Below are positions 1-64,000 of a stretch of DNA of 64,000 bases, piece by piece. The notes beneath the pieces were generated by a model. That model was not told where the DNA came from, made no database searches, and was given only the letters and a program-made list of their open reading frames with translations. This DNA is from Ruegeria pomeroyi (GTDB taxonomy: Bacteria; Pseudomonadota; Alphaproteobacteria; Rhodobacterales; Rhodobacteraceae), in assembly GCF_021405525.1 (NCBI RefSeq), contig NZ_JAGQAG010000001.1, forward strand, positions 1,302,001 through 1,366,000, in the 5' to 3' direction. Both the position numbers and the translations under genes were made by a program. How positions within the stretch are numbered: position 1 is the first letter of the stretch; every line of letters starts with the position of its first letter.

Positions 1-2
1 AT

Positions 3-134
3 CAGTGCCACTATCCGCTGGACGGCTTTGCCAATATCCACCGCTGGATCGCGGCGGTCGAGGCACTGCCGGCCTGGCAGATCGCCGAGGCCCAGGTGCA
101 AGAGGTGCTGGCCAAGGTGCAGGCGGCCTCGTAA
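3..134 (+). CDS. Glutathione S-transferase C-terminal fragment (5' end outside window)
   Basis: The frame is open from the window edge to TAA at 132-134 and gives 43 residues. The stretch with H, YPLDGFANIHRW and ALPAW resembles the last helices of the glutathione S-transferase C-terminal domain, where a partly conserved Asp-phi-x-Asn-phi-x-x-Trp pattern precedes a final helix. The N-terminal thioredoxin fold with the glutathione site lies outside the window, so neither subclass nor substrate can be given. It ends 9 bp before the next gene on the same strand and could be cotranscribed with it. Confidence 0.6.
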   Translation, partial: QCHYPLDGFANIHRWIAAVEALPAWQIAEAQVQEVLAKVQAAS

Positions 135-143
135 CCTGCCGCC

Positions 144-809
144 ATGTGCGGACGGATCGCCAACACCCTGCCCAGCGACGCCATGGCGCGCCTGTTTCAG
201 GCGCGACCGGCCAATGACCTGCCATCTGTGCCGAACTACAATATCTGCCCGACCAACCCGGTGCATGTGGTGCGGGCGGGGCCGGGCGGGCGGAACCTGC
301 TGGCGATGCGTTGGGGCTTTCTGCCGCATTGGTACAAGACCGAGACCGACGGCCCGCTGCTGATCAATGCCCGCGCCGAGACACTGGCCGACAAACCCGC
401 CTTCCGCGCCGCTTGTCGCCAGCGGCGCTGTCTGATCCCGGCCACCGGGTTCTATGAATGGACGCGACCGGGCGGAGACGTGCGCCTGCCATGGTACATC
501 CACCGCCGCGACGGCGCGCCGATCGCCTTTGCCGGGATCTGGCAGGACTGGGGACCCGAGAGCGCGCGCCAGCCCACCTGCGCCATCGTCACCACCGCAG
601 CCAACAATCATCTGGGTAAGCTGCATCACCGGATGCCGCTGATCCTGGAACCAGATGATTGCCCACTCTGGCTGGGCGAAGCAGGCCATGGTGCCGCCCG
701 GCTGATGCAGCCGGGTGCCGAAGATGTGCTGGATTATCACCGCGTCGACCCGGCGGTGAATTCGAACCGCGCCACCGGACCCGAACTGATCGAACCTTTC
801 GACGGGTGA
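144..809 (+). CDS. SRAP-domain abasic-site-processing protein (YedK/HMCES family)
   Basis: 221 residues, the full length of a bacterial SRAP protein. Members cap abasic sites in single-stranded DNA by forming a thiazolidine bond between the N-terminal Cys and the deoxyribose, protecting stalled forks. The start is fixed by the obligatory Cys2 (MCGR). Other family landmarks are all present: WGFLPHW at 57-63, NARAET with Asn75, GFYEW with Glu105, and HHRMP at 161-165 carrying the catalytic His. Cys2, Asn75 and Glu105 fall at the same numbers as in E. coli YedK. No autoproteolysis or regulatory signal is visible. Confidence 0.93.
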   Translation: MCGRIANTLPSDAMARLFQARPANDLPSVPNYNICPTNPVHVVRAGPGGRNLLAMRWGFLPHWYKTETDGPLLINARAETLADKPAFRAACRQRRCLIPATGFYEWTRPGGDVRLPWYIHRRDGAPIAFAGIWQDWGPESARQPTCAIVTTAANNHLGKLHHRMPLILEPDDCPLWLGEAGHGAARLMQPGAEDVLDYHRVDPAVNSNRATGPELIEPFDG

Positions 810-846
810 TCTTTTACTGATCCGCAAAGGGCGCTACACCGCGCGC

Positions 847-1899
847 ATGGCTCTTGAATTCACCACGCTCCCACAGCTCTACGCGCATGGCTATGACGCC
901 GTCATCGACGTGCGCAGCCCGGCAGAATATGCCGAAGATCATCTGCCCGGCGCCATCAACCTGCCGGTGCTGGACAACGAAGAACGCGCCCGCGTCGGCA
1001 CCATCTACAAGCAGCAAAGCCCGTTTCTGGCACGCAAGCTGGGCGCGGCGCTGGTGTTTCGCAACGCCGCAAACCATGTGGAACAGAGCCTCTCCCATCA
1101 CGCGGGCAACTGGCGGCCGCTGGTCTATTGCTGGCGGGGCGGGCAGCGGTCCGGCTCGTTCACCTGGATGCTGCAACAGATCGGCTGGCGGGCCGAGGTG
1201 GTCTCGGGCGGGTACCGCAGCTATCGCCGGTTGGTGAACCGGTACCTCTACGACGATCCGCTGCCGCACCGGCTGGTGGCGCTCGACGGGTTCACCGGCA
1301 CCGCCAAGACCGAGATCCTGGCCCGGCTTCCGGCGCTGGGCGTCCAGATGCTGGACCTCGAAGGGCTGGCCAATCATCGCGGTTCGCTGCTGGGGGCGCG
1401 TCCCGGCGGCCAACCTGGGCAGAAGGCGTTCGAATCGGCGCTGGCTGCGGCGCTTTGCAGGCTCGACACCGCGCGCCCGGTGGTGGTCGAGGCGGAAAGC
1501 TCCAAGATTGGCGAACGCATCCTGCCGCCCAGCCTCTGGGCCGCGCTCTGCGCCGCGCCCCGGATCGAGATCGAGGCGCCGGTCGCCGCCCGCACCGCGT
1601 ATCTGACCGCTGCCTATGACGATATCCTGTCGGATGCCGAGACTTTGAGTGCCCGGCTCGACCCGCTGCGTTATCACCGCGGGCATGCGGTTGTCGAGGG
1701 GTGGCTGGCCCTGGTTGCGGCAGGTGACAAACACGGGGTCACCCGTGCCCTGATGGAACAGCATTACGACCCGGCTTACCGTAAATCCCGCACCAGCCAT
1801 GCGGTGCAGGTTGCGGCGTGCCTGCGGTCCGACATACTCGACCATGCAGGCATTGATGCGCTGGCGGAACAGGTGGCCGCAGCGCTGGATAACCTCTGA
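847..1899 (+). CDS. mnmH: tRNA 2-selenouridine synthase
   Basis: 350 residues. MnmH (SelU/YbbB) converts 2-thiouridine at the wobble base of Lys, Glu and Gln tRNAs to 2-selenouridine with selenophosphate as donor, via a geranylated intermediate. An N-terminal rhodanese domain carries DVRSPAEY (21-28) and the catalytic Cys95 in VYCWRGGQRSG; a P-loop domain follows with GFTGTAKTE (148-156). Both domains needed for activity are intact. It converges on the selD fusion at 2056-4215, the likely source of selenophosphate. No clear Shine-Dalgarno precedes the ATG. Cytoplasmic. Confidence 0.95.
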   Translation: MALEFTTLPQLYAHGYDAVIDVRSPAEYAEDHLPGAINLPVLDNEERARVGTIYKQQSPFLARKLGAALVFRNAANHVEQSLSHHAGNWRPLVYCWRGGQRSGSFTWMLQQIGWRAEVVSGGYRSYRRLVNRYLYDDPLPHRLVALDGFTGTAKTEILARLPALGVQMLDLEGLANHRGSLLGARPGGQPGQKAFESALAAALCRLDTARPVVVEAESSKIGERILPPSLWAALCAAPRIEIEAPVAARTAYLTAAYDDILSDAETLSARLDPLRYHRGHAVVEGWLALVAAGDKHGVTRALMEQHYDPAYRKSRTSHAVQVAACLRSDILDHAGIDALAEQVAAALDNL

Positions 1900-1907
1900 G
1901 TGCTGCG

Positions 1908-2056
1908 CGAGGGGGCGCTGCCCCCGTCGCGGCGGGCCGCGACTCCCCCGGAGTATTTTGGGGCGAAATGAAGGGGTGTGGCCTGCTGCTTCTTTCTGGT
2001 TGGAAATACTCCGGGGGGAGGCGCCCGGAACGGGCGGCGGGGGGCTGGCCCCCCGT
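1908..2056. repeat. Dispersed GC-rich intergenic repeat with hairpins, copy 1
   Basis: The space between convergent mnmH and selD has no gene. It holds GAGGGGGCGCTGCCCCC at 1909-1925 (self-complementary), a CCCCCGGAGTATTTTGGGG block near 1946-1964 followed by CGAAATGAAGGGG, then CTTCTTTCTGGTTGGAAATA near 1990-2009 with CTCCGGGGGGAGGCGCC. A GGGGGGC/GCCCCCC hairpin (2039-2054) abuts the selD stop. The first half recurs at 22914-22982 and the second half at 51833-51872. No U-tract follows the hairpins, so they are not textbook terminators. Confidence 0.7.
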
Positions 2057-4215
2057 CAACGGGCGAGGCGCAGGCCGAGCTTTTCGGTGAGTGTCCCGAT
2101 CCGGGCGGCGGGGTAACCTGCTTTGATCAATGCTGCGAGACACGTTTGGGCCTGATCGGGGGCGACAGCGGCCAACAGACCGCCCGCGGTTTGCGGATCA
2201 AAGAGCAGCGCCGCCGCGCCGGTGGCGGGCAATTCCGGCACCAGCATCCGGTTATCGGCGAAGATGGACGAGCGGTGACCCGCCTCGGACAGGGCCAGCG
2301 CGCCCGCCATCAGCGGCACCGCGTCGAGGGCGATCTCGGCCCCGGTACCCGAGGCCTCGCAGATGCCGTGCAGGTGACCGGCCAGGCCGAAGCCCGTTAC
2401 ATCGGTCATCGCACGGGCCGTGGCCAGTATTCGCGCGGCGGCTCCCTGGTCTGTGGTCATATGGGCATAAGCTGCGGCTACATCGGAGCCTGGCGCCTGG
2501 CCCGCCATCTCGGCGGCCATCAGCACACCGCTGCCCAGCGGCTTGGTCAGGATCAGGACATCTCCGGGTCTTCCACCCGCCAGAGTGATTGGGTCTTGTG
2601 CACAAAGGCCCGTCAGGGTGAAACCGATGGTCAACTCGTCCCCGACCGAGCTGTGGCCGCCGACGATCTCGGCCCCGGCGGCGCGCATAACCTCGGTTGC
2701 AGCGGCCATGATCTCGGTCAGGCTGCGCTGTTGCAACTCGGGCGACAGGCGCGGCAGGATCACCGTTGCGGTGGCCGCCTGCGGCTCTGCCCCCATGGCC
2801 CAGATATCGCCCAGCGCGTGATGGGCGGCGATGCGGGTCATCAACACCGGATCCTCGACCAGCGCGCGCAGGTGGTCCGAGGTCATCACCTGCCGGACAC
2901 CGCCGGTTGACAGCAGCGCCGCGTCGTCGCCGGGCAGCGGGGTGATATCGTTGCGTATCGCGCCCGGTAGTGGCGCCAGCGCCGCGCGCAACGCAGAGCG
3001 CCCGACCTTGGCGCCGCAACCGCCGCAAAGTGGCTTGTCCCCCAGCGCCTCGCTCAGCCCGGCGCTGTGAAGCTCGGGCAGGGCGGGCTGGCCCATCTGC
3101 GGCAGGTCGCGGAAGCGGTCCATGAAGGTCCGGTCGATCCGGTCCTTCCATCGCCACATGGCGGGCCCCGCAAAGACGCGCCCCCATTTCTCGGCCAGGG
3201 CGGATTTGCCGCCCAATGAGATCAGCTTGAGGTAATCGGATTGCGGGCGATAGGGGCGCGGATGCCCGGCCCCCAGCGCCGCGCGCAGGTTGTCATAGAG
3301 AACCGGCGCCTCGCGCACCGCATAGACCCCGGCCTTGGGGCGCGGATTGTCGGTCAGATGCGCACAATCTCCGGCGGCGAACACCATCGGATCGCTCGAG
3401 CGCAGGCAGGCATCGACCGAGATGAACCCATCGACGGTGTCGAGCCCGGTCTCGGTCAGCCAGGGATAGGCGCGCGCGCCGGCGGCGCCGGTCACGAAAT
3501 CGGCCTCGATCCGGCGGCCATCCGCCAGTTCGACCGCTTTGGCGGTGATCCGGGCAATCTCGACCCCTTCGACCAGGGTCACGCCCAGCCCCTCCATAGC
3601 TTGCCGGATGCGTTGGGTGGCGCGCGGGCCGAGACCCGCCAGCACCCGCGCGCGGTCGATCAGCGTGACCTGAGCCGCGCGCCCCCGGCTGCGCAGGGCA
3701 TGGGCCATGGCCATGACCAGTTCGGCCCCCGCCACCCCGCCCCCGATCACCGCCACCCGCGCCGGGCCGTTGCCCGCCAGATAGGCCGCCCAGCGGGCGG
3801 CGAAGGGGCCCAGCGGTTTGGCCGGAACCGCGTGATCGGCAAAGCCCTCCATCTCGGGCATGGCCGAGGTGATGCCGACATTGACCGAGGCCACGTCAAA
3901 GCCGACCGGCGGACGCCCCGGCACATGTATCTCGCGCCGGTCGAGGTCGATTCCCTGGACCGCGCCCAGCACCACCCGCGCGCCCGCGAAGCGCGCCAGT
4001 TGCACCAGGTCGATATCCAACGCCGCGCGGTCATAGTGTCCGGCGACGAAACCGGGCAGCATGCCGGAATAGGGCGCGGTGGGGCCGGGATTGATCACCG
4101 TCACCCGGGTACCGGCCAGTGGCAGCATCCCCCATTTGCGCAGCACCAGCGCATGGGTGTGACCCCCGCCGATCAGTACAAGGTCACGGGTGCGGGGCAG
4201 GGGCGGTATGTGCAT
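2056..4215 (-). CDS. selD: SelD fused to an NADH dehydrogenase-like flavoprotein
   Basis: 719 residues from ATG at 4215; a longer frame exists but its extra 43 residues overlap phaG and look unlike protein. Residues about 10-380 form a pyridine-nucleotide-disulphide oxidoreductase of the Ndh type: VLIGGGHTHA (13-22), a second dinucleotide fold VAVIGGGVAGAE (154-165) and FAAGDCAHL (279-287). Residues about 390-719 are selenophosphate synthetase; CGGCGAKVG puts Cys400 and Lys403 at the places of E. coli SelD Cys17 and Lys20. The product makes selenophosphate for MnmH next door. Its start lies 4 bp after the phaG stop, so it looks like the last gene of the Mrp operon. The flavoprotein half may deliver reduced selenium (inference). 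Confidence 0.92.
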   Translation of the reverse strand: MHIPPLPRTRDLVLIGGGHTHALVLRKWGMLPLAGTRVTVINPGPTAPYSGMLPGFVAGHYDRAALDIDLVQLARFAGARVVLGAVQGIDLDRREIHVPGRPPVGFDVASVNVGITSAMPEMEGFADHAVPAKPLGPFAARWAAYLAGNGPARVAVIGGGVAGAELVMAMAHALRSRGRAAQVTLIDRARVLAGLGPRATQRIRQAMEGLGVTLVEGVEIARITAKAVELADGRRIEADFVTGAAGARAYPWLTETGLDTVDGFISVDACLRSSDPMVFAAGDCAHLTDNPRPKAGVYAVREAPVLYDNLRAALGAGHPRPYRPQSDYLKLISLGGKSALAEKWGRVFAGPAMWRWKDRIDRTFMDRFRDLPQMGQPALPELHSAGLSEALGDKPLCGGCGAKVGRSALRAALAPLPGAIRNDITPLPGDDAALLSTGGVRQVMTSDHLRALVEDPVLMTRIAAHHALGDIWAMGAEPQAATATVILPRLSPELQQRSLTEIMAAATEVMRAAGAEIVGGHSSVGDELTIGFTLTGLCAQDPITLAGGRPGDVLILTKPLGSGVLMAAEMAGQAPGSDVAAAYAHMTTDQGAAARILATARAMTDVTGFGLAGHLHGICEASGTGAEIALDAVPLMAGALALSEAGHRSSIFADNRMLVPELPATGAAALLFDPQTAGGLLAAVAPDQAQTCLAALIKAGYPAARIGTLTEKLGLRLAR

Positions 4216-4219
4216 GTTG

Positions 4220-4606
4220 TCAGTTGGCCGTATGCTCTGGTGTGTCGTTGTCGGGGGCAACCGCATGGGTGGCCCATCTGCCATCCCCGCCGGTGGGCGG
4301 CAGGGTCTCGGGCGTTTCATGCCGGTGAATGTGCCATTTTGCAATGAACAGCGCCGTGACCGGCGCCGTCAGGAACAGAAACAGCGTGATCAGCAATTCA
4401 TGCAGCGAGATGTGATCCTCGAGCGTCAGAGAATGCAGGATCGAGGCGATCAGGACCCCGCCCACCCCCAACGTGGTGGCCTTGGTCGGCGCGTGCAGGC
4501 GCGACATCGGGTCCTTCAGCTTGATCATCCCGAACGAGCCGACAAAGCCGAACACGCCCGACACGATCAGGAAGAAGGCGATGACGATTTCCCAGATTTG
4601 TTCCAT
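4220..4606 (-). CDS. phaG: Mrp/Pha antiporter subunit G (MnhG)
   Basis: 128 residues from the ATG at 4606, preceded by AGGGCAGG; an upstream in-frame extension overlaps phaF and is rejected. It is an inner-membrane subunit of the Mrp Na+/H+ (or K+/H+) antiporter. Three hydrophobic helices span roughly 5-28, 40-62 and 68-88, with the family signature GFVGSFGMIKLKDPMSRLHAPTK split over residues 20-42 and TTLGVGG after it. The C-terminal tail after residue 95 is hydrophilic and longer than in many homologues. It follows phaF by 7 bp. Confidence 0.92.
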   Translation of the reverse strand: MEQIWEIVIAFFLIVSGVFGFVGSFGMIKLKDPMSRLHAPTKATTLGVGGVLIASILHSLTLEDHISLHELLITLFLFLTAPVTALFIAKWHIHRHETPETLPPTGGDGRWATHAVAPDNDTPEHTAN

Positions 4607-4613
4607 CCTGCCC

Positions 4614-4886
4614 TCACTCGATGATATTGCCGCGCAGCATGAAGCGCGCATAGGCCACGGTTGAAACAAAACCCAGCATGGCGATGATCATGGCCGCCTC
4701 GAAGAAGATCTCGCTGCCGATGGCCAGGCCATAAAGGATCATCAGCGCGATGGTGTTGATCACCATCGTATCCAGCGCCAGCACCCGTGTACCGACCCCG
4801 TCGGCGGTGATGATCCGCCACAGGCACATCATGATCGCCGCGCCGAAACAGGCAAAGGTGAAATAGATCGCATAGGTCAGGATCAT
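4614..4886 (-). CDS. phaF: Mrp/Pha antiporter subunit F (MnhF)
   Basis: 90 residues with three predicted membrane helices, typical of MnhF/PhaF. The VLALDTMVIN motif near residues 35-44 carries the conserved Asp of the family, and the third helix ends in VAYARFMLRGNIIE. It is a small subunit of the multi-protein cation/proton antiporter in the inner membrane. ATG overlaps the phaE stop by 4 bp (ATGA), suggesting translational coupling. Confidence 0.93.
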   Translation of the reverse strand: MILTYAIYFTFACFGAAIMMCLWRIITADGVGTRVLALDTMVINTIALMILYGLAIGSEIFFEAAMIIAMLGFVSTVAYARFMLRGNIIE

Positions 4887-5380
4887 TCGAAAATCTCCTT
4901 CAGGCGGCGTTCATAGCGGTGCTTGATCTCGTCGCGCACCGCGTCGGGGTCGGGCGCGTCCAGGCAATGCACCAGCAGGTTCAGGCCGCGCTCGGACAGG
5001 TCGCAGCTGACGGTACCGGGGGTCATGGTGATGGTGCCCGCCAGCACGGTGATCGCCTCGGGGCTGCGCAGTTCCAGCGGGATCGAGATCCAGGCCGGTT
5101 TACGGTCGGCGTCGCGCTTGAACAGGATGATGCCGGCAACGGTGACATTGGCCACCACGATATCCCACAGCACGACCAGAATGTATTCCACCACCATCGG
5201 CCAGTTGCGCAGTTTGGGTCGGTCCGGCCAATAGGGCTGGGTGATGAAGGGGATCACGATCCCCAGGATCAGCCCGAACAGCACCGAGTTGAGCGAGGGC
5301 GCGTTGGCCAGCAGCACCCAGACCAGCGTCAACAGCAGCGTCAGATGCGGGTGTGGAAAGATGCGGCGCAAGAGCTTCAT
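4883..5380 (-). CDS. phaE: Mrp/Pha antiporter subunit E (MnhE)
   Basis: 165 residues. MnhE subunits have two N-terminal membrane helices (here about 13-50) and a cytoplasmic domain. The family block seen here is WDIVVANVTVA near 93-103, then IPLELRSPEAITVLAGTITMTPGTVS near 119-144 and a C-terminal LLVHCLDAPD before a charged tail. It overlaps phaD upstream and phaF downstream by 4 bp each. Role: assembly or stability of the antiporter complex, based on family knowledge. Confidence 0.93.
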   Translation of the reverse strand: MKLLRRIFPHPHLTLLLTLVWVLLANAPSLNSVLFGLILGIVIPFITQPYWPDRPKLRNWPMVVEYILVVLWDIVVANVTVAGIILFKRDADRKPAWISIPLELRSPEAITVLAGTITMTPGTVSCDLSERGLNLLVHCLDAPDPDAVRDEIKHRYERRLKEIFE

Positions 5381-6924
5381 TCTTCATCTCCCGTCAGCAC
5401 GGCGTCGATATACCCCTGCGGCGCATAAAGCTGCGCCGCCGTGGCGCGGGTATAATCCATCATCGGCCCGGCAAAGAGGGTGACCGCCGCCAGACCGGCC
5501 ACCAGGCCGAACACGGCGGCAAAGGTCAGGCCGGGCATCGGTTCGGGCGCGGGTTGGTGGATCACCTCGTCCTCGTTTTCCGGGTCCGGCTCGGTATTGT
5601 GACGCTCGTCATGGCTCTGCCAGAAGATCAGCGACCCCGCCCGCGCCAGACCGACGATGGTGACAAAGGAGCTGATCAAGATCACCGCCCAGATCGCGGC
5701 GAAATCTCCCCCGTCGCGCGCGGCGTCCATCACCAGCAGCTTGCCGACAAAGCCCGACAGCGGGGGCATCCCGGCCAGCGCGATCGAACCGATAAAGAAC
5801 AGCACCGCGATCAGCCCCGATTGCGCCATCGGCGGCATGCCGTCGATGCGTCCGCCCTGACGCTCCATCACCAGATCGGCGACCAGGAACAGCAGCGCTG
5901 CCGCCAGGGTCGAATGCACCGCGTAATACAGCGCCGCCGCCGTGGCCTGCGGGGTGAACAGCGAGACCGCGATCAACAATGTGCCCATCGAGGCGATGGC
6001 GCCAAAGGCCGCCATGCGGGCAATATGCTGGGTGCCCAGGATACCGATCGCGCCCACCGCGAGCGTGACCAGAGCAGCGGGCAGCAGCCAGGCGCCCGCC
6101 AGCCCCTCGGCAATCGCCAGATCGGGGCCAAAGACCAGCGTATACATGCGCAGGATGGCATAGGCGCCGACCTTGGTCATGATCGCAAACAATGCCGCCA
6201 CCGGCAGCGGTGCATTGGCATAGCTGGCCGGCAGCCAGAAATGCAGCGGCAGCACCGCGGCCTTGATGCAGAACACCAGGAGCAGAAGGACTGCCCCAAC
6301 GCGCAGCAGGGCGGTATCCTCGGCCGGAAGCTCGGCCACCCGCACCGCCAGATCGGCCATGTTCAGCGTGCCGGTCACCGCATAAAGCGTACCGAGCGCG
6401 AACAGGAACAGGGTGGAGCCAAGCAGGTTATAGGTGACATATTGCACCCCGGCCTTGAGCCGCACCGCGCCGCCACCATGGGTCATCAGCCCGTAAGAGG
6501 CGATCAGCAACACCTCGAAGAACACAAACAGGTTGAAGGCGTCGCCGGTCAGAAAGGCACCGCAGACCCCCATCAGCTGGAACTGGAACAGCGGGTGGAA
6601 ATGCCGCCCGCGCTTGTCCCAGCCTGATCCCATCGCATAAAGCACCACGACCAGTGCCAGCAGAGATGTCAGCAGCACGAACAGCGCCGACATCCGGTCG
6701 AGCACCAGCACGATACCAAAGGGCGCGGGCCAGTTCCCCAGCTCATAGACCTGAACAACGCCGGTCGAGGCCTGCGCGGTCAGCGTCAGCGCGATGCCGA
6801 CCAGGCCGACGGTGCCCGCGACCGAAAAGATGCGCTGCAAATCAAGGTGATAGCGCAGCACCATGATGATGAAGGGCGCCAGCAGTGCCGGCAGCACGAT
6901 GGGGGCGATGATCCAGTGGTTCAT
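5377..6924 (-). CDS. phaD: Mrp/Pha antiporter subunit D, proton-translocating (MnhD)
   Basis: 515 residues with about 14 membrane helices, related to complex I NuoM/NuoN. The Proton_antipo_M core is clear: FFEVLLIASYGLM near 148-160 holds the conserved Glu, and CIKAAVLPLHFWLPASYANA near 233-252 the conserved Lys and broken-helix proline. A later GMPPLSGFVGKLLV segment is also typical. The final 60 residues carry an acidic loop with DPENEDE. ATG overlaps the phaC stop by 4 bp. Confidence 0.94.
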   Translation of the reverse strand: MNHWIIAPIVLPALLAPFIIMVLRYHLDLQRIFSVAGTVGLVGIALTLTAQASTGVVQVYELGNWPAPFGIVLVLDRMSALFVLLTSLLALVVVLYAMGSGWDKRGRHFHPLFQFQLMGVCGAFLTGDAFNLFVFFEVLLIASYGLMTHGGGAVRLKAGVQYVTYNLLGSTLFLFALGTLYAVTGTLNMADLAVRVAELPAEDTALLRVGAVLLLLVFCIKAAVLPLHFWLPASYANAPLPVAALFAIMTKVGAYAILRMYTLVFGPDLAIAEGLAGAWLLPAALVTLAVGAIGILGTQHIARMAAFGAIASMGTLLIAVSLFTPQATAAALYYAVHSTLAAALLFLVADLVMERQGGRIDGMPPMAQSGLIAVLFFIGSIALAGMPPLSGFVGKLLVMDAARDGGDFAAIWAVILISSFVTIVGLARAGSLIFWQSHDERHNTEPDPENEDEVIHQPAPEPMPGLTFAAVFGLVAGLAAVTLFAGPMMDYTRATAAQLYAPQGYIDAVLTGDEE

Positions 6925-7280
6925 GCGTCCTCTCCCGCCGCGTCGACACTGTCCTGCGCGCTCATGTCGATGCGGTCATCGCGCGACGACAGATAGGCGC
7001 TGAGCGCGATCATCACGATCACCGCCGTCATCCCGAACGAGATCACGATGGCCGTCAGCACCAGCGCCTGCGGCAACGGATCGGTATAGGCGACCTCCTT
7101 GTACTTGTTCAGTACCGGCGGCGCGTTCAGCGCCAGCCGCCCGGTGGCGAACAGGAACGCGTTGACCGCATAGGTCAGCAGCGACAGGCCCAGGATCACC
7201 GGAAAGGTGCGCCGGCGCAGGATCAGGAAAATGCCGGCGGCGGTCAGAACGCCCACGGCGGATGCAAGAAGCGCTTCCAT
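6921..7280 (-). CDS. phaC: Mrp/Pha antiporter subunit C (MnhC, NuoK-like)
   Basis: 119 residues with three membrane helices, homologous to NuoK. The family motif ILGLSLLTYAVNAFLFATG lies at about 29-47 and the DPLPQALVLTAIVISFGMT block at about 67-85. It starts 1 bp after the phaAB stop and overlaps phaD by 4 bp. In the complex it is expected to pair with MnhA and MnhD in the proton path. Confidence 0.94.
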   Translation of the reverse strand: MEALLASAVGVLTAAGIFLILRRRTFPVILGLSLLTYAVNAFLFATGRLALNAPPVLNKYKEVAYTDPLPQALVLTAIVISFGMTAVIVMIALSAYLSSRDDRIDMSAQDSVDAAGEDA

Positions 7281-7281
7281 C

Positions 7282-10191
7282 TCAGGCCCCCTTTTCCGAG
7301 TCTATGGTCTTTCCCTGTTCGGCCATCTTCTGCTTGGTCTCCTCGACGAACTGGCGCAGCGCCTCGCGCGCGGGGTTGATATCCATCGGGAATTCCTGGG
7401 TCATCCCCGGCTGCCATGCAAAGCGCGACAGGCTTTCCAGCGTCAGCATCACCGCGCCCAGCACCGCCAGGAACACGCCGGTATCGAACAGCATCGCGGT
7501 GGCCCATTCGAACTCTTCCAGCGGCGGCCAGTGCAGATAGCCGAAATCGCTGGTCAGGAAGGGCATGTCGTTGAACCAGGCGCCCAGACCGGTGGCCGCC
7601 GCGATCAGCACGCCCCAGCCGATAGTGGCATGGTAATAGAACCGTTGCCGCTCGGCCGCCCAAGTGAAACCGCTGGCCATGTATTGCATCAAGAAGGCGA
7701 TGGCGACCACCAGACCGGCGATGAAACCGCCGCCCGGCTGGTTGTGACCCCGGAAGAAGATATAGGCCCCCACCATCAGAGCGATGGGCATCATCACGCG
7801 CGTCACCACCACCATCATCAGCGGATGCGCGTCGCCCGATTGCGGCCAGTGCGGCTTGCGATTGAGCAGATAGGCGCGCACCTTGGTGGCCAGCACGCTT
7901 TCGGTCAGGGCAAAGATCACCAGCGCGGCAATACCCAGCACGATGATCTCGCCAAAGGTATCAAAGCCCCGGAAATCCACCAGGATCACGTTCACCACAT
8001 TGGTGCCGCCGCCGCCCTTGTAGGAATTGGCCAGGTGGAACTCGGAAATCGTCGGAAAGGCGAAATCGCGCAGCATCAGCGCATAGATCAGTCCGCCTGC
8101 GCCGATCCCCGCGACGATCGAGATCGCCGCATCGCGCAGCTTGCGCCCATTGGTGCTGTCCACCGGCGTTTCCGTCGGCATGAAGTTCAGCGAGAGCAGC
8201 AGCAGGATCATCGTCACCACCTCGACCGAGATCTGGGTCAGCGCCAGGTCGGGGGCCGAGAGATAGTTGAACGCCATCGACACGATCAGGCCGACGACCC
8301 CGATCAGCACCAGCGACAGCAGGCGATTGCGGTGGAACCACATGATAGCCAGCGTCGCGCCCACCAGGCATACCCAGCCGATGATCGGCAGGATCGGTGC
8401 GGGGAGCGGCACACGGGTCGGTGCCCCCATGCTGCCCGAGGCATAGGCGTAATAGCCGATGCCCACGGTAAAGGCGACCATGATGGCGGCATAGCGGCTG
8501 ATGACACCGTTGTGCAGCCCGTCGGTTACAAGGCGCGACAGCGTGGTCAGCGCCTCGATCACCGCATCAAAGATGACCTTTGCCTCGGGCCGGGGCAGGG
8601 CGTTCCAGAACCGCTCCAGATGCCGGTGCAGCGCAAGCAGCAGCAGACCGCCCAGAACCGCCACGATGGACATGTAGAGCGCGGGCGTGAACCCATGCCA
8701 GAGCTTGAGCTTGAAATAGGGCAACTCGCCTCCGATCACCGCCCCGGCTGCGGCCTTGACCAGCGGTCCCGCCACGGTGGCCGAGTTCAGGCCGATGATC
8801 ACCACCAGCACCACCAGCAGGGCGGGCGACAGCCACAGGCCCGGACCGGGATCATGCGGGTTCTGCGGATAGCTCTCGCGCTCGGGCCCCAGGAACACAT
8901 GCGCGATATAGCGAAAGGAATAGGCCGCCGAGAACAGCGCCGCGAAAACCGCCAGCGCAGGCACCACCACATGACTGTCCAGCCAGACGATGTGGAACGT
9001 CTCTTCCAGCATCATCTCCTTGCTGAGGAATCCGTTGAGCGGCGGAATGCCGGCCATCGACAGGGCCGCGATCAGCGCGATGCCAAAGGTTATGGGCATC
9101 AGCCGGCGCAAACCGCCGAGCAGCTTGATGTCGCGGGTGCCGGTCTCGTGGTCGATGATCCCGGCGCTCATGAAAAGGGCGGCCTTGAACGTGGCGTGGT
9201 TGATGATGTGAAACACCGCCGCCACCGCCGCGACCTTGGTGCCAAAGCCCAGCAGCATGGTGATCAGCCCCAGATGGCTGACCGTGGAAAACGCGAGCAG
9301 CGCCTTGAGATCGTCCTTGAACAGCGCGATGACCGCGCCCACCACCATCGTTACCAGACCGGTGGTGGCCACGATATAGAACCACTCGGGCGTGCCCGCC
9401 AGCACCGGCCACATGCGCGCCATCAGGAACAGCCCCGCCTTCACCATGGTTGCCGAGTGCAGATAGGCCGATACCGGCGTCGGCGCCGCCATCGCGTGCG
9501 GCAGCCAGAAATGGAACGGGAACTGCGCCGATTTGGTAAAACAGCCCAACAGGATCAGGATCAGCGCCGGCAGATAGAGCGGCGAGGCCTGGATCGCCTC
9601 CTTGTGTTGCAGGATCACGCTCAGGTCATAGGACCCGGCGATATGGCCCAGGATCAACATGCCCGCGATCATCGCCAGCCCGCCCGACCCGGTTACCGCG
9701 AGCGCCATGCGCGCGCCCTGTCGGCCTTCGGGCAGGTGTTTCCAATAGCCGATCAGCAGGAAGGAACTGAGCGAGGTCAGCTCCCAGAACACCAGCAAAA
9801 GCAGGATGTTGTCGGACAGGACGATGCCCACCATCGCGCCTTGGAAGAGCAGCAGATAGGTATAGAACTGCCCCATCGGGTCATGCCGCGACAGATAGAA
9901 CCGGGCATAGAGGATGATCAGCATGCCGATCCCCAGGATCAGCGTTGCAAACAGGAATCCCAGACCGTCCAGCATGAAATTGGCGTTCAGACCCAGACCG
10001 GGCAGCCAGTCAAACCTTGCCGTAACCACCCCGCCCGACAGCACGGTCGGGGCATGGATCATCAGACCGGTAAAGGCCAGAAAGCTGGTCAGTCCCGCCG
10101 CCGAGGCCGAGGCGTTGCGTCCCGCCCGGATCAACAGGGCAGGGAAGATTGCCCCGAGAAAGGGAAGGGCGGCGATGAGGAAGAGGGACAC
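7282..10191 (-). CDS. phaAB: Mrp/Pha antiporter fused subunits A and B
   Basis: 969 residues from a GTG with GCGGAG about 10 bp upstream. The first 500 residues are a Proton_antipo_M transporter (NuoL-like): VFWELTSLSSFLLIGYW near 134-150 and CFTKSAQFPFHFWLPHAM near 217-234 hold the conserved Glu and Lys. A MrpA-specific C-terminal helical domain follows, then an MnhB domain of about 140 residues recognised by VVVTRVMMPIALMVGAY and FRGHNQPGGGFIAG. The A-B fusion and six-cistron order define group-2 Mrp operons such as rhizobial pha. It is the first gene of the operon and catalyses Na+ or K+ exchange for protons; the cation cannot be told from sequence. Confidence 0.95.
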   Translation of the reverse strand: MSLFLIAALPFLGAIFPALLIRAGRNASASAAGLTSFLAFTGLMIHAPTVLSGGVVTARFDWLPGLGLNANFMLDGLGFLFATLILGIGMLIILYARFYLSRHDPMGQFYTYLLLFQGAMVGIVLSDNILLLLVFWELTSLSSFLLIGYWKHLPEGRQGARMALAVTGSGGLAMIAGMLILGHIAGSYDLSVILQHKEAIQASPLYLPALILILLGCFTKSAQFPFHFWLPHAMAAPTPVSAYLHSATMVKAGLFLMARMWPVLAGTPEWFYIVATTGLVTMVVGAVIALFKDDLKALLAFSTVSHLGLITMLLGFGTKVAAVAAVFHIINHATFKAALFMSAGIIDHETGTRDIKLLGGLRRLMPITFGIALIAALSMAGIPPLNGFLSKEMMLEETFHIVWLDSHVVVPALAVFAALFSAAYSFRYIAHVFLGPERESYPQNPHDPGPGLWLSPALLVVLVVIIGLNSATVAGPLVKAAAGAVIGGELPYFKLKLWHGFTPALYMSIVAVLGGLLLLALHRHLERFWNALPRPEAKVIFDAVIEALTTLSRLVTDGLHNGVISRYAAIMVAFTVGIGYYAYASGSMGAPTRVPLPAPILPIIGWVCLVGATLAIMWFHRNRLLSLVLIGVVGLIVSMAFNYLSAPDLALTQISVEVVTMILLLLSLNFMPTETPVDSTNGRKLRDAAISIVAGIGAGGLIYALMLRDFAFPTISEFHLANSYKGGGGTNVVNVILVDFRGFDTFGEIIVLGIAALVIFALTESVLATKVRAYLLNRKPHWPQSGDAHPLMMVVVTRVMMPIALMVGAYIFFRGHNQPGGGFIAGLVVAIAFLMQYMASGFTWAAERQRFYYHATIGWGVLIAAATGLGAWFNDMPFLTSDFGYLHWPPLEEFEWATAMLFDTGVFLAVLGAVMLTLESLSRFAWQPGMTQEFPMDINPAREALRQFVEETKQKMAEQGKTIDSEKGA

Positions 10192-10412
10192 CGTCGATTA
10201 CTCCGCTGCTGGTTATTCTTGTTTCCGCTTTGCAGCGATAATTTATGTCCTTGGCCGGTATTGCAAGGATGCAAAGCCCGAAGTTTCGGCGCGACAGAAT
10301 GTTTCATGTATTCCGGACTGACGTTTTCTTGATCATTCAGGTGCCAATCCAGGCGCGCGGCAGGGGCCCGTCCGTGTTAGAAACAGGCGAATTCGACAGA
10401 AAGGACGCTGCT

Positions 10413-10895
10413 TTGACCGCATCCACCATGCTTGCCCACCGGGTCGGTCGCCGGGCCGTACTGGTACTGGGCGCTGCGGCCCTGGCCGGATTTGCCGTTC
10501 GGGAATACCTGCTGACGCCCGAGGATTTCGCCGGTGGCGCCCTGAGCGTGGAAGAGGCGCATGCGCGGGCCGCCTCGGGTAAGGTATTGCTGGTCGATAT
10601 CCGCCGTCCCGATGAATGGGCCTCGACAGGGATCGGGGCCGGGGCACAGCCGCTCGACATGCGGCGCGAGGATTTCGTGGCGGCGCTTGATGAACTGGCG
10701 GGTGGAGATCGGGGGCGACCGATTGCCCTTATCTGCGCGCGCGGGGTGCGCTCGGCGCGGCTGGCCAACCGGTTGGCGCAGGCCGGATTCACCGGCATCA
10801 TCGACGTGCCCGAGGGGATGCTGGGCTCGCGCGCGGGGCCGGGCTGGCTGCGCGCTGGACTGCCGGTCGTGGCCCATGCCGAGGCACTGGAATGA
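10413..10895 (+). CDS. Exported rhodanese-like sulfurtransferase
   Basis: 160 residues. A TTG start at 10413 is chosen because GAAAGGA lies about 8 bp upstream; an earlier in-frame ATG at 10245 would add 56 residues with no domain. The N-terminus has a twin-arginine-like GRR followed by the hydrophobic run VLVLGAAALAGF, so it is probably exported or membrane anchored. The rhodanese domain (about 40-150) shows LLVDIRRPDEW and the active-site loop LICARGVRSARLA with one Cys. Divergent from the Mrp operon; it overlaps the following esterase by 4 bp (ATGA). Substrate unknown. Confidence 0.82.
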   Translation: MTASTMLAHRVGRRAVLVLGAAALAGFAVREYLLTPEDFAGGALSVEEAHARAASGKVLLVDIRRPDEWASTGIGAGAQPLDMRREDFVAALDELAGGDRGRPIALICARGVRSARLANRLAQAGFTGIIDVPEGMLGSRAGPGWLRAGLPVVAHAEALE

Positions 10896-11710
10896 GGCGC
10901 GCGGCTGTTCTGGCGCTGCTGGCCGGTTTCTGGGGGCAGGGGGCGCTGGCAGGCTGTGCAGGCGACGCCGCCCCCTGCGAGACCTCAGACGGCACCTATC
11001 ACATCGCCTTGCCCGAGGTTGAGAACCCGCCGGTTCTGATCTTCTTGCACGGTCATGGCGGCGAGGGCGCGGCGACCCTGCGCAATGCGCGGCTGGTGGC
11101 GCCCTTGCTGGCGCGTGGCTGGGCTGTGATCGCGCCTGATGGCCAGTCCCGCGCGCCGGGTCGCCCGCGCAGCTGGACCTTCTTTCCCGGATGGGAGGGA
11201 CGGGACGAGACCGCCTTTCTGGCCCAGGTACTGGCCGATGCCAGCGCGCGCTTCGGGCTCGATGCCGAGCGGGCGGTGCTGGGCGGGTTTTCGGCGGGCG
11301 CCTTCATGGTGACCTATCTGGCCTGCGCCACGCCCGGGGCCTATCGGGCCTATGTGCCGGTCTCGGGCGGGTTCTGGCGACCCCAGCCCGACAGCTGTGC
11401 CGGTCCGGTGCACCTGTTCCAGACCCATGGCTGGGCCGATCCGGTCGTGCCGCTCGAAGGGCGTTTCCTGGGCGGTGGCCGGTTCCAGCAGGGTGATATC
11501 TTTGCCGGGCTGGAACTGTGGCGCCAGACCAATGGTTGCGTCGAGCACAAGCCGGACGGCTTTGATCAGACGGGCACCTTTCTGCGCCGCCGCTGGCAGG
11601 GTTGCAGCGGTGGCTCGCTGGAATTCGCGCTGTTTCCCGGCGGCCATACGGTGCCCGACGGCTGGGCCGACATGATGGCCGACTGGGTCGAGGCGCTGCC
11701 CGCGCCCTGA
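10892..11710 (+). CDS. Exported alpha/beta-hydrolase esterase, polyhydroxybutyrate depolymerase-like (LpqC family)
   Basis: 272 residues with a signal peptide (MRRAAVLALLAGFWG then an Ala-rich cleavage site near 20). The hydrolase fold has the oxyanion segment FLHGHGGEGA (51-60), nucleophile Ser134 in GGFSAGAF, a likely acid in HGWADPVVP and His in GGHTVPDGW near the C-terminus. The family includes feruloyl and polyhydroxybutyrate esterases; several Cys pairs agree with a periplasmic location. No starch-binding or PHB-binding domain is seen, so the substrate is open. Coupled to the rhodanese gene upstream. Confidence 0.8.
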   Translation: MRRAAVLALLAGFWGQGALAGCAGDAAPCETSDGTYHIALPEVENPPVLIFLHGHGGEGAATLRNARLVAPLLARGWAVIAPDGQSRAPGRPRSWTFFPGWEGRDETAFLAQVLADASARFGLDAERAVLGGFSAGAFMVTYLACATPGAYRAYVPVSGGFWRPQPDSCAGPVHLFQTHGWADPVVPLEGRFLGGGRFQQGDIFAGLELWRQTNGCVEHKPDGFDQTGTFLRRRWQGCSGGSLEFALFPGGHTVPDGWADMMADWVEALPAP

Positions 11711-11714
11711 CCCG

Positions 11715-13586
11715 TCACTCGGCCGGATGGGCGCGGCTGCCGCGTTCCAGGAGCGTTTTCAGCTCGGTGCGGTAAACGTGGGCACGGCGGGTGATCGCGG
11801 GTTCGCGGAACTCTTCGCGCATGCCGATCAGGCGCCGCGCGGTGCCCGCCGTCACGCCCGACAGCGCCGAAAGCGGCACCGCCAGCGCCAGGCTGAGCGC
11901 GATGGGTGCCAGCCAGACCGAGACCAGACCCAGCGCGATGCCGGTACCCAGCGCCAAGCCGCTCAGCGTTTCCAGCGCATGGCATTTGACCAGCGTGGCC
12001 AGCCCATAAGTGCCGCCGTCGCGGGCCTGCGGTGACCAGCCCTTCTGGATGCCCAGAAAGGTGCGAAACACCGCGATCATCTGCTGTACCATCAGGATCG
12101 GCGCATAGAGGATAGACAGCACCACCTCGGAGACGAAGGACAGCAGGAAGCGGCCCGCGCCGCCGAAATCCGAGTAATGCGCGCCACTCAGCGGCAGCGC
12201 CACGACGCCCAGAAGTTTGGGCAAGAGCAGCATCGCATACATCACCACGATGATCAGCACATGCCGGCCCTCGGTCATCTCGGGCCATTGCGGGAACAGG
12301 GGGTTGTCCGGGCTGAAATAATGCAGCACCGATCCGTCCTGCCCATGCCCGATCAGTGCCCACATCACCAACAGAGCAAACCAGATCGGCGACATCAGAT
12401 AGCCTATGGCGCCATGGAACATGTGGAACCGCGAGACCGAGCGAAAGCCGCGCGCACTCAGCAGGTTCAGGTGTTGCAGATTGCCCTGGCACCAGCGGCG
12501 GTCGCGCAGCACGTGGTCGATCAGGGTAGGCGGGGTTTCCTCGTAGGAACCCCGGATACGCGGCAGGAAGCGCACCGACCAGCCGGCCCGACGCAACAGT
12601 CCGGCCTCGACGAAATCGTGGCTCATGATCAGCTTTTCCCGCCCCGAAAGCGAGCGCAGCTTGGGCAGGCCCGCGCAATTGGCGAATGCGGCGGTGCGGA
12701 TGATCGCGTTATGGCCCCAATAGTTGCCTTCCTGCCCGCACCAGCGGGCCATGCCCTCGGCAAAGGCGGCGCCATAGACGCCATTGGCGAATTGCTGCAT
12801 CCGGGCAAAAACCGATTGCGCGCCAATCAGTTGCGGAAAGCTCTGGATCAGCCCGGCGCCGGGGTCACGCGCCAGCGCGTCGGTCAGCCGGACGATGGCG
12901 CGACCGGTCATCAGGCTGTCGGCATCCAGCACCAGCATCGCGTCCCAGTCGGCGCCCCAACCGGCGACCCAATCGGCGATATTGCCCACCTTGCGGTCGG
13001 TGTTTTCCACCCGGCGCCGATAGTAGAGCGCCAGATCCGGCGCCAGCGTGGTGCGCAGAGCCTCGACACTGGCCTGTTCCTGCGCGGCAATGGCGTCGTC
13101 GCGGGTGTCGGACAGGATGAACATGGCGTATTGATGCTGGCCGCCGCGCGCCTTGAGTTCTTCCAGCATGGTGCGGGCATTGCCCAGGACATACCAGGGC
13201 ACTTCGTTATAGACCGGCATCAGCAACGCCACCTTCAGCGGCCCGGCCCGGCCCGCGCGTGCCCGGGCGGGTTGGCGCGATAGCGACAGCATGCCCAGAA
13301 GGACGGTGCTGACCGCAAAGGCGATCCAGAAGAAGTTGAACGAGATCAGAGCCAGCAGCACCAGCTCGATTACCGAGATGCCGCTGTCCGAGAACCAGTC
13401 GCCCATCAGCCAGACCAGAGCCAGCGTCGCCGCCATGGCGGGCGAGAAGGCCAGCACCCGCCACAGTGCCACGTCCTGCGGCGCGGTGTCCGATGGGGCC
13501 TGCGCGTCGCGGAACCCGGCGCTGAAGTCCTGCGCGCGCATGTCGAGCGGCGCGCGGGGCGGCATGATATGGAGATCGTCGCGCAT
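11715..13586 (-). CDS. opgH: Glucans biosynthesis glucosyltransferase H
   Basis: 623 residues from the ATG at 13586, which overlaps the opgG stop as TGATG; a GTG 12 bp upstream is the alternative. OpgH (MdoH) is the inner-membrane GT2 enzyme that polymerises and exports the beta-1,2-glucan backbone of osmoregulated periplasmic glucans. Two N-terminal helices precede the catalytic domain with LMPVYNE, LVLDADSLMTG (DAD at 221-223), the acceptor-site EAGLLRRAGW and the RRWCQGN form of the QxxRW motif. Several helices follow. It is shorter than E. coli OpgH (847 residues), as usual in alphaproteobacteria. Confidence 0.94.
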   Translation of the reverse strand: MRDDLHIMPPRAPLDMRAQDFSAGFRDAQAPSDTAPQDVALWRVLAFSPAMAATLALVWLMGDWFSDSGISVIELVLLALISFNFFWIAFAVSTVLLGMLSLSRQPARARAGRAGPLKVALLMPVYNEVPWYVLGNARTMLEELKARGGQHQYAMFILSDTRDDAIAAQEQASVEALRTTLAPDLALYYRRRVENTDRKVGNIADWVAGWGADWDAMLVLDADSLMTGRAIVRLTDALARDPGAGLIQSFPQLIGAQSVFARMQQFANGVYGAAFAEGMARWCGQEGNYWGHNAIIRTAAFANCAGLPKLRSLSGREKLIMSHDFVEAGLLRRAGWSVRFLPRIRGSYEETPPTLIDHVLRDRRWCQGNLQHLNLLSARGFRSVSRFHMFHGAIGYLMSPIWFALLVMWALIGHGQDGSVLHYFSPDNPLFPQWPEMTEGRHVLIIVVMYAMLLLPKLLGVVALPLSGAHYSDFGGAGRFLLSFVSEVVLSILYAPILMVQQMIAVFRTFLGIQKGWSPQARDGGTYGLATLVKCHALETLSGLALGTGIALGLVSVWLAPIALSLALAVPLSALSGVTAGTARRLIGMREEFREPAITRRAHVYRTELKTLLERGSRAHPAE

Positions 13587-15085
13587 CACGCGGTCCACCT
13601 GTAAAGCCAGACTTCGGAGGCCGGTTCCTTGTCGTGACGCAGCTGGGCGCGCAATTCGACCAGCGGGACCTCGCCGGGAACAAAGGAAAACGCCAGTCGC
13701 ATGCCGCCTGTGTCGGGGTTGCGTTGCAGGACCGGCGGGGCGATCTGGGCATGGGGCGATTGCACGATCGGTTCCAGCGTATCGGCATCGTCGAACAGCG
13801 GGCTGGCTTCAAAGTCGATGACGACCAGCCGCCCCTCGCCAAAGGTCTTTTCGCCCATGGCGGTGCGGATCACCCGCGGCAGCGGCGTGCGGTGCGGTTC
13901 CTCGCCCCAGGTCAGGCGATAGGCCAGCGACACCTCGCTGCCAGCGGCATAGGGGGTCGCGGGGCGCCAATAGGCGACGATATTGTCATAGATCTCCTGA
14001 TCGGCGGGGATCTCGACCAGGGTCACCGCGCCCTTGCCCCAGTCGCCATGCGGTTTGACCCACAGGCCGGGGCGGCGGTGGTAATGCGCCTCGAGATCGG
14101 CAAAATCGGCAAAGTCGCGTGCCCGCTGCATCAGGCCGAAACCACGCGGGTTCTCGTCGACAAACGACGAGATCTGCAAGTCGCGCGGATTGGCCAGCGG
14201 CCGCCAGATCACCTCGCCCGCGCCATTGCGGATCATCAAACCGTTGCTGTCATGCACGGCAGGGCGGAAATCGTCGAACCGGGTGCGGTCGGTGGCGTCG
14301 TAAAGGAACATCGAGGTGAGCGGGCCGAGGCCCACATGGTCCACGTCCTCGCGGGCAAACAGCGTCGCCTCGACCTCCATCACGGTATCCTCGCCGGCGG
14401 TGACCTCGAACCGGTAGGCGCCGGTGACCGAGGGGCTGTCCATCAGCGCATGCACGACCATGGTGCGTTGACCCGGTTCAGGGCGTTCCAGCCAGAAGCG
14501 GATGAAATCGGGAAATTCCTCGCCCATCGGATCGCCGGTCTTGAGCGCGAGACCGCGCGCCGACAGGCCATAGGCCTCGCCCAGGCCGATGGCCCGGAAA
14601 TAGCTGGCCCCCTGAAAGACACAGAATTCATCGGTCTCACCGGGGCGGTGCATCTCGGTACGCAGACGCAGGCCCGAGAAGCCCAGTGCCTCGTCGGCAG
14701 GCAGCGGCGGCACCTCGGGGCCGGTGTCGAACATGTCCATCTCGAAGGCGACCGGGCGGGTCATACCGCTCTCGACCGCCTCGACCTGAACGGCGCGCGG
14801 AAAATAGAGACCGGGCGCGAAGAAATCGACGCTGAACGGGGTCTCGGTCCCGGCCCAGAGCCCGTGGTCGATGCGGAACCGGATCGAGCGGTATTGCTCA
14901 TAGGTCAGCGCCTGCCATGGCTCGGGCACGCTGGGGCGCGGCGCGTAGGCGCGCGATGCCAGATCGCGCGCCATGGCGGTCACCATCGCGCGCTCGAAAG
15001 GCTCGGCAGGTGCAGCGGCAAAGGCGCGCGGCACCAGCGCCAGAGACGAGACAGAGGCCAGAAAGAAACGGCGAGACAGCATCAT
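13586..15085 (-). CDS. opgG: Periplasmic glucans biosynthesis protein G
   Basis: 499 residues. The start codon (ATGATG at 15085) overlaps the opgC stop. An N-terminal SRRFFLAS and hydrophobic region ending AFAAAP make a twin-arginine signal peptide, as in OpgG/OpgD proteins. The mature protein matches OpgG throughout, for instance YRSIRF, FDMFDTGPE-like segments, LNGLMIRNG-like DSNGLMIRNG, RAR DFADFEDL-type stretch and the C-terminal VVIDFEAS. OpgG is thought to form or act on the beta-1,6 branches of the glucan in the periplasm. Middle gene of opgC-opgG-opgH. Confidence 0.94.
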   Translation of the reverse strand: MMLSRRFFLASVSSLALVPRAFAAAPAEPFERAMVTAMARDLASRAYAPRPSVPEPWQALTYEQYRSIRFRIDHGLWAGTETPFSVDFFAPGLYFPRAVQVEAVESGMTRPVAFEMDMFDTGPEVPPLPADEALGFSGLRLRTEMHRPGETDEFCVFQGASYFRAIGLGEAYGLSARGLALKTGDPMGEEFPDFIRFWLERPEPGQRTMVVHALMDSPSVTGAYRFEVTAGEDTVMEVEATLFAREDVDHVGLGPLTSMFLYDATDRTRFDDFRPAVHDSNGLMIRNGAGEVIWRPLANPRDLQISSFVDENPRGFGLMQRARDFADFADLEAHYHRRPGLWVKPHGDWGKGAVTLVEIPADQEIYDNIVAYWRPATPYAAGSEVSLAYRLTWGEEPHRTPLPRVIRTAMGEKTFGEGRLVVIDFEASPLFDDADTLEPIVQSPHAQIAPPVLQRNPDTGGMRLAFSFVPGEVPLVELRAQLRHDKEPASEVWLYRWTA

Positions 15086-16308
15086 GTGCGGGATTTCCAG
15101 GGATGCGATTTGAACCAGGCGGCGCCATAGGCAACCGCTGCAATCAGGGCGAAGCCGAACAGGTTGACGGCAAGAACGGTGGCGGGGTCGCGCCCGCCCA
15201 GATCCAGCAGCACACCAAGGAGGCGGGCCGCGGCCATCGAGAAGACGAAGACCGCCAGCGATTGCTGACCGACCTTGAGGATGACGTTCAGAACGATCTG
15301 CCAGAGACGCGCCAGCCCGCCAGTTCCCTGCGGCAGCAACCGCGCGCCCTTGTCGCCTGCCACGACCCATCCCAGATAGGCCAGCGACAGGAAATGCACA
15401 TAGCGCAGCAGCGCGAAATCGGTCTTGTCGCGCAGCTCTCCGGTCACTTTCCAGGTCTCGCGGATCGGCTCGCTGACGGTGGAGTTCCAGGCATCGACCC
15501 ACAAAAACACCTTCCACGAGCCGAACGGGGCCGACAGCACCACGAACAGCGCCGCCGCCCAGATCAGTGCCTTGTGGACGGGCGGCGCCGGGATCCAGCC
15601 CCGCATGAAGGCAAAGCCGGTAAAGAACAGCAACTGCCAGCCGAACGGGTTGAAGAACCATTGCCGCTCGGACCAGGGTTCCGCCGGCAGCGCCAGCGCA
15701 CCTGTCTGGGCCACCGCCCAGATCAGCACCGAGGCCAGCGCCATCGCCCAGAACCCAACCTGTCTGAGTCCCATCATCAGCGGCATCATTGCCAGAACCA
15801 CCAGATACATCGGCAGAATGTCGAAGTAGTTGGGGACGTAGGTGAGCGTAAACAAGCCCACGATCTGCGGCATCGGATCGCCAAAGAAATGCTGAAGGTT
15901 CAGCCCGTCTACATAGCTCTTTTCAAACAGTCCCGAGAGGTCCAGCGCCGCCATGCACATGGCGGTGAAGAAGAACAGGCCGATATGTGCCCAATAGACC
16001 TGCCAGACCCGGAACGCGATGCGGGCGGTGCCCATCCACCAGCCCCGTTTCAGAAAGGCGCCGCCAAAGGCGATGGCCGACGCCATGCCCGAGCAGAAGA
16101 CAAAGATCTCGGTTGCGTCGGAAAAGCCGAACCGCGCCGGGATCCAGCCGGCCCAGGGGTTGAAGGGGATATGCGCCACCAGGATGATGAACATCGCGAT
16201 ACCGCGAAAGAAATCCAGCCGCAGATCGCGGGTTCTGGCAGCCGTGGCCGCAGCGCGGGGCGCCGCGGCTGTGGGGGCGAAATCAGAGGCGGGCGAAATC
16301 GTCGCCAT
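15082..16308 (-). CDS. opgC: OpgC-type acyltransferase for periplasmic glucans
   Basis: 408 residues with about ten membrane helices. Start at the ATG 16308, which has AAGGA-rich sequence upstream; a GTG at 16332 is possible. OpgC proteins of alphaproteobacteria add succinyl groups to periplasmic glucans from the cytoplasmic membrane. Typical are RDLRLDFFRGIAMFIILVAH near 26-45, FSDATEIFVFCSGMASA near 59-75 and YVPNYFDILPMYLVV further on. First of the three opg genes, 27 bp after the TPR gene stop. Confidence 0.9.
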   Translation of the reverse strand: MATISPASDFAPTAAAPRAAATAARTRDLRLDFFRGIAMFIILVAHIPFNPWAGWIPARFGFSDATEIFVFCSGMASAIAFGGAFLKRGWWMGTARIAFRVWQVYWAHIGLFFFTAMCMAALDLSGLFEKSYVDGLNLQHFFGDPMPQIVGLFTLTYVPNYFDILPMYLVVLAMMPLMMGLRQVGFWAMALASVLIWAVAQTGALALPAEPWSERQWFFNPFGWQLLFFTGFAFMRGWIPAPPVHKALIWAAALFVVLSAPFGSWKVFLWVDAWNSTVSEPIRETWKVTGELRDKTDFALLRYVHFLSLAYLGWVVAGDKGARLLPQGTGGLARLWQIVLNVILKVGQQSLAVFVFSMAAARLLGVLLDLGGRDPATVLAVNLFGFALIAAVAYGAAWFKSHPWKSRT

Positions 16309-16335
16309 ACGTCCTTGGTCCTTCTGTGTCACTCG

Positions 16336-17706
16336 TCATTCCGCGGGAACGCTGTGAAAATCGCGGTCGTCGCGGCCCGCCTCGATCAAGGCCCGGCGGG
16401 CGAGGGCATAGGTATCTTCATGACCGCCGCGCTTGGCGCGACGGTCGTCCAGCACCCGCTCGACCGCATCCAGACGCCCCGCCCGCAGGCCCGCGTCGAT
16501 GGTGATGCGTTCGAAAACGTCGCGCTGGGCGTGGCTGCCACCGGCCAGCTGCATGCTGCCGCGCGCGGCCAGCAGGTGGTCGAAGGCTTGGCCATACTGC
16601 CCCTCGCCAAAGGCTTCGAGCCCTTGTGCGGCGGCCAGTCCGGGGTCGGCCATGCGGCGCGTGGTGTCGCATTGGGCCATGTCTGCATCGCGTTTGATCC
16701 GGTGCAGCATTCGCGAGATGGCGTCTTCTCGGGTATCCCCGGTCAGGGCCAGCAGGTAATGCAGGTCTGCGAAGATCAGGCATCCATCCTCGGTGCGCGC
16801 GGCACTCAGATCGGCCAGTTCTTCCCAGCGGTTTCCGACATTTACGCCTTCGAGCTCGAGCCGCGACAGCAGCGAGGTGGCGTTCGATATGTCCCGATAG
16901 TCGTCTGTCTTATCCTTGCGAATCGCTGAATCGTAGAGATCGAATACCTGATCAATCTGGCCTTGGTCCAGATGCATAAGTGCCTTGTGCCACCAGACGT
17001 GGTAACGAAAATTGTTGCAATGGGACCAGGCCGACTCGCGCCCGGCCAACCATTCCAGGCCTTGTTCGGATTGTCCTTTCATTTCATGGACATGCGCAAC
17101 CGCATGCAGGCCCCAGGCATCGTCCGAAACCATCCAAAGCGCCTGCCGCCCGGCGATCTCTGCCTTGTCGTAAGCGCCGGTTTCCTCCAGCGCGAAAGCA
17201 TGGCAACCCAGCAGGTATCCGCGCCCGGCGTGATCGGGGGCATAGGCGGGCATCACCCGCTCGATCGAGCGACGCATTCCATCGGGATCGCCCAACACGA
17301 ACCGGGTCGCATGGCTGAGCTTCATCGCCAGCGTATCCTCGGGATGGGTGCGCAGCACCGCCTCGAATTCCTGAACCGCGCGGCTGGGGCTGCCTGCCAG
17401 CCAGTGGCGCAGCGCGGCCAGGTAATGCGCCTCGCGCGGCGTCACCGGGTGCGCATCGGCCGCGCGCTGGGCGGCGGCCATCGCGTCGACCGCGACCGGC
17501 GTCATCTCGCGCCGGCCCAATAGCAGCATGAACAGGCCCTTGATGGCATGGCCCAGGGCAAAATCGGGTTCCAGCTCCAACACCCGCGCCAGGTGCTGCG
17601 GGGTTACTGCCGCATGGGCCATGAAGCCCAGCAGAACGCCGTCCCACGCCTCGGCGCTGTCCGCGCGGGTCAGGCTGTTGGTCTGTCCAAAAACATCGTC
17701 TCTCAT
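16336..17706 (-). CDS. Tetratricopeptide-repeat protein
   Basis: 456 residues from ATG at 17706 (an upstream frame of 15 residues is not used). The protein is made almost wholly of helical repeats of TPR type, for example the pairs around VLELEPDFALGHAIKG, YLAALRHWLAGSPSRAVQEF and QALWMVSDDAWGLHAVAHV. No signal peptide or catalytic motif was found; it looks cytoplasmic. Similar proteins are annotated as StaR-like TPR proteins of unknown role. It lies 27 bp upstream of opgC on the same strand, so cotranscription with the glucan genes is possible but unproven. Confidence 0.72.
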   Translation of the reverse strand: MRDDVFGQTNSLTRADSAEAWDGVLLGFMAHAAVTPQHLARVLELEPDFALGHAIKGLFMLLLGRREMTPVAVDAMAAAQRAADAHPVTPREAHYLAALRHWLAGSPSRAVQEFEAVLRTHPEDTLAMKLSHATRFVLGDPDGMRRSIERVMPAYAPDHAGRGYLLGCHAFALEETGAYDKAEIAGRQALWMVSDDAWGLHAVAHVHEMKGQSEQGLEWLAGRESAWSHCNNFRYHVWWHKALMHLDQGQIDQVFDLYDSAIRKDKTDDYRDISNATSLLSRLELEGVNVGNRWEELADLSAARTEDGCLIFADLHYLLALTGDTREDAISRMLHRIKRDADMAQCDTTRRMADPGLAAAQGLEAFGEGQYGQAFDHLLAARGSMQLAGGSHAQRDVFERITIDAGLRAGRLDAVERVLDDRRAKRGGHEDTYALARRALIEAGRDDRDFHSVPAE

Positions 17707-17882
17707 ACCGGGTCCGTTCCTTGCAAAGGGGGCAGTTCGCGCCTTTGCCAAGTCTATTGGAGCCCCGTATCAGGATCGACGCCGCTCGCGAATTGGTGAA
17801 AGCGCGTGTGCGGAAAATGGGGGAAAAGCCGCCGAGTGCCCCTGTTGTTTCAGCAATTTGCCGCCCAGGGACAGGCGATGTT

Positions 17883-19076
17883 TCAGTCTGCGAACGGCTC
17901 GTCCGAGGAGAGCACGGATTCGGTGTCCTGCCCGCAGCGCGGCGGCGCCCTGCGATAGGTGACAGGGGTGCGCGACAGTTTCAGCGGATTGCCGATCAGG
18001 TGCACCGGGCCGGGCTCGGCCTCCATGTCGATCTGCATCTGCCGGGCCACGACCTGATCGCTGGCAAAGACCTGGTCGATGGTCTGGACCGGCCCCACCG
18101 TGACCTTGAGCGCCTCGAGCCCGGCAATCACCTCGGCCATGCTGCGCGCCGCCAGCGCCGGTCGCAGCAGCGCATCCAGTTCGGCGCGGTTTTGCAACCG
18201 CGCCTGGTTGGTGGCAAAGCGCGGGTTGTCCGCCAGCGCGCCAAGGTCGAGAAAGCCGCAGAACCGGCGGAACTGGCTGTCATTGCCCACCGCCAGCACC
18301 ACATGACCGTCGCTGGTGGCGTAGACGTCATACGGCATGATGTTGGGATGGGCATTGCCCCGCCGCTGGGGCAGGGCGCCGCTGGTCAGATAGTTGACGC
18401 CCTCGTTTATCATCCAGGCCACCTGCGCATCGACCAGCGCCAGGTCGATATGCTGGCCCTCGCCGGTGCGCTGGCGGTGATGCAGCGCGGCGAGGATCCC
18501 CACGGTCGCATACATGCCGCACATCACGTCGGCGATGCCCACGCCCACCTTCATCGGGGCGCCCTCGGGCTCTCCGGTCAGGGACATCACGCCGCCAAAC
18601 CCTTGGGCCATGAGGTCATAACCGGGTTTCGAGGCATTGGGGCCGGTCTGGCCAAAGCCCGAGATCGAGCAATAGACAAGGCTCGGAAATTCCGGGCCGA
18701 GGCTCGCATAATCCAGCCCGTACTTGGCCAGCCCGCCGGGTTTGAAATTCTCGATCAGGATATCGGCATGTGCCGCCAGGCGCCGGATTTGTGCCTGCCC
18801 CTCGGGCGTCGAGATATCCAGCGCCACCGATTTCTTGTTGCGGTTGGCGGCCATGAAGTAGGCACTCAGGTCGCTGGGGTTGCCTTCGGAGTCGGTCACA
18901 TAGGGAGGCCCCCATTGCCGCGTATCATCGCCACCCGAACCGGGGTTCTCGATCTTGATCACATTGGCGCCCAGATCGCCCAACAGCTGGGTACAGGTCG
19001 GCCCCGCCAGAATGCGGCTGAGGTCCAGCACGCGCACCCCGTCGAGCGGCCCTTTGGGTTGTTCAGATCCGGCCAT
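17883..19076 (-). CDS. CaiB/BaiF family CoA transferase (class III)
   Basis: 397 residues, normal for the family. Class III CoA transferases move CoA between organic acids through an aspartyl-CoA thioester. Seen: LDGVRVLDLSRILAGP (11-26), NRNKKSVALD (79-87), ENFKPGG (109-115) and GYDLMAQG (152-159), where Asp154 matches the catalytic Asp169 of formyl-CoA transferase, then SLTGEP. GAGGGGATTACG gives a ribosome site. It overlaps the upstream ThDP enzyme gene by 14 bp, so the two are an operon. Substrate acid not recognisable. Confidence 0.88.
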   Translation of the reverse strand: MAGSEQPKGPLDGVRVLDLSRILAGPTCTQLLGDLGANVIKIENPGSGGDDTRQWGPPYVTDSEGNPSDLSAYFMAANRNKKSVALDISTPEGQAQIRRLAAHADILIENFKPGGLAKYGLDYASLGPEFPSLVYCSISGFGQTGPNASKPGYDLMAQGFGGVMSLTGEPEGAPMKVGVGIADVMCGMYATVGILAALHHRQRTGEGQHIDLALVDAQVAWMINEGVNYLTSGALPQRRGNAHPNIMPYDVYATSDGHVVLAVGNDSQFRRFCGFLDLGALADNPRFATNQARLQNRAELDALLRPALAARSMAEVIAGLEALKVTVGPVQTIDQVFASDQVVARQMQIDMEAEPGPVHLIGNPLKLSRTPVTYRRAPPRCGQDTESVLSSDEPFAD

Positions 19077-20682
19077 CGTAATCCCCTCGCGCGATTTCGG
19101 CGGCGATCACCGTGAAGCGGTCCGCGGCCTGCGCCGCCTCCAGCGCCGCGCGCAACTCTGCCCGCGAGCGCACGGTGTGTCCATGCCCGCCAAAGGCGCG
19201 GCCGATGGCGGCAAAGTCGTGATGCCCGAAATCGACGCCCCGATTGGGCAACTGGCGGCCGCGTTGTTTCAGCTCGATCAGCGACAGGCTGGCATCGACA
19301 AAGACCAGAAAGATCGGGTTGCCGCCCATCTCGGCGGCGGTCGACAGCTCTCCGGCGACCATCAGGAACCCGGCATCGCCCGAGAAGCTGATCACCTGGC
19401 GATCGGGTTCGGCCAGTTTGAGGCCAATCGCCATCGGCAGGGCACAACCCATGGTGCACAGGCCCGAGGACTGGATCAGCCCGCGCGGCTCGTCACAGCG
19501 CCACATCTGGCTCAGCAGGATGCGATGGGCGCCGCTGTCGGCGGTGGCGAGCGTGCCAGCAGGCAGGGCGGCGCGGGCCTCGGCGATGATGGCGGCGGGG
19601 CTCCACTCTTCATCCTGCGGAAAGGCGCGGGCAAGTGCTGCGCGGGTCGCCTGCGGCTCGCCCGCGGGCCAGGTGGCATGCCCGGTCGTCCCCTTGGCGA
19701 TGGCCTCCAGCGTGGCGCCGGTATCGGCAACGATATTGATCCCGGCCTGATGCATGTAATGATCGTTGACCACTGCCGAGATGTCGATCACCCGCTGGTT
19801 TTCGGGGTCCCAGACCTCGCGCCAGCCGGGGCGCATCTCGATCGGGTCATAGCCCAGACACAGGATCAGGTCGGCGGCCTGCACCAGCGGCAACAGGTGG
19901 CTGTCTGCCAGCGGCGACAGGCCCGCGCCGCCGAGGCACAGGCGGTGATCCTCGGGCAGGATACCCTTGGCCTTGTAGGTGGTGACAAAGGGAATTTCGA
20001 AATGTTCCAGAAAGGCTTGCAGGACACATTTCGAGTTGTCCGCCAGCACGTCGAGGCCGATCACCGCCAGCGGACGCCGTGCCTCGGCGACCCAGCGACG
20101 GGCGGTCTCCAGACAGGTGCCACCGGGCGCCACCGGGGCCGCCGGGGTCAGCCGCCGCCGTCTTGTCTCGCGCACCGGGGTATCGGCCACGCCGATCGGC
20201 ACGTCGATGTGAACCGGGCCGGGCCGGGGCTGCATCGCCAGCGACACCGCCTTGTCGGCGATGATATCCGAGCCTTCGGCGGTCAGGCGAAAACTGCCCT
20301 TGGTGATCGGGCGGAACACCTGGGCATGGTCCATCACCTGATGGGTATAGGTCAGCGCCTCGTCGGCATCGACACAGCCGGTGAGCACGATCATCGGTAC
20401 CCGGTCCTGCAACGCGTTGGCCACAACGTTGACCCCGTTCATCGCCCCCGGTCCCAGCGTTGCCAGCAGGATGGCGGGTGCGCCATCGCGGTGATGCACC
20501 GCCTCGGCCATGAAGCCTGCGGCATTTTCATGCTTGGCCAGATGAAAGGCGATCCCGGCCTTGTCCAACGCATCAACCAGCGTCAGCACCTCGCCGCCGG
20601 GCATGCCAAAGGCATGGCGGCAGCCCGCCTCGTACAGCCGCCGGGCCAGCAGGTCGGCGGCGCGGGGAAGGGGGTCTGACAT
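19063..20682 (-). CDS. Thiamine-diphosphate enzyme of the acetolactate synthase family
   Basis: 539 residues with three domains: N-terminal pyrimidine-binding (catalytic Glu in AKHENAAGFMA near residue 52), central DHS-like, and C-terminal pyrophosphate-binding with GDAGFLMVAGELSTAAEMGG. The usual Asn of the GDGX(~26)N motif is replaced by Asp in FVFVDASLS, as in catabolic AlsS. No FAD-type signature was recognised. It could be an acetolactate synthase, a 2-oxo acid decarboxylase or an oxalyl/acyl-CoA lyase; pairing with a class III CoA transferase favours an acyl-CoA related reaction (inference). Start ATG with CGGAG upstream. Confidence 0.8.
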   Translation of the reverse strand: MSDPLPRAADLLARRLYEAGCRHAFGMPGGEVLTLVDALDKAGIAFHLAKHENAAGFMAEAVHHRDGAPAILLATLGPGAMNGVNVVANALQDRVPMIVLTGCVDADEALTYTHQVMDHAQVFRPITKGSFRLTAEGSDIIADKAVSLAMQPRPGPVHIDVPIGVADTPVRETRRRRLTPAAPVAPGGTCLETARRWVAEARRPLAVIGLDVLADNSKCVLQAFLEHFEIPFVTTYKAKGILPEDHRLCLGGAGLSPLADSHLLPLVQAADLILCLGYDPIEMRPGWREVWDPENQRVIDISAVVNDHYMHQAGINIVADTGATLEAIAKGTTGHATWPAGEPQATRAALARAFPQDEEWSPAAIIAEARAALPAGTLATADSGAHRILLSQMWRCDEPRGLIQSSGLCTMGCALPMAIGLKLAEPDRQVISFSGDAGFLMVAGELSTAAEMGGNPIFLVFVDASLSLIELKQRGRQLPNRGVDFGHHDFAAIGRAFGGHGHTVRSRAELRAALEAAQAADRFTVIAAEIARGDYDGRI

Positions 20683-20755
20683 GGTGGGGCTCCGTTACAG
20701 GGGTCGGTTCTGGCCGAGATTGCGGAGCCTGCGCCCGAAGGCAAGGGGGGTCACG

Positions 20756-21229
20756 TCACTGTGAGGCGATTGCCTGCGCCGCGACCACCGCAAACCGCGC
20801 GTCCAGCTCTGCGGCAATGGCGGTCAGCTCGTCGCCGCCCTCGTCCAGATAGGGGGCAAAGACCTGCGAGGGCAGCTTGTAGCCCAGTGTCGCGGTGCCA
20901 TCGGTGTTTTCGGTGACGTAGAAACGGATCGGTGCCTCGATCATCGCGGCGGTGGACAGCGCCAGTATCCGCACCGCGAAATCGTTGTTGAAGGCGCCGA
21001 TGACCCGGTTGCCGGGAATGGTGATGCCGCGCCTCGCGGCGGCCTCGGTCGGGCCCGCCTGGGTGACGATGCCCAACCCGTTTGCGGTGATCGCGGCGCG
21101 GGTATCCTCGATCAGTTGTGCATGGGTCTTGGTCGTGGCGTGCACCGCCCAGCCCGGGCGCGGGCTCAGGTCGCCCGCCAGTGCGGGCAGGGCAAGGCAG
21201 GTGATCAGGGCGAGCATGGCAAGGCGCAT
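20756..21229 (-). CDS. Exported DUF302-domain protein
   Basis: 157 residues with signal peptide MRLAMLALITCLALPALAG cut near 19. The DUF302 fold covers about 45-130; typical are LIEDTRAAI, GNRVIGAFNNDF and the C-terminal YKLPSQVF-like strand. DUF302 proteins are small, of unknown role, often periplasmic in proteobacteria. AAAGGAGAG lies upstream of the ATG. Transcribed divergently from the ThDP enzyme at 21357, sharing a 127-bp intergenic region. Confidence 0.82.
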   Translation of the reverse strand: MRLAMLALITCLALPALAGDLSPRPGWAVHATTKTHAQLIEDTRAAITANGLGIVTQAGPTEAAARRGITIPGNRVIGAFNNDFAVRILALSTAAMIEAPIRFYVTENTDGTATLGYKLPSQVFAPYLDEGGDELTAIAAELDARFAVVAAQAIASQ

Positions 21230-21356
21230 GGCGGGTCTCTCCTTTGCTGGACCCTTGATGCCAGATTTTGGCGCCGTCCGCGCTCACGATATCGTGCACC
21301 GTTTACGGGAGGCCGCGCGCCGCCTAGGCTCGCCCCAATTGCGAGGAGTGAGGGTG

Positions 21357-22907
21357 ATGAGCGAAATGAACGGCGCCGAAAGCCTAGTGCGCAGCCTGCT
21401 GCAAAGCGGGGTCGATACCTGTTTCACCAATCCCGGCACCTCCGAGATGCATTTTGTGGCGGCGCTCGATCAGGTGCCGGGCATGCGCTCGGTGCTGGCG
21501 CTGTTCGAGGGGGTCGCGACCGGGGCGGCGGATGGCTATTACCGGATGGCGCGCAAACCGGCGACGACGCTGCTGCATCTGGGGCCGGGTCTGGCCAACG
21601 GTATCTCGAACCTGCACAACGCCAAGAAGGCCGGATCGGGCGTCGTCAACATCGTCGGCCAGCACGCGGCCAGCCATCTGGAACTGGACGCGCCGCTGAC
21701 CGCGGATATCGAAGGGTTGGCGCGGCCGGTGTCGCATTGGGTCGAGACCTCGCTGTCTGCCGCGGATGTGGGGCGCGATGCCGCCCGCGCGGTACAGGCG
21801 GCGCGCAGCGCGCCGGGGCAGGTGGCAACGCTGATCCTGCCGTCTGACACGGCCTGGACCCCAGGCGGGAAGGTGGCATCGGCCTTGCCGGTGCCTGCGC
21901 GCGCGCCGGTCGAGGCAGCGACACTGGAACAGGCCGCCGCCGCGCTCAGCGGGCCGGACAGCCTGTTGCTGCTCGGGGGCGAAGCGCTGACCGAGGAAAA
22001 CCTGGAACGTGCTGGCCGCATCGCGGCGGCAACCGGCTGCGCGTTGCTGTCGGAATGGGCCAATGCGCGGATGGAGCGCGGCGCGGGCCGGGTGCCGGTG
22101 GCGCGCGTGCCCTATCCGATCGACATGGCGCTGGAGGCGCTGGCGCGCTTTCGGCGCATTGTCTTGCTGGGTGCGCGGCCACCCATCGGCTTTTTCGCTT
22201 ATCCGGGCAAACCCGCCGTGCTGACCCCTCCCGAGGCCGAGATCATCGCGCTGGCCGATTGGGCCACCGATCTGGACGGCGCATTGACGGGGCTGGAACA
22301 GGCGGTGGGCGCTGCGGGTGCCGCGCCGGTCGTTGCACCGCTTGTCGCGCCGGGATCGGTCAGCGGCCCTTGTACGCCCGAAAGTGTCGCCGCCGTGCTG
22401 GGCCAACACATCCCCGAAGGCGCCATCGTGCTGGACGAGTCGGTGACCACCGGCCGCGCCTTTCACGGCGCGACACTCGGCGCCGCGCCGCATACATGGA
22501 TCAACAATTGCGGCGGCTCCATCGGGTACAGCTTGGCCGCTGCCATCGGGGCCGCCATCGCCCGCCCGGACCGCAAGGTGATGACGCTGACCGGCGATGG
22601 CTCGGCCATGTACATGCCGCAGGCGCTGTGGACCATGGCGCGAGAGGGACTGGATATCACCGTCGTGATCTGGGCCAATCGCAGCTACCGCATCCTGTTG
22701 GGCGAATTGTCGGGGGTGGGCGTGATGAACCCCGGCCCGCGCGCGCTGGACATGCTGAGCCTGGAACGGCCCGCCATCGACTGGGTCGGGCAGGCGCAAA
22801 GCCTTGGTGTGCCGGCTGTCCGGGTCGAGCGGGCCGAGGATTTTGCGCAGGCGCTGGAGCGGGGTTTTACCGAGGCGGGGCCAAACCTGATCGAGGTTCT
22901 GCTTTAG
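21357..22907 (+). CDS. Thiamine-diphosphate enzyme, IlvB/benzoylformate decarboxylase-like
   Basis: 516 residues from the ATG at 21357 (GTG directly before it is in frame), with GAGGAGTGAGGG upstream; longer in-frame extensions cross the DUF302 promoter and are rejected. The N-terminal domain has FTNPGTSEMHFVAAL and the catalytic Glu in LALFEGVATGAADGYYRMA; the C-terminal domain has a full ThDP motif, GDGSAMYMPQAL with Asn in VIWANRSY. Such proteins are called acetolactate synthase large subunits but resemble 2-oxo acid decarboxylases; no regulatory subunit (IlvH) is near. Substrate unknown. Confidence 0.82.
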   Translation: MSEMNGAESLVRSLLQSGVDTCFTNPGTSEMHFVAALDQVPGMRSVLALFEGVATGAADGYYRMARKPATTLLHLGPGLANGISNLHNAKKAGSGVVNIVGQHAASHLELDAPLTADIEGLARPVSHWVETSLSAADVGRDAARAVQAARSAPGQVATLILPSDTAWTPGGKVASALPVPARAPVEAATLEQAAAALSGPDSLLLLGGEALTEENLERAGRIAAATGCALLSEWANARMERGAGRVPVARVPYPIDMALEALARFRRIVLLGARPPIGFFAYPGKPAVLTPPEAEIIALADWATDLDGALTGLEQAVGAAGAAPVVAPLVAPGSVSGPCTPESVAAVLGQHIPEGAIVLDESVTTGRAFHGATLGAAPHTWINNCGGSIGYSLAAAIGAAIARPDRKVMTLTGDGSAMYMPQALWTMAREGLDITVVIWANRSYRILLGELSGVGVMNPGPRALDMLSLERPAIDWVGQAQSLGVPAVRVERAEDFAQALERGFTEAGPNLIEVLL

Positions 22908-22913
22908 CGGAGT

Positions 22914-22982
22914 TGGGGAGGGGGCGCTGCCCCCGCCGCGCCTTGCGCGACTCCCCCGGAGTATTTTGGGCGAAATGAAGGG
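22914..22982. repeat. Dispersed GC-rich intergenic repeat, copy 2
   Basis: Between the convergent genes at 22907 and 22983 lies GAGGGGGCGCTGCCCCC (22919-22935), followed by CGCGACTCCCCCGGAGTATT and TTGGGCGAAATGAAGGG, almost the same as 1909-1975. The run CGACTCCCCCGGAGTATTTT is identical in both. Both copies sit right after the stop of a plus-strand gene that converges on a minus-strand gene. Confidence 0.75.
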
Positions 22983-23936
22983 TTAGAGGCGTAGGCCGCA
23001 GGCCGCAAACGCGGCGCGGGTGGCGGATTTTTCCGCCTCGGTCAGCTCCTGCATGGGAAAGCGCACTCGCCCGCCGGTCTGTCCAAGCAGCTCTTGCCAG
23101 TATTTGCCATGCGCCTGCGGCTTGCCGCCCGGTTTGGTGGATTTGATCGCCTGGCGCACCGGGTCGAGGCTGTCGCGGATGGCGCGCGCCTCGTCGATGC
23201 GGCCGGCAAAGGCCAGTTGGGTATAGTCATGCATGCGCCGGTCGTTTGCGGTCTGCAACTGGTAGGGCGGCGACGAGCAGAGGTAAAGGCGCCAGCCCAG
23301 TTCCACGATATTGTCGAACCATTCCTCCTCGGAGGCGGTGGAGACCTGGATCTTGTCGCCCGCCAGTTCGGTCAGGCGGGCATACATCTCGCGCGGGACC
23401 GAGTATTTGATCGCCACCACATTGGGCAGATCAGCGATGCGGGCGCATAGTTCGGGGCTCATCAGGTAACCGCTGTCAGGATGGCTCCACATGGCGATGC
23501 CGATATCGACCGCCTCGCTGATGGCCTTGTAGTATTCGTAGAGCAGCGCGTCGCGGTCATGCACGAAATGCAGCACCGGCGCATGCACCACGATATAATC
23601 GGCACCCACGTCCTGGGCATGGCGGGCCAGTTCCAGCACGGTGTCGAAATTCTGGTCCGAGACCGACATCATGGTGCCCGCGCGCCCGGCGCATTCCTCG
23701 ACCGCAACCTCGAGGTTGCGCTTGCGCTCCTCCAGCGACATCGAGAAGAACTCTCCCTGTTTGCCGCAGATGAAGAGGCCCTCGATGCCCAGATCATCGA
23801 CCCAGTGGCGGATGTTGCGGCGAAAACCGGCCTCGTCAAACGACAGATCCTCGGCAAAGGGGTTGAGGGCGGCGGCCCAGATGCCGCGCATATGTTCGCG
23901 GGCATGGTCCTTGGCCTCACTCTTGGCGTATTTCAT
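22983..23936 (-). CDS. DapA-like class I aldolase with altered active site
   Basis: 317 residues of the dihydrodipicolinate synthase/N-acetylneuraminate lyase superfamily (TIM barrel). The Schiff-base Lys is kept, Lys177 in VVAIKYSV. The GTTGE loop that binds the pyruvate carboxylate reads GKQGE (58-62), and the Tyr of the usual YNVPxRT motif aligns with Trp150 in MWSHPDSGY. It is therefore probably not DapA; it may use a different 2-oxo acid or an aldol partner. AAGGAA precedes ATG, and the gene overlaps the molybdenum hydroxylase stop by 4 bp. Confidence 0.83.
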   Translation of the reverse strand: MKYAKSEAKDHAREHMRGIWAAALNPFAEDLSFDEAGFRRNIRHWVDDLGIEGLFICGKQGEFFSMSLEERKRNLEVAVEECAGRAGTMMSVSDQNFDTVLELARHAQDVGADYIVVHAPVLHFVHDRDALLYEYYKAISEAVDIGIAMWSHPDSGYLMSPELCARIADLPNVVAIKYSVPREMYARLTELAGDKIQVSTASEEEWFDNIVELGWRLYLCSSPPYQLQTANDRRMHDYTQLAFAGRIDEARAIRDSLDPVRQAIKSTKPGGKPQAHGKYWQELLGQTGGRVRFPMQELTEAEKSATRAAFAACGLRL

Positions 23937-26032
23937 GTCTGGGGTTCCTTGCTTGCATCGGTGATCGCCTGCCAGAGCGACAGGCTGGTAAGCGGCATTT
24001 GCAGATCGGTCACGCCCAGCGGTGCCAGCGCATCCAGCGCGGCGTTCAGGATCGCCGCCGGGGCGCCGATGGTGCCGGCCTCGCCGATGCCCTTGGCGCC
24101 GAGCGCGTTGGTGGTGGCGAGCGTCTCGGTCTTGTGGATGGTGAGTGACGGCAGGTCATCCGCGCGCGGCATCGCGTAATCCATGAACGAGCCGGTGAGA
24201 AGCTGGCCCTCGTCGAAATGCAGCGCTTCCAACATCGCCTCTCCCAGGCCTTGCGCGAAGCCACCCATCACCTGTCCCTCGGCCAGCATGGGGTTGATCA
24301 GCCGCCCGGCATCGTCGAGGCAGGCCATATGCGTCAGCTGAGGGGCGCCGGTGTCGCGGTCGATCTCGATGGCGGCAAGGTAGCAACCATGGCCCCAGGC
24401 CTCGCCCGGGGCGGTATAGACGGTGTCGGCGGTGATCGGGCAGGTCGCGCCCGCGTCACGGCGGCGGATGATCTCGCGGCAGGCCTCGAGTACGGCGCTG
24501 GCGCCGATGGGGGTGCTGCGGCTGGCCAGCGCGCCGATGCCGGGCGGGCAGGTGGCGGTGTCGCCATGCAGCACGGTGATATCGGAGGGCGAAAGCTCCA
24601 GCGCGTCGGCGGCAATCTGGGCCAGCGCGGTTTCGCGCCCGTGGCCCTGGCTGCTGCCGCCAAATTCCACTGTGGCGCGGCCTGCCTCAAGGGTGACCCG
24701 GGCGCTTTCCCATCCCTTGCCCGAAGGTTCGACGTAAAAGCCGAGGCCGATCCCGGCCAATGCGCCGTCGGCGCGTCTTGCGTCGCGCTGGGCGCACCAG
24801 GCGGGGTAATCGGCCAGCGTCAGAAAGCGGTCGAGTGCCGTGGCATAATCGGCCCCCTCGACCCGGCCCGCGGGCAGGTCGCGCGGGCCGTTCAAGCGGT
24901 TCAGGTTGCGGCGGCGGATCTCGGCGGGATCAAGGCCGGTGGCGCGGGCGGCGGCATCGGCCAGACGCTCCATCAGCGCGCAGGCCTCGGGGCGGCCGGC
25001 ACCGCGATAGATGCCGGTGGGCGCGGTATGGGCGCGTCGGGCGCTGGCGCCCAGATCGGTGGCGGCGATGTCATAGGGGCCGGGCAGGATGCGGGCGGCG
25101 TTCCAGGCCGGGATCAGCGCCGAATTGGGCAGCCAATGACCAAGCGGCGCCTCGACACGGGCCTTGAGCGCCAGAAACCGCCCCTCGGCATCAATGGCAA
25201 GCTGGCCTTCGCTTGTCAGCCCCCGGCCATGGGTGGCCGAGAGGAACTCTTCGCTGCGGGTGGCGGTCCAGCGCACGGGGCGGCCCAGGTGATGCGCGGC
25301 CCGGACCGCCAGCACCTCCTCGGGGTAGAGCGAGGCCTTCATGCCAAAGGCGCCGCCCACATCGCGGGCGATCACGCGTAGGTGTTCGGGGTCGAGCGAC
25401 AGGATACGGGCCAGATCGGCCCGCGCCCGGTGCGGTGTCTGGGTGGACAGCCAGACGGTCAGCCCGTGGCTCTCAGGCAGAATGGCGATGGCGCGCGGCT
25501 CCATCGGGCTGGGGGCAAGGCGAGGATGCGCGATCCGGACCGCGACCACATGGGCGGCGCGGGCAAACTCTGCCGCCGGATCGCCGCTTTGCCAATGTTG
25601 CATGGCCATAAGTTCGGAGGGTGGGGAGGGGGTCTCGTCGATCTCGGCCCAGATCTCCTCGACCGCGTCCAGCGCCTGTCCCGGTGTTTCGGCCAGCACC
25701 GCCGCGATGGGCTGACCCACTGCCGAGACCGTGTCGCCGGCAAGGATCGGATAGGGCGTGGCATGGTCGAGCGGCAGCACCGGGTTGACCTCGAGCCTGC
25801 CCAGTGCGCCGAGGTCGGCGGCGGTCAGCACAGCAGCCACGCCGGGCATCGCGCGCGCCGCGGTCACGTCGCAAGCGTCAAGCCGCCCGCTGGCATGGGA
25901 ACTGCGCAGAAAGGCCAGATGCAGCGCCCCCGGCAGATGGATATCACCCGTATACTGCCCCTCTCCCCGCAGCAGGCGGGGGTCTTCGCGCCGGGGCAGC
26001 GCTTGTCCGGTATAGGGAGCGGATTTGGTCAC
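23933..26032 (-). CDS. Molybdenum hydroxylase large subunit, CoxL/xanthine dehydrogenase family, compact
   Basis: 699 residues from a GTG at 26032, where homology begins (TGQALPRREDPRLLRG); ATGs at 26107 and 26128 would add 25-32 residues without domain match. Molybdopterin-cytosine-dinucleotide binding landmarks: DVGGAFGMKASLYPEE, YRGAGRPEA, GSSQGHGRETALAQIAADAL and the catalytic Glu651 in KGIGEAGTIG. The stretch between the ACREIIRRR helix and the GHGCYLAAIEID strand appears about 60-70 residues shorter than in usual CoxL. No iron-sulfur or FAD subunit gene is next to it. Substrate unknown; operon with the DapA-like gene. Confidence 0.82.
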   Translation of the reverse strand: MTKSAPYTGQALPRREDPRLLRGEGQYTGDIHLPGALHLAFLRSSHASGRLDACDVTAARAMPGVAAVLTAADLGALGRLEVNPVLPLDHATPYPILAGDTVSAVGQPIAAVLAETPGQALDAVEEIWAEIDETPSPPSELMAMQHWQSGDPAAEFARAAHVVAVRIAHPRLAPSPMEPRAIAILPESHGLTVWLSTQTPHRARADLARILSLDPEHLRVIARDVGGAFGMKASLYPEEVLAVRAAHHLGRPVRWTATRSEEFLSATHGRGLTSEGQLAIDAEGRFLALKARVEAPLGHWLPNSALIPAWNAARILPGPYDIAATDLGASARRAHTAPTGIYRGAGRPEACALMERLADAAARATGLDPAEIRRRNLNRLNGPRDLPAGRVEGADYATALDRFLTLADYPAWCAQRDARRADGALAGIGLGFYVEPSGKGWESARVTLEAGRATVEFGGSSQGHGRETALAQIAADALELSPSDITVLHGDTATCPPGIGALASRSTPIGASAVLEACREIIRRRDAGATCPITADTVYTAPGEAWGHGCYLAAIEIDRDTGAPQLTHMACLDDAGRLINPMLAEGQVMGGFAQGLGEAMLEALHFDEGQLLTGSFMDYAMPRADDLPSLTIHKTETLATTNALGAKGIGEAGTIGAPAAILNAALDALAPLGVTDLQMPLTSLSLWQAITDASKEPQT

Positions 26033-26184
26033 GGGGGTCTCGGTTGCGGTGGCGGGTGCCTCGATCCTGCAAGCCCGACCGGGTGGGCACAAATCGCGAA
26101 ATTGCATCCTGCTATCCGCAATCGGCATATCACAATCATGCTGATATGTGGAAACTATGGGGCAGTTGGCCAAAGGGGGACAGG

Positions 26185-26973
26185 GTGAGGATAGCACTGA
26201 TCGGGCACGGGCCCATTGCCGCCCATGTGGCGGCGCATCTGCCCGAAGGCGTCAGGCTGATCGGGGCGCTCTGCCGGCCCGGGCGCGAGCAGGCCGCGCG
26301 GGCGGTCTTGGGCGTGCCGGTTGCGCAGGTGTTGGAGGACCTGCCCGAACGGCCCGACCTGCTGGTCGATTGCGCGGGTCATTCCGGCCTGCGCGCCCAT
26401 GGGGTGGCGGCGCTGGGCGCGGGGGTCGAGGTGCTGACCGTCTCGGTCGGTGCATTGGCCGATGCCGTGTTCTGTGCCGAGCTTGAGGCTGCCGCCCGCG
26501 TTGGCGGGACAAGGCTGTGCCTGGCCTCGGGGGCGATCGGGGCGCTGGATGCGCTGGCGGCGGCGGCGATGGGGACGGGCTTGCAGGTGACCTATACCGG
26601 GCGCAAGCCGCCGCAGGGCTGGCGCGGCAGCCGCGCCGAAAAGGTGCTGGATCTGGACGCGCTTACCGCACCCGCCACCCATTTCACCGGCACCGCGCGC
26701 GCGGCGGCGCAGGCCTATCCCAAGAACGCCAATGTGGCCGCTGCCGTGGCGCTGGCCGGGGCCGGGCTGGATGCCACCCGGGCCGAGCTGATCGCCGATC
26801 CCGGCGCCGCCGCCAATATCCACGAGATCGCGGCCGAGGGCGCCTTTGGCCGGTTCCGGTTTCAGATCGAGGGGTTGCCATTGCCGGGCAATCCGCGTTC
26901 CTCGGCGCTGACCGCGCTCAGCCTGCTGGCGGCGCTGCGACAGCGCGGCGCGGCGATCCGGCTATCGCTTTGA
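26185..26973 (+). CDS. L-aspartate dehydrogenase
   Basis: 262 residues from GTG at 26185, just after AAAGGGGGACAGG; an ATG at 26146 would give an atypical N-terminus. NAD(P)-dependent oxidative deamination of L-aspartate to oxaloacetate and ammonia, or the reverse. Rossmann motif VRIALIGHGPIAAHVA starts at residue 1, SGAIGALDAL lies at 115-124, and His213 in the ADPGAAANIHEI stretch is the catalytic His of the family (DUF108 domain). Divergent from the molybdenum hydroxylase and 33 bp before a LysR gene that may control both. Confidence 0.9.
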   Translation: MRIALIGHGPIAAHVAAHLPEGVRLIGALCRPGREQAARAVLGVPVAQVLEDLPERPDLLVDCAGHSGLRAHGVAALGAGVEVLTVSVGALADAVFCAELEAAARVGGTRLCLASGAIGALDALAAAAMGTGLQVTYTGRKPPQGWRGSRAEKVLDLDALTAPATHFTGTARAAAQAYPKNANVAAAVALAGAGLDATRAELIADPGAAANIHEIAAEGAFGRFRFQIEGLPLPGNPRSSALTALSLLAALRQRGAAIRLSL

Positions 26974-27006
26974 CCGATAGCCACGCTTCGTGATATCGCA
27001 AAACCC

Positions 27007-27957
27007 ATGAACCGCACCCAGATCCGCATTGTCGAGCGCGTCTTGACCCGGCTCAAGCTGAAACAGCTGCGCCTGCTGGTCGCCGTGGGCGAGCGGCATT
27101 CGATCCTGCATGCGGCGCAGGCGCTGAACATGTCCCAGCCCGCCGCCACCAAGCTGATCAAGGATCTGGAGCTGGATTTCGACGTGCAGCTCTTTGACCG
27201 CACCAATCGCGGCATGGTGCCCACCGTGTTCGGGGCGGCGCTGATCCGGCATGGCAAGCTGATCCTGGCGCAGATTTCCCATGCCGCCCAAGAGCTTGAC
27301 GATCTGAACGAGGGCAATGGCGGGCGCGTGGTGGTGGGCACGTTGCTGGCCGCCTCGGCCGAGTTTCTGCCCCGCGTGCTTACCCGGCTTCTGACCGACA
27401 AGCCGGGGCTGGTGGTGAAACTGGTCGAGGGCACCAACGAGGTGCTGATGCCGGCGCTGCGCTCGGGCGATGTCGATCTGGTGGTGGGGCGCTTGCCGAT
27501 GCACCGGCACAGAGCCGAGATCGTGCAGGAGCGGCTGTTCGACGAAGAGGTGATATGTGTCGCCCGGAGCGACCACCCGGTGCATCGCCATGCCGCGCCC
27601 GCGCTGACCGACCTGATGGAATACCCCTGGATCCTGCCACCGGCGGAAACCACGTTGCGCCGCCAGCTGGATCAGGTCTTTGTCGATCTGGGCGGTGGTG
27701 CGCCGCCCTATGCGGTGGAATCAGTGTCGTATCTGGCCAATCGGGGCCTGTTGGTGGGGTCGGACATGCTGGCGGTGATGCCCGCGCATGTGCCGCGCCA
27801 CGATATCAGCGCGGGGGCGCTGGCGCGGGTTGACTGGCCGGTGCCGATCCCGATCGGGCCGGTGGGCGTGTCGATGCGCAAATCTGCCAGCCTGTCGCCC
27901 TCGGTCGCCGGGGTGCTGGATGCGCTGCGGATAGAGGCCGCGCAAATGGCGCGTTGA
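27007..27957 (+). CDS. LysR-family regulator, GbpR/PcaQ-like
   Basis: 316 residues. Winged helix-turn-helix at about 16-75 (LKLKQLRLLVAVGERHSILHAAQ, then AATKLIKDLE), preceded by a 15-residue N-terminal extension as in GbpR- and PcaQ-type regulators. The effector domain (about 100-305) has GTLLAASAEFLPRVL and SGDVDLVVGRLP. Same strand as aspartate dehydrogenase, 33 bp downstream, so it probably regulates the divergent aspartate dehydrogenase/molybdenum hydroxylase promoter at 26033-26184. No Shine-Dalgarno is obvious. Confidence 0.88.
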   Translation: MNRTQIRIVERVLTRLKLKQLRLLVAVGERHSILHAAQALNMSQPAATKLIKDLELDFDVQLFDRTNRGMVPTVFGAALIRHGKLILAQISHAAQELDDLNEGNGGRVVVGTLLAASAEFLPRVLTRLLTDKPGLVVKLVEGTNEVLMPALRSGDVDLVVGRLPMHRHRAEIVQERLFDEEVICVARSDHPVHRHAAPALTDLMEYPWILPPAETTLRRQLDQVFVDLGGGAPPYAVESVSYLANRGLLVGSDMLAVMPAHVPRHDISAGALARVDWPVPIPIGPVGVSMRKSASLSPSVAGVLDALRIEAAQMAR

Positions 27958-28012
27958 GCTTGCCTCGGCGGACCCGATGCGCCACATCTGCCGCACCGAT
28001 CAAGGAGACACC

Positions 28013-28369
28013 ATGAGCGACATGCGCCTTTCCCTTTGCTCCAGCTGCCAGGGTGAGCGGGACCGTGACCAAGGGGCCGAGCGGGCCGCCGTGTCCGACG
28101 CGTTGGCGCGCGCCGGGCTGAGCGGGCGGGTGGAGCTGGTGGAGCATGCCTGCTTCGGCGCCTGCGCCACCCCGGTGGCACTGGCGCTTCAGGGACCGGG
28201 GCGGGCCAGCTATGTGTTCTCGGATCTCGACGTGGTGGCGGATGCCGACGATATCGCCGCCACCTGCCGTGTCTATCTGGACAGCCCCGGAGGCTGGATT
28301 GCCGATGCCCGTCCCTGTGGACGGTTGCGGCAATGCCTGTTGGCGCGGATCCCGGCCTATTCCACCTGA
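28013..28369 (+). CDS. DUF1636 cysteine-rich protein, copy 1
   Basis: 118 residues starting at the ATG after CAAGGAGACACC. DUF1636 proteins are thioredoxin-like ferredoxin-type proteins common in cobalamin loci. Four Cys could bind a metal or Fe-S centre: Cys9 and Cys12 (CSSC) and Cys47 and Cys51 (HACFGAC). Further Cys lie near the C-terminus. The gene is tail-to-tail with the His-rich protein (13-bp overlap). It has no riboswitch of its own visible upstream. A diverged relative is encoded at 43515-43889. Confidence 0.83.
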   Translation: MSDMRLSLCSSCQGERDRDQGAERAAVSDALARAGLSGRVELVEHACFGACATPVALALQGPGRASYVFSDLDVVADADDIAATCRVYLDSPGGWIADARPCGRLRQCLLARIPAYST

Positions 28370-28851
28370 ACCGTGACCACGGCCTCGACCGGGGTGCCAT
28401 CGACCATCAGCGGGCTGTGGCTGTTGGCGTTCAGCGAGACCTTCACCTCGACCGGGCCTTTGGGCAGGTCGGGGATATGCATCCATTCGCTGTAAAGCCG
28501 GGCCAGTTTCACGTCGTTGACATAGACATGGGCATGGCCTTCGCCCGGCACGTCACTGGCCGAGGCGTTTTCGGGGGCAAAGCGGAAATTCTGCGGGCTT
28601 ACATGCAGGTTCCAGCCCGACAGCGGATCGCGGGTCAGTGCTACGGACACACCGGGTGCGTCGGGGCCTGCGGGCAGATGGGTGGCCTGGGCGTGGTCAT
28701 GGCCGCTTTGTGCCTCCTCATGAGCGCCATGCTGGGCCGCGTCGCCGTGATCATGACCGTCAAAGGTGACACCATAGGCCGCCGCGGTGATGAAACCGGC
28801 ACCGCCACCAAAGACAAGGCCGATGGCGAAAAGAGCGAGAGAGCGGGACAT
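28357..28851 (-). CDS. His-rich exported protein next to cobalt transporter
   Basis: 164 residues. The first 27 are a signal peptide or anchor (MSRSLALFAIGLVFGGG...). Residues 33-58 hold seven His (33, 35, 41, 44, 51, 53, 58) with HDH pairs, a likely cobalt, nickel or zinc binding segment. The rest (about 65-164) looks like a beta sandwich: VSVALTRDPLSGWNLHVSP, GEGHAHVYVNDVKLARLYSEW and a C-terminal VEAVVTVQV. I do not recognise a named family. It is 63 bp downstream of cbtA on the same strand, with a terminator hairpin between. Periplasmic metal handling is inference. Confidence 0.72.
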   Translation of the reverse strand: MSRSLALFAIGLVFGGGAGFITAAAYGVTFDGHDHGDAAQHGAHEEAQSGHDHAQATHLPAGPDAPGVSVALTRDPLSGWNLHVSPQNFRFAPENASASDVPGEGHAHVYVNDVKLARLYSEWMHIPDLPKGPVEVKVSLNANSHSPLMVDGTPVEAVVTVQVE

Positions 28852-28870
28852 ATCAGTCTCCTAGCAAAGG

Positions 28871-28900
28871 AAAACCCCGCCGGATGGGTCCGGCGGGGCA
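28871..28900 (-). terminator. Rho-independent terminator after cbtA
   Basis: CCCCGCCGG (28875-28883) pairs with CCGGCGGGG (28890-28898) around a 6-nt loop; read on the minus strand the stem is followed by TTTTCC. It lies 17 bp beyond the cbtA stop and 20 bp before the His-rich gene start, so it probably ends or reduces the cbtBA transcript. Confidence 0.75.
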
Positions 28901-28914
28901 TATGAGTTGACGGA

Positions 28915-29613
28915 TCAGGCGTGCGCTTCGGCGCGCTTGCTCTCGGTCTGCCAGAAGTAACCGGCGAAACCACCCAGCAACACCCAGGCTGCCATCCCGA
29001 CACCAAAGGCGCGGGCGGCAAACAGCGCGCCCAGTTCGGTCGGCACCGGGCCGGCAAAGCTGTCAGGTTCGGGCGCGCCGATCAGATGCGGCGCCATCAA
29101 CAGCAGCGCGGCGGCGCCATAGGCCATCAGGTTTCCGCCAAAGGCGATCAGCCACATGGCGATACCCGCCGCGGCCACGGTCGCGGTCCACCAGATCTGG
29201 CGGGCGGTGATATCGGTATAGGACACACCGGGCACCTCGGGCGCGAGGCTCAGTCCGGGTGCGAAGTGAAAGGTGATGAACCCGGCCAGACCCCAGAGCA
29301 GACCGGCGCGCGCGGTGACCGCATGACCCATCCCCTCGGCCACCGACATCAGGGCGACCATCACCACCGCATAGCCGGTATAGGTGAGCATTGCAAAAAC
29401 GACCGTCAGCGCATCGCGCATCGGATCGGCGAACATGCCGGGCAGGTCGGGCTGGGCACTTACCGCCTCGGCGCCGAAATGCACCAGTTCGCCGGTTTCA
29501 TACAACTCGGCATGCAGCAACACGGGCTGCACGAACAGAAACTGCAGCAAGGCGGCAATCAGCCCTGCTGCAGCGCCAGCGAACAACGCGCTGGTCAGAA
29601 TGCGACTGAACAT
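28915..29613 (-). CDS. cbtA: Cobalt transporter subunit CbtA
   Basis: 232 residues with five or six membrane helices, matching CbtA, the predicted cobalt permease controlled by B12 riboswitches. The N-terminus MFSRILTSALFAGAAAGLIAA and the His-containing segments FHFAPGLSLAPEVPG (family signature) and GAPEPDSFAGPVPTELGALFAAR are typical. It starts 3 bp after the cbtB stop. Inner membrane; imports Co2+ for the corrin pathway encoded next to it. Confidence 0.93.
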   Translation of the reverse strand: MFSRILTSALFAGAAAGLIAALLQFLFVQPVLLHAELYETGELVHFGAEAVSAQPDLPGMFADPMRDALTVVFAMLTYTGYAVVMVALMSVAEGMGHAVTARAGLLWGLAGFITFHFAPGLSLAPEVPGVSYTDITARQIWWTATVAAAGIAMWLIAFGGNLMAYGAAALLLMAPHLIGAPEPDSFAGPVPTELGALFAARAFGVGMAAWVLLGGFAGYFWQTESKRAEAHA

Positions 29614-29616
29614 GGT

Positions 29617-29787
29617 TCAGTGGCAGGGAAAGCCGGTTGCGTGGCGCACGTCGTGGGCGGCGTCATGCAGCGCGGATGCCTGCACATGGCCCGCCAGGGT
29701 CACGATGCCCAGGCCCAGGATCACGGCGAACAGAGCCGGCAGGATCGCGGAACCGGTGGCCGATGCCTTGAGTGTTTTGGTCGTCAT
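29617..29787 (-). CDS. cbtB: Cobalt transporter subunit CbtB
   Basis: 56 residues from the ATG at 29787, with GGAGGAAAAGAC as ribosome site. One membrane helix (about 15-38) and a C-terminal metal motif with His41, His45, His49, Cys55 and His56 (ending GFPCH), diagnostic for CbtB. It is the first gene behind the cobalamin riboswitch at 29832-30000. Confidence 0.93.
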   Translation of the reverse strand: MTTKTLKASATGSAILPALFAVILGLGIVTLAGHVQASALHDAAHDVRHATGFPCH

Positions 29788-29831
29788 GTCTTTTCCTCCT
29801 TGCCGCCGCACCCGACGGCCGGTGTTTCATT

Positions 29832-30000
29832 GCCTGTCTGGCAGGTCTCCTGGCTCGCGGGTCGGTGCCTCTGTTCGCCTTCCCCCCGGAGTGAACCCGG
29901 GAGTGGCTGGTTGAACAGAGGCTCACCGCTTACAGTCGCGGGGGCGGCTTTGGCCTGAACCGACGGGCGGTCGCACCAAATTCCCTCTTAGCATCCGGAT
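29832..30000 (-). promoter_or_regulatory. Cobalamin riboswitch controlling cbtBA
   Basis: On the minus strand the canonical elements follow in order: GGGAATTTGGTGCGA near 29971-29985, the AAAGCCGCCCCCGCGACTGT stretch with GCGG near 29930-29952, GCCACTCCCGGG, GGGGAAGGCG and the B12 box AGCCAGGAGACCTGCC at 29841-29856. The 44 bp to the cbtB start carry a GC-rich CCGGCCGTCGGG segment near the ribosome site, so control of translation initiation is likely. B12 binding would repress cobalt import. Confidence 0.95.
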
Positions 30001-30076
30001 TGCTCCGGCAGGACCAGACCCCTCCATTTAGCCGCGAACGCGCATCCGGCGCAATCGTCATTTGCGACCTTTCCGG

Positions 30077-30820
30077 TCAGTTTCCGCGCTTTTTCAAAAG
30101 ATAGATATCCATGATCCAGCCGTGATCGGCTCGCGCACGGGCACGGGTTTCGACGATTTCGCCCGCCATCTCGGCCAGTGGTCCCGCCACCAGAATCTGT
30201 TCCTCCATGCCCACATAGGCGCCCCACCAGATGTGGTAATCGGACATATCCAGCGCCTGGAACGAGCATTCGCCGTCCAGCATCACGGCCGCGGTATCCA
30301 CCGCGGGCGGCCAGCCTTCGTCGCGCAGGCGCCGCCCGGTGGTGACCAGGAACGGTGCCCCCAATTCGTTGACCGGAATGCCATGCGCCGCTGTCAGCGC
30401 CTGCAGCGCGGTGATGCCGGGAATCACCCGTACCCTGGGTTGCGGATCGAGCCGCGCCGCGATTCGCAGCGAACTGTCATAGAGCGACGGGTCGCCCCAG
30501 ATCAGCAGCGCAACCCGTGCCGCGCCGGGGTGGTCCTCCATCGCCGCCTGCCAGCGCAGCGCGATGGCATCGTGCCACTCGTCGACACCCTTCAGATACC
30601 CATCCTCGGCCCGGCGCGCCGGGATGTCGAAATAGGCGATCTGCGGCGGTGTGTCGGTGGCGTCAGTGATGATGCGCTCGCGCAGCCCGGCCAGATCGGA
30701 TTTCCCCGCCCCCTTGCGCGGGATCAGGATCAGATCGGCGGCGCGAATGGCGGCGATGCCTTCGCGGGTGATGTGGTCGGGATTGCCGGTGCCGATTCCG
30801 ATCAGGAGAAGCTCAGTCAT
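30077..30820 (-). CDS. cobF: Precorrin-6A synthase (deacetylating)
   Basis: 247 residues from ATG at 30820; 8 bp overlap with the cobA stop. CobF methylates C1 of precorrin-5 and removes acetic acid to give precorrin-6A in the aerobic pathway. The SAM-binding tetrapyrrole-methylase fold shows MTELLLIGIGTGNPDHIT at the start, ALLIWGDPSLYDS in the middle and VIPGITALQALTAAHGI. C-terminal half YHIWWGAYVGMEEQ and HGWIMDIYLL are typical CobF features. Last gene of cobL-E-M-B-A-F. Confidence 0.93.
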   Translation of the reverse strand: MTELLLIGIGTGNPDHITREGIAAIRAADLILIPRKGAGKSDLAGLRERIITDATDTPPQIAYFDIPARRAEDGYLKGVDEWHDAIALRWQAAMEDHPGAARVALLIWGDPSLYDSSLRIAARLDPQPRVRVIPGITALQALTAAHGIPVNELGAPFLVTTGRRLRDEGWPPAVDTAAVMLDGECSFQALDMSDYHIWWGAYVGMEEQILVAGPLAEMAGEIVETRARARADHGWIMDIYLLKKRGN

Positions 30821-31541
30821 CGCCGAACTCCGCCAGCGGACCATACAGGATCAGGGCAGGGGCGGTGCCGATCTCCGCTGCCAGCCGTAGGGCCAGTTCG
30901 CCCATGGTGGCGCGGGTCAGGCGCTGTTCAGGGGTCGAGACGCTTTCGGCCATCAGCGCAGGCGTTGAACGTGGCAGGCCATGCGCCTCAAGCGCATCCA
31001 GCAGCAGTGGAAAGGTGCGCTTGCCCATGAACACGACCGTGGTGGCCTGCGGGTCTGCCAGTGCGGGCAGGTTCAGGTCGGGGGGCAATTGCCCGCTGAC
31101 GTCATGGCCGGTGACGAATTGCACCCGCCGCGCGGTCAGTCGTCGGGTCAGCGGGATGCCCGCCGCCGCCGCCGCCGCCACCGCCGAGGGGATGCCGGGG
31201 ATGATCTCGTATCCGATCCCGGCCGCGCGCAGCGCGACCAGTTCTTCCTCCAGCCGGCCAAAGAGACCGCCATCGCCGGATTTCAGCCGCACCACATGTG
31301 CGCCGGTCTGGGCATAATCCACCAGCAGGCGGCTCACATGGTCCTGTTTGGGCGAGGCGCGGCCCGCTCGTTTGCCCACCCCAACCAGATCGGCATCCGC
31401 GCGCGCATGGGTCAGGATCGGACCGCTCGACAGATCGTCGAACAGCACCGCATCGGCCTTGCCCAGCCGATCCACCGCTTTCAGCGTCAACAGGTCCGGG
31501 TCGCCCGGCCCCGAGCCGACAAAGGAGACAAAGCCGCTCAT
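30813..31541 (-). CDS. cobA: Uroporphyrinogen-III C-methyltransferase
   Basis: 242 residues. SUMT methylates uroporphyrinogen III at C2 and C7 to precorrin-2, the entry to corrins and sirohaem. Motifs: FVGSGPGDPDLLTLKAV (7-23), VVRLKSGDGGLFGR and the GIPSAVAAAAAAGIPLTRR loop, which are specific for SUMT. It is the short single-domain form, without the CysG dehydrogenase/ferrochelatase. Overlaps cobB by 4 bp and cobF by 8 bp. Confidence 0.93.
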   Translation of the reverse strand: MSGFVSFVGSGPGDPDLLTLKAVDRLGKADAVLFDDLSSGPILTHARADADLVGVGKRAGRASPKQDHVSRLLVDYAQTGAHVVRLKSGDGGLFGRLEEELVALRAAGIGYEIIPGIPSAVAAAAAAGIPLTRRLTARRVQFVTGHDVSGQLPPDLNLPALADPQATTVVFMGKRTFPLLLDALEAHGLPRSTPALMAESVSTPEQRLTRATMGELALRLAAEIGTAPALILYGPLAEFGDD

Positions 31542-32854
31542 GATCCCGCCTCCGCGATCAGGTGAAAGAAGGTGCCGGTCACATGGCCGCGCACGGATCC
31601 GGTTTGCGGCCCCTCGACGCCCTCGGCATCAAACACACGGGCCAGCGGCGCGTCGGGTTGCTCCAGGATCGAGGAATAGTGGAACTCGTGCCCGCGCAGG
31701 GTGGCACCGGTGCCATAGCCGGGCAGGGGCGCCAGCAGTTCGGCCCGGCGATAGCCCAGGTTGAACTTGCGCTTTTCATACGAGGTGACGAGGCCCAAGA
31801 GACCCGCCATCCGGTGGCGGGCGCCGTCCTTGTCGATCAGCGCCTCGCCCAATGCCATGTAGCCGCCGCATTCGCCATGCACGGGCCGGGTTTCGGCATG
31901 TTGTCTCAGCCCCGCGCGAAAGGCATTGGCGGCGGCGAGTGTGCCCGCATGCAGTTCGGGATAGCCGCCGGGCAGCCAGACCAGATCGGCATCGGGTGCG
32001 GGGGCCTCGTCAGCCAGCGGCGAAAACGGCAGGATCTCGGCGCCGCCCGCGCGCCAGCCTTCCAGCAGATGCGGATAGGTGAACGAGAACGCCGCATCCC
32101 GCGCCAGCGCGATGCGCTGGGCGGGGGGCGGCGGCAGCGGTGCCGAGGAAAGCCCAACAGGGCTTGAAGAGGCGGCGGCGCGGATCGCGTCCAGATCCAC
32201 ATGCTCGCGCAGGAACGCGGCATAGCCCGCGATGGCGGCCTCCAGGTCGGGATGTTCCACCGCCTGAATGAGGCCCAGGTGCCGCTCGGGCAGGGTCAGG
32301 TCGCCGCGCCGGGGCAGCACGCCCAGCACCGGCAGGCCCGCGCGCTCCATCCCCAGCCGGGTCAGCCGCTCGTGCCGGGGGCTGGCACAGCGGTTCAGGA
32401 TCACTCCGGCAAAGGGCAAGTCGGGATTGTACATCCGGAACCCCAGCGCGGTCGCCGCCGCCGATTGCGCCTGTCCGCCCACATCAAGGACCAGCACCAC
32501 CGGCCAGCCCATGCGCAGGGCGGTCTCGGCGCTCGACCCGTGGCCGGTTTCGCCCGGCTTGGCGACGCCGTCAAACAGGCCCATCGACCCTTCGGCCACC
32601 ACGATATCGGCACCTGCCGCCTGCGCGGCCACAGCACTCAGCAGACCCTCGCCCATCGCCCAGCTGTCGAGGTTGAACGAGGCCCGCCCCGCCGCCGCCA
32701 GATGAAAGGCGGGGTCGATATAGTCCGGTCCGCTCTTGAAGGGTTGCACCGTCAGCCCATCCTCGGCCAGCGCGCGCAACAACCCCAGCATGACCGTGGT
32801 CTTGCCGGTGCCCGAGGCCGGGGCCGAGATCATCAGGCCGCGGGGGTTAGTCAT
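31538..32854 (-). CDS. cobB: Hydrogenobyrinic acid a,c-diamide synthase
   Basis: 438 residues from the ATG at 32854, which has GGAG 8 bp upstream; ATG at 32860 is too close to it. CobB amidates the a and c side chains of hydrogenobyrinic acid using glutamine and ATP. N-terminal P-loop [13 protein letters not shown] (about 9-21) with [10 protein letters not shown], and a C-terminal glutamine amidotransferase domain with [10 protein letters not shown] and nucleophile Cys in [12 protein letters not shown] (about 327-338); the partner His is in RGHEFHYS. Overlaps cobM by 8 bp. Confidence 0.94.
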
Positions 32855-33641
32855 CGCCATGGCTCCAGCTCGACCAGGGGCTGTCGGCGCTTTGCGGCCG
32901 GTAACGGCGGTCGTATTCGCGGGAATAGAGGCAGCTTTCGTCGAACCCTTCGCCCTTCAGCACCGGCCCCACCAGGATCAGCGCGGTGCGCGAGATGCTT
33001 TCGTCCAGCGCCTCTTTCAGCGTCTCCAGGGTGGTGCGGATGATCCGCTCGTCCGGCCAGCTGGCGCGATAGACCACCGCCACCGGGCAATCGGCGCCGT
33101 AATGCGGGGTCAGGTCGGCGATCACCCGGTCGAGGTTGCCGATCGACAGGTGGATGGCCAGCGTGGCGCCGGTGCGCGCGAAATTTTCCAGCGTCTCGCC
33201 CTCGGGCATCGACGAGGCGCGACCGGGGGTTCGGGTCAGTACCACCGATTGCCCCAGACCCGGCAGGGTCAATTCGGTCCCCAGCGCGGCGGCGGCGGCG
33301 GCGAACGAGGGCACGCCGGGCGTCACGCTGACCGGGATACCCATCTGTTTCAGCCGCCGGATCTGCTCGCCCATGGCCGACCAGACCGACAGGTCGCCCG
33401 AGTGTAGCCGCGCCACATCCTGCCCCGCCTGATGCGCAGCCTCGATCTCGGCCATGATCTGATCCAGATCCATCGGCGCGGTGTTGACGATCCTGGCCCC
33501 CTCGGGGCAATGGCTCAGGATCTCCTCGGGCACCAGCGACCCGGCATAAAGGCAGACCGGGCATGAGGCGATGATATCGCGGCCACGCAGGGTCAGCAGG
33601 TCGGCGGCGCCCGGTCCGGCACCGATGAAATGTACGGTCAT
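32847..33641 (-). CDS. cobM: Precorrin-4 C11-methyltransferase
   Basis: 264 residues. Transfers the SAM methyl group to C11 of precorrin-4. Family motifs: [18 protein letters not shown] at the N-terminus, [27 protein letters not shown] and [31 protein letters not shown] is typical of CobM/CbiF. Overlaps cobE by 4 bp upstream and cobB downstream. Confidence 0.94.
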
Positions 33642-34006
33642 GTCTTGTCTCCGATGGCGAGGGCGCAGGTGGCGCGCCGGTCGTCCGATATCTGTCTGGG
33701 GGTGATCAGCCGCGCGCCCGGCCCGGCGGCGACCAGTGCTGCGGCCTCGGCCACGCTGCCGGTGCCATAGCTGGCGCGGCTTTGCGGTGAGCAGGTCAGG
33801 GTGCGCTGCCCGGCAAGCTCGCCCGCCGGAATCAGGTGCAAGGGCAGCGCCAGCTCTGCCGCTAGCGCCTCCAGCGCCGGGTGCCCGGCTTTGTCGGCAA
33901 CGGTGGCGAGTGCGTCCACCGCCTGTCCGGCGGCAGCCTTGTCATAGGCCGCGAGCAGGCTGACCGCCTCTGCCGTGGTTGTGAAACCCAGTCCCGCGAC
34001 GATCAT
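33638..34006 (-). CDS. cobE: CobE/CbiG C-terminal domain protein
   Basis: 122 residues from ATG at 34006 (ATGA overlap with cobL). It matches the CobE/CbiG_C fold: [13 protein letters not shown] at the start, [13 protein letters not shown] in the middle and a [16 protein letters not shown] segment (CbiG signature). In CbiG this domain follows the lactone-opening part; stand-alone CobE is needed in aerobic cobalamin synthesis but its exact step is unclear. Encoded between cobL and cobM. Confidence 0.88.
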
Positions 34007-35202
34007 AGCGTGACGCTCCACTGCACCACCGGATAGGCCGATTTCCAACCCCGGCGCGGCCCCAGCGGAGCAGCCTGCGCCAGTTCGATCCGCAGCAGAT
34101 CGCCGCCCTTGTCGGCCTGCCATTGGGCCAGCAAAGCCTCGCTTTCCAGCGTCACCGCATTGGCGACAAGGCGGGTGCCGGGGGGCAGTTGTGTGAACAG
34201 CCATTCCAGCAGGGCGGCACTTAGCCCGCCGCCGATGAATACGGCATCGGGTTGGCCGAGACTGCCAAGCACCTCGGGCGCGCTGCCTTCGACCACGCGC
34301 AGATGGTCTTGCCCCAAGGCGTCGGCATTGGCGCGGATGCGCGCGGCGCGGTCGGCGCGGGGCTCGACGGTGGTGGCGCTCAGCGTCGGATCGCTCATCA
34401 ACCACTCGATCCCGATCGAGCCGCTGCCGCCGCCGATATCCCACAGGTGTTCGCCCCGTTGCGGCGCCAGTGCCGAAAGCGTCAGCGCCCGCACCGGGCG
34501 CTTGGTGATCTGTCCGTCAGTCTCAAAGATCGCGTCGGGCCTGCCGCTGGCCTTTGGGATCGCGGCGCCATCCCCCGCCACCTCGATGCCGACACAGACC
34601 GGGTGGGCAAAATCGCCCGCCTGCGCCTCGGTCAGAGACAGCGCTTGCACGCGCTCGCGCGGCCCCCCCAGCGCCTCCATCACATGCAGGCGGCTGGTGG
34701 CAAAGCCGATCCGGTCCAGATAGCGCGCCAGTTCGGTGACCGCCGCGCCGTCGCGCAGCAGGACCAGCGCGCGCAGGCCGGATGCCAGATGCGGGCGCAA
34801 CCGGGTCAGCGGGGCAGCGTGGAGGCCATGAGTCAGGGTCTTCTCCAGCGGCCAGCCCAGTCGCGCTGCCGCCAGCGAAAAGGTCGACGCTCCCGGTAGT
34901 GCGCGCCACTCACCCGCATCGAAATGCCGGGCAATGACGGCGCCCGCGCCAAACCAGAACGGATCGCCCGAGGCCAGCACCGCGACGCGGCGCCCGCGCA
35001 GCCCGGTCAGAATCTCCAACCCGTCGGCATAGGGGACAGGCCAAGCGATGCGCTCTTGCGGTCCCTCGGGCAGCAGCGACAGGTGCCGGGGCGGCGCCAT
35101 GATCACATCGGCCGCGTCCAGGGCTTGACGGCTTGCGGGTGGCAGGCCATCCAGTCCATCCTCGCCCATGCCGATCACGCTCAGCCACGGAGCATCAGAC
35201 AT
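34003..35202 (-). CDS. cobL: Precorrin-6B C5,15-methyltransferase (decarboxylating)
   Basis: 399 residues from ATG at 35202; a further upstream start would run antisense into cobK. Two fused methyltransferases: N-terminal CbiE-like (SVIGMGEDGLDGL at 8-20, VLASGDPFWFGAG) and C-terminal CbiT-like (LWDIGGGSGSIGIEWL, TVEPRADRAARIRANAD). It methylates C5 and C15 and decarboxylates to precorrin-8. A very strong AGGAGGTGGGAC ribosome site lies inside cobK codons 2-6 on the other strand, because the ATGs of the two genes share CATG at 35200-35203. Confidence 0.94.
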   Translation of the reverse strand: MSDAPWLSVIGMGEDGLDGLPPASRQALDAADVIMAPPRHLSLLPEGPQERIAWPVPYADGLEILTGLRGRRVAVLASGDPFWFGAGAVIARHFDAGEWRALPGASTFSLAAARLGWPLEKTLTHGLHAAPLTRLRPHLASGLRALVLLRDGAAVTELARYLDRIGFATSRLHVMEALGGPRERVQALSLTEAQAGDFAHPVCVGIEVAGDGAAIPKASGRPDAIFETDGQITKRPVRALTLSALAPQRGEHLWDIGGGSGSIGIEWLMSDPTLSATTVEPRADRAARIRANADALGQDHLRVVEGSAPEVLGSLGQPDAVFIGGGLSAALLEWLFTQLPPGTRLVANAVTLESEALLAQWQADKGGDLLRIELAQAAPLGPRRGWKSAYPVVQWSVTL

Positions 35203-35953
35203 GTCCCACCTCCTGATCCTGGGCGGTACCACCGAAGCGAACGCCTTGGCGCGCGCCGTGGCAGACACGGGCCTGCGCGCGACCTATTCCTATGCCGGCC
35301 GGGTCGAGGCGCCGCGCGAGCAGCCGATCCCGGTGCGGGTCGGCGGATTCGGTGGTGTGACCGGTCTGGTGGATTTCATCCACAGCAACAACGTCACGCA
35401 TCTTGTTGATGCGACGCATCCTTTTGCCGCGCAGATGAGCATCAATGCCTACACTGCCTGCGCCCAAACGGGCACGCCGCTGGCCGCGCTGACGCGGCCC
35501 GCCTGGCAGCCCGTCGATGGAGACAACTGGCGCCACGTTCGCGATATCCCTGCCGCTGTAGCCGCACTCGCGGGGACGCCGCAGCGCGTGTTTCTGGCGG
35601 TTGGACGGATGCATCTGGACGACTTTGCCGCCCAGCCGCAGCACGACTATCTGCTGCGTCTCGTCGATGCACCCGGCGGTCCGCTGCCCTTGCCCAAGGC
35701 GCAGGTCGTGGTGTCGCGGGGGCCTTTCAAAAGAGAGGGAGACAAGGCCCTGATGCAACAGCATAAAACGCAGCTTGTAGTCAGCAAGAACGCAGGCGGA
35801 GCGGGCGCGCGGGCCAAGCTGGACGCGGCGCGCGATCTGGGCCTGCCGGTGCTGATGATCGACCGCCCCGTTCTGCCCCCCCGGACCGAGCTTGCCACCC
35901 CCGCCGATGTGCTGCGCTGGCTGCGTCATTCCGGCGTGAACCTCGGCGTGTAA
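35201..35953 (+). CDS. cobK: Precorrin-6A reductase
   Basis: 250 residues. NADPH-dependent reduction of precorrin-6A to 6B. Motifs of CobK/CbiJ: LLILGGTTEANALARA (4-19), VDATHPFAAQMSINA (about 69-83), VFLAVGRMHL and VVSKNAGGAGARAKLDAA near the C-terminus. The only plus-strand gene among the cob genes here. Its ATG interlocks with that of cobL, and its last 28 bp overlap the 3' end of cobJ. GGAG lies about 9 bp before ATG. Confidence 0.94.
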   Translation: MSHLLILGGTTEANALARAVADTGLRATYSYAGRVEAPREQPIPVRVGGFGGVTGLVDFIHSNNVTHLVDATHPFAAQMSINAYTACAQTGTPLAALTRPAWQPVDGDNWRHVRDIPAAVAALAGTPQRVFLAVGRMHLDDFAAQPQHDYLLRLVDAPGGPLPLPKAQVVVSRGPFKREGDKALMQQHKTQLVVSKNAGGAGARAKLDAARDLGLPVLMIDRPVLPPRTELATPADVLRWLRHSGVNLGV

Positions 35954-36678
35954 ACGATTGGTGCGCCATCTCTTTCGATGAGGCGGGTGCGGGATGAGCC
36001 GACCAGGACCACGGTCTGCATATCGGCCATATCGGGCGTCGCCTCGGCCAGATGTGCGATGCGCAGCGCCTCGTCCGGGCGCGAGACCGCGCGGGCGAAC
36101 AGGATCAGCCTCTCGGGTTCACATTCCTCTCGCAGGATTTGCAGCGTCTTTTCAAAACCTTCGGGCCGAGATTTCGAGCGCGGATTGTAGAAGGCCATGG
36201 CGAAATCCGCCTGTGCGGCCAGCCGCAACCGGCGTTCGATAAGCGGCCATGGCTTCAGGTTGTCGCTGAGGTTGATGCAGCAGAAATCATGGCCCAGCGG
36301 CGCGCCTGCGCGCGCAGCAGCGGCGAGCATGGCGGTGATGCCGGGCAGCACCTGAATATCCAGATCGCGCCATGCGCGCGGCCCAGAGTCCACCGTTTCG
36401 AACACTGCCGAGGCCATGGCGAACACGCCGGGATCGCCCGAAGAGACCACGACAACCCGGTGTCCGTCGGCGGCCATCTCCAGCGCGTGGCGCGACCGGT
36501 CGATCTCGACCCGGTTGTCGCTGGCATGCAGCGTCAGGCCGGGCCGTTCAGCCACCCGCGCGACGTAGGGAATATAGCCCACCACGTCGGTGGCCTCGGC
36601 CAGCACCGCCGTCACCTCGGGCGTCACCAGTGCCTCGGCGCCCGGGCCAAGTCCGACAATCCGCAGCCAGCCGCTCAT
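35926..36678 (-). CDS. cobJ: Precorrin-3B C17-methyltransferase
   Basis: 250 residues from ATG at 36678 (ATGA overlap with cobI). Methylates C17 with ring contraction to precorrin-4. Motifs: LRIVGLGPGAEALVTPEV, VVGYIPYV (CobJ-specific), VVVVSSGDPGVFAMA, VLPGITAMLAAAARAGAPLGHDFC and MAFYNPRSKSRPE. Last gene of the W-N-G-H-I-J run; converges on cobK. Confidence 0.95.
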   Translation of the reverse strand: MSGWLRIVGLGPGAEALVTPEVTAVLAEATDVVGYIPYVARVAERPGLTLHASDNRVEIDRSRHALEMAADGHRVVVVSSGDPGVFAMASAVFETVDSGPRAWRDLDIQVLPGITAMLAAAARAGAPLGHDFCCINLSDNLKPWPLIERRLRLAAQADFAMAFYNPRSKSRPEGFEKTLQILREECEPERLILFARAVSRPDEALRIAHLAEATPDMADMQTVVLVGSSRTRLIERDGAPIVYTPRFTPE

Positions 36679-37403
36679 GGCCGCCGCCCCTGGCCATGCA
36701 CGATGATGATCGAGAAATAGGGCGTGATGCCGGTGCATTTCTCGGACAGGCGCGAGACCTGCTGATTGGCCATCTGGGCGTATTCGACGATCCAGGCGCG
36801 TTCGAACAGACCGGAGGTCTTGAGCGCGCGCACCACCTTGTCGAGGTTGCGGCCCAGCTTCATCACCACCAGCGCGTCGGTTTCGGCCATGCGGGCGGCC
36901 AGCACATCCTCGGGCAGGGTGCCGGGCAGCACGGTCAACACGTCGTCGCCCCAGGTGATCGGGGTGCCGGTGGCGGTCCAGGCGCCGGACATGCCGGTGA
37001 TGGCGGGGATTACCTCGACCGGGACCAGATCGCGCAGGCGGGTATAAAGATGCATGAACGAGCCGTAGAAGAACGGATCGCCCTCACACAGGACAACCAC
37101 ATCCTCGCCCGCGTCCGCCAGCGCGCGCAGATGGGCGGCGGCACCCTCGTAGAACTCGGACAGCAGCTGGTTATAGCGGGGGTCGGTGACCGGGATCTCG
37201 GTCGTCACCGGGTATTCCATCGGAAACTCGACCGCGCCCTCGGGGACCATGCCGTTGACGATCTTGCGCGCCTGACCGCTGCGGCCGGGCTTGCGGAAAT
37301 AGGCCACGTGGCGGGCGCCGCGCAACAGGCGGTCGGCCTTGACGCTCATCAGGTCGGGATCGCCGGGGCCAAGGCCCAGACCGTATATGGTGCCCGCGTT
37401 CAT
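36675..37403 (-). CDS. cobI: Precorrin-2 C20-methyltransferase
   Basis: 242 residues from ATG at 37403 (ATGA overlap with cobH). Adds the C20 methyl group to give precorrin-3A. Motifs: TIYGLGLGPGDPDLMSVKA (5-23), VVLCEGDPFFYGSFMHL and VIPAITGMSGAWTATGTP; the C-terminal EKCTGITPYFSIIIVHG matches the family. Confidence 0.95.
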   Translation of the reverse strand: MNAGTIYGLGLGPGDPDLMSVKADRLLRGARHVAYFRKPGRSGQARKIVNGMVPEGAVEFPMEYPVTTEIPVTDPRYNQLLSEFYEGAAAHLRALADAGEDVVVLCEGDPFFYGSFMHLYTRLRDLVPVEVIPAITGMSGAWTATGTPITWGDDVLTVLPGTLPEDVLAARMAETDALVVMKLGRNLDKVVRALKTSGLFERAWIVEYAQMANQQVSRLSEKCTGITPYFSIIIVHGQGRRP

Positions 37404-38029
37404 TCGGCGCGGCTCGCGATGGCGTTGATCGCCGCGACGGTGATGGCGCTGCCGCCCAGTCGGCCCTTGACGATGCAGCAGGGCACCGGCTGGGCCTCCC
37501 ACAGGGCGTCTTTCGACTCGACCGCGCCGACAAAACCCACCGGGCAGCCGATGATCGCGGCGGGGCGCGGGCAGTCGGGGTCCTCGAGCATGTTCAACAG
37601 GTGAAACAGGGCGGTGGGCGCATTGCCGATCGCCACCACGGCGCCCGCCAGGTGAGGACGCCACAGTTCCAGCGCGGCGGCCGAGCGGGTATTGCCCATC
37701 TCAGCGGCCAGCGGGCGCACGCGCTCGTCATGCAGGGTACAGATCACCTCGTTATCGGCCGGCAGGCGAAACCGGGTCACGCCCTCGCTGACCATGCGCG
37801 CATCGCAGAGGATCGGCGCGCCCGCCTCCAGAGCATCCCGCGCGGCGCTGACGAAGCCGGGCGAGAAATGCACGAACTCCTCCAGCCCGACCATGCCGGC
37901 GGCATGGATCATCCGCACCGCGACCTGTTCCTCGTCCGCGTCAAAGCGGGCGAGATCGGCCTCGGCCCGGATGGTGGCAAAGGACTGTTTGTAGATCGCC
38001 GCGCCATCGGTTTCGTATTCATAGGGCAT
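37400..38029 (-). CDS. cobH: Precorrin-8X methylmutase
   Basis: 209 residues. Moves the C11 methyl to C12 to form hydrogenobyrinic acid. The catalytic His42 is in RMIHAAGM (39-46). Other conserved parts: PILCDARMVSEGVTR, AAIIGCPVGFVGAVESKDAL and VKGRLGGSAITVAAINA. ATG overlaps the cobG stop by one base (TGATG-type). Confidence 0.95.
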   Translation of the reverse strand: MPYEYETDGAAIYKQSFATIRAEADLARFDADEEQVAVRMIHAAGMVGLEEFVHFSPGFVSAARDALEAGAPILCDARMVSEGVTRFRLPADNEVICTLHDERVRPLAAEMGNTRSAAALELWRPHLAGAVVAIGNAPTALFHLLNMLEDPDCPRPAAIIGCPVGFVGAVESKDALWEAQPVPCCIVKGRLGGSAITVAAINAIASRAE

Positions 38030-39156
38030 CAGGTCAGGTCCATTGTCTTCAGTGTTTCGGGTGTCAGGCCGCGTTGGCAGGGCTCATCCCCCGCGCGGCC
38101 CTGTTTTACAAGGTCAAATTGCCCGCCATTCCCGACAAGCGTGATATCGGCGCGTCCCATCCGGGCGCAGCCCTTGGCGCAGCCCGAGACATGCAGGCTG
38201 CCGCTCACGCGCCCGGCCAGGGCGCGGGCCAGATCGCGGGTCTCGGCCTGGGCCTGCGGGCAATAGGGCGCACCGGGGCAGGCATCGGTGGTCAACAGCG
38301 GATCGCTGGCGCGGGTAACGAAATCGGGGGCGGGGATGGCCTGCGCCTCCTCCAGCAGGATCAACCGCCAGGGCGTGACCCGCAAGCGGGTCGCGCCGCT
38401 GTCACGCAGCAGCGCGGCCAGCGCCTGCGCGGGCAATTGACCAAAGGCCGCGCCATAAAGCGGGCCAAGCGCGGTCTCGCCGGGCGCAAGCGGTTCAGCA
38501 ACCGGCACTGGCTCCACATCCTGCCAAATCGCGGGCAGGGGCACGGCCCGCACCAGCCGCGCCATGCGGCGGGTGTCGGGGGTAAACCGGTCAGCAAACC
38601 AGCGCGCCAGTTCTATCAGGCGATCAATCGCCTCGCCTTCGGTCACCTCACGTCCCGTATCCATGCCATCGGCGCGCAGGATCAGGCCATTTCCGCCGGT
38701 TTCCAGCCGGATATCCGCCGAGTCCCCGCTCAGCAGGCGGCCCGCCCCGGTGTCGATGGCAAAGCCGAATTTCGCAGGCAGCGCGGGCAACTCGCCCAGT
38801 CGCTCCGTCAACTCTCGCCCCAGCCGCTCGGTCAAGTCGCCATGAGTGTAAAGCGGTGAGAACAGGATGTTGCGCCGTACCTCGATCCCCGGTTCACTGT
38901 CCAGCAGGTCGAGCGCCGCCAGGTCTGCCAACAGCGGCTGATGATCCGCCTTACCCACCCCGCGCAGTTGCAGGTTGGCGCGGTTGGTCAGGTCGATGGT
39001 GCCATTGCCGAACCGGTCTGCCAGCGCGCAAAGACCCAGCGCCTGCGCCACGCTCAGCCGGGCGAGGCGCGGGCGCACCCGCACCACCAGCCCGTCGCCT
39101 GACATCATCGGGCGATGCGCGCCGGGGCACCAGCCCTGGACGATGGGCGCGCTCAT
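38029..39156 (-). CDS. cobG: Precorrin-3B synthase
   Basis: 375 residues from ATG at 39156 (ATGA overlap with cobN). CobG is the oxygen-dependent Fe-S enzyme that makes precorrin-3B, and marks the aerobic route. Related to sulfite reductases: LTNRANLQLRG near 56-66 and a cluster ligand set CPGAPYC (Cx5C) followed by CAKGC (Cx3C) near the C-terminus. Second half-repeat present, length usual. No CobZ gene is seen, so CobG should supply this step. Confidence 0.93.
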   Translation of the reverse strand: MSAPIVQGWCPGAHRPMMSGDGLVVRVRPRLARLSVAQALGLCALADRFGNGTIDLTNRANLQLRGVGKADHQPLLADLAALDLLDSEPGIEVRRNILFSPLYTHGDLTERLGRELTERLGELPALPAKFGFAIDTGAGRLLSGDSADIRLETGGNGLILRADGMDTGREVTEGEAIDRLIELARWFADRFTPDTRRMARLVRAVPLPAIWQDVEPVPVAEPLAPGETALGPLYGAAFGQLPAQALAALLRDSGATRLRVTPWRLILLEEAQAIPAPDFVTRASDPLLTTDACPGAPYCPQAQAETRDLARALAGRVSGSLHVSGCAKGCARMGRADITLVGNGGQFDLVKQGRAGDEPCQRGLTPETLKTMDLT

Positions 39157-42100
39157 GCCAGCCCCTCCAGATCGGCCCGGATCGAGTTGCGCCGGGTCTG
39201 CCACAGCCCCGCCTCGTAGAGCGCGCGGAACCGGTCCAGCATGGCCTGATAGGCTTGCGGGTTGGCCTCTTGCAGGAAGGCCGCGACCTGCGCGTCGCCC
39301 AGCGTGGCATCGTGATAGAGGTCAAAGAGATGCGGTGCCACGCTGTCGGCCAGATGTGCGAACGAGGCCATGTGATCAAGCGTCGCCGCAATCTCGGCCG
39401 CGCCCCGGAATCCGTGCCGCATCATGCCCGCGATCCAGCCGGGATGGGCGGCGCGGGCGCGCACCACGCGGGCGATCTCCTCGGGCAGGGTCCGGGCGCG
39501 CGGGGTGTCGGGATTGGTGTTGTCCAGGTGATAAAGCTGCGCGGTGCCCCCGGTTACCCGCTTGGCGGCGGCAAAACCTGCCTCATGGGTGGCATAATCG
39601 GCGGCCAGCAGCAGATCGGTTTCGGCCAGGTCCTGCAAATGCACGAACCCGTCGGCCTTGGCGACGCGGTCGCGGATGCCCTCGGCATCGCGGGCGATGT
39701 TCTCGCCTTCGAGCGCAAAGGAACTGGCGGCCAACCAGGCCTCTCCCGCACTCTGCCGGGCCTCGTCGGTATAGGTCTCGGGCAGGTGCCCCATGCCCAG
39801 CCCATAGCTGCCCGGCGCCGGGCCATAGACCCGCGCGGCGGGCGCGTGTCCGGCATAGGGGTTCCAATCGGGCGCCTCGTCACGCGCGCTGAGCGCGCGC
39901 ACCGCCTGACCGAAGAGTGCCGAAAGGGTCGGGAACACGTCGCGGAACAGGCCCGAGACGCGCAGGGTCACATCCAGCCGGGGACGGTCCAGATCAGTGA
40001 TCGGCAGCACCTCGATCCCCGAAACCCTCTCGGACCCCTGATCCCAGACCGGTTTGACTCCCAAGAGATGCAGCGCCATGGCGAATTCCTCGCCCGCCGT
40101 GCGCATGGTGGCCGAGCCCCAGAGATCGACAATCAGCCCCTTGGGGTAATCGCCTTCTTCCTGCAAATGCCGCCGCACCAGTTCCTCGGCCAGCTTCACG
40201 CCCTGCGCATAGGCCGCGCGGGTGGGGACCGACCGGGGATCGGTGGTATAAAGGTTGCGCCCCGTGGGCAGCACGTCGGTCCGCCCCCGATAGGGCGACC
40301 CGGACGGCCCCGCCGCGATCCGCTTGCCCGCCAGCGCATCGATCAGCGCGCGCGCCTCGCCCTGCGCCGAAGGGGTGGGATCGAACGGACCGGTCACTTC
40401 GGGCACACGACCATAGACATGCAGCCCGTCGCCATACTGGCTTTCCTTCACGTCGCAGACAAAGCGGTCGATGCGGGTGATCGCCTCGGCGGTCGAGGTG
40501 GCGCGGTCGAGGCCCAGATCGTCCTCCAGCCCCAGCGCCTGCGCCTCGGCCCGGATATCGCCCTGCAAGCGGTCGCGGCGCTTGGGGTCCAGCCCGTCGG
40601 CATTGGAAAACTCGTCCAGCAGTGCTTCGAGTTGCACCATCCGGTCCGGCGTGCCGCTGCTGCGCAGGGCCGGGGGGATATGGCCCAGCGTCACCGCGCC
40701 GATGCGGCGCTTGGCCTGTGCGGCCTCGCCCGGATCGTTGACGATAAAGGGATAGATCACCGGCAGATCGCCGATCAGAACCTCGGGCCAGCATTCAGCC
40801 GACAGCGCCACCGCCTTGCCCGGCAGCCATTCCAGCGTGCCATGCGCGCCGATATGGATCAGCGCATCGGTCCCCAGCGCCTGCCGCAGCCAGAGATAGA
40901 AGGCGACATAGCCGTGGCGCGGAGTGCGGGAGAGGTCGTGATAATCGTCATCGCGCGCCTCGGGCGTGCCCCGTTCCGGTTGCAGAGCGACCAGCGCCTT
41001 GCCGCGCCGGATGGCGCGAAATTGCAAATTGTCTTGCGAAAACGCCGGATCATTCTCGGGTTCACCCCAGACATTTTGCAAATCCTGGCGCAATTGTGGC
41101 GGAATTCCGTCTAAAGCTTTGCGGTATTCCGCGATTGGCCACGAAATCGACACAGTTTGCAGGTCTTCCGCAATCGGCTGTCCAGGTTGGATATCGTACC
41201 CTTCATCCTGCAAATCGCTCAGGATCGCCTCGGCCGAGGCCAGCGCGTCCAGACCCACCGCATGGGCCATCTGCCAATCCTTGCCGGGATAGGTGGACAG
41301 AACCAGCGCCAGCACCCGCTGGGCAGCGGGTTTGGCCGTCAGCCGCAGCCAGCCCGACACCCGGTTCACCACCGCCTCGATCCGGTCGGGTTCTGGGCGG
41401 TGCGCGAAACGGGAATACTCCAACTCCGGGTCGCGTTTGCCCGGCTCCTTGAACGAGATCAGGCCTGCGTCGATGCGCCCGTCGACCTCGGGCAGGACCA
41501 CATGCATGGCCAGATCGGCAGGCGACAGGCCGCGCTCGGCCTCGGCCCAGGCCTTGCGGCGCGAGGTGGCCAGCGCCACCTGGAACACCGGTAAACCGGC
41601 GGCATCAAGCGGCGAGGCGCCATTGGCGCCCTTGCCGGAGAAAGAGGTGGCATTGACGATGGCCGCCGGGGCCAGCCCGGGCATCTGCCCGGCAATCCAG
41701 TCGGCAGCGGCGGGTGCCTTCAGTGAGGGCGCGAACATGCCCATCGCCTGAAACCCACGCGCGCGAAAGGCACGGATCAGCGCCGCGACCGAGGCCGTGT
41801 CGGCCGAAGTCAGGTAGGCGCGGTAAAAGGTCACCAGAATGCGCGGGGCGTCGCCCTCGAACACGGTCTCGGGGGCGATCACGCCGCGCTCGGGGCACCA
41901 GAACCCGCATTCCGGCAGCACCTTTGACCCCACCACCGGCCCGGCATAAAGCCCGGTCGCCAGCGCCATCTGCGCCAGTGCCGCCTGCGCCGCTACCTCG
42001 CCACCGGTATCGCAGAGATGTTGCAGGCGCCGCAGGGTGGACACAGGCAGGGTGGAATAGGCGTCAAGCCGCGTATCCTCGCGCCCATCCGCCGGCAACA

Positions 42101-42446
42101 CCGCCAGCGCCAGCCCCTTTTCCTGCGCCAGCGCCAGCACCTGTTGCAGCCCATAGGCCCAATAGGGCACCCCGCCGATCAGCCGGATCAGAATGCCCTT
42201 GGCCCCTGACAGGGTATTTTCCACATAGGTATCGACCGACAGAGGATGTTTGAGTGCCGTCAGGTTGGCCAGTCGTAGGGTGGGCATTCTGCCCACCGTC
42301 CCGCCGCCGCGATGCCAGCCCGCCGCAAAAGCCCCCAAGTCGCTGTCCGAGAACGACAAAACCACCAGATCCGCCGGGCTCTGGCCCAGGTCGGTCGGGG
42401 TCTCGGTCTCTTCCAGCCCGTGGCTTTCGCGGAAAACGACATGCAT
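39153..42446 (-). CDS. cobN: Cobaltochelatase large subunit CobN
   Basis: 1097 residues, shorter than the roughly 1275 of the Pseudomonas denitrificans protein but continuous with its typical blocks: GGVPYWAYGLQQVLALAQ, ALVLSTYPGKD, YVAFYLWLRQALGTDALIHIGAHGTLEWLPGKAVAL (chelatase motif, split), YGRVPE and QLYHLDNTNPDTPR. It inserts Co2+ into hydrogenobyrinic acid a,c-diamide with ATP together with CobS and CobT, which are encoded at 51895-54831. Follows cobW by 9 bp. Confidence 0.95.
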   Translation of the reverse strand: MHVVFRESHGLEETETPTDLGQSPADLVVLSFSDSDLGAFAAGWHRGGGTVGRMPTLRLANLTALKHPLSVDTYVENTLSGAKGILIRLIGGVPYWAYGLQQVLALAQEKGLALAVLPADGREDTRLDAYSTLPVSTLRRLQHLCDTGGEVAAQAALAQMALATGLYAGPVVGSKVLPECGFWCPERGVIAPETVFEGDAPRILVTFYRAYLTSADTASVAALIRAFRARGFQAMGMFAPSLKAPAAADWIAGQMPGLAPAAIVNATSFSGKGANGASPLDAAGLPVFQVALATSRRKAWAEAERGLSPADLAMHVVLPEVDGRIDAGLISFKEPGKRDPELEYSRFAHRPEPDRIEAVVNRVSGWLRLTAKPAAQRVLALVLSTYPGKDWQMAHAVGLDALASAEAILSDLQDEGYDIQPGQPIAEDLQTVSISWPIAEYRKALDGIPPQLRQDLQNVWGEPENDPAFSQDNLQFRAIRRGKALVALQPERGTPEARDDDYHDLSRTPRHGYVAFYLWLRQALGTDALIHIGAHGTLEWLPGKAVALSAECWPEVLIGDLPVIYPFIVNDPGEAAQAKRRIGAVTLGHIPPALRSSGTPDRMVQLEALLDEFSNADGLDPKRRDRLQGDIRAEAQALGLEDDLGLDRATSTAEAITRIDRFVCDVKESQYGDGLHVYGRVPEVTGPFDPTPSAQGEARALIDALAGKRIAAGPSGSPYRGRTDVLPTGRNLYTTDPRSVPTRAAYAQGVKLAEELVRRHLQEEGDYPKGLIVDLWGSATMRTAGEEFAMALHLLGVKPVWDQGSERVSGIEVLPITDLDRPRLDVTLRVSGLFRDVFPTLSALFGQAVRALSARDEAPDWNPYAGHAPAARVYGPAPGSYGLGMGHLPETYTDEARQSAGEAWLAASSFALEGENIARDAEGIRDRVAKADGFVHLQDLAETDLLLAADYATHEAGFAAAKRVTGGTAQLYHLDNTNPDTPRARTLPEEIARVVRARAAHPGWIAGMMRHGFRGAAEIAATLDHMASFAHLADSVAPHLFDLYHDATLGDAQVAAFLQEANPQAYQAMLDRFRALYEAGLWQTRRNSIRADLEGLA

Positions 42447-42455
42447 GGCGCGTGC

Positions 42456-43511
42456 TTACTCCGCAGGCTCGGAAACGCCGGTCAGGATGGCACGGATCGC
42501 GGCCTCGTCGATGTCGTGATGCTCGGCGATCACCACCATGCGCGAGCGGCGCTCCTCACCCGGCTGCCACGGACGGTCATACTGATGACGCACCCGCGCG
42601 CCCACCGCCTGTACCAGAAGGCGCATGGGCTTGCCCGCAACGGCGGCATAGCCCTTGACCCGCAGGATGTTCAGCTCGTTGGCCAGCCGCTCGATCCGCG
42701 CGACCAGTTCCGCCGGGTCGGATTGCTCGGGCAGTTCCACCACGATGCTTTCGAAATCGTCATGCTCGTGATCGTCATGGCCGTCGTGATGGCTGGGGCG
42801 GGCATCCATGTCGTCCTCGGCGGCGGCGCCAAGGCCCAGGATCACCCGCACATCCACCGCGCCCTCGGCCACCTCGACCACCGGCAGCGGGCGGGGGGCC
42901 TCGGCCGCGATCACCTCGCGCGCGCGGGCCACACCCTCGGGGCCGGCCAGATCGGGCTTGGTCAGCAGGATGATGTCGGCGCAGCTGATCTGATCCTCGA
43001 ACACCTCCGAAAGCGGCGTTTCATGGTCGATCGAGTCGTCTGCCAGCCGCTGGGCGTCCACCGCCGCCACATTGGGCGCGAACCGGCCCGCCGCGACCGC
43101 CTCGGCATCGGCCAGTGCGATCACACCGTCCACGGTGATTTTCGAGCGGATATCGGGCCAGTCGAACGCCTTCAAGAGCGGTTTCGGCAGCGCCAGGCCC
43201 GAGGTCTCGATCAGGATGTGATCGGGGCGCGGCTCCAGCGCCATCAGCGCCTCGATGGTGGGGATGAAATCATCGGCCACGGTGCAGCAGATGCAGCCAT
43301 TGGCCAGTTCCATGATGTTTTCCGCCGGGCATTCCGGGATGGCGCAGCTTTTCAGGATCTCGCCATCGACACCCACATCGCCGAATTCGTTGACCACCAC
43401 GGCCAGCCGCTTGCCCTGCGGATTCTGCATCAGGTGGCGGATCAGCGTGGTCTTGCCCGAGCCGAGAAAGCCGGTGATCACGGTAACGGGGAGTTTTTCA
43501 AGGGTGCTCAT
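42456..43511 (-). CDS. cobW: CobW family G3E GTPase metallochaperone
   Basis: 351 residues. P-loop GFLGSGKTTL (14-23), the metal-binding GCICC (72-76) and a His/Asp-rich stretch of about 236-252 with HHDGHDDHEHDD. CobW is proposed to deliver cobalt to CobN. The C-terminal CobW_C domain with RVKGYAAVAGKPMRLLVQAVG is complete. Placed between DUF1636 and cobN behind the riboswitch at 43990-44172. Confidence 0.95.
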   Translation of the reverse strand: MSTLEKLPVTVITGFLGSGKTTLIRHLMQNPQGKRLAVVVNEFGDVGVDGEILKSCAIPECPAENIMELANGCICCTVADDFIPTIEALMALEPRPDHILIETSGLALPKPLLKAFDWPDIRSKITVDGVIALADAEAVAAGRFAPNVAAVDAQRLADDSIDHETPLSEVFEDQISCADIILLTKPDLAGPEGVARAREVIAAEAPRPLPVVEVAEGAVDVRVILGLGAAAEDDMDARPSHHDGHDDHEHDDFESIVVELPEQSDPAELVARIERLANELNILRVKGYAAVAGKPMRLLVQAVGARVRHQYDRPWQPGEERRSRMVVIAEHHDIDEAAIRAILTGVSEPAE

Positions 43512-43514
43512 GGC

Positions 43515-43889
43515 TCAGGCTCCGATCGGGGGGATGCGCGCGGCGCAGTTCTTGCGGAAATGGACGGGACGCTCGCGCCAGGGCACCAGCCCGTCAGCGG
43601 TTGCGTGATACTTGGTGACGCCCTCGACGATGGTGGCCACGTCGTCGGCCTCGTTGAGGTTCTCATAGACAAAGGTCCAGCGCGCCGGGCCACCGCGCAA
43701 CACGATGGAACAGCCCTGATCGCAATTGGACAGGCATTCGACCGGCCTCACGGTGACCCCTTCGGGCAGTTCGGCCGCGCTCAGCGCGCGGTGCAGCAGG
43801 GCGCCGGGGCGCTGGGCATCGTCCTCGACCGGCAATCCGCGGCGGCAGGTGGTGCAGACCAGCAGTTCGACTGGTGCAGCTTCGGTCAT
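43515..43889 (-). CDS. DUF1636 cysteine-rich protein, copy 2
   Basis: 124 residues from ATG at 43889 (ATG at 43898 is an alternative with GGGGGG too close). Cysteines: Cys12 and Cys15 (CTTC), Cys52, Cys56 and Cys60 (ECLSNCDQGC). The spacing equals that of the relative at 28013-28369 with one extra Cys. The fold looks like a thioredoxin-like [2Fe-2S] ferredoxin. First gene after the second cobalamin riboswitch and 3 bp before cobW, so its role should be in cobalt or B12 metabolism; exact role unknown. Confidence 0.85.
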   Translation of the reverse strand: MTEAAPVELLVCTTCRRGLPVEDDAQRPGALLHRALSAAELPEGVTVRPVECLSNCDQGCSIVLRGGPARWTFVYENLNEADDVATIVEGVTKYHATADGLVPWRERPVHFRKNCAARIPPIGA

Positions 43890-43989
43890 GTCTCTCATCC
43901 CCCCTCGTCTGGTGCGGGGGACGGGGCTTGCGCGGGCCACGCTCTCGGACATGGACCCGACACCGGAACACCCCGTCCGGTCTTGTCTT

Positions 43990-44172
43990 CGGGTGCTGGC
44001 AGGTCTCCCGGCTTGCGGATGTCAGGGTCTTGCCCTGTCGGGCGTCCCGCCTTCCCGGCCAATCGGCCAGTGGCTTGGGCACCCTCTCCGGTCACGGTCG
44101 CGGGGGCGGCTGCGCTTGACGTCCGGCCTTGGGGCCGATCCGCTGGCGCATTCCCTTTTCATCCGGTTTCCC
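43990..44172 (-). promoter_or_regulatory. Cobalamin riboswitch controlling the DUF1636-cobW-N-G-H-I-J operon
   Basis: Minus strand, in order: AAACCGGATGAAAAGGGAAT near 44149-44169, CAGCCGCCCCCGCGACCGTG near 44094-44113, AAGCCACTGG near 44067-44076, GGGAAGGCGGGA near 44048-44059 and the B12 box GCCGGGAGACCTGCCAGC at 43995-44012. It is about 100 bp upstream of the first start codon. The rest of the gap (43890-43989 and 44173-44269) shows no gene. Confidence 0.95.
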
Positions 44173-44269
44173 GGACACCAACAGGGCGGACATGCGGCAT
44201 GGGCAGGGGCCTTGTCAAGCGCGCTTGGCGGTGCGCCTGAGGGGGCAGGGGAAAAGCGACCTCTGACGT

Positions 44270-45154
44270 TCAGCCAGCGGCATCCGCCGCCAGCCGCGTA
44301 CGCAGCCAGTCGAGATAGAGCTGTGCCGGGGCCCCGGGCGCGGCGGCGCGTTCAGGCCGAACCAGGTAATGCGCCTGCGAAAAGGGAATCGGCGGTCCCG
44401 CCAGCCGAAGCGGAGCCCCCTGGGCGATGGCGCCCTGGGCAAAGCGGGTCAGCACGATGGCCAGCCCGGCGCCCGCCATCACCAGTTGCAGCGCCGCGAC
44501 GGTGGTATCGACCGAATAAAGGCTGCCGCCGGTCGGAGCGGGCAGGCCCTGCGCCGCGAACCAGCGCGGCCAGTTGTCCTCGTAACCCAGGATGTGGATC
44601 AACTGGTGCGCCTGTAACGCCGCGAGGGGCTGCTCCGGCGCCCCGGCCCGGACCACCGGCACGATGGTCTCATCGCAGAGCTTCTCGGTCACCAGCCCTG
44701 CCCAGTCGCCGCGCCCCAGCCGGATATCCACATCCACGCCGCCCGCCGCCGGACCGTCATCCCAGATGTTCGAAACCAGCCGGACCGGGATGCCGGGATG
44801 ATCGGCGGCAAAATCAGGCAGGGTGGCGGCCAGCCAGTAGGTCGCCGAGGAGATCGGCGCACGGATGCGCAGGATGCCGCGCCTGGCCGGGCCGAACAGG
44901 CTGGAGGTCGACAACGCCACATCCGCCAGCGCCTGCCGCACCGACAGCGCATAGCTGCGCCCCAACTCGGTCAGGCCCAGCCGCCGGGCGGCGCGCGTGA
45001 AGAGCGGCTCGCCCAGTTCCGCCTCGAGCGAACGGATATGCAGGGATACGGCGGTCTGGGTCAGCCCCAATTCGCGCGCGGCCTCGGTGAAGTTCAGATG
45101 GCGCGCGGCGGCCTCGAACGTCCGCAGCCAGACCGGGTTGGGCAGGCGGGCCAT
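44270..45154 (-). CDS. LysR-family regulator, GcvA-like
   Basis: 294 residues. Helix-turn-helix at about 6-65: PVWLRTFEAAARHLNFTEAA, LTQTAVSLHIRSLE, GEPLFTRAARRLGLTELG. Substrate domain begins LRIRAPISSATYWLAATLP and includes DVDIRLGRGDW, the pattern of GcvA-type regulators. Divergent from the dehydrogenase at 45374, which it may control; the 219-bp space between carries two perfect palindromes. Confidence 0.88.
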   Translation of the reverse strand: MARLPNPVWLRTFEAAARHLNFTEAARELGLTQTAVSLHIRSLEAELGEPLFTRAARRLGLTELGRSYALSVRQALADVALSTSSLFGPARRGILRIRAPISSATYWLAATLPDFAADHPGIPVRLVSNIWDDGPAAGGVDVDIRLGRGDWAGLVTEKLCDETIVPVVRAGAPEQPLAALQAHQLIHILGYEDNWPRWFAAQGLPAPTGGSLYSVDTTVAALQLVMAGAGLAIVLTRFAQGAIAQGAPLRLAGPPIPFSQAHYLVRPERAAAPGAPAQLYLDWLRTRLAADAAG

Positions 45155-45189
45155 CTCAGCGTGGCTCCGGACCGAGGACCGGGGCGGGG

Positions 45190-45213
45190 CCCAGAAAATT
45201 CAAATTTTCTGGG
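45190..45213. repeat. Palindrome 1, AT-rich
   Basis: CCCAGAAAAT (45190-45199) and ATTTTCTGGG (45204-45213) are perfect inverted arms of 10 bp around TCAA. It abuts palindrome 2. AT-rich arms in a high-GC genome suggest a protein-binding site, a bidirectional hairpin or a dispersed repeat unit. Confidence 0.85.
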
Positions 45214-45238
45214 ACAAAATTTCCGGGGAAATTTTGTC
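45213..45238. repeat. Palindrome 2, AT-rich
   Basis: GACAAAATTTCC (45213-45224) and GGAAATTTTGTC (45227-45238) are perfect inverted arms of 12 bp around GG. It shares the G at 45213 with palindrome 1. The following 45255-45325 segment is strikingly AT-rich and may hold the promoter of the dehydrogenase. Confidence 0.85.
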
Positions 45239-45373
45239 GGCTGCGCTGGTTCGACATCCATCACCAAAAAATTCATGGCATCTTTTGATTTTTTATTCGT
45301 TTCTCTTGGCTAAATCCAGCTTTCATACTGCGCGCGAACCATGACCCCGGCAGGACCGGCAAGGGAGGACGCA

Positions 45374-46336
45374 ATGAAAGTAGGCTTTATCGGACTGGGC
45401 AATGTGGGTGGCAAGCTCTCGGGCTCGCTCCTGCGCAATGGCATCGACCTGACGGTGCATGATCTCAACCCCGATCTGGTCGCGGGTTTCGTCTCGCGCG
45501 GCGCCAAGGCGGCCGAAGGGCCGGCGCAGATGATGCGCGATTGCGACGCGGTGATCACCTGTCTGCCGTCGCCCGCCGCCAGTGCCGCGGTGATGGAGGA
45601 GATGTTGCCCGAGGTCGGACCCGGCAAGATCTGGATGGAAATGTCCACCACCGACGAGGCCGAGGTCAAACGGCTGGGTGAACAGGTGATCGCGCGCGGC
45701 GGGGCCGCGGTCGACTGCCCGGTCTCGGGGGGCTGTCACCGGGCCGATACCGGCAATATCTCGATCTTCGCGGGCTGCGACCGGGCCACGTTCGAGCGCA
45801 TCCTGCCCTTTCTGACCGTCATGGGCCGTCGCATCCTGCATACCGGACCTCTGGGCAGCGCCTCGGTTCTGAAGGTGATGACCAACTATCTGGCCACCGC
45901 AAACCTGCTGACCTGCTGCGAGGCGCTGGTGACGATGAAGGCCGCCGGCATGGATCTGAACACCACCTACGAGGCGATCAAGATCAGCTCGGGCACCTCC
46001 TTCGTGCACGAGACGGAAAGCCAGGTGATCCTGAACGGCAGTCGCGACATCAACTTCACCATGGACCTGGTGAAAAAGGATATCGGCCTGTTTCAGTCGA
46101 TTGCCGACCGCACCGGCGTACCGCTGGAAATCTCGCCGCTGATGATCAGCATCTTCGAGGACGGGATCGCCCGCTATGGCATGCGGGCCCAGTCCGACGA
46201 CATAATCCGCCGCCTGGAAGAGGCGACCGGCCTCGACATCACCGCGCCGGGCTTTCCGCCCGAGATGGTGGACGACGAACCCGAAGAGCCGGGGTACGAG
46301 GTGGTTCCGCAGGGGCTTGTGCGCGCGGCAGGCTAA
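45374..46336 (+). CDS. 3-hydroxyisobutyrate dehydrogenase-like NAD(P) oxidoreductase
   Basis: 320 residues from ATG at 45374 after AAGGGAGG. Beta-hydroxyacid dehydrogenase family: NAD(P) motif VGFIGLGNVGGKLSGSLL (3-20), substrate motif DCPVSGGCHRADTGNISIF near 109-127, and catalytic Lys in LGSASVLKVMTNY. An unusual acidic C-terminal tail (about 290-320, with DDEPEEPGYE) extends beyond the fold. It may reduce or oxidise a short hydroxy acid or tartronate semialdehyde; substrate not resolved. Followed by a strong terminator. Confidence 0.87.
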   Translation: MKVGFIGLGNVGGKLSGSLLRNGIDLTVHDLNPDLVAGFVSRGAKAAEGPAQMMRDCDAVITCLPSPAASAAVMEEMLPEVGPGKIWMEMSTTDEAEVKRLGEQVIARGGAAVDCPVSGGCHRADTGNISIFAGCDRATFERILPFLTVMGRRILHTGPLGSASVLKVMTNYLATANLLTCCEALVTMKAAGMDLNTTYEAIKISSGTSFVHETESQVILNGSRDINFTMDLVKKDIGLFQSIADRTGVPLEISPLMISIFEDGIARYGMRAQSDDIIRRLEEATGLDITAPGFPPEMVDDEPEEPGYEVVPQGLVRAAG

Positions 46337-46358
46337 GGGACACGTCCCAAAAGGCATG

Positions 46359-46398
46359 ACGCCGTGCAGGAGCAAGGTCCTGCACGGCGTTTCTTTTC
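46359..46398. terminator. Strong terminator between convergent genes
   Basis: ACGCCGTGCAGGA (46359-46371) pairs with TCCTGCACGGCGT (46378-46390), 13 bp with a 6-nt loop, followed by TTCTTTTC on the plus strand. It ends the dehydrogenase transcript. A small GGGACACGTCCC palindrome lies just before at 46337-46348. Confidence 0.9.
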
Positions 46399-46400
46399 GT

Positions 46401-46745
46401 TCAGATCTGTTCCACCTTGACGCTGTCGCTCAGCACAAAGGCCAGATGGCCCTTGATCCGCTCCATCGCGGGCAGCGGGTCCTCATAGCTCCAGACCGCG
46501 TCCTTGGTCACCGAAGACCGGTTGACGATCGAGTAATAGCTGGCATCGCCCTTGTGCGGGCAATGGGTGGTCTTGTCGCTGCGGTCTAGAAACGCCATGG
46601 CGATATCGGCGCGCGGGAAATAGATCACCGGTGGCAGATCGCCCTCGCTCAGTTCCAGCGCGTTGCTGCTTTCGCCCAGGATGGCGCCGCCCGACCGGAC
46701 GCTCCATTTGCCCGGCGCCTTGCGGATGGTGATGTAATCGCTCAT
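46401..46745 (-). CDS. DUF427 domain protein
   Basis: 114 residues from ATG at 46745 with AAGGAAACGGAAC upstream. Whole-length match to the DUF427 fold: a beta-tent protein with VIYFPRADIAMAFLDRSDKTTHCPHKGDASYYSI (split here as motifs VIYFPRADI and THCPHKGDASYYS) and AVWSYEDP near the end. Function unknown; cytoplasmic. Located 83 bp downstream of the aminopeptidase gene. The gap has the short tandem repeat CGTATCT/CGTATCT/CGTATTT. Confidence 0.9.
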   Translation of the reverse strand: MSDYITIRKAPGKWSVRSGGAILGESSNALELSEGDLPPVIYFPRADIAMAFLDRSDKTTHCPHKGDASYYSIVNRSSVTKDAVWSYEDPLPAMERIKGHLAFVLSDSVKVEQI

Positions 46746-46828
46746 GTTCCGTTTCCTTCCCCGTATCTCGTATCTCGTATTTTTCGGTCCGGCGGCGAGT
46801 GTTGCCCCGCCGGTGTAACAGCCGCGTG

Positions 46829-48619
46829 TCAAAGCGGCGCGGTTGCGGCATCCAACCACATCCGCGTCTCGGCGCCCAGACGTGGACCGATCTTTGCCGC
46901 GACGTCGGCATGATAGGCGTTCAGCCAGTCGCGTTCCTCAACCGTCAGCATCTCCGCGACGATCAGCCGCCGATCAATCGGGACATAGGTCAGGGTGCGC
47001 CAATTCAGCATGGCGCGCTCTGCGTCGCCACCGGGCAGGGGGGCGGCCTCTTGCACCACCACCAGGTTCTCGATGCGGATGCCGAATGCGCCCTCGCGAT
47101 AATATCCCGGCTCGTTCGACAGGATCATGCCCGGTTCCAGCGGCACGTGGCTGACCCGTGCCAGCCGTTGCGGCCCCTCATGCACGCTCAGATACGCACC
47201 GACGCCGTGCCCGACCCCGTGGTTGAAATCCTGCCCCGCCAGCCATAGCGGCAGGCGCGCCACGCATTCGATATCGCGCCCCGCCAGCCCCACGGGCCAG
47301 CGCAGCATGGACATGGCGATCATGCCTTTCAGCACCCGCGTGAAACAGGCTTTCTCCTCGTCCCCCACGGTGCCGATGGCGATGGTGCGGGTGATGTCGG
47401 TGGTCCCGTCCAGATACTGGCCGCCGCTGTCCAGCACCAGAAGATGCCCGTCCTCCAGACGGCTGTCGGTCTCTTCGGTGACCCGGTAATGCATGATCGC
47501 ACCATTGGGCCCGGTGCCCGCGATGGTCTCAAAGCTGATATCCTGCAAGCCGTTGTCGCGGCGGCGGCAGGCCTCCAGCTGGCTGACCACCTGCGTTTCA
47601 GTCAGGCTGCCGGGCTCTTGCGCATCGAGCCAGGCCAGCAGGTCCACCATCGCGGCCCCGTCGCGCAGATGCGCCTCGGCGGCGCCTGCGATCTCGGCGG
47701 CGTTCTTGCGGGCCTTGGGCAGGGCGCAGGGATCCCCCCCCTTGGCCAGCCGGTGTCCCAGCCGATCTGCGACAATCTGCGGTACCGTGCTCAGGTCAAC
47801 CCGCACCGGACCTGCCAGTGCCTCTACCGCATCAAGAAACGCATCCGGTTCGTGCTGCGTCACCATCGGCCCCAGATGCTCCTCCAGACCGGTCAGCTTG
47901 GCCGCTGCCATGAACAGGTCGACCCGCCCGTCGTCATGCAGGATGGCAAAGCCATGTGCCACCGGGTTGCGCGGAATATCGGCGCCGCGAATGTTCAACA
48001 GCCACATGATCGAATCCGGCAGGGTGATCACAGCCGCCTTCTGACCCGCGCTGCGCAGGTCCTCGGCCAGTCGCGCCGCCTTGTCGGCGGCGGTTTCACC
48101 TGCGAATTCCAGCGGATGTGCCTTGACCGGTTCCATCGGTGGGCTGGGTTGATCCGGCCAGATCCGATCCACCAGATTGTCGCAGCGCACCAGTTCGATC
48201 CCGCTGCCCTTCAACTCGCTTACCGCGGTGCGGATCTGACCGGCTGCATGCAGCCAGGGATCGAACCCCACACGCCCGCCCTGCGGCAACTGCTTCTTGA
48301 GCCAGTCGGTCAGGCTTACATCGGGCCAGGGAACGGGTGTAAAGACATCAGCCACCTGCGCCTTGACCTGAGTACGATAGCGCCCGTCGATGAACACGCC
48401 CGCCGCATCCTTGAGCGCGGCGCAGAACCCGGCCGAGCCGGTAAAGCCGGTGAGCCAGGCCAGACGCTCGTCATGGGCGGCGACATATTCGCCCTGATGC
48501 GCATCCGCGCGCGGCACCAGGAACCCGCTCAGAGCCTCGGCCTCGATTTCGGCGCGCAGGCGCTCCAGCCGCGGTGGCCCCTGTTCCGGGCGGGCGGTCA
48601 CCTCGAAGCTCTGGTACAT
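46829..48619 (-). CDS. pepP: Xaa-Pro aminopeptidase, M24B family
   Basis: 596 residues. Cleaves N-terminal residues before proline. Two creatinase-like N-terminal domains (about 15-300) precede the pita-bread catalytic domain; the dimetal ligands are seen in LDSGGQYLDGTTDITRT (two Asp), FNHGVGHGVGAYLS (His), LSNEPGYY (Glu) and GIRIENLVVV (Glu). A C-terminal extension follows (residues about 535-596), as in the longer aminopeptidase P of eukaryotes and many bacteria. Strong GGAGG site at the ATG. Confidence 0.92.
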   Translation of the reverse strand: MYQSFEVTARPEQGPPRLERLRAEIEAEALSGFLVPRADAHQGEYVAAHDERLAWLTGFTGSAGFCAALKDAAGVFIDGRYRTQVKAQVADVFTPVPWPDVSLTDWLKKQLPQGGRVGFDPWLHAAGQIRTAVSELKGSGIELVRCDNLVDRIWPDQPSPPMEPVKAHPLEFAGETAADKAARLAEDLRSAGQKAAVITLPDSIMWLLNIRGADIPRNPVAHGFAILHDDGRVDLFMAAAKLTGLEEHLGPMVTQHEPDAFLDAVEALAGPVRVDLSTVPQIVADRLGHRLAKGGDPCALPKARKNAAEIAGAAEAHLRDGAAMVDLLAWLDAQEPGSLTETQVVSQLEACRRRDNGLQDISFETIAGTGPNGAIMHYRVTEETDSRLEDGHLLVLDSGGQYLDGTTDITRTIAIGTVGDEEKACFTRVLKGMIAMSMLRWPVGLAGRDIECVARLPLWLAGQDFNHGVGHGVGAYLSVHEGPQRLARVSHVPLEPGMILSNEPGYYREGAFGIRIENLVVVQEAAPLPGGDAERAMLNWRTLTYVPIDRRLIVAEMLTVEERDWLNAYHADVAAKIGPRLGAETRMWLDAATAPL

Positions 48620-48694
48620 GCTGCGCCTCCGTGTTGCTGTTGCCGCGAAAGGTGCGGCGTGGAACCGGAAATGTCCAGCACCTCCGCGATGCTC

Positions 48695-48722
48695 TTGTGA
48701 TGCGCGCGACTTGGCCTATCAT
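48695..48722 (+). promoter_or_regulatory. Possible promoter for a leaderless transcript
   Basis: TTGTGA (48695-48700) and TATCAT (48717-48722) are separated by 16 bp, a sigma-70-like pattern. The -10 box ends 6 bp before the ATG at 48729 and no Shine-Dalgarno is present, so the start of transcription would fall on or near the start codon. Confidence 0.35.
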
Positions 48723-48728
48723 GCCGGC

Positions 48729-49097
48729 ATGATCCGTTTGCCTGCCCTGATTGTCCTTGCCAGCCTTGCCCTGCCGCTTGCCGCGCAGGAGGAAAAGCGG
48801 CCAACACCCGAGATCGCCCGCCGCAATGCGGCCGATGCCATCGGCAAGAAGCTTGCAAACCCGGCAAACCCCGGACAGGCGCGGGTCTCGCGGCTTGTCA
48901 AGCAAGGCGATACGATCAAGCTTTGCGCCACGTCGGATGCCCGCAATGCCCGAGGTACCTATATCGGTCGCGACTATTGGGAGGTCACGCTCAGCGCGGA
49001 TGGCGAGACCGTATTGAGGACCCGGAACGTTACCGGCCTGTTGTCCCACTGTTATGGGGCCGATTACAAACCCTTCAGGGAAATGCTGGGCGAGTGA
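48729..49097 (+). CDS. Small exported protein of unknown function
   Basis: 122 residues with signal peptide MIRLPALIVLASLALPLAAQ. The mature part has two Cys (in KLCATSD and SHCYGAD) that could form a disulfide. No family recognised. It overlaps the 3' end of the hydrolase-regulator on the opposite strand by 23 bp. Start chosen at the only ATG giving a signal peptide. Confidence 0.65.
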   Translation: MIRLPALIVLASLALPLAAQEEKRPTPEIARRNAADAIGKKLANPANPGQARVSRLVKQGDTIKLCATSDARNARGTYIGRDYWEVTLSADGETVLRTRNVTGLLSHCYGADYKPFREMLGE

Positions 49098-50286
49098 CCC
49101 CTTGGGCGGGCGACCGTTCCCGTTCCCCCAGGAAACCCAACAAGGTCGATTGATACTCGTCCCAGACCGCGTTGCCCGGTATCGGGATGTGATTGGCGGT
49201 TTCCAGCACCATCAGTTCGGCCCCCGGAATGCCCGCCGCCAGTTTCTGTGCCTCGGACAGCGGATGCACATTGTCATGCCGGGCATGGATGATCAGGGTT
49301 GGGCATTGCACCTGGGGCAACAGCGGCAACAGCGAGACATCGTGGATCGCCGCCCGAACCTTCAGCATGGTCTCGCGCGACGAAGCATTGATCATGTTGC
49401 GCGCCATGTCGTGGATCGCCTCCAGCGGACCTTCGGGAAAATAGCTCAGCATCATCGCCGAGACGAAACTGATCTCCTGCGCGGCCCAGCCCTCGGTAAC
49501 GAGCGATTGCATCACGTCGGATTTCAGTTCGGGGTTTCGCCGCCTGCGCCCCTCGGCATAGCCGCCGACAATCGCCAGCCGGCTGACCCGCTCGGGGTAC
49601 TTCACCGCAAAGCGCAGCGCCGACAGAACCCCGCCGGATTCGCTGTAGAGCGCGAACCGTTCGAACCCCGCCGCATCCGCTGCCAGCTTCAGGTTCTCGG
49701 CCAGGGTATCGAACGAGAATTCCTCCAGCGCCCGGTCCGACCGCCCGAACCCGATCGGATCGAAGCGCAGCAGGCTGTGGTGTTCCGAGATTGCATCGAA
49801 CATCACCCGTTCCGAGGGCGTGTTCCACTCTGCCTCCAGATCGGTGGTGCTGTACCCGCCGCGCACCACCGGTGGGCCGGCTCCGATGACGGCATAGGCC
49901 AGAGACTTCCCCTCCGCCGTGCGTGTGTACCGGATGCGCTGCACCATGGGGGCAGGCCGGGGCAGGGCAGGCGGCGTGTCCGCCGTCACCTCGGCCACGA
50001 ATTTCAGCCCCCGCCGGGCGATGGTACGGATGATCCGTTGCGCCTTGCCATCGTCACCCACCGCCTTGCGAGCCGCCGCGATGCGGGCGCTGATGGCGCT
50101 TTCCGAGACGATGCGCCCGTTCCAGACCTCGGCCAGGATTTCATCTCGGGTCACCAGCCGACCGGGATTGCGCGCCAGCAGGTGCAACAGGTCGAATACC
50201 TGCGGCTCGACGGCAATCTCCTCGGCGTCCCGAACCAGCGTCAACTCGTCGGTATCCAGCAGGCAGTTGGCGAAAGCATAGCGCAT
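49075..50286 (-). CDS. OmpR/CadC-type DNA-binding domain fused to alpha/beta hydrolase, paralog 1
   Basis: 403 residues. Residues 1-100 are a winged helix of Trans_reg_C type (VEPQVFDLLHLLARNPGRLV, LAEVWNGRIVSESAISARIA, RRGLKFVAEV). Residues about 115-390 are an alpha/beta hydrolase: nucleophile Ser217 in YSESGG, acid in HARHDNVHPLSEA, His in ETANHIPI. No receiver or membrane segment is seen. It may sense or cut a small ester or lactone and act on DNA (inference). Stop-to-start distance to its upstream paralog is 6 bp. Confidence 0.85.
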   Translation of the reverse strand: MRYAFANCLLDTDELTLVRDAEEIAVEPQVFDLLHLLARNPGRLVTRDEILAEVWNGRIVSESAISARIAAARKAVGDDGKAQRIIRTIARRGLKFVAEVTADTPPALPRPAPMVQRIRYTRTAEGKSLAYAVIGAGPPVVRGGYSTTDLEAEWNTPSERVMFDAISEHHSLLRFDPIGFGRSDRALEEFSFDTLAENLKLAADAAGFERFALYSESGGVLSALRFAVKYPERVSRLAIVGGYAEGRRRRNPELKSDVMQSLVTEGWAAQEISFVSAMMLSYFPEGPLEAIHDMARNMINASSRETMLKVRAAIHDVSLLPLLPQVQCPTLIIHARHDNVHPLSEAQKLAAGIPGAELMVLETANHIPIPGNAVWDEYQSTLLGFLGERERSPAQGVTRPAFP

Positions 50287-50292
50287 GGCGGT

Positions 50293-51483
50293 CTAGCCCA
50301 CCCCCGCCGCAAGGAACCGGGTCAGCGTTTCCAGGTAGGTGTCATAGGCCGCATTGCCCTGCCAGGGAATGTGATTGGCGCATTCGAGCACCACCATTTC
50401 CGCATCCGCGATGCCAGCGGCCAGCTTGCGGGCCTCGGAGAGTGGATGAACCGCATCGTGGCGGGAATGCAGGATCAGCGTCGGACAAGTGATCCGTGAC
50501 AGGAAGTCCAGGCTCGAATGATGATTGATCAACTGGCGGTGGCGCAGGTCATGTTCCCTGGTCGCCGAATCCAGCATCATCCGGGCATAGGCCCGGACAG
50601 AGTCCAATGGCCCTTCGGGCTGATATGCCAGCAGGAAGGCTTCGAAAAAGGTGCTATCCGACCGCGACCGCGCGGTTTGCAACATGGCTTGCAAGGGTTC
50701 GGCCTCCTTGCCATCCGCATTGTCGCGCACTGCGCGCCCTTCGGCATAGGCACCCATCATGGCCAGACGGGTTACGCGTTCAGGGTGATGCGCTGCGATG
50801 TAAAGGCCCTGAGCACAACCACCGGATTGGGAATAGAGCGCGAACCGGTCGAGCCCCAGCGCGTCGGCAAGGCACAGGACATCTTCGGCCTGCTCATCAA
50901 TCGTGGACCGATCGGACCGGGGGTCGGATTGCCCCGAACCAATGGCGTCGAACCGGATCAGCGCGTTTTGGCGTGACAAGGCTTCGAAGCGGTGACGTTC
51001 GAAAGGCAGCCGCCACTCCGCTGCAATATCCGAACGTGTTTGGCCGAGCAGGATCACAGGAGGGCCGGCACCCGAAACCGAATAGGCCATGGAATGTCCG
51101 GTGGGCAGGATGATGTACCGAATGCGCGGCTCGTCTGTCCTGTCCCCGGTCGCCACGGGGGCGGTCTCGTCGGTTCGTTCCGTGACCTCGGTCACCATCT
51201 GCAACCCCCGCCGGGCGATTGCACGGATGACCCGCTGTGCCTTGCCGTCGTCGCCTACGGCTTTGCGCGCGGCGGCGATGCGGGCGCTGATGGCGCTTTC
51301 CGAGACGATGCGCCCGTTCCAGACCTCGGCCAGGATTTCGTCACGGGTGACCAGCTGCCCGGCATTGCGTGCCAGCAGGTGCAGCAGGTAGAATACCTGC
51401 GGCTCGACGGCAACCGGCGCATCGCCCCGCATCAAGACATGCCGCCCGGTATCCAGAACGCAATCGCGAAACACATAGCGCAT
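50293..51483 (-). CDS. OmpR/CadC-type DNA-binding domain fused to alpha/beta hydrolase, paralog 2
   Basis: 396 residues with the same order as the gene at 49075: winged helix 1-100, hydrolase about 118-390 with nucleophile Ser220 in YSQSGG, acid in HSRHDAVHPLSEA and His in ECANHIPW. Residues 48-84 of the two DNA-binding domains are identical, and 65 bp of the DNA there match exactly. The hydrolase pockets differ (for example SGGCAQ versus SGGVLS), so the ligands may differ. First gene of the pair, divergent from the 58-residue protein. Confidence 0.85.
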   Translation of the reverse strand: MRYVFRDCVLDTGRHVLMRGDAPVAVEPQVFYLLHLLARNAGQLVTRDEILAEVWNGRIVSESAISARIAAARKAVGDDGKAQRVIRAIARRGLQMVTEVTERTDETAPVATGDRTDEPRIRYIILPTGHSMAYSVSGAGPPVILLGQTRSDIAAEWRLPFERHRFEALSRQNALIRFDAIGSGQSDPRSDRSTIDEQAEDVLCLADALGLDRFALYSQSGGCAQGLYIAAHHPERVTRLAMMGAYAEGRAVRDNADGKEAEPLQAMLQTARSRSDSTFFEAFLLAYQPEGPLDSVRAYARMMLDSATREHDLRHRQLINHHSSLDFLSRITCPTLILHSRHDAVHPLSEARKLAAGIADAEMVVLECANHIPWQGNAAYDTYLETLTRFLAAGVG

Positions 51484-51622
51484 GGTGAATTAACACCCCG
51501 CTTTCGGTGTTTCGGCAAGCCCCAAGCAAAAAATAAGGATTCAGGCAGGGGTTTCCCAAGGCTGTCTGAAAGCGCCGCGAGCCCGACGCTGCCATGCTGG
51601 GAACACAACAAGGAGACCTGAC

Positions 51623-51799
51623 ATGATCCTGCATACCGATACCGCGCTTCTCAGCCACCGCCCCGTCCACCTGCAACTGCCGAGTGAGGAAGAAAGGATG
51701 GCCGCCCGATACGTGACACCGCGCCGGACTGCGAAAGCTTGGCGGGCGGGACGGATCGCCCGACTGTTCGCCTTTCGGCGTCTTGTCAGCCTGTCTTGA
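51623..51799 (+). CDS. Small basic protein, 58 residues
   Basis: ATG at 51623 has AAGGAG 7 bp upstream, an ideal ribosome site, and the frame stops at TGA 51797-51799. The N-terminal half is polar and His-containing (HTD, SHRPVHLQ), the C-terminal half strongly basic with an amphipathic look (RRTAKAWRAGRIARLFAFRR). No known family recognised. It is transcribed away from the regulator pair at 50293-51483, across a 139-bp region that holds AACACC (51492-51497) and GGTGTT (51506-51511) as inverted arms. Regulation by those regulators is inference. Confidence 0.62.
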   Translation: MILHTDTALLSHRPVHLQLPSEEERMAARYVTPRRTAKAWRAGRIARLFAFRRLVSLS

Positions 51800-51832
51800 C
51801 GGGCTGAGGGGGGAGACGGACCCTGTGCTTCT

Positions 51833-51880
51833 TTCTGGTCGGAAATACTCCCGCCGGAGGCGCCCGAAAGCAAGGCAGGC
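51833..51880. repeat. Dispersed GC-rich intergenic repeat, partial copy 3
   Basis: CTTCTTTCTGGTCGGAAATACTCC and GGAGGCGCCCG repeat the second half of the 1908-2056 element with one change in the first part (GGT[T/C]GGAAATACTCC). It sits between the convergent small protein and cobT. No other gene is seen in 51800-51894. Confidence 0.65.
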
Positions 51881-51894
51881 GCCACCGATCCGGG

Positions 51895-53772
51895 TCAGCT
51901 GGCGCGTTTCATGCCCATCACCCGCGCGCGCGCGCGCGGGTCGCTGTCAAAGAGCGCCGCCAGCTGCTCGGTCATGGCACCGGCCAGCTGCTCGACATCG
52001 GTGATCGTCACCGCGCGCTGGTAATAGCGGGTCACGTCATGGCCGATACCGATGGCCAGCAGTTCGACCTGCTTGCGCTTTTCCACCATGGCGATCACGT
52101 CGCGCAGGTGTTTTTCCAGGTAATTCGCCGGGTTCACACTCAGGGTGGAATCGTCCACCGGCGCCCCGTCCGAGATCACCATCAGGATCTTGCGCTGCTC
52201 GCGGCGGCCCAGCATCCGGCGATGCGCCCATTCCAGCGCCTCGCCGTCGATGTTTTCCTTCAAGAGGCCCTCTTTCATCATCAGGCCCAGGTTCTGCCGT
52301 GTGCGCCGCATCGGCGCGTCGGCGGCCTTGTAGATGATGTGGCGCAGGTCATTGAGGCGACCGGGCTGCTGCGGGCGGCCTTCGTTCAGCCAGGCCTCGC
52401 GCGCCAGCCCGCCCTTCCAGGCGCGGGTGGTAAAGCCCAGGATCTCGACCTTGACGTTGCAGCGTTCCAGCGTGCGCGCCAGCACATCGGCGCAGATCGC
52501 CGCGATCGAGATCGGGCGTCCCCGCATCGAGCCCGAGTTATCCAAGAGCAGCGTCACCACCGTATCACGGAACTCGGTATCCTTCTCCACCTTGAACGAC
52601 AGCGGCGTGGTCGGGTTGGCCACGACCCGCGCCAGTCGGCCGGCATCCAGAATGCCCTCTTCGCGGTCAAATTCCCAGCTGCGGTTCTGCTGCGCCTGAA
52701 GGCGGCGTTGCAGCTTGTTGGCAAGGCGCGACACCGCGCCTTTCAGCGGCTCCAGCTGCTGGTCGAGATAGGCGCGCAGCCGCTCCAGCTCGGCCGGTTC
52801 GGCCAGCTCTTCGGCGGCGATCTCCTCGTCATGGCTATCCAGATAGACCTTGTAATTCGGATCGGCCTCGGATGCGGGCGGCGGCGGGGGCGGCTCCAGC
52901 GGCGCCTCGCCATCGGGCATCTCGGTCTCTTCGGCCAGCTCCTCGTCGGCCAGCTCGTCCATCGAGACCTGGGCCTGGCTTTCGTCCTGCTGCTGTTCCT
53001 GGCTCTGCTCGGGATCGGCGTCGGCGTCCTGATCGTCTTGGTCGTCCTGGCCGGTGCTGTCGGGATCGGGCTGCTCGTCGGCGTCGTCCTCGGCCTGATC
53101 CTCCTGATCCTCGTCCATTTCGTCCGGGTCGTCGCCCAGCTGGTCGCCATAGCCGAGGTCCTTGATCACCTGGCGGGCGAATTTGGCGAATTCGGCCTGA
53201 TCTGAGAGGATATCGCTCAGGTTTTCCAGCGTGCCGCCGGCCTGTTCCTCGATAAAGCCGCGCCAGAGGTTCATCACATTGGCCGCTGCCGCTGGCAGGT
53301 CGCGCCCGGTGGCCAGATGCCGCACCAGATAGCCCGCCGCCACCGGCAGCGGTGCCTCGGAAGGCTGCTTGCACTGGTCATAGCCGCGCCGCAGCGCCTC
53401 ATGGGTGATCTTGACGTCGATGTTGGACGCGGTGCCGGGCATGTCGCGGGCGCCCATCGCCTCGCAACGGGCGGTCTCCATCGCCTCGTAAAGATCGCGC
53501 GCCATGTCACCCGGCGGGGCATAGCGGCTGTGGGTCGCATCGTCGTGATAGCGGCGATAGAGCGCCAGCGCATCCGCCGTGCCGCGCGCCAGCAACACCT
53601 CGTCGCGGGTCATCCGGCGGCTGACCTGGGGCAGGCGCATGGCGTCGCCGCTGACGCCCGAGGGGTCGACCGTATAGCTGACCGACAGATCCGGGTCGTC
53701 GGCCATCACCTTGGTCGCCTCGGCCAGCGCCTTCTTGAACGGATCGGCGGGATTGTCGGTCGGTTTGCTCAT
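51895..53772 (-). CDS. cobT: Cobaltochelatase subunit CobT
   Basis: 625 residues from ATG at 53772 (GTG or ATG 18 bp upstream less likely). CobT forms the CobST AAA+ motor with CobS for cobalt insertion by CobN. N-terminal folded region to about 190, a long acidic linker (about 195-305, rich in D, E and Q), a PPPPPP run, then a von Willebrand A domain with the MIDAS motif DNSGSM and a second ligand in [10 protein letters not shown]. Length and domains normal. cobS is 72 bp upstream. Confidence 0.95.
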
Positions 53773-53844
53773 GTCACTTCGGTCCTGCAAACAGGCGGTC
53801 GCGTCCCATGGTGGGCCGCAAGGCGGATATGGCGGCCGCCCGGA

Positions 53845-54831
53845 TCACCCCAGGCTCGTGCTTGCCGCGCTTTCGGGCAGTTCCTCGTCGAAACAGCGCT
53901 GATAGAACTCGGCCACCGTTTGGCGCTCCAGCTCGTCGCATTTGTTGAGGAAGGTCAGCCGGAAGGCATAGCCCACATCGCGGAAGATCTCGGCATTCTG
54001 CGCCCAGTTGATCACGGTCCGGGGCGACATCACGGTCGACAGATCACCGTTCATGAAGGCGGTCCGGGTCAGGTCGGCCACGGTCACCATCTGGCTGACC
54101 TGCTTGCGGCCCTTCTCGGTGTTGTAATGCGGCGCCTTGCTGAGCACGATCATCGTTTCGGCGTCATGGCTGAGATAGTTCAGCGTCGCCACCAGCGACC
54201 AGCGGTCCATCTGGGCCTGGTTGATCTGCTGGGTGCCGTGATAGAGGCCGGTGGTGTCGCCCAGACCCACCGTGTTGGCGGTGGCGAACAGGCGGAAACA
54301 GGGGTTCGGCGTGATGATCTCGTTCTGGTCCAGCAGGGTCAGCTTGCCGTCATGTTCCAGCACCCGCTGGATCACGAACATCACGTCGGCGCGGCCCGCG
54401 TCATATTCGTCGAACACGATGGCCACCGGGTTGCGCAGCGCCCAGGGCAGGATGCCTTCGTGGAACTCGGTCACCTGCTTGCCGTCGCGCAGCTTGATCG
54501 CATCCTTGCCGATCAGGTCGATCCGGCTGATATGGCTGTCGAGGTTGACGCGCACGCAGGGCCAGTTCAGCCGCGCGGCGACCTGTTCGATATGGGTCGA
54601 TTTGCCGGTGCCGTGATAGCCCTGCACCATGACGCGGCGGTTGTGGCTGAAGCCCGCCAGAATGGCCAGCGTGGTATCGGGATCGAACTTGTAGGTCTGA
54701 TCGATCTCGGGCACCCGGTCGCTGCGCTCGGCAAAGCCCTTGACCACCATCGGCGTGTCGATGCCAAAGACTTCGCGGACGGAAATCTCCTCGGTGGGTT
54801 TTGCGTTCATCGGGATCGTTCCGTCAGCCAT
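53845..54831 (-). CDS. cobS: Cobaltochelatase ATPase subunit CobS
   Basis: 328 residues. AAA+ ATPase of the cobaltochelatase: N-terminal [16 protein letters not shown] (18-33) typical of CobS, Walker [10 protein letters not shown] (71-79), Walker B IVFDEYD (138-144), sensor-1 LFATANTVG and the R-finger region [22 protein letters not shown]. It assembles in a ring and acts with CobT. AAGGAC site at the ATG. Operon with cobT, apart from cobN. Confidence 0.96.
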
Positions 54832-54923
54832 ACCAATCGTCCTTATCGCCTTGCCGCGCCGCGTCGGGGCGGGCCAATCTTGTCGGGGTGCACCATATCG
54901 CCCCCAGCCGCAAGGAAAAGGCG

Positions 54924-54947
54924 AAAAGCGCCGCGCGGGCGCTTTTT
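54924..54947 (-). terminator. Possible terminator after the J-domain gene
   Basis: AAAAGCGCC (54924-54932) pairs with GGCGCTTTT (54938-54946) around a 5-nt loop; T runs exist on both strands. It lies in the 256-bp gap between the J-domain gene stop and cobS start. The remainder of that gap shows no gene. Confidence 0.6.
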
Positions 54948-55087
54948 GCCGTCACGATCTCGGGGGCATCAGTCGAGCAGTGCCGCGCGCATCCGAATGA
55001 GCCCTATCGACGGATTGTCTCGGCCGTATCACGCCCCCAACGCGCGGACGGGCGTCTGATGGGGTCGGTCGGCGACGGTGCCGGTGC

Positions 55088-55708
55088 CTATTTGAAGTTC
55101 CGGCTGTCCTTGATCTGGTCCCAGGCCCAGACCACCTCTTGCAACTGCTCTTCCTGGCTGCGGTCGCCGCCGTTCATGTCCGGGTGCAGCACCTTGATGA
55201 GCTTCTTGTAGGCGGCGCGCACCTCGGCCTTGGTCCAGCTGTCCTTGGCTTCGAGAATCTCGATGGCGCGGCGCTCGGTCGGCGGCAGGCGGCGGCCGGT
55301 ATTGACGCGGCCCGGATTCTGGGTGGCGTTGGCCCCCAGAACCTGATGCGGGTCCTCGATGCCCAGCCGTGCCCAGGCGCGCGCCTCGGGGTCGGTCATC
55401 GGCCGCGTCTTGCGTTCCCACACCTTGTCCTTGGACATTTGCGCGTTCATCTCGGCCTCGGTGGTGCCGTCGAAGAAGTTCCATTTCTGGTTATATTCGC
55501 GCACATGCTGCTGGCAGAACCAGAAATAGTCGTCCAGCACATCGGGGGCCTTGGGCGCGCGGAACTTGCCCGCCTCGGTGCAACCCTCGTGTTCGCAGAC
55601 CCGGACCGAGGTTTCGGACGCGCCCGACATGCCCCGGCGCCCGCGCGGGTTCTTTTTCTTGGCGGAAGAGACGGACATATCGAATCCGAACGGATCTGAT
55701 TTGCTCAT
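55088..55708 (-). CDS. J-domain protein with zinc-finger-like N-terminus
   Basis: 206 residues from ATG at 55708. The C-terminal J domain (about 145-206) has the HPD tripeptide at 175-177 (KVLHPDMNGGD), which drives DnaK ATPase. Residues 38-68 carry CEHEGC...CQQH, a Cx4C-Cx2H arrangement that might bind zinc. No Gly/Phe region or DnaJ C-terminal domain. Such proteins sit next to cobS and bolA in many Rhodobacterales, but their client is unknown. Confidence 0.83.
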   Translation of the reverse strand: MSKSDPFGFDMSVSSAKKKNPRGRRGMSGASETSVRVCEHEGCTEAGKFRAPKAPDVLDDYFWFCQQHVREYNQKWNFFDGTTEAEMNAQMSKDKVWERKTRPMTDPEARAWARLGIEDPHQVLGANATQNPGRVNTGRRLPPTERRAIEILEAKDSWTKAEVRAAYKKLIKVLHPDMNGGDRSQEEQLQEVVWAWDQIKDSRNFK

Positions 55709-55851
55709 GGCGGGCCCTTTCGGTTGCGGCTTCTCGACTCGGAGGCAGGAGTTTAGTCTAAGTGACGCCAGATAGAAGAGGGCGGCGGCAAGAAAATCGC
55801 GGCCGCGCGGAAAAGAGCGCAGATTGCGCGGGAATGTGAGGGCAGACGGGC

Positions 55852-56106
55852 ATGACGATCGCAGAGGAAATGCGCACGCGGTTGCAGGCGGCATTCGCGC
55901 CGACCGAGCTGGAGGTGGTGGACGACAGCGAAAGCCATCGCGGCCACGCCGGATTTCGCGAGGGCGGTCAGAGCCATTTCAACATCCGCATCCGTGCCGC
56001 CGCCTTTGCCGGGCAAAGCCGGGTGGCGCGGCACCGCGCGGTGCATCAGGCGCTGGGCGATATCGTGCCGCGCATCCATGCGCTGGCACTGGATATCGGC
56101 ACCTAG
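55852..56106 (+). CDS. bolA: BolA family protein
   Basis: 84 residues. BolA proteins work with monothiol glutaredoxins in Fe-S and iron regulation. Landmarks: LEVVDDSESHRGHAG (20-34), with the conserved Ser-His pair, and SHFNIRI, a His that can help bind a [2Fe-2S] centre with Grx. The C-terminal VARHRAVHQALGDIV is typical. Plus strand; its stop overlaps the 3' end of the DUF4177 gene by 4 bp. Confidence 0.93.
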   Translation: MTIAEEMRTRLQAAFAPTELEVVDDSESHRGHAGFREGGQSHFNIRIRAAAFAGQSRVARHRAVHQALGDIVPRIHALALDIGT

Positions 56107-56570
56107 TCCTTCTCGGCCTTGGCCTCGGGCTCTGTGCTGGCGGCGTCCGTGGTCTTGGCGCCATGCATCGGCGGATCGTTGACCGGCGCCGCGATGGGCG
56201 CGGGCGCGCGGCGATCCGCCTCGGACGGGCCGGGTACGGGCCGGGCCAGCGGCGGGCTGTCGGCACTCAGGGGCGCGGTCGCCTCGGCCACGGGCTCTGC
56301 CGCGACCTCGGCCTCGGGCAATACTTCGGGACCTGCGGGCAGGGGGCGGCGGAACACCAGCACGTTGCGCCAGTTGGTGGTCGAGCCGGTCAGGCCCGAG
56401 CGCTCCTCGCTGGGCAGCAACTCGGCCCGCTGATATTCCCAGCCCTCGGCGGCCAGTTGGTTCAGCGCCTGTTCCACCGACAGCGCGAACCGCGCCGGCG
56501 CGGTCTTGACGCCCTTGGCCTTGATGCCCTTCTCCGGGGCGGGGACAACCTTGTATTCGTAGCGGATCAT
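56103..56570 (-). CDS. DUF4177-domain protein with long disordered tail
   Basis: 155 residues from ATG at 56570. Residues 1-75 match DUF4177: MIRYEYKVVPAP, ALNQLAAEGWEYQRAELLP and VLVFRRPL. After that a Pro/Ala/Glu-rich tail of about 80 residues with no fold follows. Function of the domain unknown; a signal peptide is absent. Confidence 0.75.
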   Translation of the reverse strand: MIRYEYKVVPAPEKGIKAKGVKTAPARFALSVEQALNQLAAEGWEYQRAELLPSEERSGLTGSTTNWRNVLVFRRPLPAGPEVLPEAEVAAEPVAEATAPLSADSPPLARPVPGPSEADRRAPAPIAAPVNDPPMHGAKTTDAASTEPEAKAEKD

Positions 56571-56698
56571 GCTCAGAGCCTCTTTGGATCGCGCGCAGAC
56601 TACTCCAGGCGGATGCAAAAAGACCAGAGGTGCCGGACAGGACAGCGACGTCCCGCCGGCACCACCTGAGCGCGGGCAGGAGCGCGCGCGCCAAGGGG

Positions 56699-57250
56699 TT
56701 ACTCCAGAGCGACACCCAGTGTTTCGGCGGCGTCCAGGTTCATTTGCAGGTGATGCTGAAAGGCAGGCAGAACCGCATCGAAATGCGCCTTCAGCTCGGG
56801 GCTGTCGGCGCTGGGCAAGAGCAATCCTTCGACCGCGCTGATGGCAGCAGTGTGAAAGGCGATCTCGTGGCGCAGATAGGCGGCATCGAACTCGGCGCCC
56901 TCCAGCTTGTGCAGGCTCAGGATCACCGCGTCATGCTCGCGCGCCGCGTCGATCCGCGCGGGCGGCAGTTCCGGTGTCACCCCGATGCTGGCGGCCAGCT
57001 GATGCGCCGCCGCGCGCACGCCGGTATGATCCGACGACACCATGGCACCGATGGCGCGCACCTCGTCCGAGGCGCCTTTGAGCTGGCCCAGAAGCGCGGT
57101 TTCGATGTCGAAGCTGTTCACCTGAGAATAGATGCCAAGGATCTGCGCGTCGCTTAGGTCCCCAGCCATTGCCCCACCGGTTGTCACGGCCAGCATCAGT
57201 GCCGCGCCGGAAATCTGGCCCAAGAGCTTGTTCCGAAAATCAAATGCCAT
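56699..57250 (-). CDS. Exported DUF4142 protein
   Basis: 183 residues from ATG at 57250, with AAGGGACA upstream. Signal peptide about 1-29 (...LMLAVTTGGAMAG). The ferritin-like helical DUF4142 domain fills 30-180, with DLSDAQILGIYSQVNSFDIETALL and two HxxxxxH-like patterns (SSDHTGVRAAAHQL; HEIAFHTAA). Often periplasmic and stress-linked in proteobacteria. Divergent from the OxyR-like regulator at 57368. Confidence 0.85.
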   Translation of the reverse strand: MAFDFRNKLLGQISGAALMLAVTTGGAMAGDLSDAQILGIYSQVNSFDIETALLGQLKGASDEVRAIGAMVSSDHTGVRAAAHQLAASIGVTPELPPARIDAAREHDAVILSLHKLEGAEFDAAYLRHEIAFHTAAISAVEGLLLPSADSPELKAHFDAVLPAFQHHLQMNLDAAETLGVALE

Positions 57251-57310
57251 TTCATTGTCCCTTCTGTTTGGCTTTCCCCGGCACTGTCGCTCTGGCTGCT
57301 TCAAAAGAGA

Positions 57311-57352
57311 AATTGCATTAATGGATATCATTGATAGGTATTTCGTATTAAT
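57311..57352. promoter_or_regulatory. AT-rich operator/promoter candidate between DUF4142 and LysR genes
   Basis: ATTAATG (57317-57323) and CATTGAT (57329-57335) are inverted arms with one mismatch around GATAT, a LysR-box-like T-N11-A element; a further ATTAAT lies at 57347-57352. The 42 bp are far richer in A+T than their surroundings. It is 33 bp before the regulator start, as expected for autoregulation and control of the divergent gene. Confidence 0.55.
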
Positions 57353-57367
57353 CGGGCGGGGTTCGGC

Positions 57368-58276
57368 ATGAAACTCAGACAGATCGAATTTGTGGTGACA
57401 GTGGCGCGCGAGCAATCGTTCAGCCGGGCCGCCGATATCTGCCACGCGACCCAGCCCAGCCTGTCCAGCGCGGTGGCGCAGATCGAGGAGGAACTGGGCG
57501 CCAAACTCTTTGCCCGGACCACGCGCAAGGTGGCGCTGACCCCGTTCGGGCGACATATCCTGCCCCATCTCGAAAGCGTCCTGTCCGCGCGCGACGAGGT
57601 CACCGCCGCCGCAGCCGCCTTTCATAACCCCGCGCGCAAACTGCTGCGGTTGGGGTTTTCCCCGCTGGTGGATATGCGGATGCTGACCGGGGTGACCGAT
57701 CCGTTCCGCCGCCTGCACCAAGGGGTCGAGGTGTTTTTCAAGGAATGCCTGCTGGACGATCTGGCCGGGCGGCTGGAGAGCGGTGCCATCGACCTGACGA
57801 TCCTGCCGCGCGACATCGTCCCGGACGGCATGCAACAGGCACCGTTTTACTCCGATCCCCTCTATTATCTGCCGCAATCGGGCCACTCGGCCGAGCCGCC
57901 TGCGGCCCTGTATCTGGCCCATCTGCCCCAGGATCCGGTCATCATGACAGCGGGCGGGTGCGGTCTCAATCGCTCGCTCGAAGTGCTGTTCGAGGCCGAA
58001 GGCATCTCGCCGCCCGCCTATCCGGGCTATGCGCTCAGCTATCAGGTGATCCAGGAATGGACCTGGCTGGGGCTGGGGGCGGGGATTTTGCCCCGGGCCA
58101 AGCTGCTGGCCGATGCCACGAGCGCGGTGCCGCTGCTGCGTGCGACCGGCACTCCGGCCCGGTTCGAATTTGTCTGGGCATGGTCAGGCACCGGGCGACC
58201 GGCCGATCACGTGGTGGCGTTTCTGGATCACGTCCGCGATCAGAGAGTGAAACCGGTGGAGAGCAAGGTGGGTTGA
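57368..58276 (+). CDS. LysR-family regulator, OxyR-like
   Basis: 302 residues. Helix-turn-helix at about 1-60 (MKLRQIEFVVTVAREQSFSRAA; ATQPSLSSAVAQIEEELGAKLF), closest to OxyR/CysB-like members. The effector domain has one Cys in the FKECLLDDLAG segment near 119 and another in MTAGGCGLNRSLE near 200, about 80 residues apart; a redox pair is not established. Divergent from the DUF4142 gene, its likely target. Confidence 0.85.
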   Translation: MKLRQIEFVVTVAREQSFSRAADICHATQPSLSSAVAQIEEELGAKLFARTTRKVALTPFGRHILPHLESVLSARDEVTAAAAAFHNPARKLLRLGFSPLVDMRMLTGVTDPFRRLHQGVEVFFKECLLDDLAGRLESGAIDLTILPRDIVPDGMQQAPFYSDPLYYLPQSGHSAEPPAALYLAHLPQDPVIMTAGGCGLNRSLEVLFEAEGISPPAYPGYALSYQVIQEWTWLGLGAGILPRAKLLADATSAVPLLRATGTPARFEFVWAWSGTGRPADHVVAFLDHVRDQRVKPVESKVG

Positions 58277-58312
58277 TCCGCTCCGTACCCCCTTGCTGTA
58301 TCCGTTGGCGCA

Positions 58313-58339
58313 GCAAAAAGGGCGCCCGAGGGCGCCCTT
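58313..58339 (-). terminator. Terminator of gatB
   Basis: AAGGGCGCCC (58318-58327) pairs with GGGCGCCCTT (58330-58339) around a 2-nt loop; on the minus strand the stem is followed by TTTTTGC. It is about 158 bp beyond the gatB stop and could also stop plus-strand read-through poorly. Confidence 0.8.
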
Positions 58340-58350
58340 GATCTCCGGTG

Positions 58351-58394
58351 CAAAACGGTCAATCCGGGGTTTGGACCGCGTACAAAACGGTCAA
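58351..58394. repeat. Direct repeat CAAAACGGTCAA, two copies
   Basis: CAAAACGGTCAA occurs at 58351-58362 and 58383-58394, 32 bp apart, both preceded by GTG/GTA. The 220-bp gap between the LysR gene and gatB otherwise holds only the terminator. Purpose unknown. Confidence 0.8.
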
Positions 58395-58496
58395 AACCTT
58401 GTACAGATCACAAGCCCAGCTTGGCCGTGGCCAGATCCTAGACGGCCTTGGCGCGCGCTCGCACGATCCCTTGGATCATGCTGCCGCGCGGGTGTG

Positions 58497-60008
58497 TCAG
58501 CCATTCAGTTTCTTCGAAACCATCTGGTTGACGACACCCGGATTGGCCTTGCCGCCGGTGGCCTTCATCACCTGACCCACGAACCAGCCCGCCAGTTTCG
58601 GGTTCACCTTGGCCTTTTCCACCTGCGCCGGGTTGGCGGCGATGATCTCGTCCAGCGCGGCCTCGATGGCGCCGGTGTCGGTCACCTGTTTCATGCCGCG
58701 GGCCTCGACGATCTCGGCCGGGTCACCGCCTTCGGTATAGACGATTTCGAACAGGTCCTTGGCAATCTTGCCCGAGATCGCATCCGACGCGATCAGGTCG
58801 ATGATGCCGCCCAGCTGCGCCGGGCTGACCGGGCTGTCGGTGATATCGTGGTCCTCTTTCTTCAGCCGTCCGAACAACTCGTTGATGACCCAGTTGGCCG
58901 CCAGCTTGCCGTTGCGGTCCTTGGCCACTTCCTCGAAATAAGCGGCCGATTCCACCTCGGCGGTCAGCACCGAGGCGTCATAATCGGTCAGGCCGAAATC
59001 CTTGATGAAACGCGCCTTTTTGTCGTCCGGCAGTTCGGGCAGGTTGGCCGCGATATCATCGACCCAGGCCTGCTCGATCTCCAGCGGCAACAGGTCGGGA
59101 TCGGGGAAGTAGCGGTAATCATGCGCCTCTTCCTTGGACCGCATCGAGCGGGTCTCGTTCTTGTCCGGGTCATAGAGCCGGGTTTCCTGATCCACCTTGC
59201 CACCCGCCTCGACAATGGCGATCTGGCGGCGCGCCTCATATTCGATGGCCGCCTGGATGAAGCGCATCGAGTTCATGTTCTTGATCTCGCAGCGCGTGCC
59301 CAGATGCGAAAAGTCCTGTGTTTCCTGATACTTCTCATAGGCGCCCGGACGGCAGATCGACACGTTCACATCGGCCCGCAGGTTGCCGTTCTGCATGTTG
59401 CCGTCGCAAGTGCCCAGATAGCGCAGGATCTGGCGCAGCTTGGCGATATAGGCGGCGGCCTCTTCGGGGCCACGGATATCGGGACGGCTGACGATCTCCA
59501 TCAGGCAGACGCCGGTCCGGTTCAGGTCGACAAAGGACATGTTCGGATCCATGTCGTGGATCGACTTGCCCGCGTCCTGTTCCATGTGGATACGTTCGAT
59601 CCGGACCCGGCGCGCGGTGCCGTCGCCCATCTCGACCAGCACTTCGCCTTCGCCCACAATAGGATGATAAAGCTGGGAGATCTGGTATCCCTGTGGCAGG
59701 TCGGGATAGAAATAGTTCTTGCGGTCAAAGGCGGATTTCAGGTTGATCTCGGCCTTCAGCCCCAGCCCGGTGCGCACCGCCTGTTCGACGCAGAACTCGT
59801 TGATCACAGGCAGCATGCCCGGCATCGCCGCATCCACGAAAGAGACGTTGGAATTGGGCTCGGCGCCAAAAGCGGTAGAGGCGCCCGAGAACAGTTTCGC
59901 CTGCGACGCGACCTGAGCATGCACCTCCATGCCAATCACCAGTTCCCAGTCGTGCTTGGCACCGGCGATGGTCTTGGGTTTGGGGGTCTCGAAGGTCAGG
60001 TCCAGCAT
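58497..60008 (-). CDS. gatB: Aspartyl/glutamyl-tRNA amidotransferase subunit B
   Basis: 503 residues. GatB amidates Glu-tRNA(Gln) and Asp-tRNA(Asn) in the GatCAB complex. Signature motifs: [22 protein letters not shown] (about 21-42), [53 protein letters not shown] and [18 protein letters not shown]. The C-terminal YqeY-like domain is complete (ends [10 protein letters not shown]). gatA and gatC are not in the window. AGAGGC precedes ATG. Confidence 0.97.
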
Positions 60009-60149
60009 GGGTGTGCCTCTTGTCCGCTTGGTTCAAACCGCCTTCTAGGCGCGTGCGCGGCGTTGGGCAAGGGGGCACGGGGAAAGGGGCTTGATCTCAA
60101 CCATGGTTGAGGCGGCAGGTTGGGACGAATCCAGAAGGGAGGCACGGAA

Positions 60150-61013
60150 ATGAGGCTGTTTGTGACAGGGGCCAGCGGGTTGGTCGGAGGCGCGGTTCTG
60201 CGCGCTGGCGTCGCGGCGGGGCACCAGGTGACCGGGTTGGCCCGGTCCGGCCACGCGGCCGCGCAGGTAGAGGGTGACGGAGGGCAGGTCCGTCGCGGCG
60301 ATCTGCGTCAACCCGAGGTCTGGGCGGCAGAGGCGGTAGCGGCGGATGCCATCATCCATGCCGCGGCCACATTCGGCCCGGATATGGGCGAAGTTGACCG
60401 CGCCGCGATGGAGGCACTGGTAACGGCAGCGCGCCGGGCCGGGCGCCGTCCGCGCCTGATTTATACAGGCGGCATATGGCTTTACGGCGATACCGGCGGG
60501 CAGGTCAGGGATGAAACCGCGCCCTTTGATCCTGCCACGCCCTGGGGCTGGATGCTTGATACCGTGGCGATGCTCAAGGCCAGCGATGCCACCGATCTGG
60601 CAGTGCTGCATCCGGGTGCGGTCTATGATAGCAACGCGGGTGGCATGCTGGAACGGTTCCACGCGCCCGAGGTCGAGATCCTGGGTGACCCGGCGATCCG
60701 CTGGCCACTGGTGCATGCCGATGACCTGGCACAAGCCTATCTGCTGCTGGCGGGGCTGCCGGGGCAGGGCGGAGATTTCCTCGCCACCGCCGAACCGGGC
60801 CGCCCGGTGGGCGAGATCGCGCGCGCCATCGCCGGGCCGGATGCGTCTATCAGGGTGCTGGACCGGGCCGAGGCCTTGGTGCGTTATGGCGACAGCGCCT
60901 TGGGGCCGATGCTGGATCAAAGGCTGGCTGCACCGCGCCTGACCGCGCTGGGCTGGCGCCCCCGGTTCGACGATGTCACCCGAAGCGGGGGACCTCAGGC
61001 GCCGTGCAGCTGA
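60150..61013 (+). CDS. NAD-dependent epimerase/dehydratase family protein (extended SDR)
   Basis: 287 residues from ATG at 60150 after GAAGGGAGG. Atypical/extended short-chain dehydrogenase: cofactor motif MRLFVTGASGLVGGAVL (1-17), IIHAAATFGPD near 71-81, and RWPLVHADDLAQAYLLL near 190-206, the usual late block. The active-site Tyr-x3-Lys is not clear: IYTGGIWLYGD occupies its place and no Lys follows at the right spacing, so catalysis may differ. Tail-to-tail overlap of 19 bp with the next gene. Confidence 0.78.
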   Translation: MRLFVTGASGLVGGAVLRAGVAAGHQVTGLARSGHAAAQVEGDGGQVRRGDLRQPEVWAAEAVAADAIIHAAATFGPDMGEVDRAAMEALVTAARRAGRRPRLIYTGGIWLYGDTGGQVRDETAPFDPATPWGWMLDTVAMLKASDATDLAVLHPGAVYDSNAGGMLERFHAPEVEILGDPAIRWPLVHADDLAQAYLLLAGLPGQGGDFLATAEPGRPVGEIARAIAGPDASIRVLDRAEALVRYGDSALGPMLDQRLAAPRLTALGWRPRFDDVTRSGGPQAPCS

Positions 61014-62260
61014 GGCCCCTCGGGCGTGAAAACGACCCGGTTGCCCTCGCGGATCTCGTCGCGGAACAGATTGGCGATGACCTGCAGGGCATCGGCCCGC
61101 CCGCGCGCGGCGAACCGGCTGGGTGAACTGACGCGCATGTTGTTGTCGAAGCCATCGGCGGCATGCGCCCAGATCATCGGATGCACTTCGGTCAGGTGGT
61201 CGCGGATCAACCAGTCGGCCGCGTTGCAGATACGGATGCGGTTCAGATCCGCTTCTTCATGCAGGCCAAGATTGCCGCGCAGGGTCACCGCGCAATAGGA
61301 CGCCAGCATGTTGATGGTCTCTTGCTCGGGGCGGGCGCGCACGATGTCCCGCAACCCGTCGACAAAGAAGTCGACATCGACGCGGGCACAGGCCTCTTCA
61401 TCCTGGGCGATCGCGTCCAGGCTGACCCAAGTATAACCGCCGGCGCCCCAGATATCCTGTGTCCGCGCGGCGGTCCGGCGGGCCTCCAGTTCCAATTCCG
61501 CGTAGGAGCCGAACCAGCGCGGCAACAGGTGGTTGCCCAGCGCGCGCATGTGGCGGGGATTGTACGGATCGAGGTCGATCAGTGCCTCGTAGCAATCCGC
61601 GACCCTGCGTTGCGGCGTCCGGCGACCGGCCAGCAAGGCGCAGCAGGCCGATTGCAGGACCGGGCTGTCCATCCTGACGCCGCACCAGGGTGACAGGATC
61701 TCGATGGCGCGGTCGAAATGCGCGGCGCATTTCTCGCGGTGGAGTCGGGGCACGATCGTGTCCCATCCGGTGCCGCGCCAGGCCCAGGCCAGGTCGATAT
61801 GGGTCAGCGCCACGATCAGCGCGATATAGGGATCGTCGGCATGATCCTGACGCACGAATTCCAGCGCCCGGATCCCGTTGATCAACGGGGCCTGATCGGT
61901 GCGATGGCTGTCCATCAGCGCCTCTTCGACGGCCAGCACCACGTCGGATCGGGCACCAAAGGCCAGCAGGTCGGCAACCGGGGTCCCGCCCGGCGTGGCT
62001 TCGCGAGTGGCATCGGCGGCGCGGATTTCATCCGACAGGTCCTGCCAGCGCTCTTGCCGGGCCAGGAACTGGCCATGAGCGCGCAGCCTGGCGCGGATGT
62101 CTTCGTCCTGTCCGTGCTCGGCGATCGGGATCGACAGGAAATCTTCGAGCCGGATCGGAGGGCGCGGTTCTGTCTGAGTCGAGAAGTCGACCGCGCGACC
62201 GAACAGTCGCGCGGTCAGATCAGGCAAAGAAGTCAGAACGGTGCGGGATCTTTTCAGCAT
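60995..62260 (-). CDS. Unrecognised 421-residue cytoplasmic protein
   Basis: ATG at 62260 (MLKRSRTVLTSLPDL). No signal peptide or membrane segment. Composition and spacing (for example ALIVALTHIDLAWAWRGTG, HFDRAIEILSPWCG, DCYEALIDLDPYNPRHMRALG, LELEARRTAARTQDIWG) suggest a mostly alpha-helical, TPR-like solenoid. I cannot name a family. A longer upstream frame is available but its first 61 residues look non-coding. Confidence 0.6.
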   Translation of the reverse strand: MLKRSRTVLTSLPDLTARLFGRAVDFSTQTEPRPPIRLEDFLSIPIAEHGQDEDIRARLRAHGQFLARQERWQDLSDEIRAADATREATPGGTPVADLLAFGARSDVVLAVEEALMDSHRTDQAPLINGIRALEFVRQDHADDPYIALIVALTHIDLAWAWRGTGWDTIVPRLHREKCAAHFDRAIEILSPWCGVRMDSPVLQSACCALLAGRRTPQRRVADCYEALIDLDPYNPRHMRALGNHLLPRWFGSYAELELEARRTAARTQDIWGAGGYTWVSLDAIAQDEEACARVDVDFFVDGLRDIVRARPEQETINMLASYCAVTLRGNLGLHEEADLNRIRICNAADWLIRDHLTEVHPMIWAHAADGFDNNMRVSSPSRFAARGRADALQVIANLFRDEIREGNRVVFTPEGPQLHGA

Positions 62261-62402
62261 ACTGATTAATGCTTGGCCTGTGTGGTGTCGTATTGGCTTC
62301 AGGCTGACGCTGATTTGCGGCACAAAAAAGGCTGGAGCGGGGTGTTTCGGGACAGGTTTTGCGGCGGGCTCTGGGGATTGCGCCCGGACTGGCATCAATC
62401 CG

Positions 62403-62834
62403 CTAACGACCGGCGAAATGATGCCGAACCACGGCCAGTCCACGCGCGGTCAGGATCTCTTCGAACTCACGATGCGGGGGCAGAGACTCTTGTGGCAGCC
62501 GTATCTCTTTGCCTGAATGCAGGCACAGCGTGGCGCGAATGCTGAAATCCCAGCGCGTATCCAGCCGTACCTGCGCGATCTCGTCCAGCGCGACAGACCC
62601 GTCCAGGCACCCCGAGAACCAGCTGAGCCGAGCGGCGTCCAGATCGAGACCCGAGCGGCGGTCGGTGATGATCTCGGACAACAGCGGCAGGGTCGGCAGG
62701 GCGCACAGCGCGATCAGCCACCAGGCCGCTTGAAACAGAACCATCACCGTCGCAAGCCCCGTCCAGACCGCCAGCAGCAGCACGACATTGCGGGGGCTGC
62801 GGGCGTGGCGGACATAACGCAGGGGTTCGGTCAT
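62403..62834 (-). CDS. Small membrane protein of unknown function
   Basis: 143 residues from ATG at 62834; a GTG at 62846 overlapping the SDR stop (GTGA) is an equal alternative. Two hydrophobic helices at about 19-50 (VVLLLAVWTGLATVMVLFQAAWWLIALCALPTL, split) are followed by a soluble PH-like domain (RLSWFSGCLDGSVALDEIAQVRLDT, then KEIRLPQESLPP). Third gene of the pepN-SDR operon. Function unknown. Confidence 0.65.
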   Translation of the reverse strand: MTEPLRYVRHARSPRNVVLLLAVWTGLATVMVLFQAAWWLIALCALPTLPLLSEIITDRRSGLDLDAARLSWFSGCLDGSVALDEIAQVRLDTRWDFSIRATLCLHSGKEIRLPQESLPPHREFEEILTARGLAVVRHHFAGR

Positions 62835-62842
62835 CGCGAGGA

Positions 62843-63583
62843 TCACCGCCCGCCGCTGACGTCGAGCGTGGTGCCGGTGATGTAAGACGCCGCGTCCGAC
62901 AGCAGGAACAGCACCGCCTCGGCCACTTCGGTCGCGGAGCCGGTGCGCTGCATCGGCACGCCCGGCGCCAACCGTTGCGCCCGGTCCGGTTCGCCGCCCT
63001 TGGCGTGGATCCCGGTCTCGATCAGACCGGGGCGGAGCGCGTTGACGCGGATCCCCTCTGCGGCGACCTCGTCGGCGAGGCCCTTGGTAAAGGTGTCGAT
63101 CGCGGCCTTGCTGGCGGCGTAATCGACATATTGGTTGGCCGAGCCCAGACGCGCAGCGGCAGAGGAAAGATTGACGATGGCGCCGCCCCGGCCATGGGCC
63201 TGCATCCGCAGCACCGCCTCTTTGGCGACCAGAATGGCGCCGATCACGTTGACATCGAACATGCGCCTCAGCCGCGCATGGGTCAGGTCGGTGACACGGG
63301 CGGCGCGGTCGACGATGCCAGCATTGTTGACCAGCCCGTCGAGGCGGTCAAAGCCCTCATCCACCCGCGCATAGATGCGCCGGATGTCTTCGGGGTCGGC
63401 CACGTCGCCGGGGCACAGGATCACCTGGGCACCGGCGTCGCGGGCGGCCTCGGCCACCGACTCGGCCCCGGCCCGGTCCTGCCGGTAGTTGAGCGCGAGG
63501 TCATAGCCGCACATGGCGGCAAGGCGGGCGATGGCGGCGCCGATCCCGGCGCTGGCCCCGGTGATGAGCAGGGTCCGGCGCAT
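62843..63583 (-). CDS. Short-chain dehydrogenase/reductase
   Basis: 246 residues, classical SDR. TGASAGIGAAIARLA (7-21) binds the cofactor, NNAGIV follows near 87-92, and the active site is in NLSSAAARLG with YAASKAAID (Tyr-x3-Lys). Ends DVSGGR as usual. Resembles FabG-like and glucose-dehydrogenase-like members; substrate unknown. It starts 3 bp after the pepN stop. Confidence 0.88.
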   Translation of the reverse strand: MRRTLLITGASAGIGAAIARLAAMCGYDLALNYRQDRAGAESVAEAARDAGAQVILCPGDVADPEDIRRIYARVDEGFDRLDGLVNNAGIVDRAARVTDLTHARLRRMFDVNVIGAILVAKEAVLRMQAHGRGGAIVNLSSAAARLGSANQYVDYAASKAAIDTFTKGLADEVAAEGIRVNALRPGLIETGIHAKGGEPDRAQRLAPGVPMQRTGSATEVAEAVLFLLSDAASYITGTTLDVSGGR

Positions 63584-63586
63584 GGC

Positions 63587-64000
63587 TCAGCTGCCCCGGA
63601 TGCGGGTCAGCATCTCGGTGGTGTCCCGGCTGAGGTTCGGCTGGGCCAGAATGCGATCCAGCTGGGCGCCGATCAGCACCTGCCGGTCGTCGTCATACCG
63701 TCGCCAGGTCTGATAGGCCGAGCACATCCGCGCGGTGGTCTGCGGGTTTACCGGATCGAGCCGGATCAGCCAGTCCGCCAACAGCTGGTATGCCGCGCCC
63801 GAGGCATGATGGAAGCCGGCATGGTGCATGGCCAGCGCGCCGAAGACGGCACGGAACCGGTTCGGATTGCGCCAGTTGAACTCGGCATGCGCGCTCAGGC
63901 GCCGGGCGGTTTCCGCCGCCTGTTCGGGCGCCGCCAGTGCCACCTGAAGCCCGAACCATTTGTCGATCACCAGCCGGTCGCTGCGCCACTGGTCATAAAA
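63587..64000 (-). CDS. pepN: Aminopeptidase N, C-terminal part (5' end outside window)
   Basis: 138 residues are visible; the frame runs open to the window edge. FYDQWRSDRLVIDKWFGLQV, DPVNPQTTARM and QTWRRYDDDRQVLIGAQLDRI match the C-terminal ARM-like domain of bacterial PepN (E. coli type). The zinc HExxH site is outside the window. First visible gene of the operon with the SDR and the membrane protein. Confidence 0.88.
   Translation of the reverse strand, partial: FYDQWRSDRLVIDKWFGLQVALAAPEQAAETARRLSAHAEFNWRNPNRFRAVFGALAMHHAGFHHASGAAYQLLADWLIRLDPVNPQTTARMCSAYQTWRRYDDDRQVLIGAQLDRILAQPNLSRDTTEMLTRIRGS

Follow-up and report, generated by a model that had tools for sequence, protein, structure and literature searches.

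Two adjacent genes on the reverse strand of the window (the 64,000-nucleotide stretch of Ruegeria pomeroyi DNA that was analysed) appear to belong to a bacterial switch of a kind not yet described: in the two products, the sensing halves diverge and the DNA-binding halves stay alike. The pair, at 49075–51483, probably constitutes one operon. The reading that we favour, and consider probable, is that each product is a one-component regulator that controls its own expression and senses ligands through a hydrolase-fold receptor, the gene having been duplicated to broaden the range of ligands acting at one operator. The N-terminal winged helix, of the OmpR/PhoB type, would bind head-to-tail to a direct-repeat element at 51525–51574, and the C-terminal alpha/beta-hydrolase domain would serve as a small-molecule receptor, with or without turnover of the ligand. 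Ligand binding would alter the occupancy of the element, which in turn would control the regulators themselves and a divergent gene of 58 amino acids. Duplication would have provided two receptors with differing pockets, while gene conversion in the helix-turn-helix core would hold both copies to the same operator; the copies could act alone, in competition or, conceivably, as a mixed dimer. The principal features are as follows.

50293–51483, reverse strand: first regulator, 396 amino acids, with a winged helix (residues 1–97) and an alpha/beta-hydrolase domain (approximately residues 118–392), from the open reading frame, Pfam and AlphaFold2
49075–50286, reverse strand: second regulator, 403 amino acids, with the architecture of the first, from the same three sources
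51484–51622, no strand assigned: intergenic region of 139 bp shared by the regulators and the divergent small gene
51525–51574, reverse strand: operator-like element with four boxes phased 12/11/11 bp, a candidate site located with a 50-bp matrix
51623–51799, forward strand: divergent small gene, 58 amino acids, type A (MILHTDTALLSH...), with ATG and a Shine-Dalgarno sequence; candidate target

An earlier, sequence-only reading of this DNA had described adjacent genes that each join a winged helix to an alpha/beta hydrolase, and the two open reading frames were found where it had placed them, each with both Pfam domains. The second regulator lies downstream of the first after a gap of 6 bp. 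The Trans_reg_C domain is matched at 5.5e-12 in the first regulator (46.0 bits) and at 1.3e-14 in the second (54.5 bits; cut-off 26.2), and Abhydrolase_1 at 2.6e-18 and 7.7e-16, respectively; the remainder of each protein outside the winged helix consists of hydrolase matches. No receiver domain of the kind present in two-component response regulators was matched in either protein up to an E-value of 0.01. Over 391 aligned positions the regulators share 54% identity, with approximately 47% identity between the hydrolase halves (protein level, windows summed). At the nucleotide level the copies are 90% identical over codons 31–60 and 86% identical over codons 61–90, and this likeness is not attributable to chance since the other 30-codon windows are far less alike (44–68%). 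Residues 48–84 had been noted as identical in the two proteins; the full identical block in fact covers residues 44–84.

The part of the winged helix with a history common to the copies corresponds to helices 1–3, including the recognition helix.

51232–51399, reverse strand: codons 29–84 of the first regulator
50035–50202, reverse strand: codons 29–84 of the second regulator, the matching tract

Within each of four genomes, the nucleotide identity between copies amounts to 88–100% over codons 29–70, 67–93% over codons 71–98 and 36–79% elsewhere; orthologues in those genomes are mostly 70–100% identical throughout. In an AU test of codons 29–84, a tract that was picked after inspection of these identity figures, the orthologue tree was rejected (p 0.0026), and for codons 1–28 and the hydrolase half two paralogue trees were rejected. 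When all of the winged helix (codons 1–97) is put into a tree, the second copies still cluster, with a support of 0.999, as expected of a mosaic. Runs of shared silent sites exceed permutations in three genomes (p 0.025 in that of the window, 0.0024 and 0.0041 in the others), and the same test fails in the fourth (L010, p 0.957). Among six copies from Thetidibacter and Maliponia, the winged-helix DNA is 79–91% identical and the hydrolase DNA 52–75%. One fully supported pair of hydrolase halves has a member in each genus, which places the divergence of the Maliponia copies before the split of the genera; their winged helices are 91% identical despite this earlier divergence. The tree that joins the Maliponia winged helices does so with weak support (0.64–0.65), and a second hydrolase pair between the genera, seen in one tree, is not upheld in another. 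The overall pattern suggests gene conversion limited to helices 1–3, with hydrolase halves that keep separate ancestries. Such conversion may imply selection for one DNA specificity, or the stretch may merely be similar enough to recombine.

The predicted element falls inside 51484–51622, which the sequence-only reading had singled out. Four CTTG-like boxes in a 12/11/11 bp phase were found in 83 of 91 family promoters, all 83 of which beat the best of 455 shuffles with a 50-bp matrix trained on these same 91 promoters. This set leaves aside 8 downstream tandem copies, before all of which the element is absent (scores −11 to −19), and it contains one element-less promoter (L101) with 151 bp of upstream sequence only. 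The 50-bp site starts 57–118 bp upstream of the regulator start codon. An element model was built from 48 of the 83 sites, and their consensus is CGCTTGAAGAnnnnCTTGAGAAAnCCTTGnGATTTCCTTGAGATT. Since these promoters also served to train the matrix, more weight attaches to the spacing of CTTG pairs, which requires no training: 36 pairs are spaced at 11 bp, 26 at 12 bp, 16 at 22 bp, 34 at 23 bp and 11 at 24 bp, with at most 9 pairs at each other spacing up to 30 bp. Mononucleotide shuffles give an expectation of 0.2–0.4 CTTG pairs, and the reverse strand contains one pair in total.

The first and third boxes of the window's own element are degenerate (CTTTCAG and CCTGCCT), and its score of 24.5 is among the weaker ones (best 38.1). 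Treated as a plain pattern, the site is equalled or bettered at two other genomic locations, and the count in the window (1, versus 1.33 expected) is not above chance. A search of the window's genome for additional targets returned three pattern matches, all with 3 mismatches and one of them the known site, and gave no support for a wider regulon. Across 41 genomes, 12 match the element model at an E-value of 0.01. The regulator's own promoter is matched in eight of the nine genomes holding a full-length regulator (G061 being missed), and G004, which is without the pair, gave no match. Matches in genomes without a full-length regulator were seen in G014 (strong, E-value 1.7e-6), G015, G073 and G076, and second, weaker matches in G017 and G024. 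The strong element of G014 (L159) is situated between an excinuclease-like open reading frame, by our own reading, and a small one; the weaker second element of G024 (L166) is accompanied by a truncated winged-helix open reading frame and a type A match, and looks like a decayed module. The proposal that both copies serve the same DNA site is one that we retain: the helix-turn-helix cores share a history within genomes and the element occurs before the first gene only, from which we infer a single site.

A small open reading frame on the divergent strand accompanies 75 of the 91 promoters (30 of type A and 45 of type B, the latter with a DGSID motif), and none of the 91 has one on the opposite strand. 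The element is present in all 75 of these promoters, and the 8 promoters without it are all without the small gene; the small-gene models were grown from the same loci. The median distance of the small-gene start from the regulator is 141 bp for 29 type A and 151 bp for 45 type B genes, start codons having been assigned to 29 of the 30 type A matches; the script used for this gives preference to ATG accompanied by a Shine-Dalgarno sequence. Along the hydrolase tree the type of small gene switches once. Among 13 regulators outside the training set, two are downstream tandem copies with neither element nor small gene; ten of the other 11 have the element, ten the small gene and nine both. Conservation of the small gene is modest (154/109/228 differences by codon position, 15 overlapping pairs), and searches of Pfam and NCBIfam with six of the small proteins gave nothing near cut-off.

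All three annotated plasmid records that were scored have a hypothetical protein at the place of the small gene (a fourth, unannotated record from Gemmatirosa was left out of promoter scoring). Of the three, the first repeats a locus already used in training, another is a type B protein not seen before and the last is of neither type, on a plasmid with a borderline element (score 9.1). In a search for type B, 11 of 121 genomes matched at an E-value of 0.001. The seven matches below 1e-15 all adjoin a regulator, six of them having been in the search alignment, and three of the four weak matches, viewed with short flanks, gave no full-length fusion beside them. The weak match at L176 is near a hydrolase-domain open reading frame without a winged helix.

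Two simpler accounts of the DNA-binding side were weighed. Codons 29–84 could owe their likeness to strong purifying selection with no gene conversion involved, and mean entropy is indeed lower in the helix-turn-helix core than in the hydrolase half (1.07 versus 1.97), a difference that is partly inflated since the contig scan fetched loci by the peptide at residues 26–34. We judge this account highly improbable: synonymous sites are alike too, with a pS between paralogues of 0.25–0.33 for residues 27–97 versus 0.54–0.62 for the hydrolase half (two genomes), and the trees rejected inside the tract are those of orthologues, whereas outside it they are those of paralogues. For the element, the corresponding account is that it represents a core promoter or a leader RNA unrelated to the winged helix, its linkage to the regulator being that of an ordinary conserved neighbourhood. 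A site 57–118 bp before the start codon is where promoters may lie, and the element could partly be core promoter. As a full explanation this is nevertheless improbable, given direct repeats that are helically phased and always on the same strand, the absence of the small gene wherever the element is absent, and a search of Rfam that placed no family on the element of the window; the one match in 51300–52000 was sub-threshold, lay outside the element and was taken as chance.

In the hydrolase domains, the putative catalytic residues are as follows.

50824–50826, reverse strand: S220, putative nucleophile of the first regulator
50455–50457, reverse strand: D343 of the first regulator
50371–50373, reverse strand: H371 of the first regulator
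49636–49638, reverse strand: S217, putative nucleophile of the second regulator
49273–49275, reverse strand: D338 of the second regulator
49189–49191, reverse strand: H366 of the second regulator

The serines S217 and S220, with an Asp and a His in each protein, had been put forward as potentially catalytic, and all of them occupy canonical places as judged by sequence and by the order of structural elements. AlphaFold2 models (mean pLDDT 86.0 for the first regulator and 90.2 for the second) agree with this assignment, as in both the predicted positions of Ser, Asp and His follow the nucleophile, acid and base strands of the fold, a correspondence of order and not of distances. In the second model, the hydrolase half resembles esterases, haloperoxidases, D14, KAI2-like proteins and RsbQ (Z-scores of 27.4–30.7 among the 50 matches listed), and Foldseek returned the same kinds of protein for the model of the first regulator. 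Among the NCBIfam families listed (25 of 54 and 25 of 48 for the two regulators), all were below their cut-offs.

Across the family, 115 full-length proteins reduce to 99 distinct ones. The full Ser-Asp-His set is present in 77 of these, both window copies among them, while the nucleophilic serine is absent in 18 (one having Thr) and Asp or His deviates in 4. In Thetidibacter halocola (L030, 2372–7176), the triad Asp is replaced by Asn in two of four tandem fusion regulators. Loss of the serine maps onto the tree as three changes, of which two are forced by well-supported branches. Twelve of the 18 serine-less members, comprising ten from Ruegeria together with L059 and L064, retain both the repeat element and the small gene; both were absent from the five of a Nioella-like group, for one of which little upstream sequence was available. 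The dN/dS of the hydrolase domain is 0.04–0.13 in four Ruegeria pairs, a fifth (L034/L045) being saturated, and amounts to 0.11 for L059/L064 and 0.31 for L072/L084. With the nucleophile lost in at least two clades while the domain is under purifying selection in the pairs tested, catalysis would be dispensable for the family as a whole; the hydrolase fold is kept without its nucleophile in natural family members. Hydrolysis of the signal, as suggested by the sequence-only reading, is thus not supported as a general mechanism. The window's own copies have complete triads by sequence, and for them hydrolysis is possible. Between the copies the hydrolase half has a dN of approximately 0.5 (two genomes), versus 0.01–0.07 in four orthologue pairs, and it is plausible that the two would respond to two related ligands.

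If the domains were working esterases or lactonases, with turnover of the signal as the switch itself, then the complete Ser-Asp-His set in most distinct members, the window pair included, and the esterases, haloperoxidases and lactonase that are the best matches among solved structures would be readily explained. We consider this rather unlikely, given a serine lost with two or three origins and the dN/dS of the domain in the pairs tested, an argument that bears on the family and not necessarily on the window's copies. Loss of catalytic residues with retention of the fold would also suit a mere scaffold for dimerisation or stability that senses nothing. Such a role is very improbable, as the tandem copies diverge in precisely the hydrolase half while the DNA-binding core stays alike, and the whole triad is kept in 77 of 99 members. 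The fusion of the same hydrolase module to class III cyclases, at two other places in this genome, fits a sensory module.

The pair occupies a slot between two genes identified by Pfam.

51895–53790, reverse strand: cobT, one flank of the slot
46829–48619, reverse strand: M24 aminopeptidase P (pepP), the other flank

Among relatives the slot holds 0 to 4 regulator copies. Four of five genomes of the genus have the pair, and G004 has cobT and pepP with neither the pair nor the small gene between them. Thetidibacter halocola has four copies in the slot, and Maliponia aquimaris and G216 have two each. In G216 the upstream copy of the pair (L148, 4877–6038) is broken by a frame change between winged helix and hydrolase, which could reflect decay or a sequencing error. 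At least two copies are found beside pepP at a contig end in G185, a single copy adjoins pepP in L013, where only the pepP side was seen, and G009 has a slot without copies and a regulator located elsewhere. The window also contains a forward-strand open reading frame of 159 amino acids (48618–49097) that overlaps the end of the second regulator; it is present in all five members of the genus, G004 included, and gave no Pfam or NCBIfam match up to an E-value of 0.01.

In a survey of 394 genomes of Rhodobacteraceae, 85 match at 1e-70. The match spans nearly the whole fusion in 50 of the 394 (47 above 440 bits and three at 261–276 bits, winged helix unchecked), and most of the other matching genomes have the hydrolase half alone. 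Copy numbers from this survey are lower bounds, as 4 candidates per genome were scored. A contig scan returned at least 558 relatives, and the loci analysed here are the best 80 of these, a selection biased towards the query; judging by record titles, they come mostly from Rhodobacterales and Hyphomicrobiales. The regulator was found in 4 of 72,556 plasmid records, one from Gemmatimonadota, and searching viral contigs with patterns from the first regulator yielded nothing. We tentatively suggest, with slightly less than even confidence, that the slot between cobT and pepP acts as a receptor array that can expand, with 0 to 4 copies. The receptors would be duplicated and diversified there, with DNA-binding cores homogenised by ectopic gene conversion, and a variety of signals would thereby act through a single autoregulated operator and a single divergent gene, whose small protein represents a family not described before.

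A large alphaproteobacterial family fuses the hydrolase fold to its own DNA-binding domain. With this fusion, with serine-less members and with a predicted operator and target beside the gene, whether the fold acts as a receptor or as an enzyme can be tested directly in a bacterium. In addition, the arrays suggest that domain-limited gene conversion could fix DNA specificity while sensors diverge. In the literature searched (top results, with most subscription journals missing), no description of the family's role was found, at the RNA level or otherwise.

The Trans_reg_C domain is common to these proteins and to the OmpR/PhoB regulators, among them PhoB, PhoP and the one-component CadC, but here no receiver domain was found and an alpha/beta hydrolase follows the winged helix. 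PhoP is described as binding 7-bp direct repeats with 4-bp spacers (PMC4832192). The predicted site has the same layout of repeat and spacer, with up to four boxes.

Receptors with a hydrolase fold are known chiefly from the perception of plant hormones. D14, DAD2, KAI2-like proteins and RsbQ share the fold as modelled for the second regulator (Z-scores of 27.4 to 28.3), slightly outranked by esterases and haloperoxidases; in contrast to D14, KAI2, GID1 and RsbQ, the predicted receptor is here fused to its own DNA-binding domain. GID1 is presented in PMC3531792 as a receptor whose active-site histidine has been lost. The serine-less members resemble it, GID1 having lost the histidine rather than the serine. 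LipJ-type fusions of a hydrolase to a class III cyclase, of which the window's genome contains two (L003, 1486–2883, and L004, 973–2358), have a homologous hydrolase domain, but their output is a nucleotide cyclase and not a winged helix. We know of no tandem array of BzdR, a regulator that offers a further parallel. BzdR joins a DNA-binding domain to a shikimate-kinase-like effector domain that has lost its enzyme activity, as described in PMC3602430. It likewise employs an enzyme fold as the effector-binding domain, though the enzyme fold is a different one.
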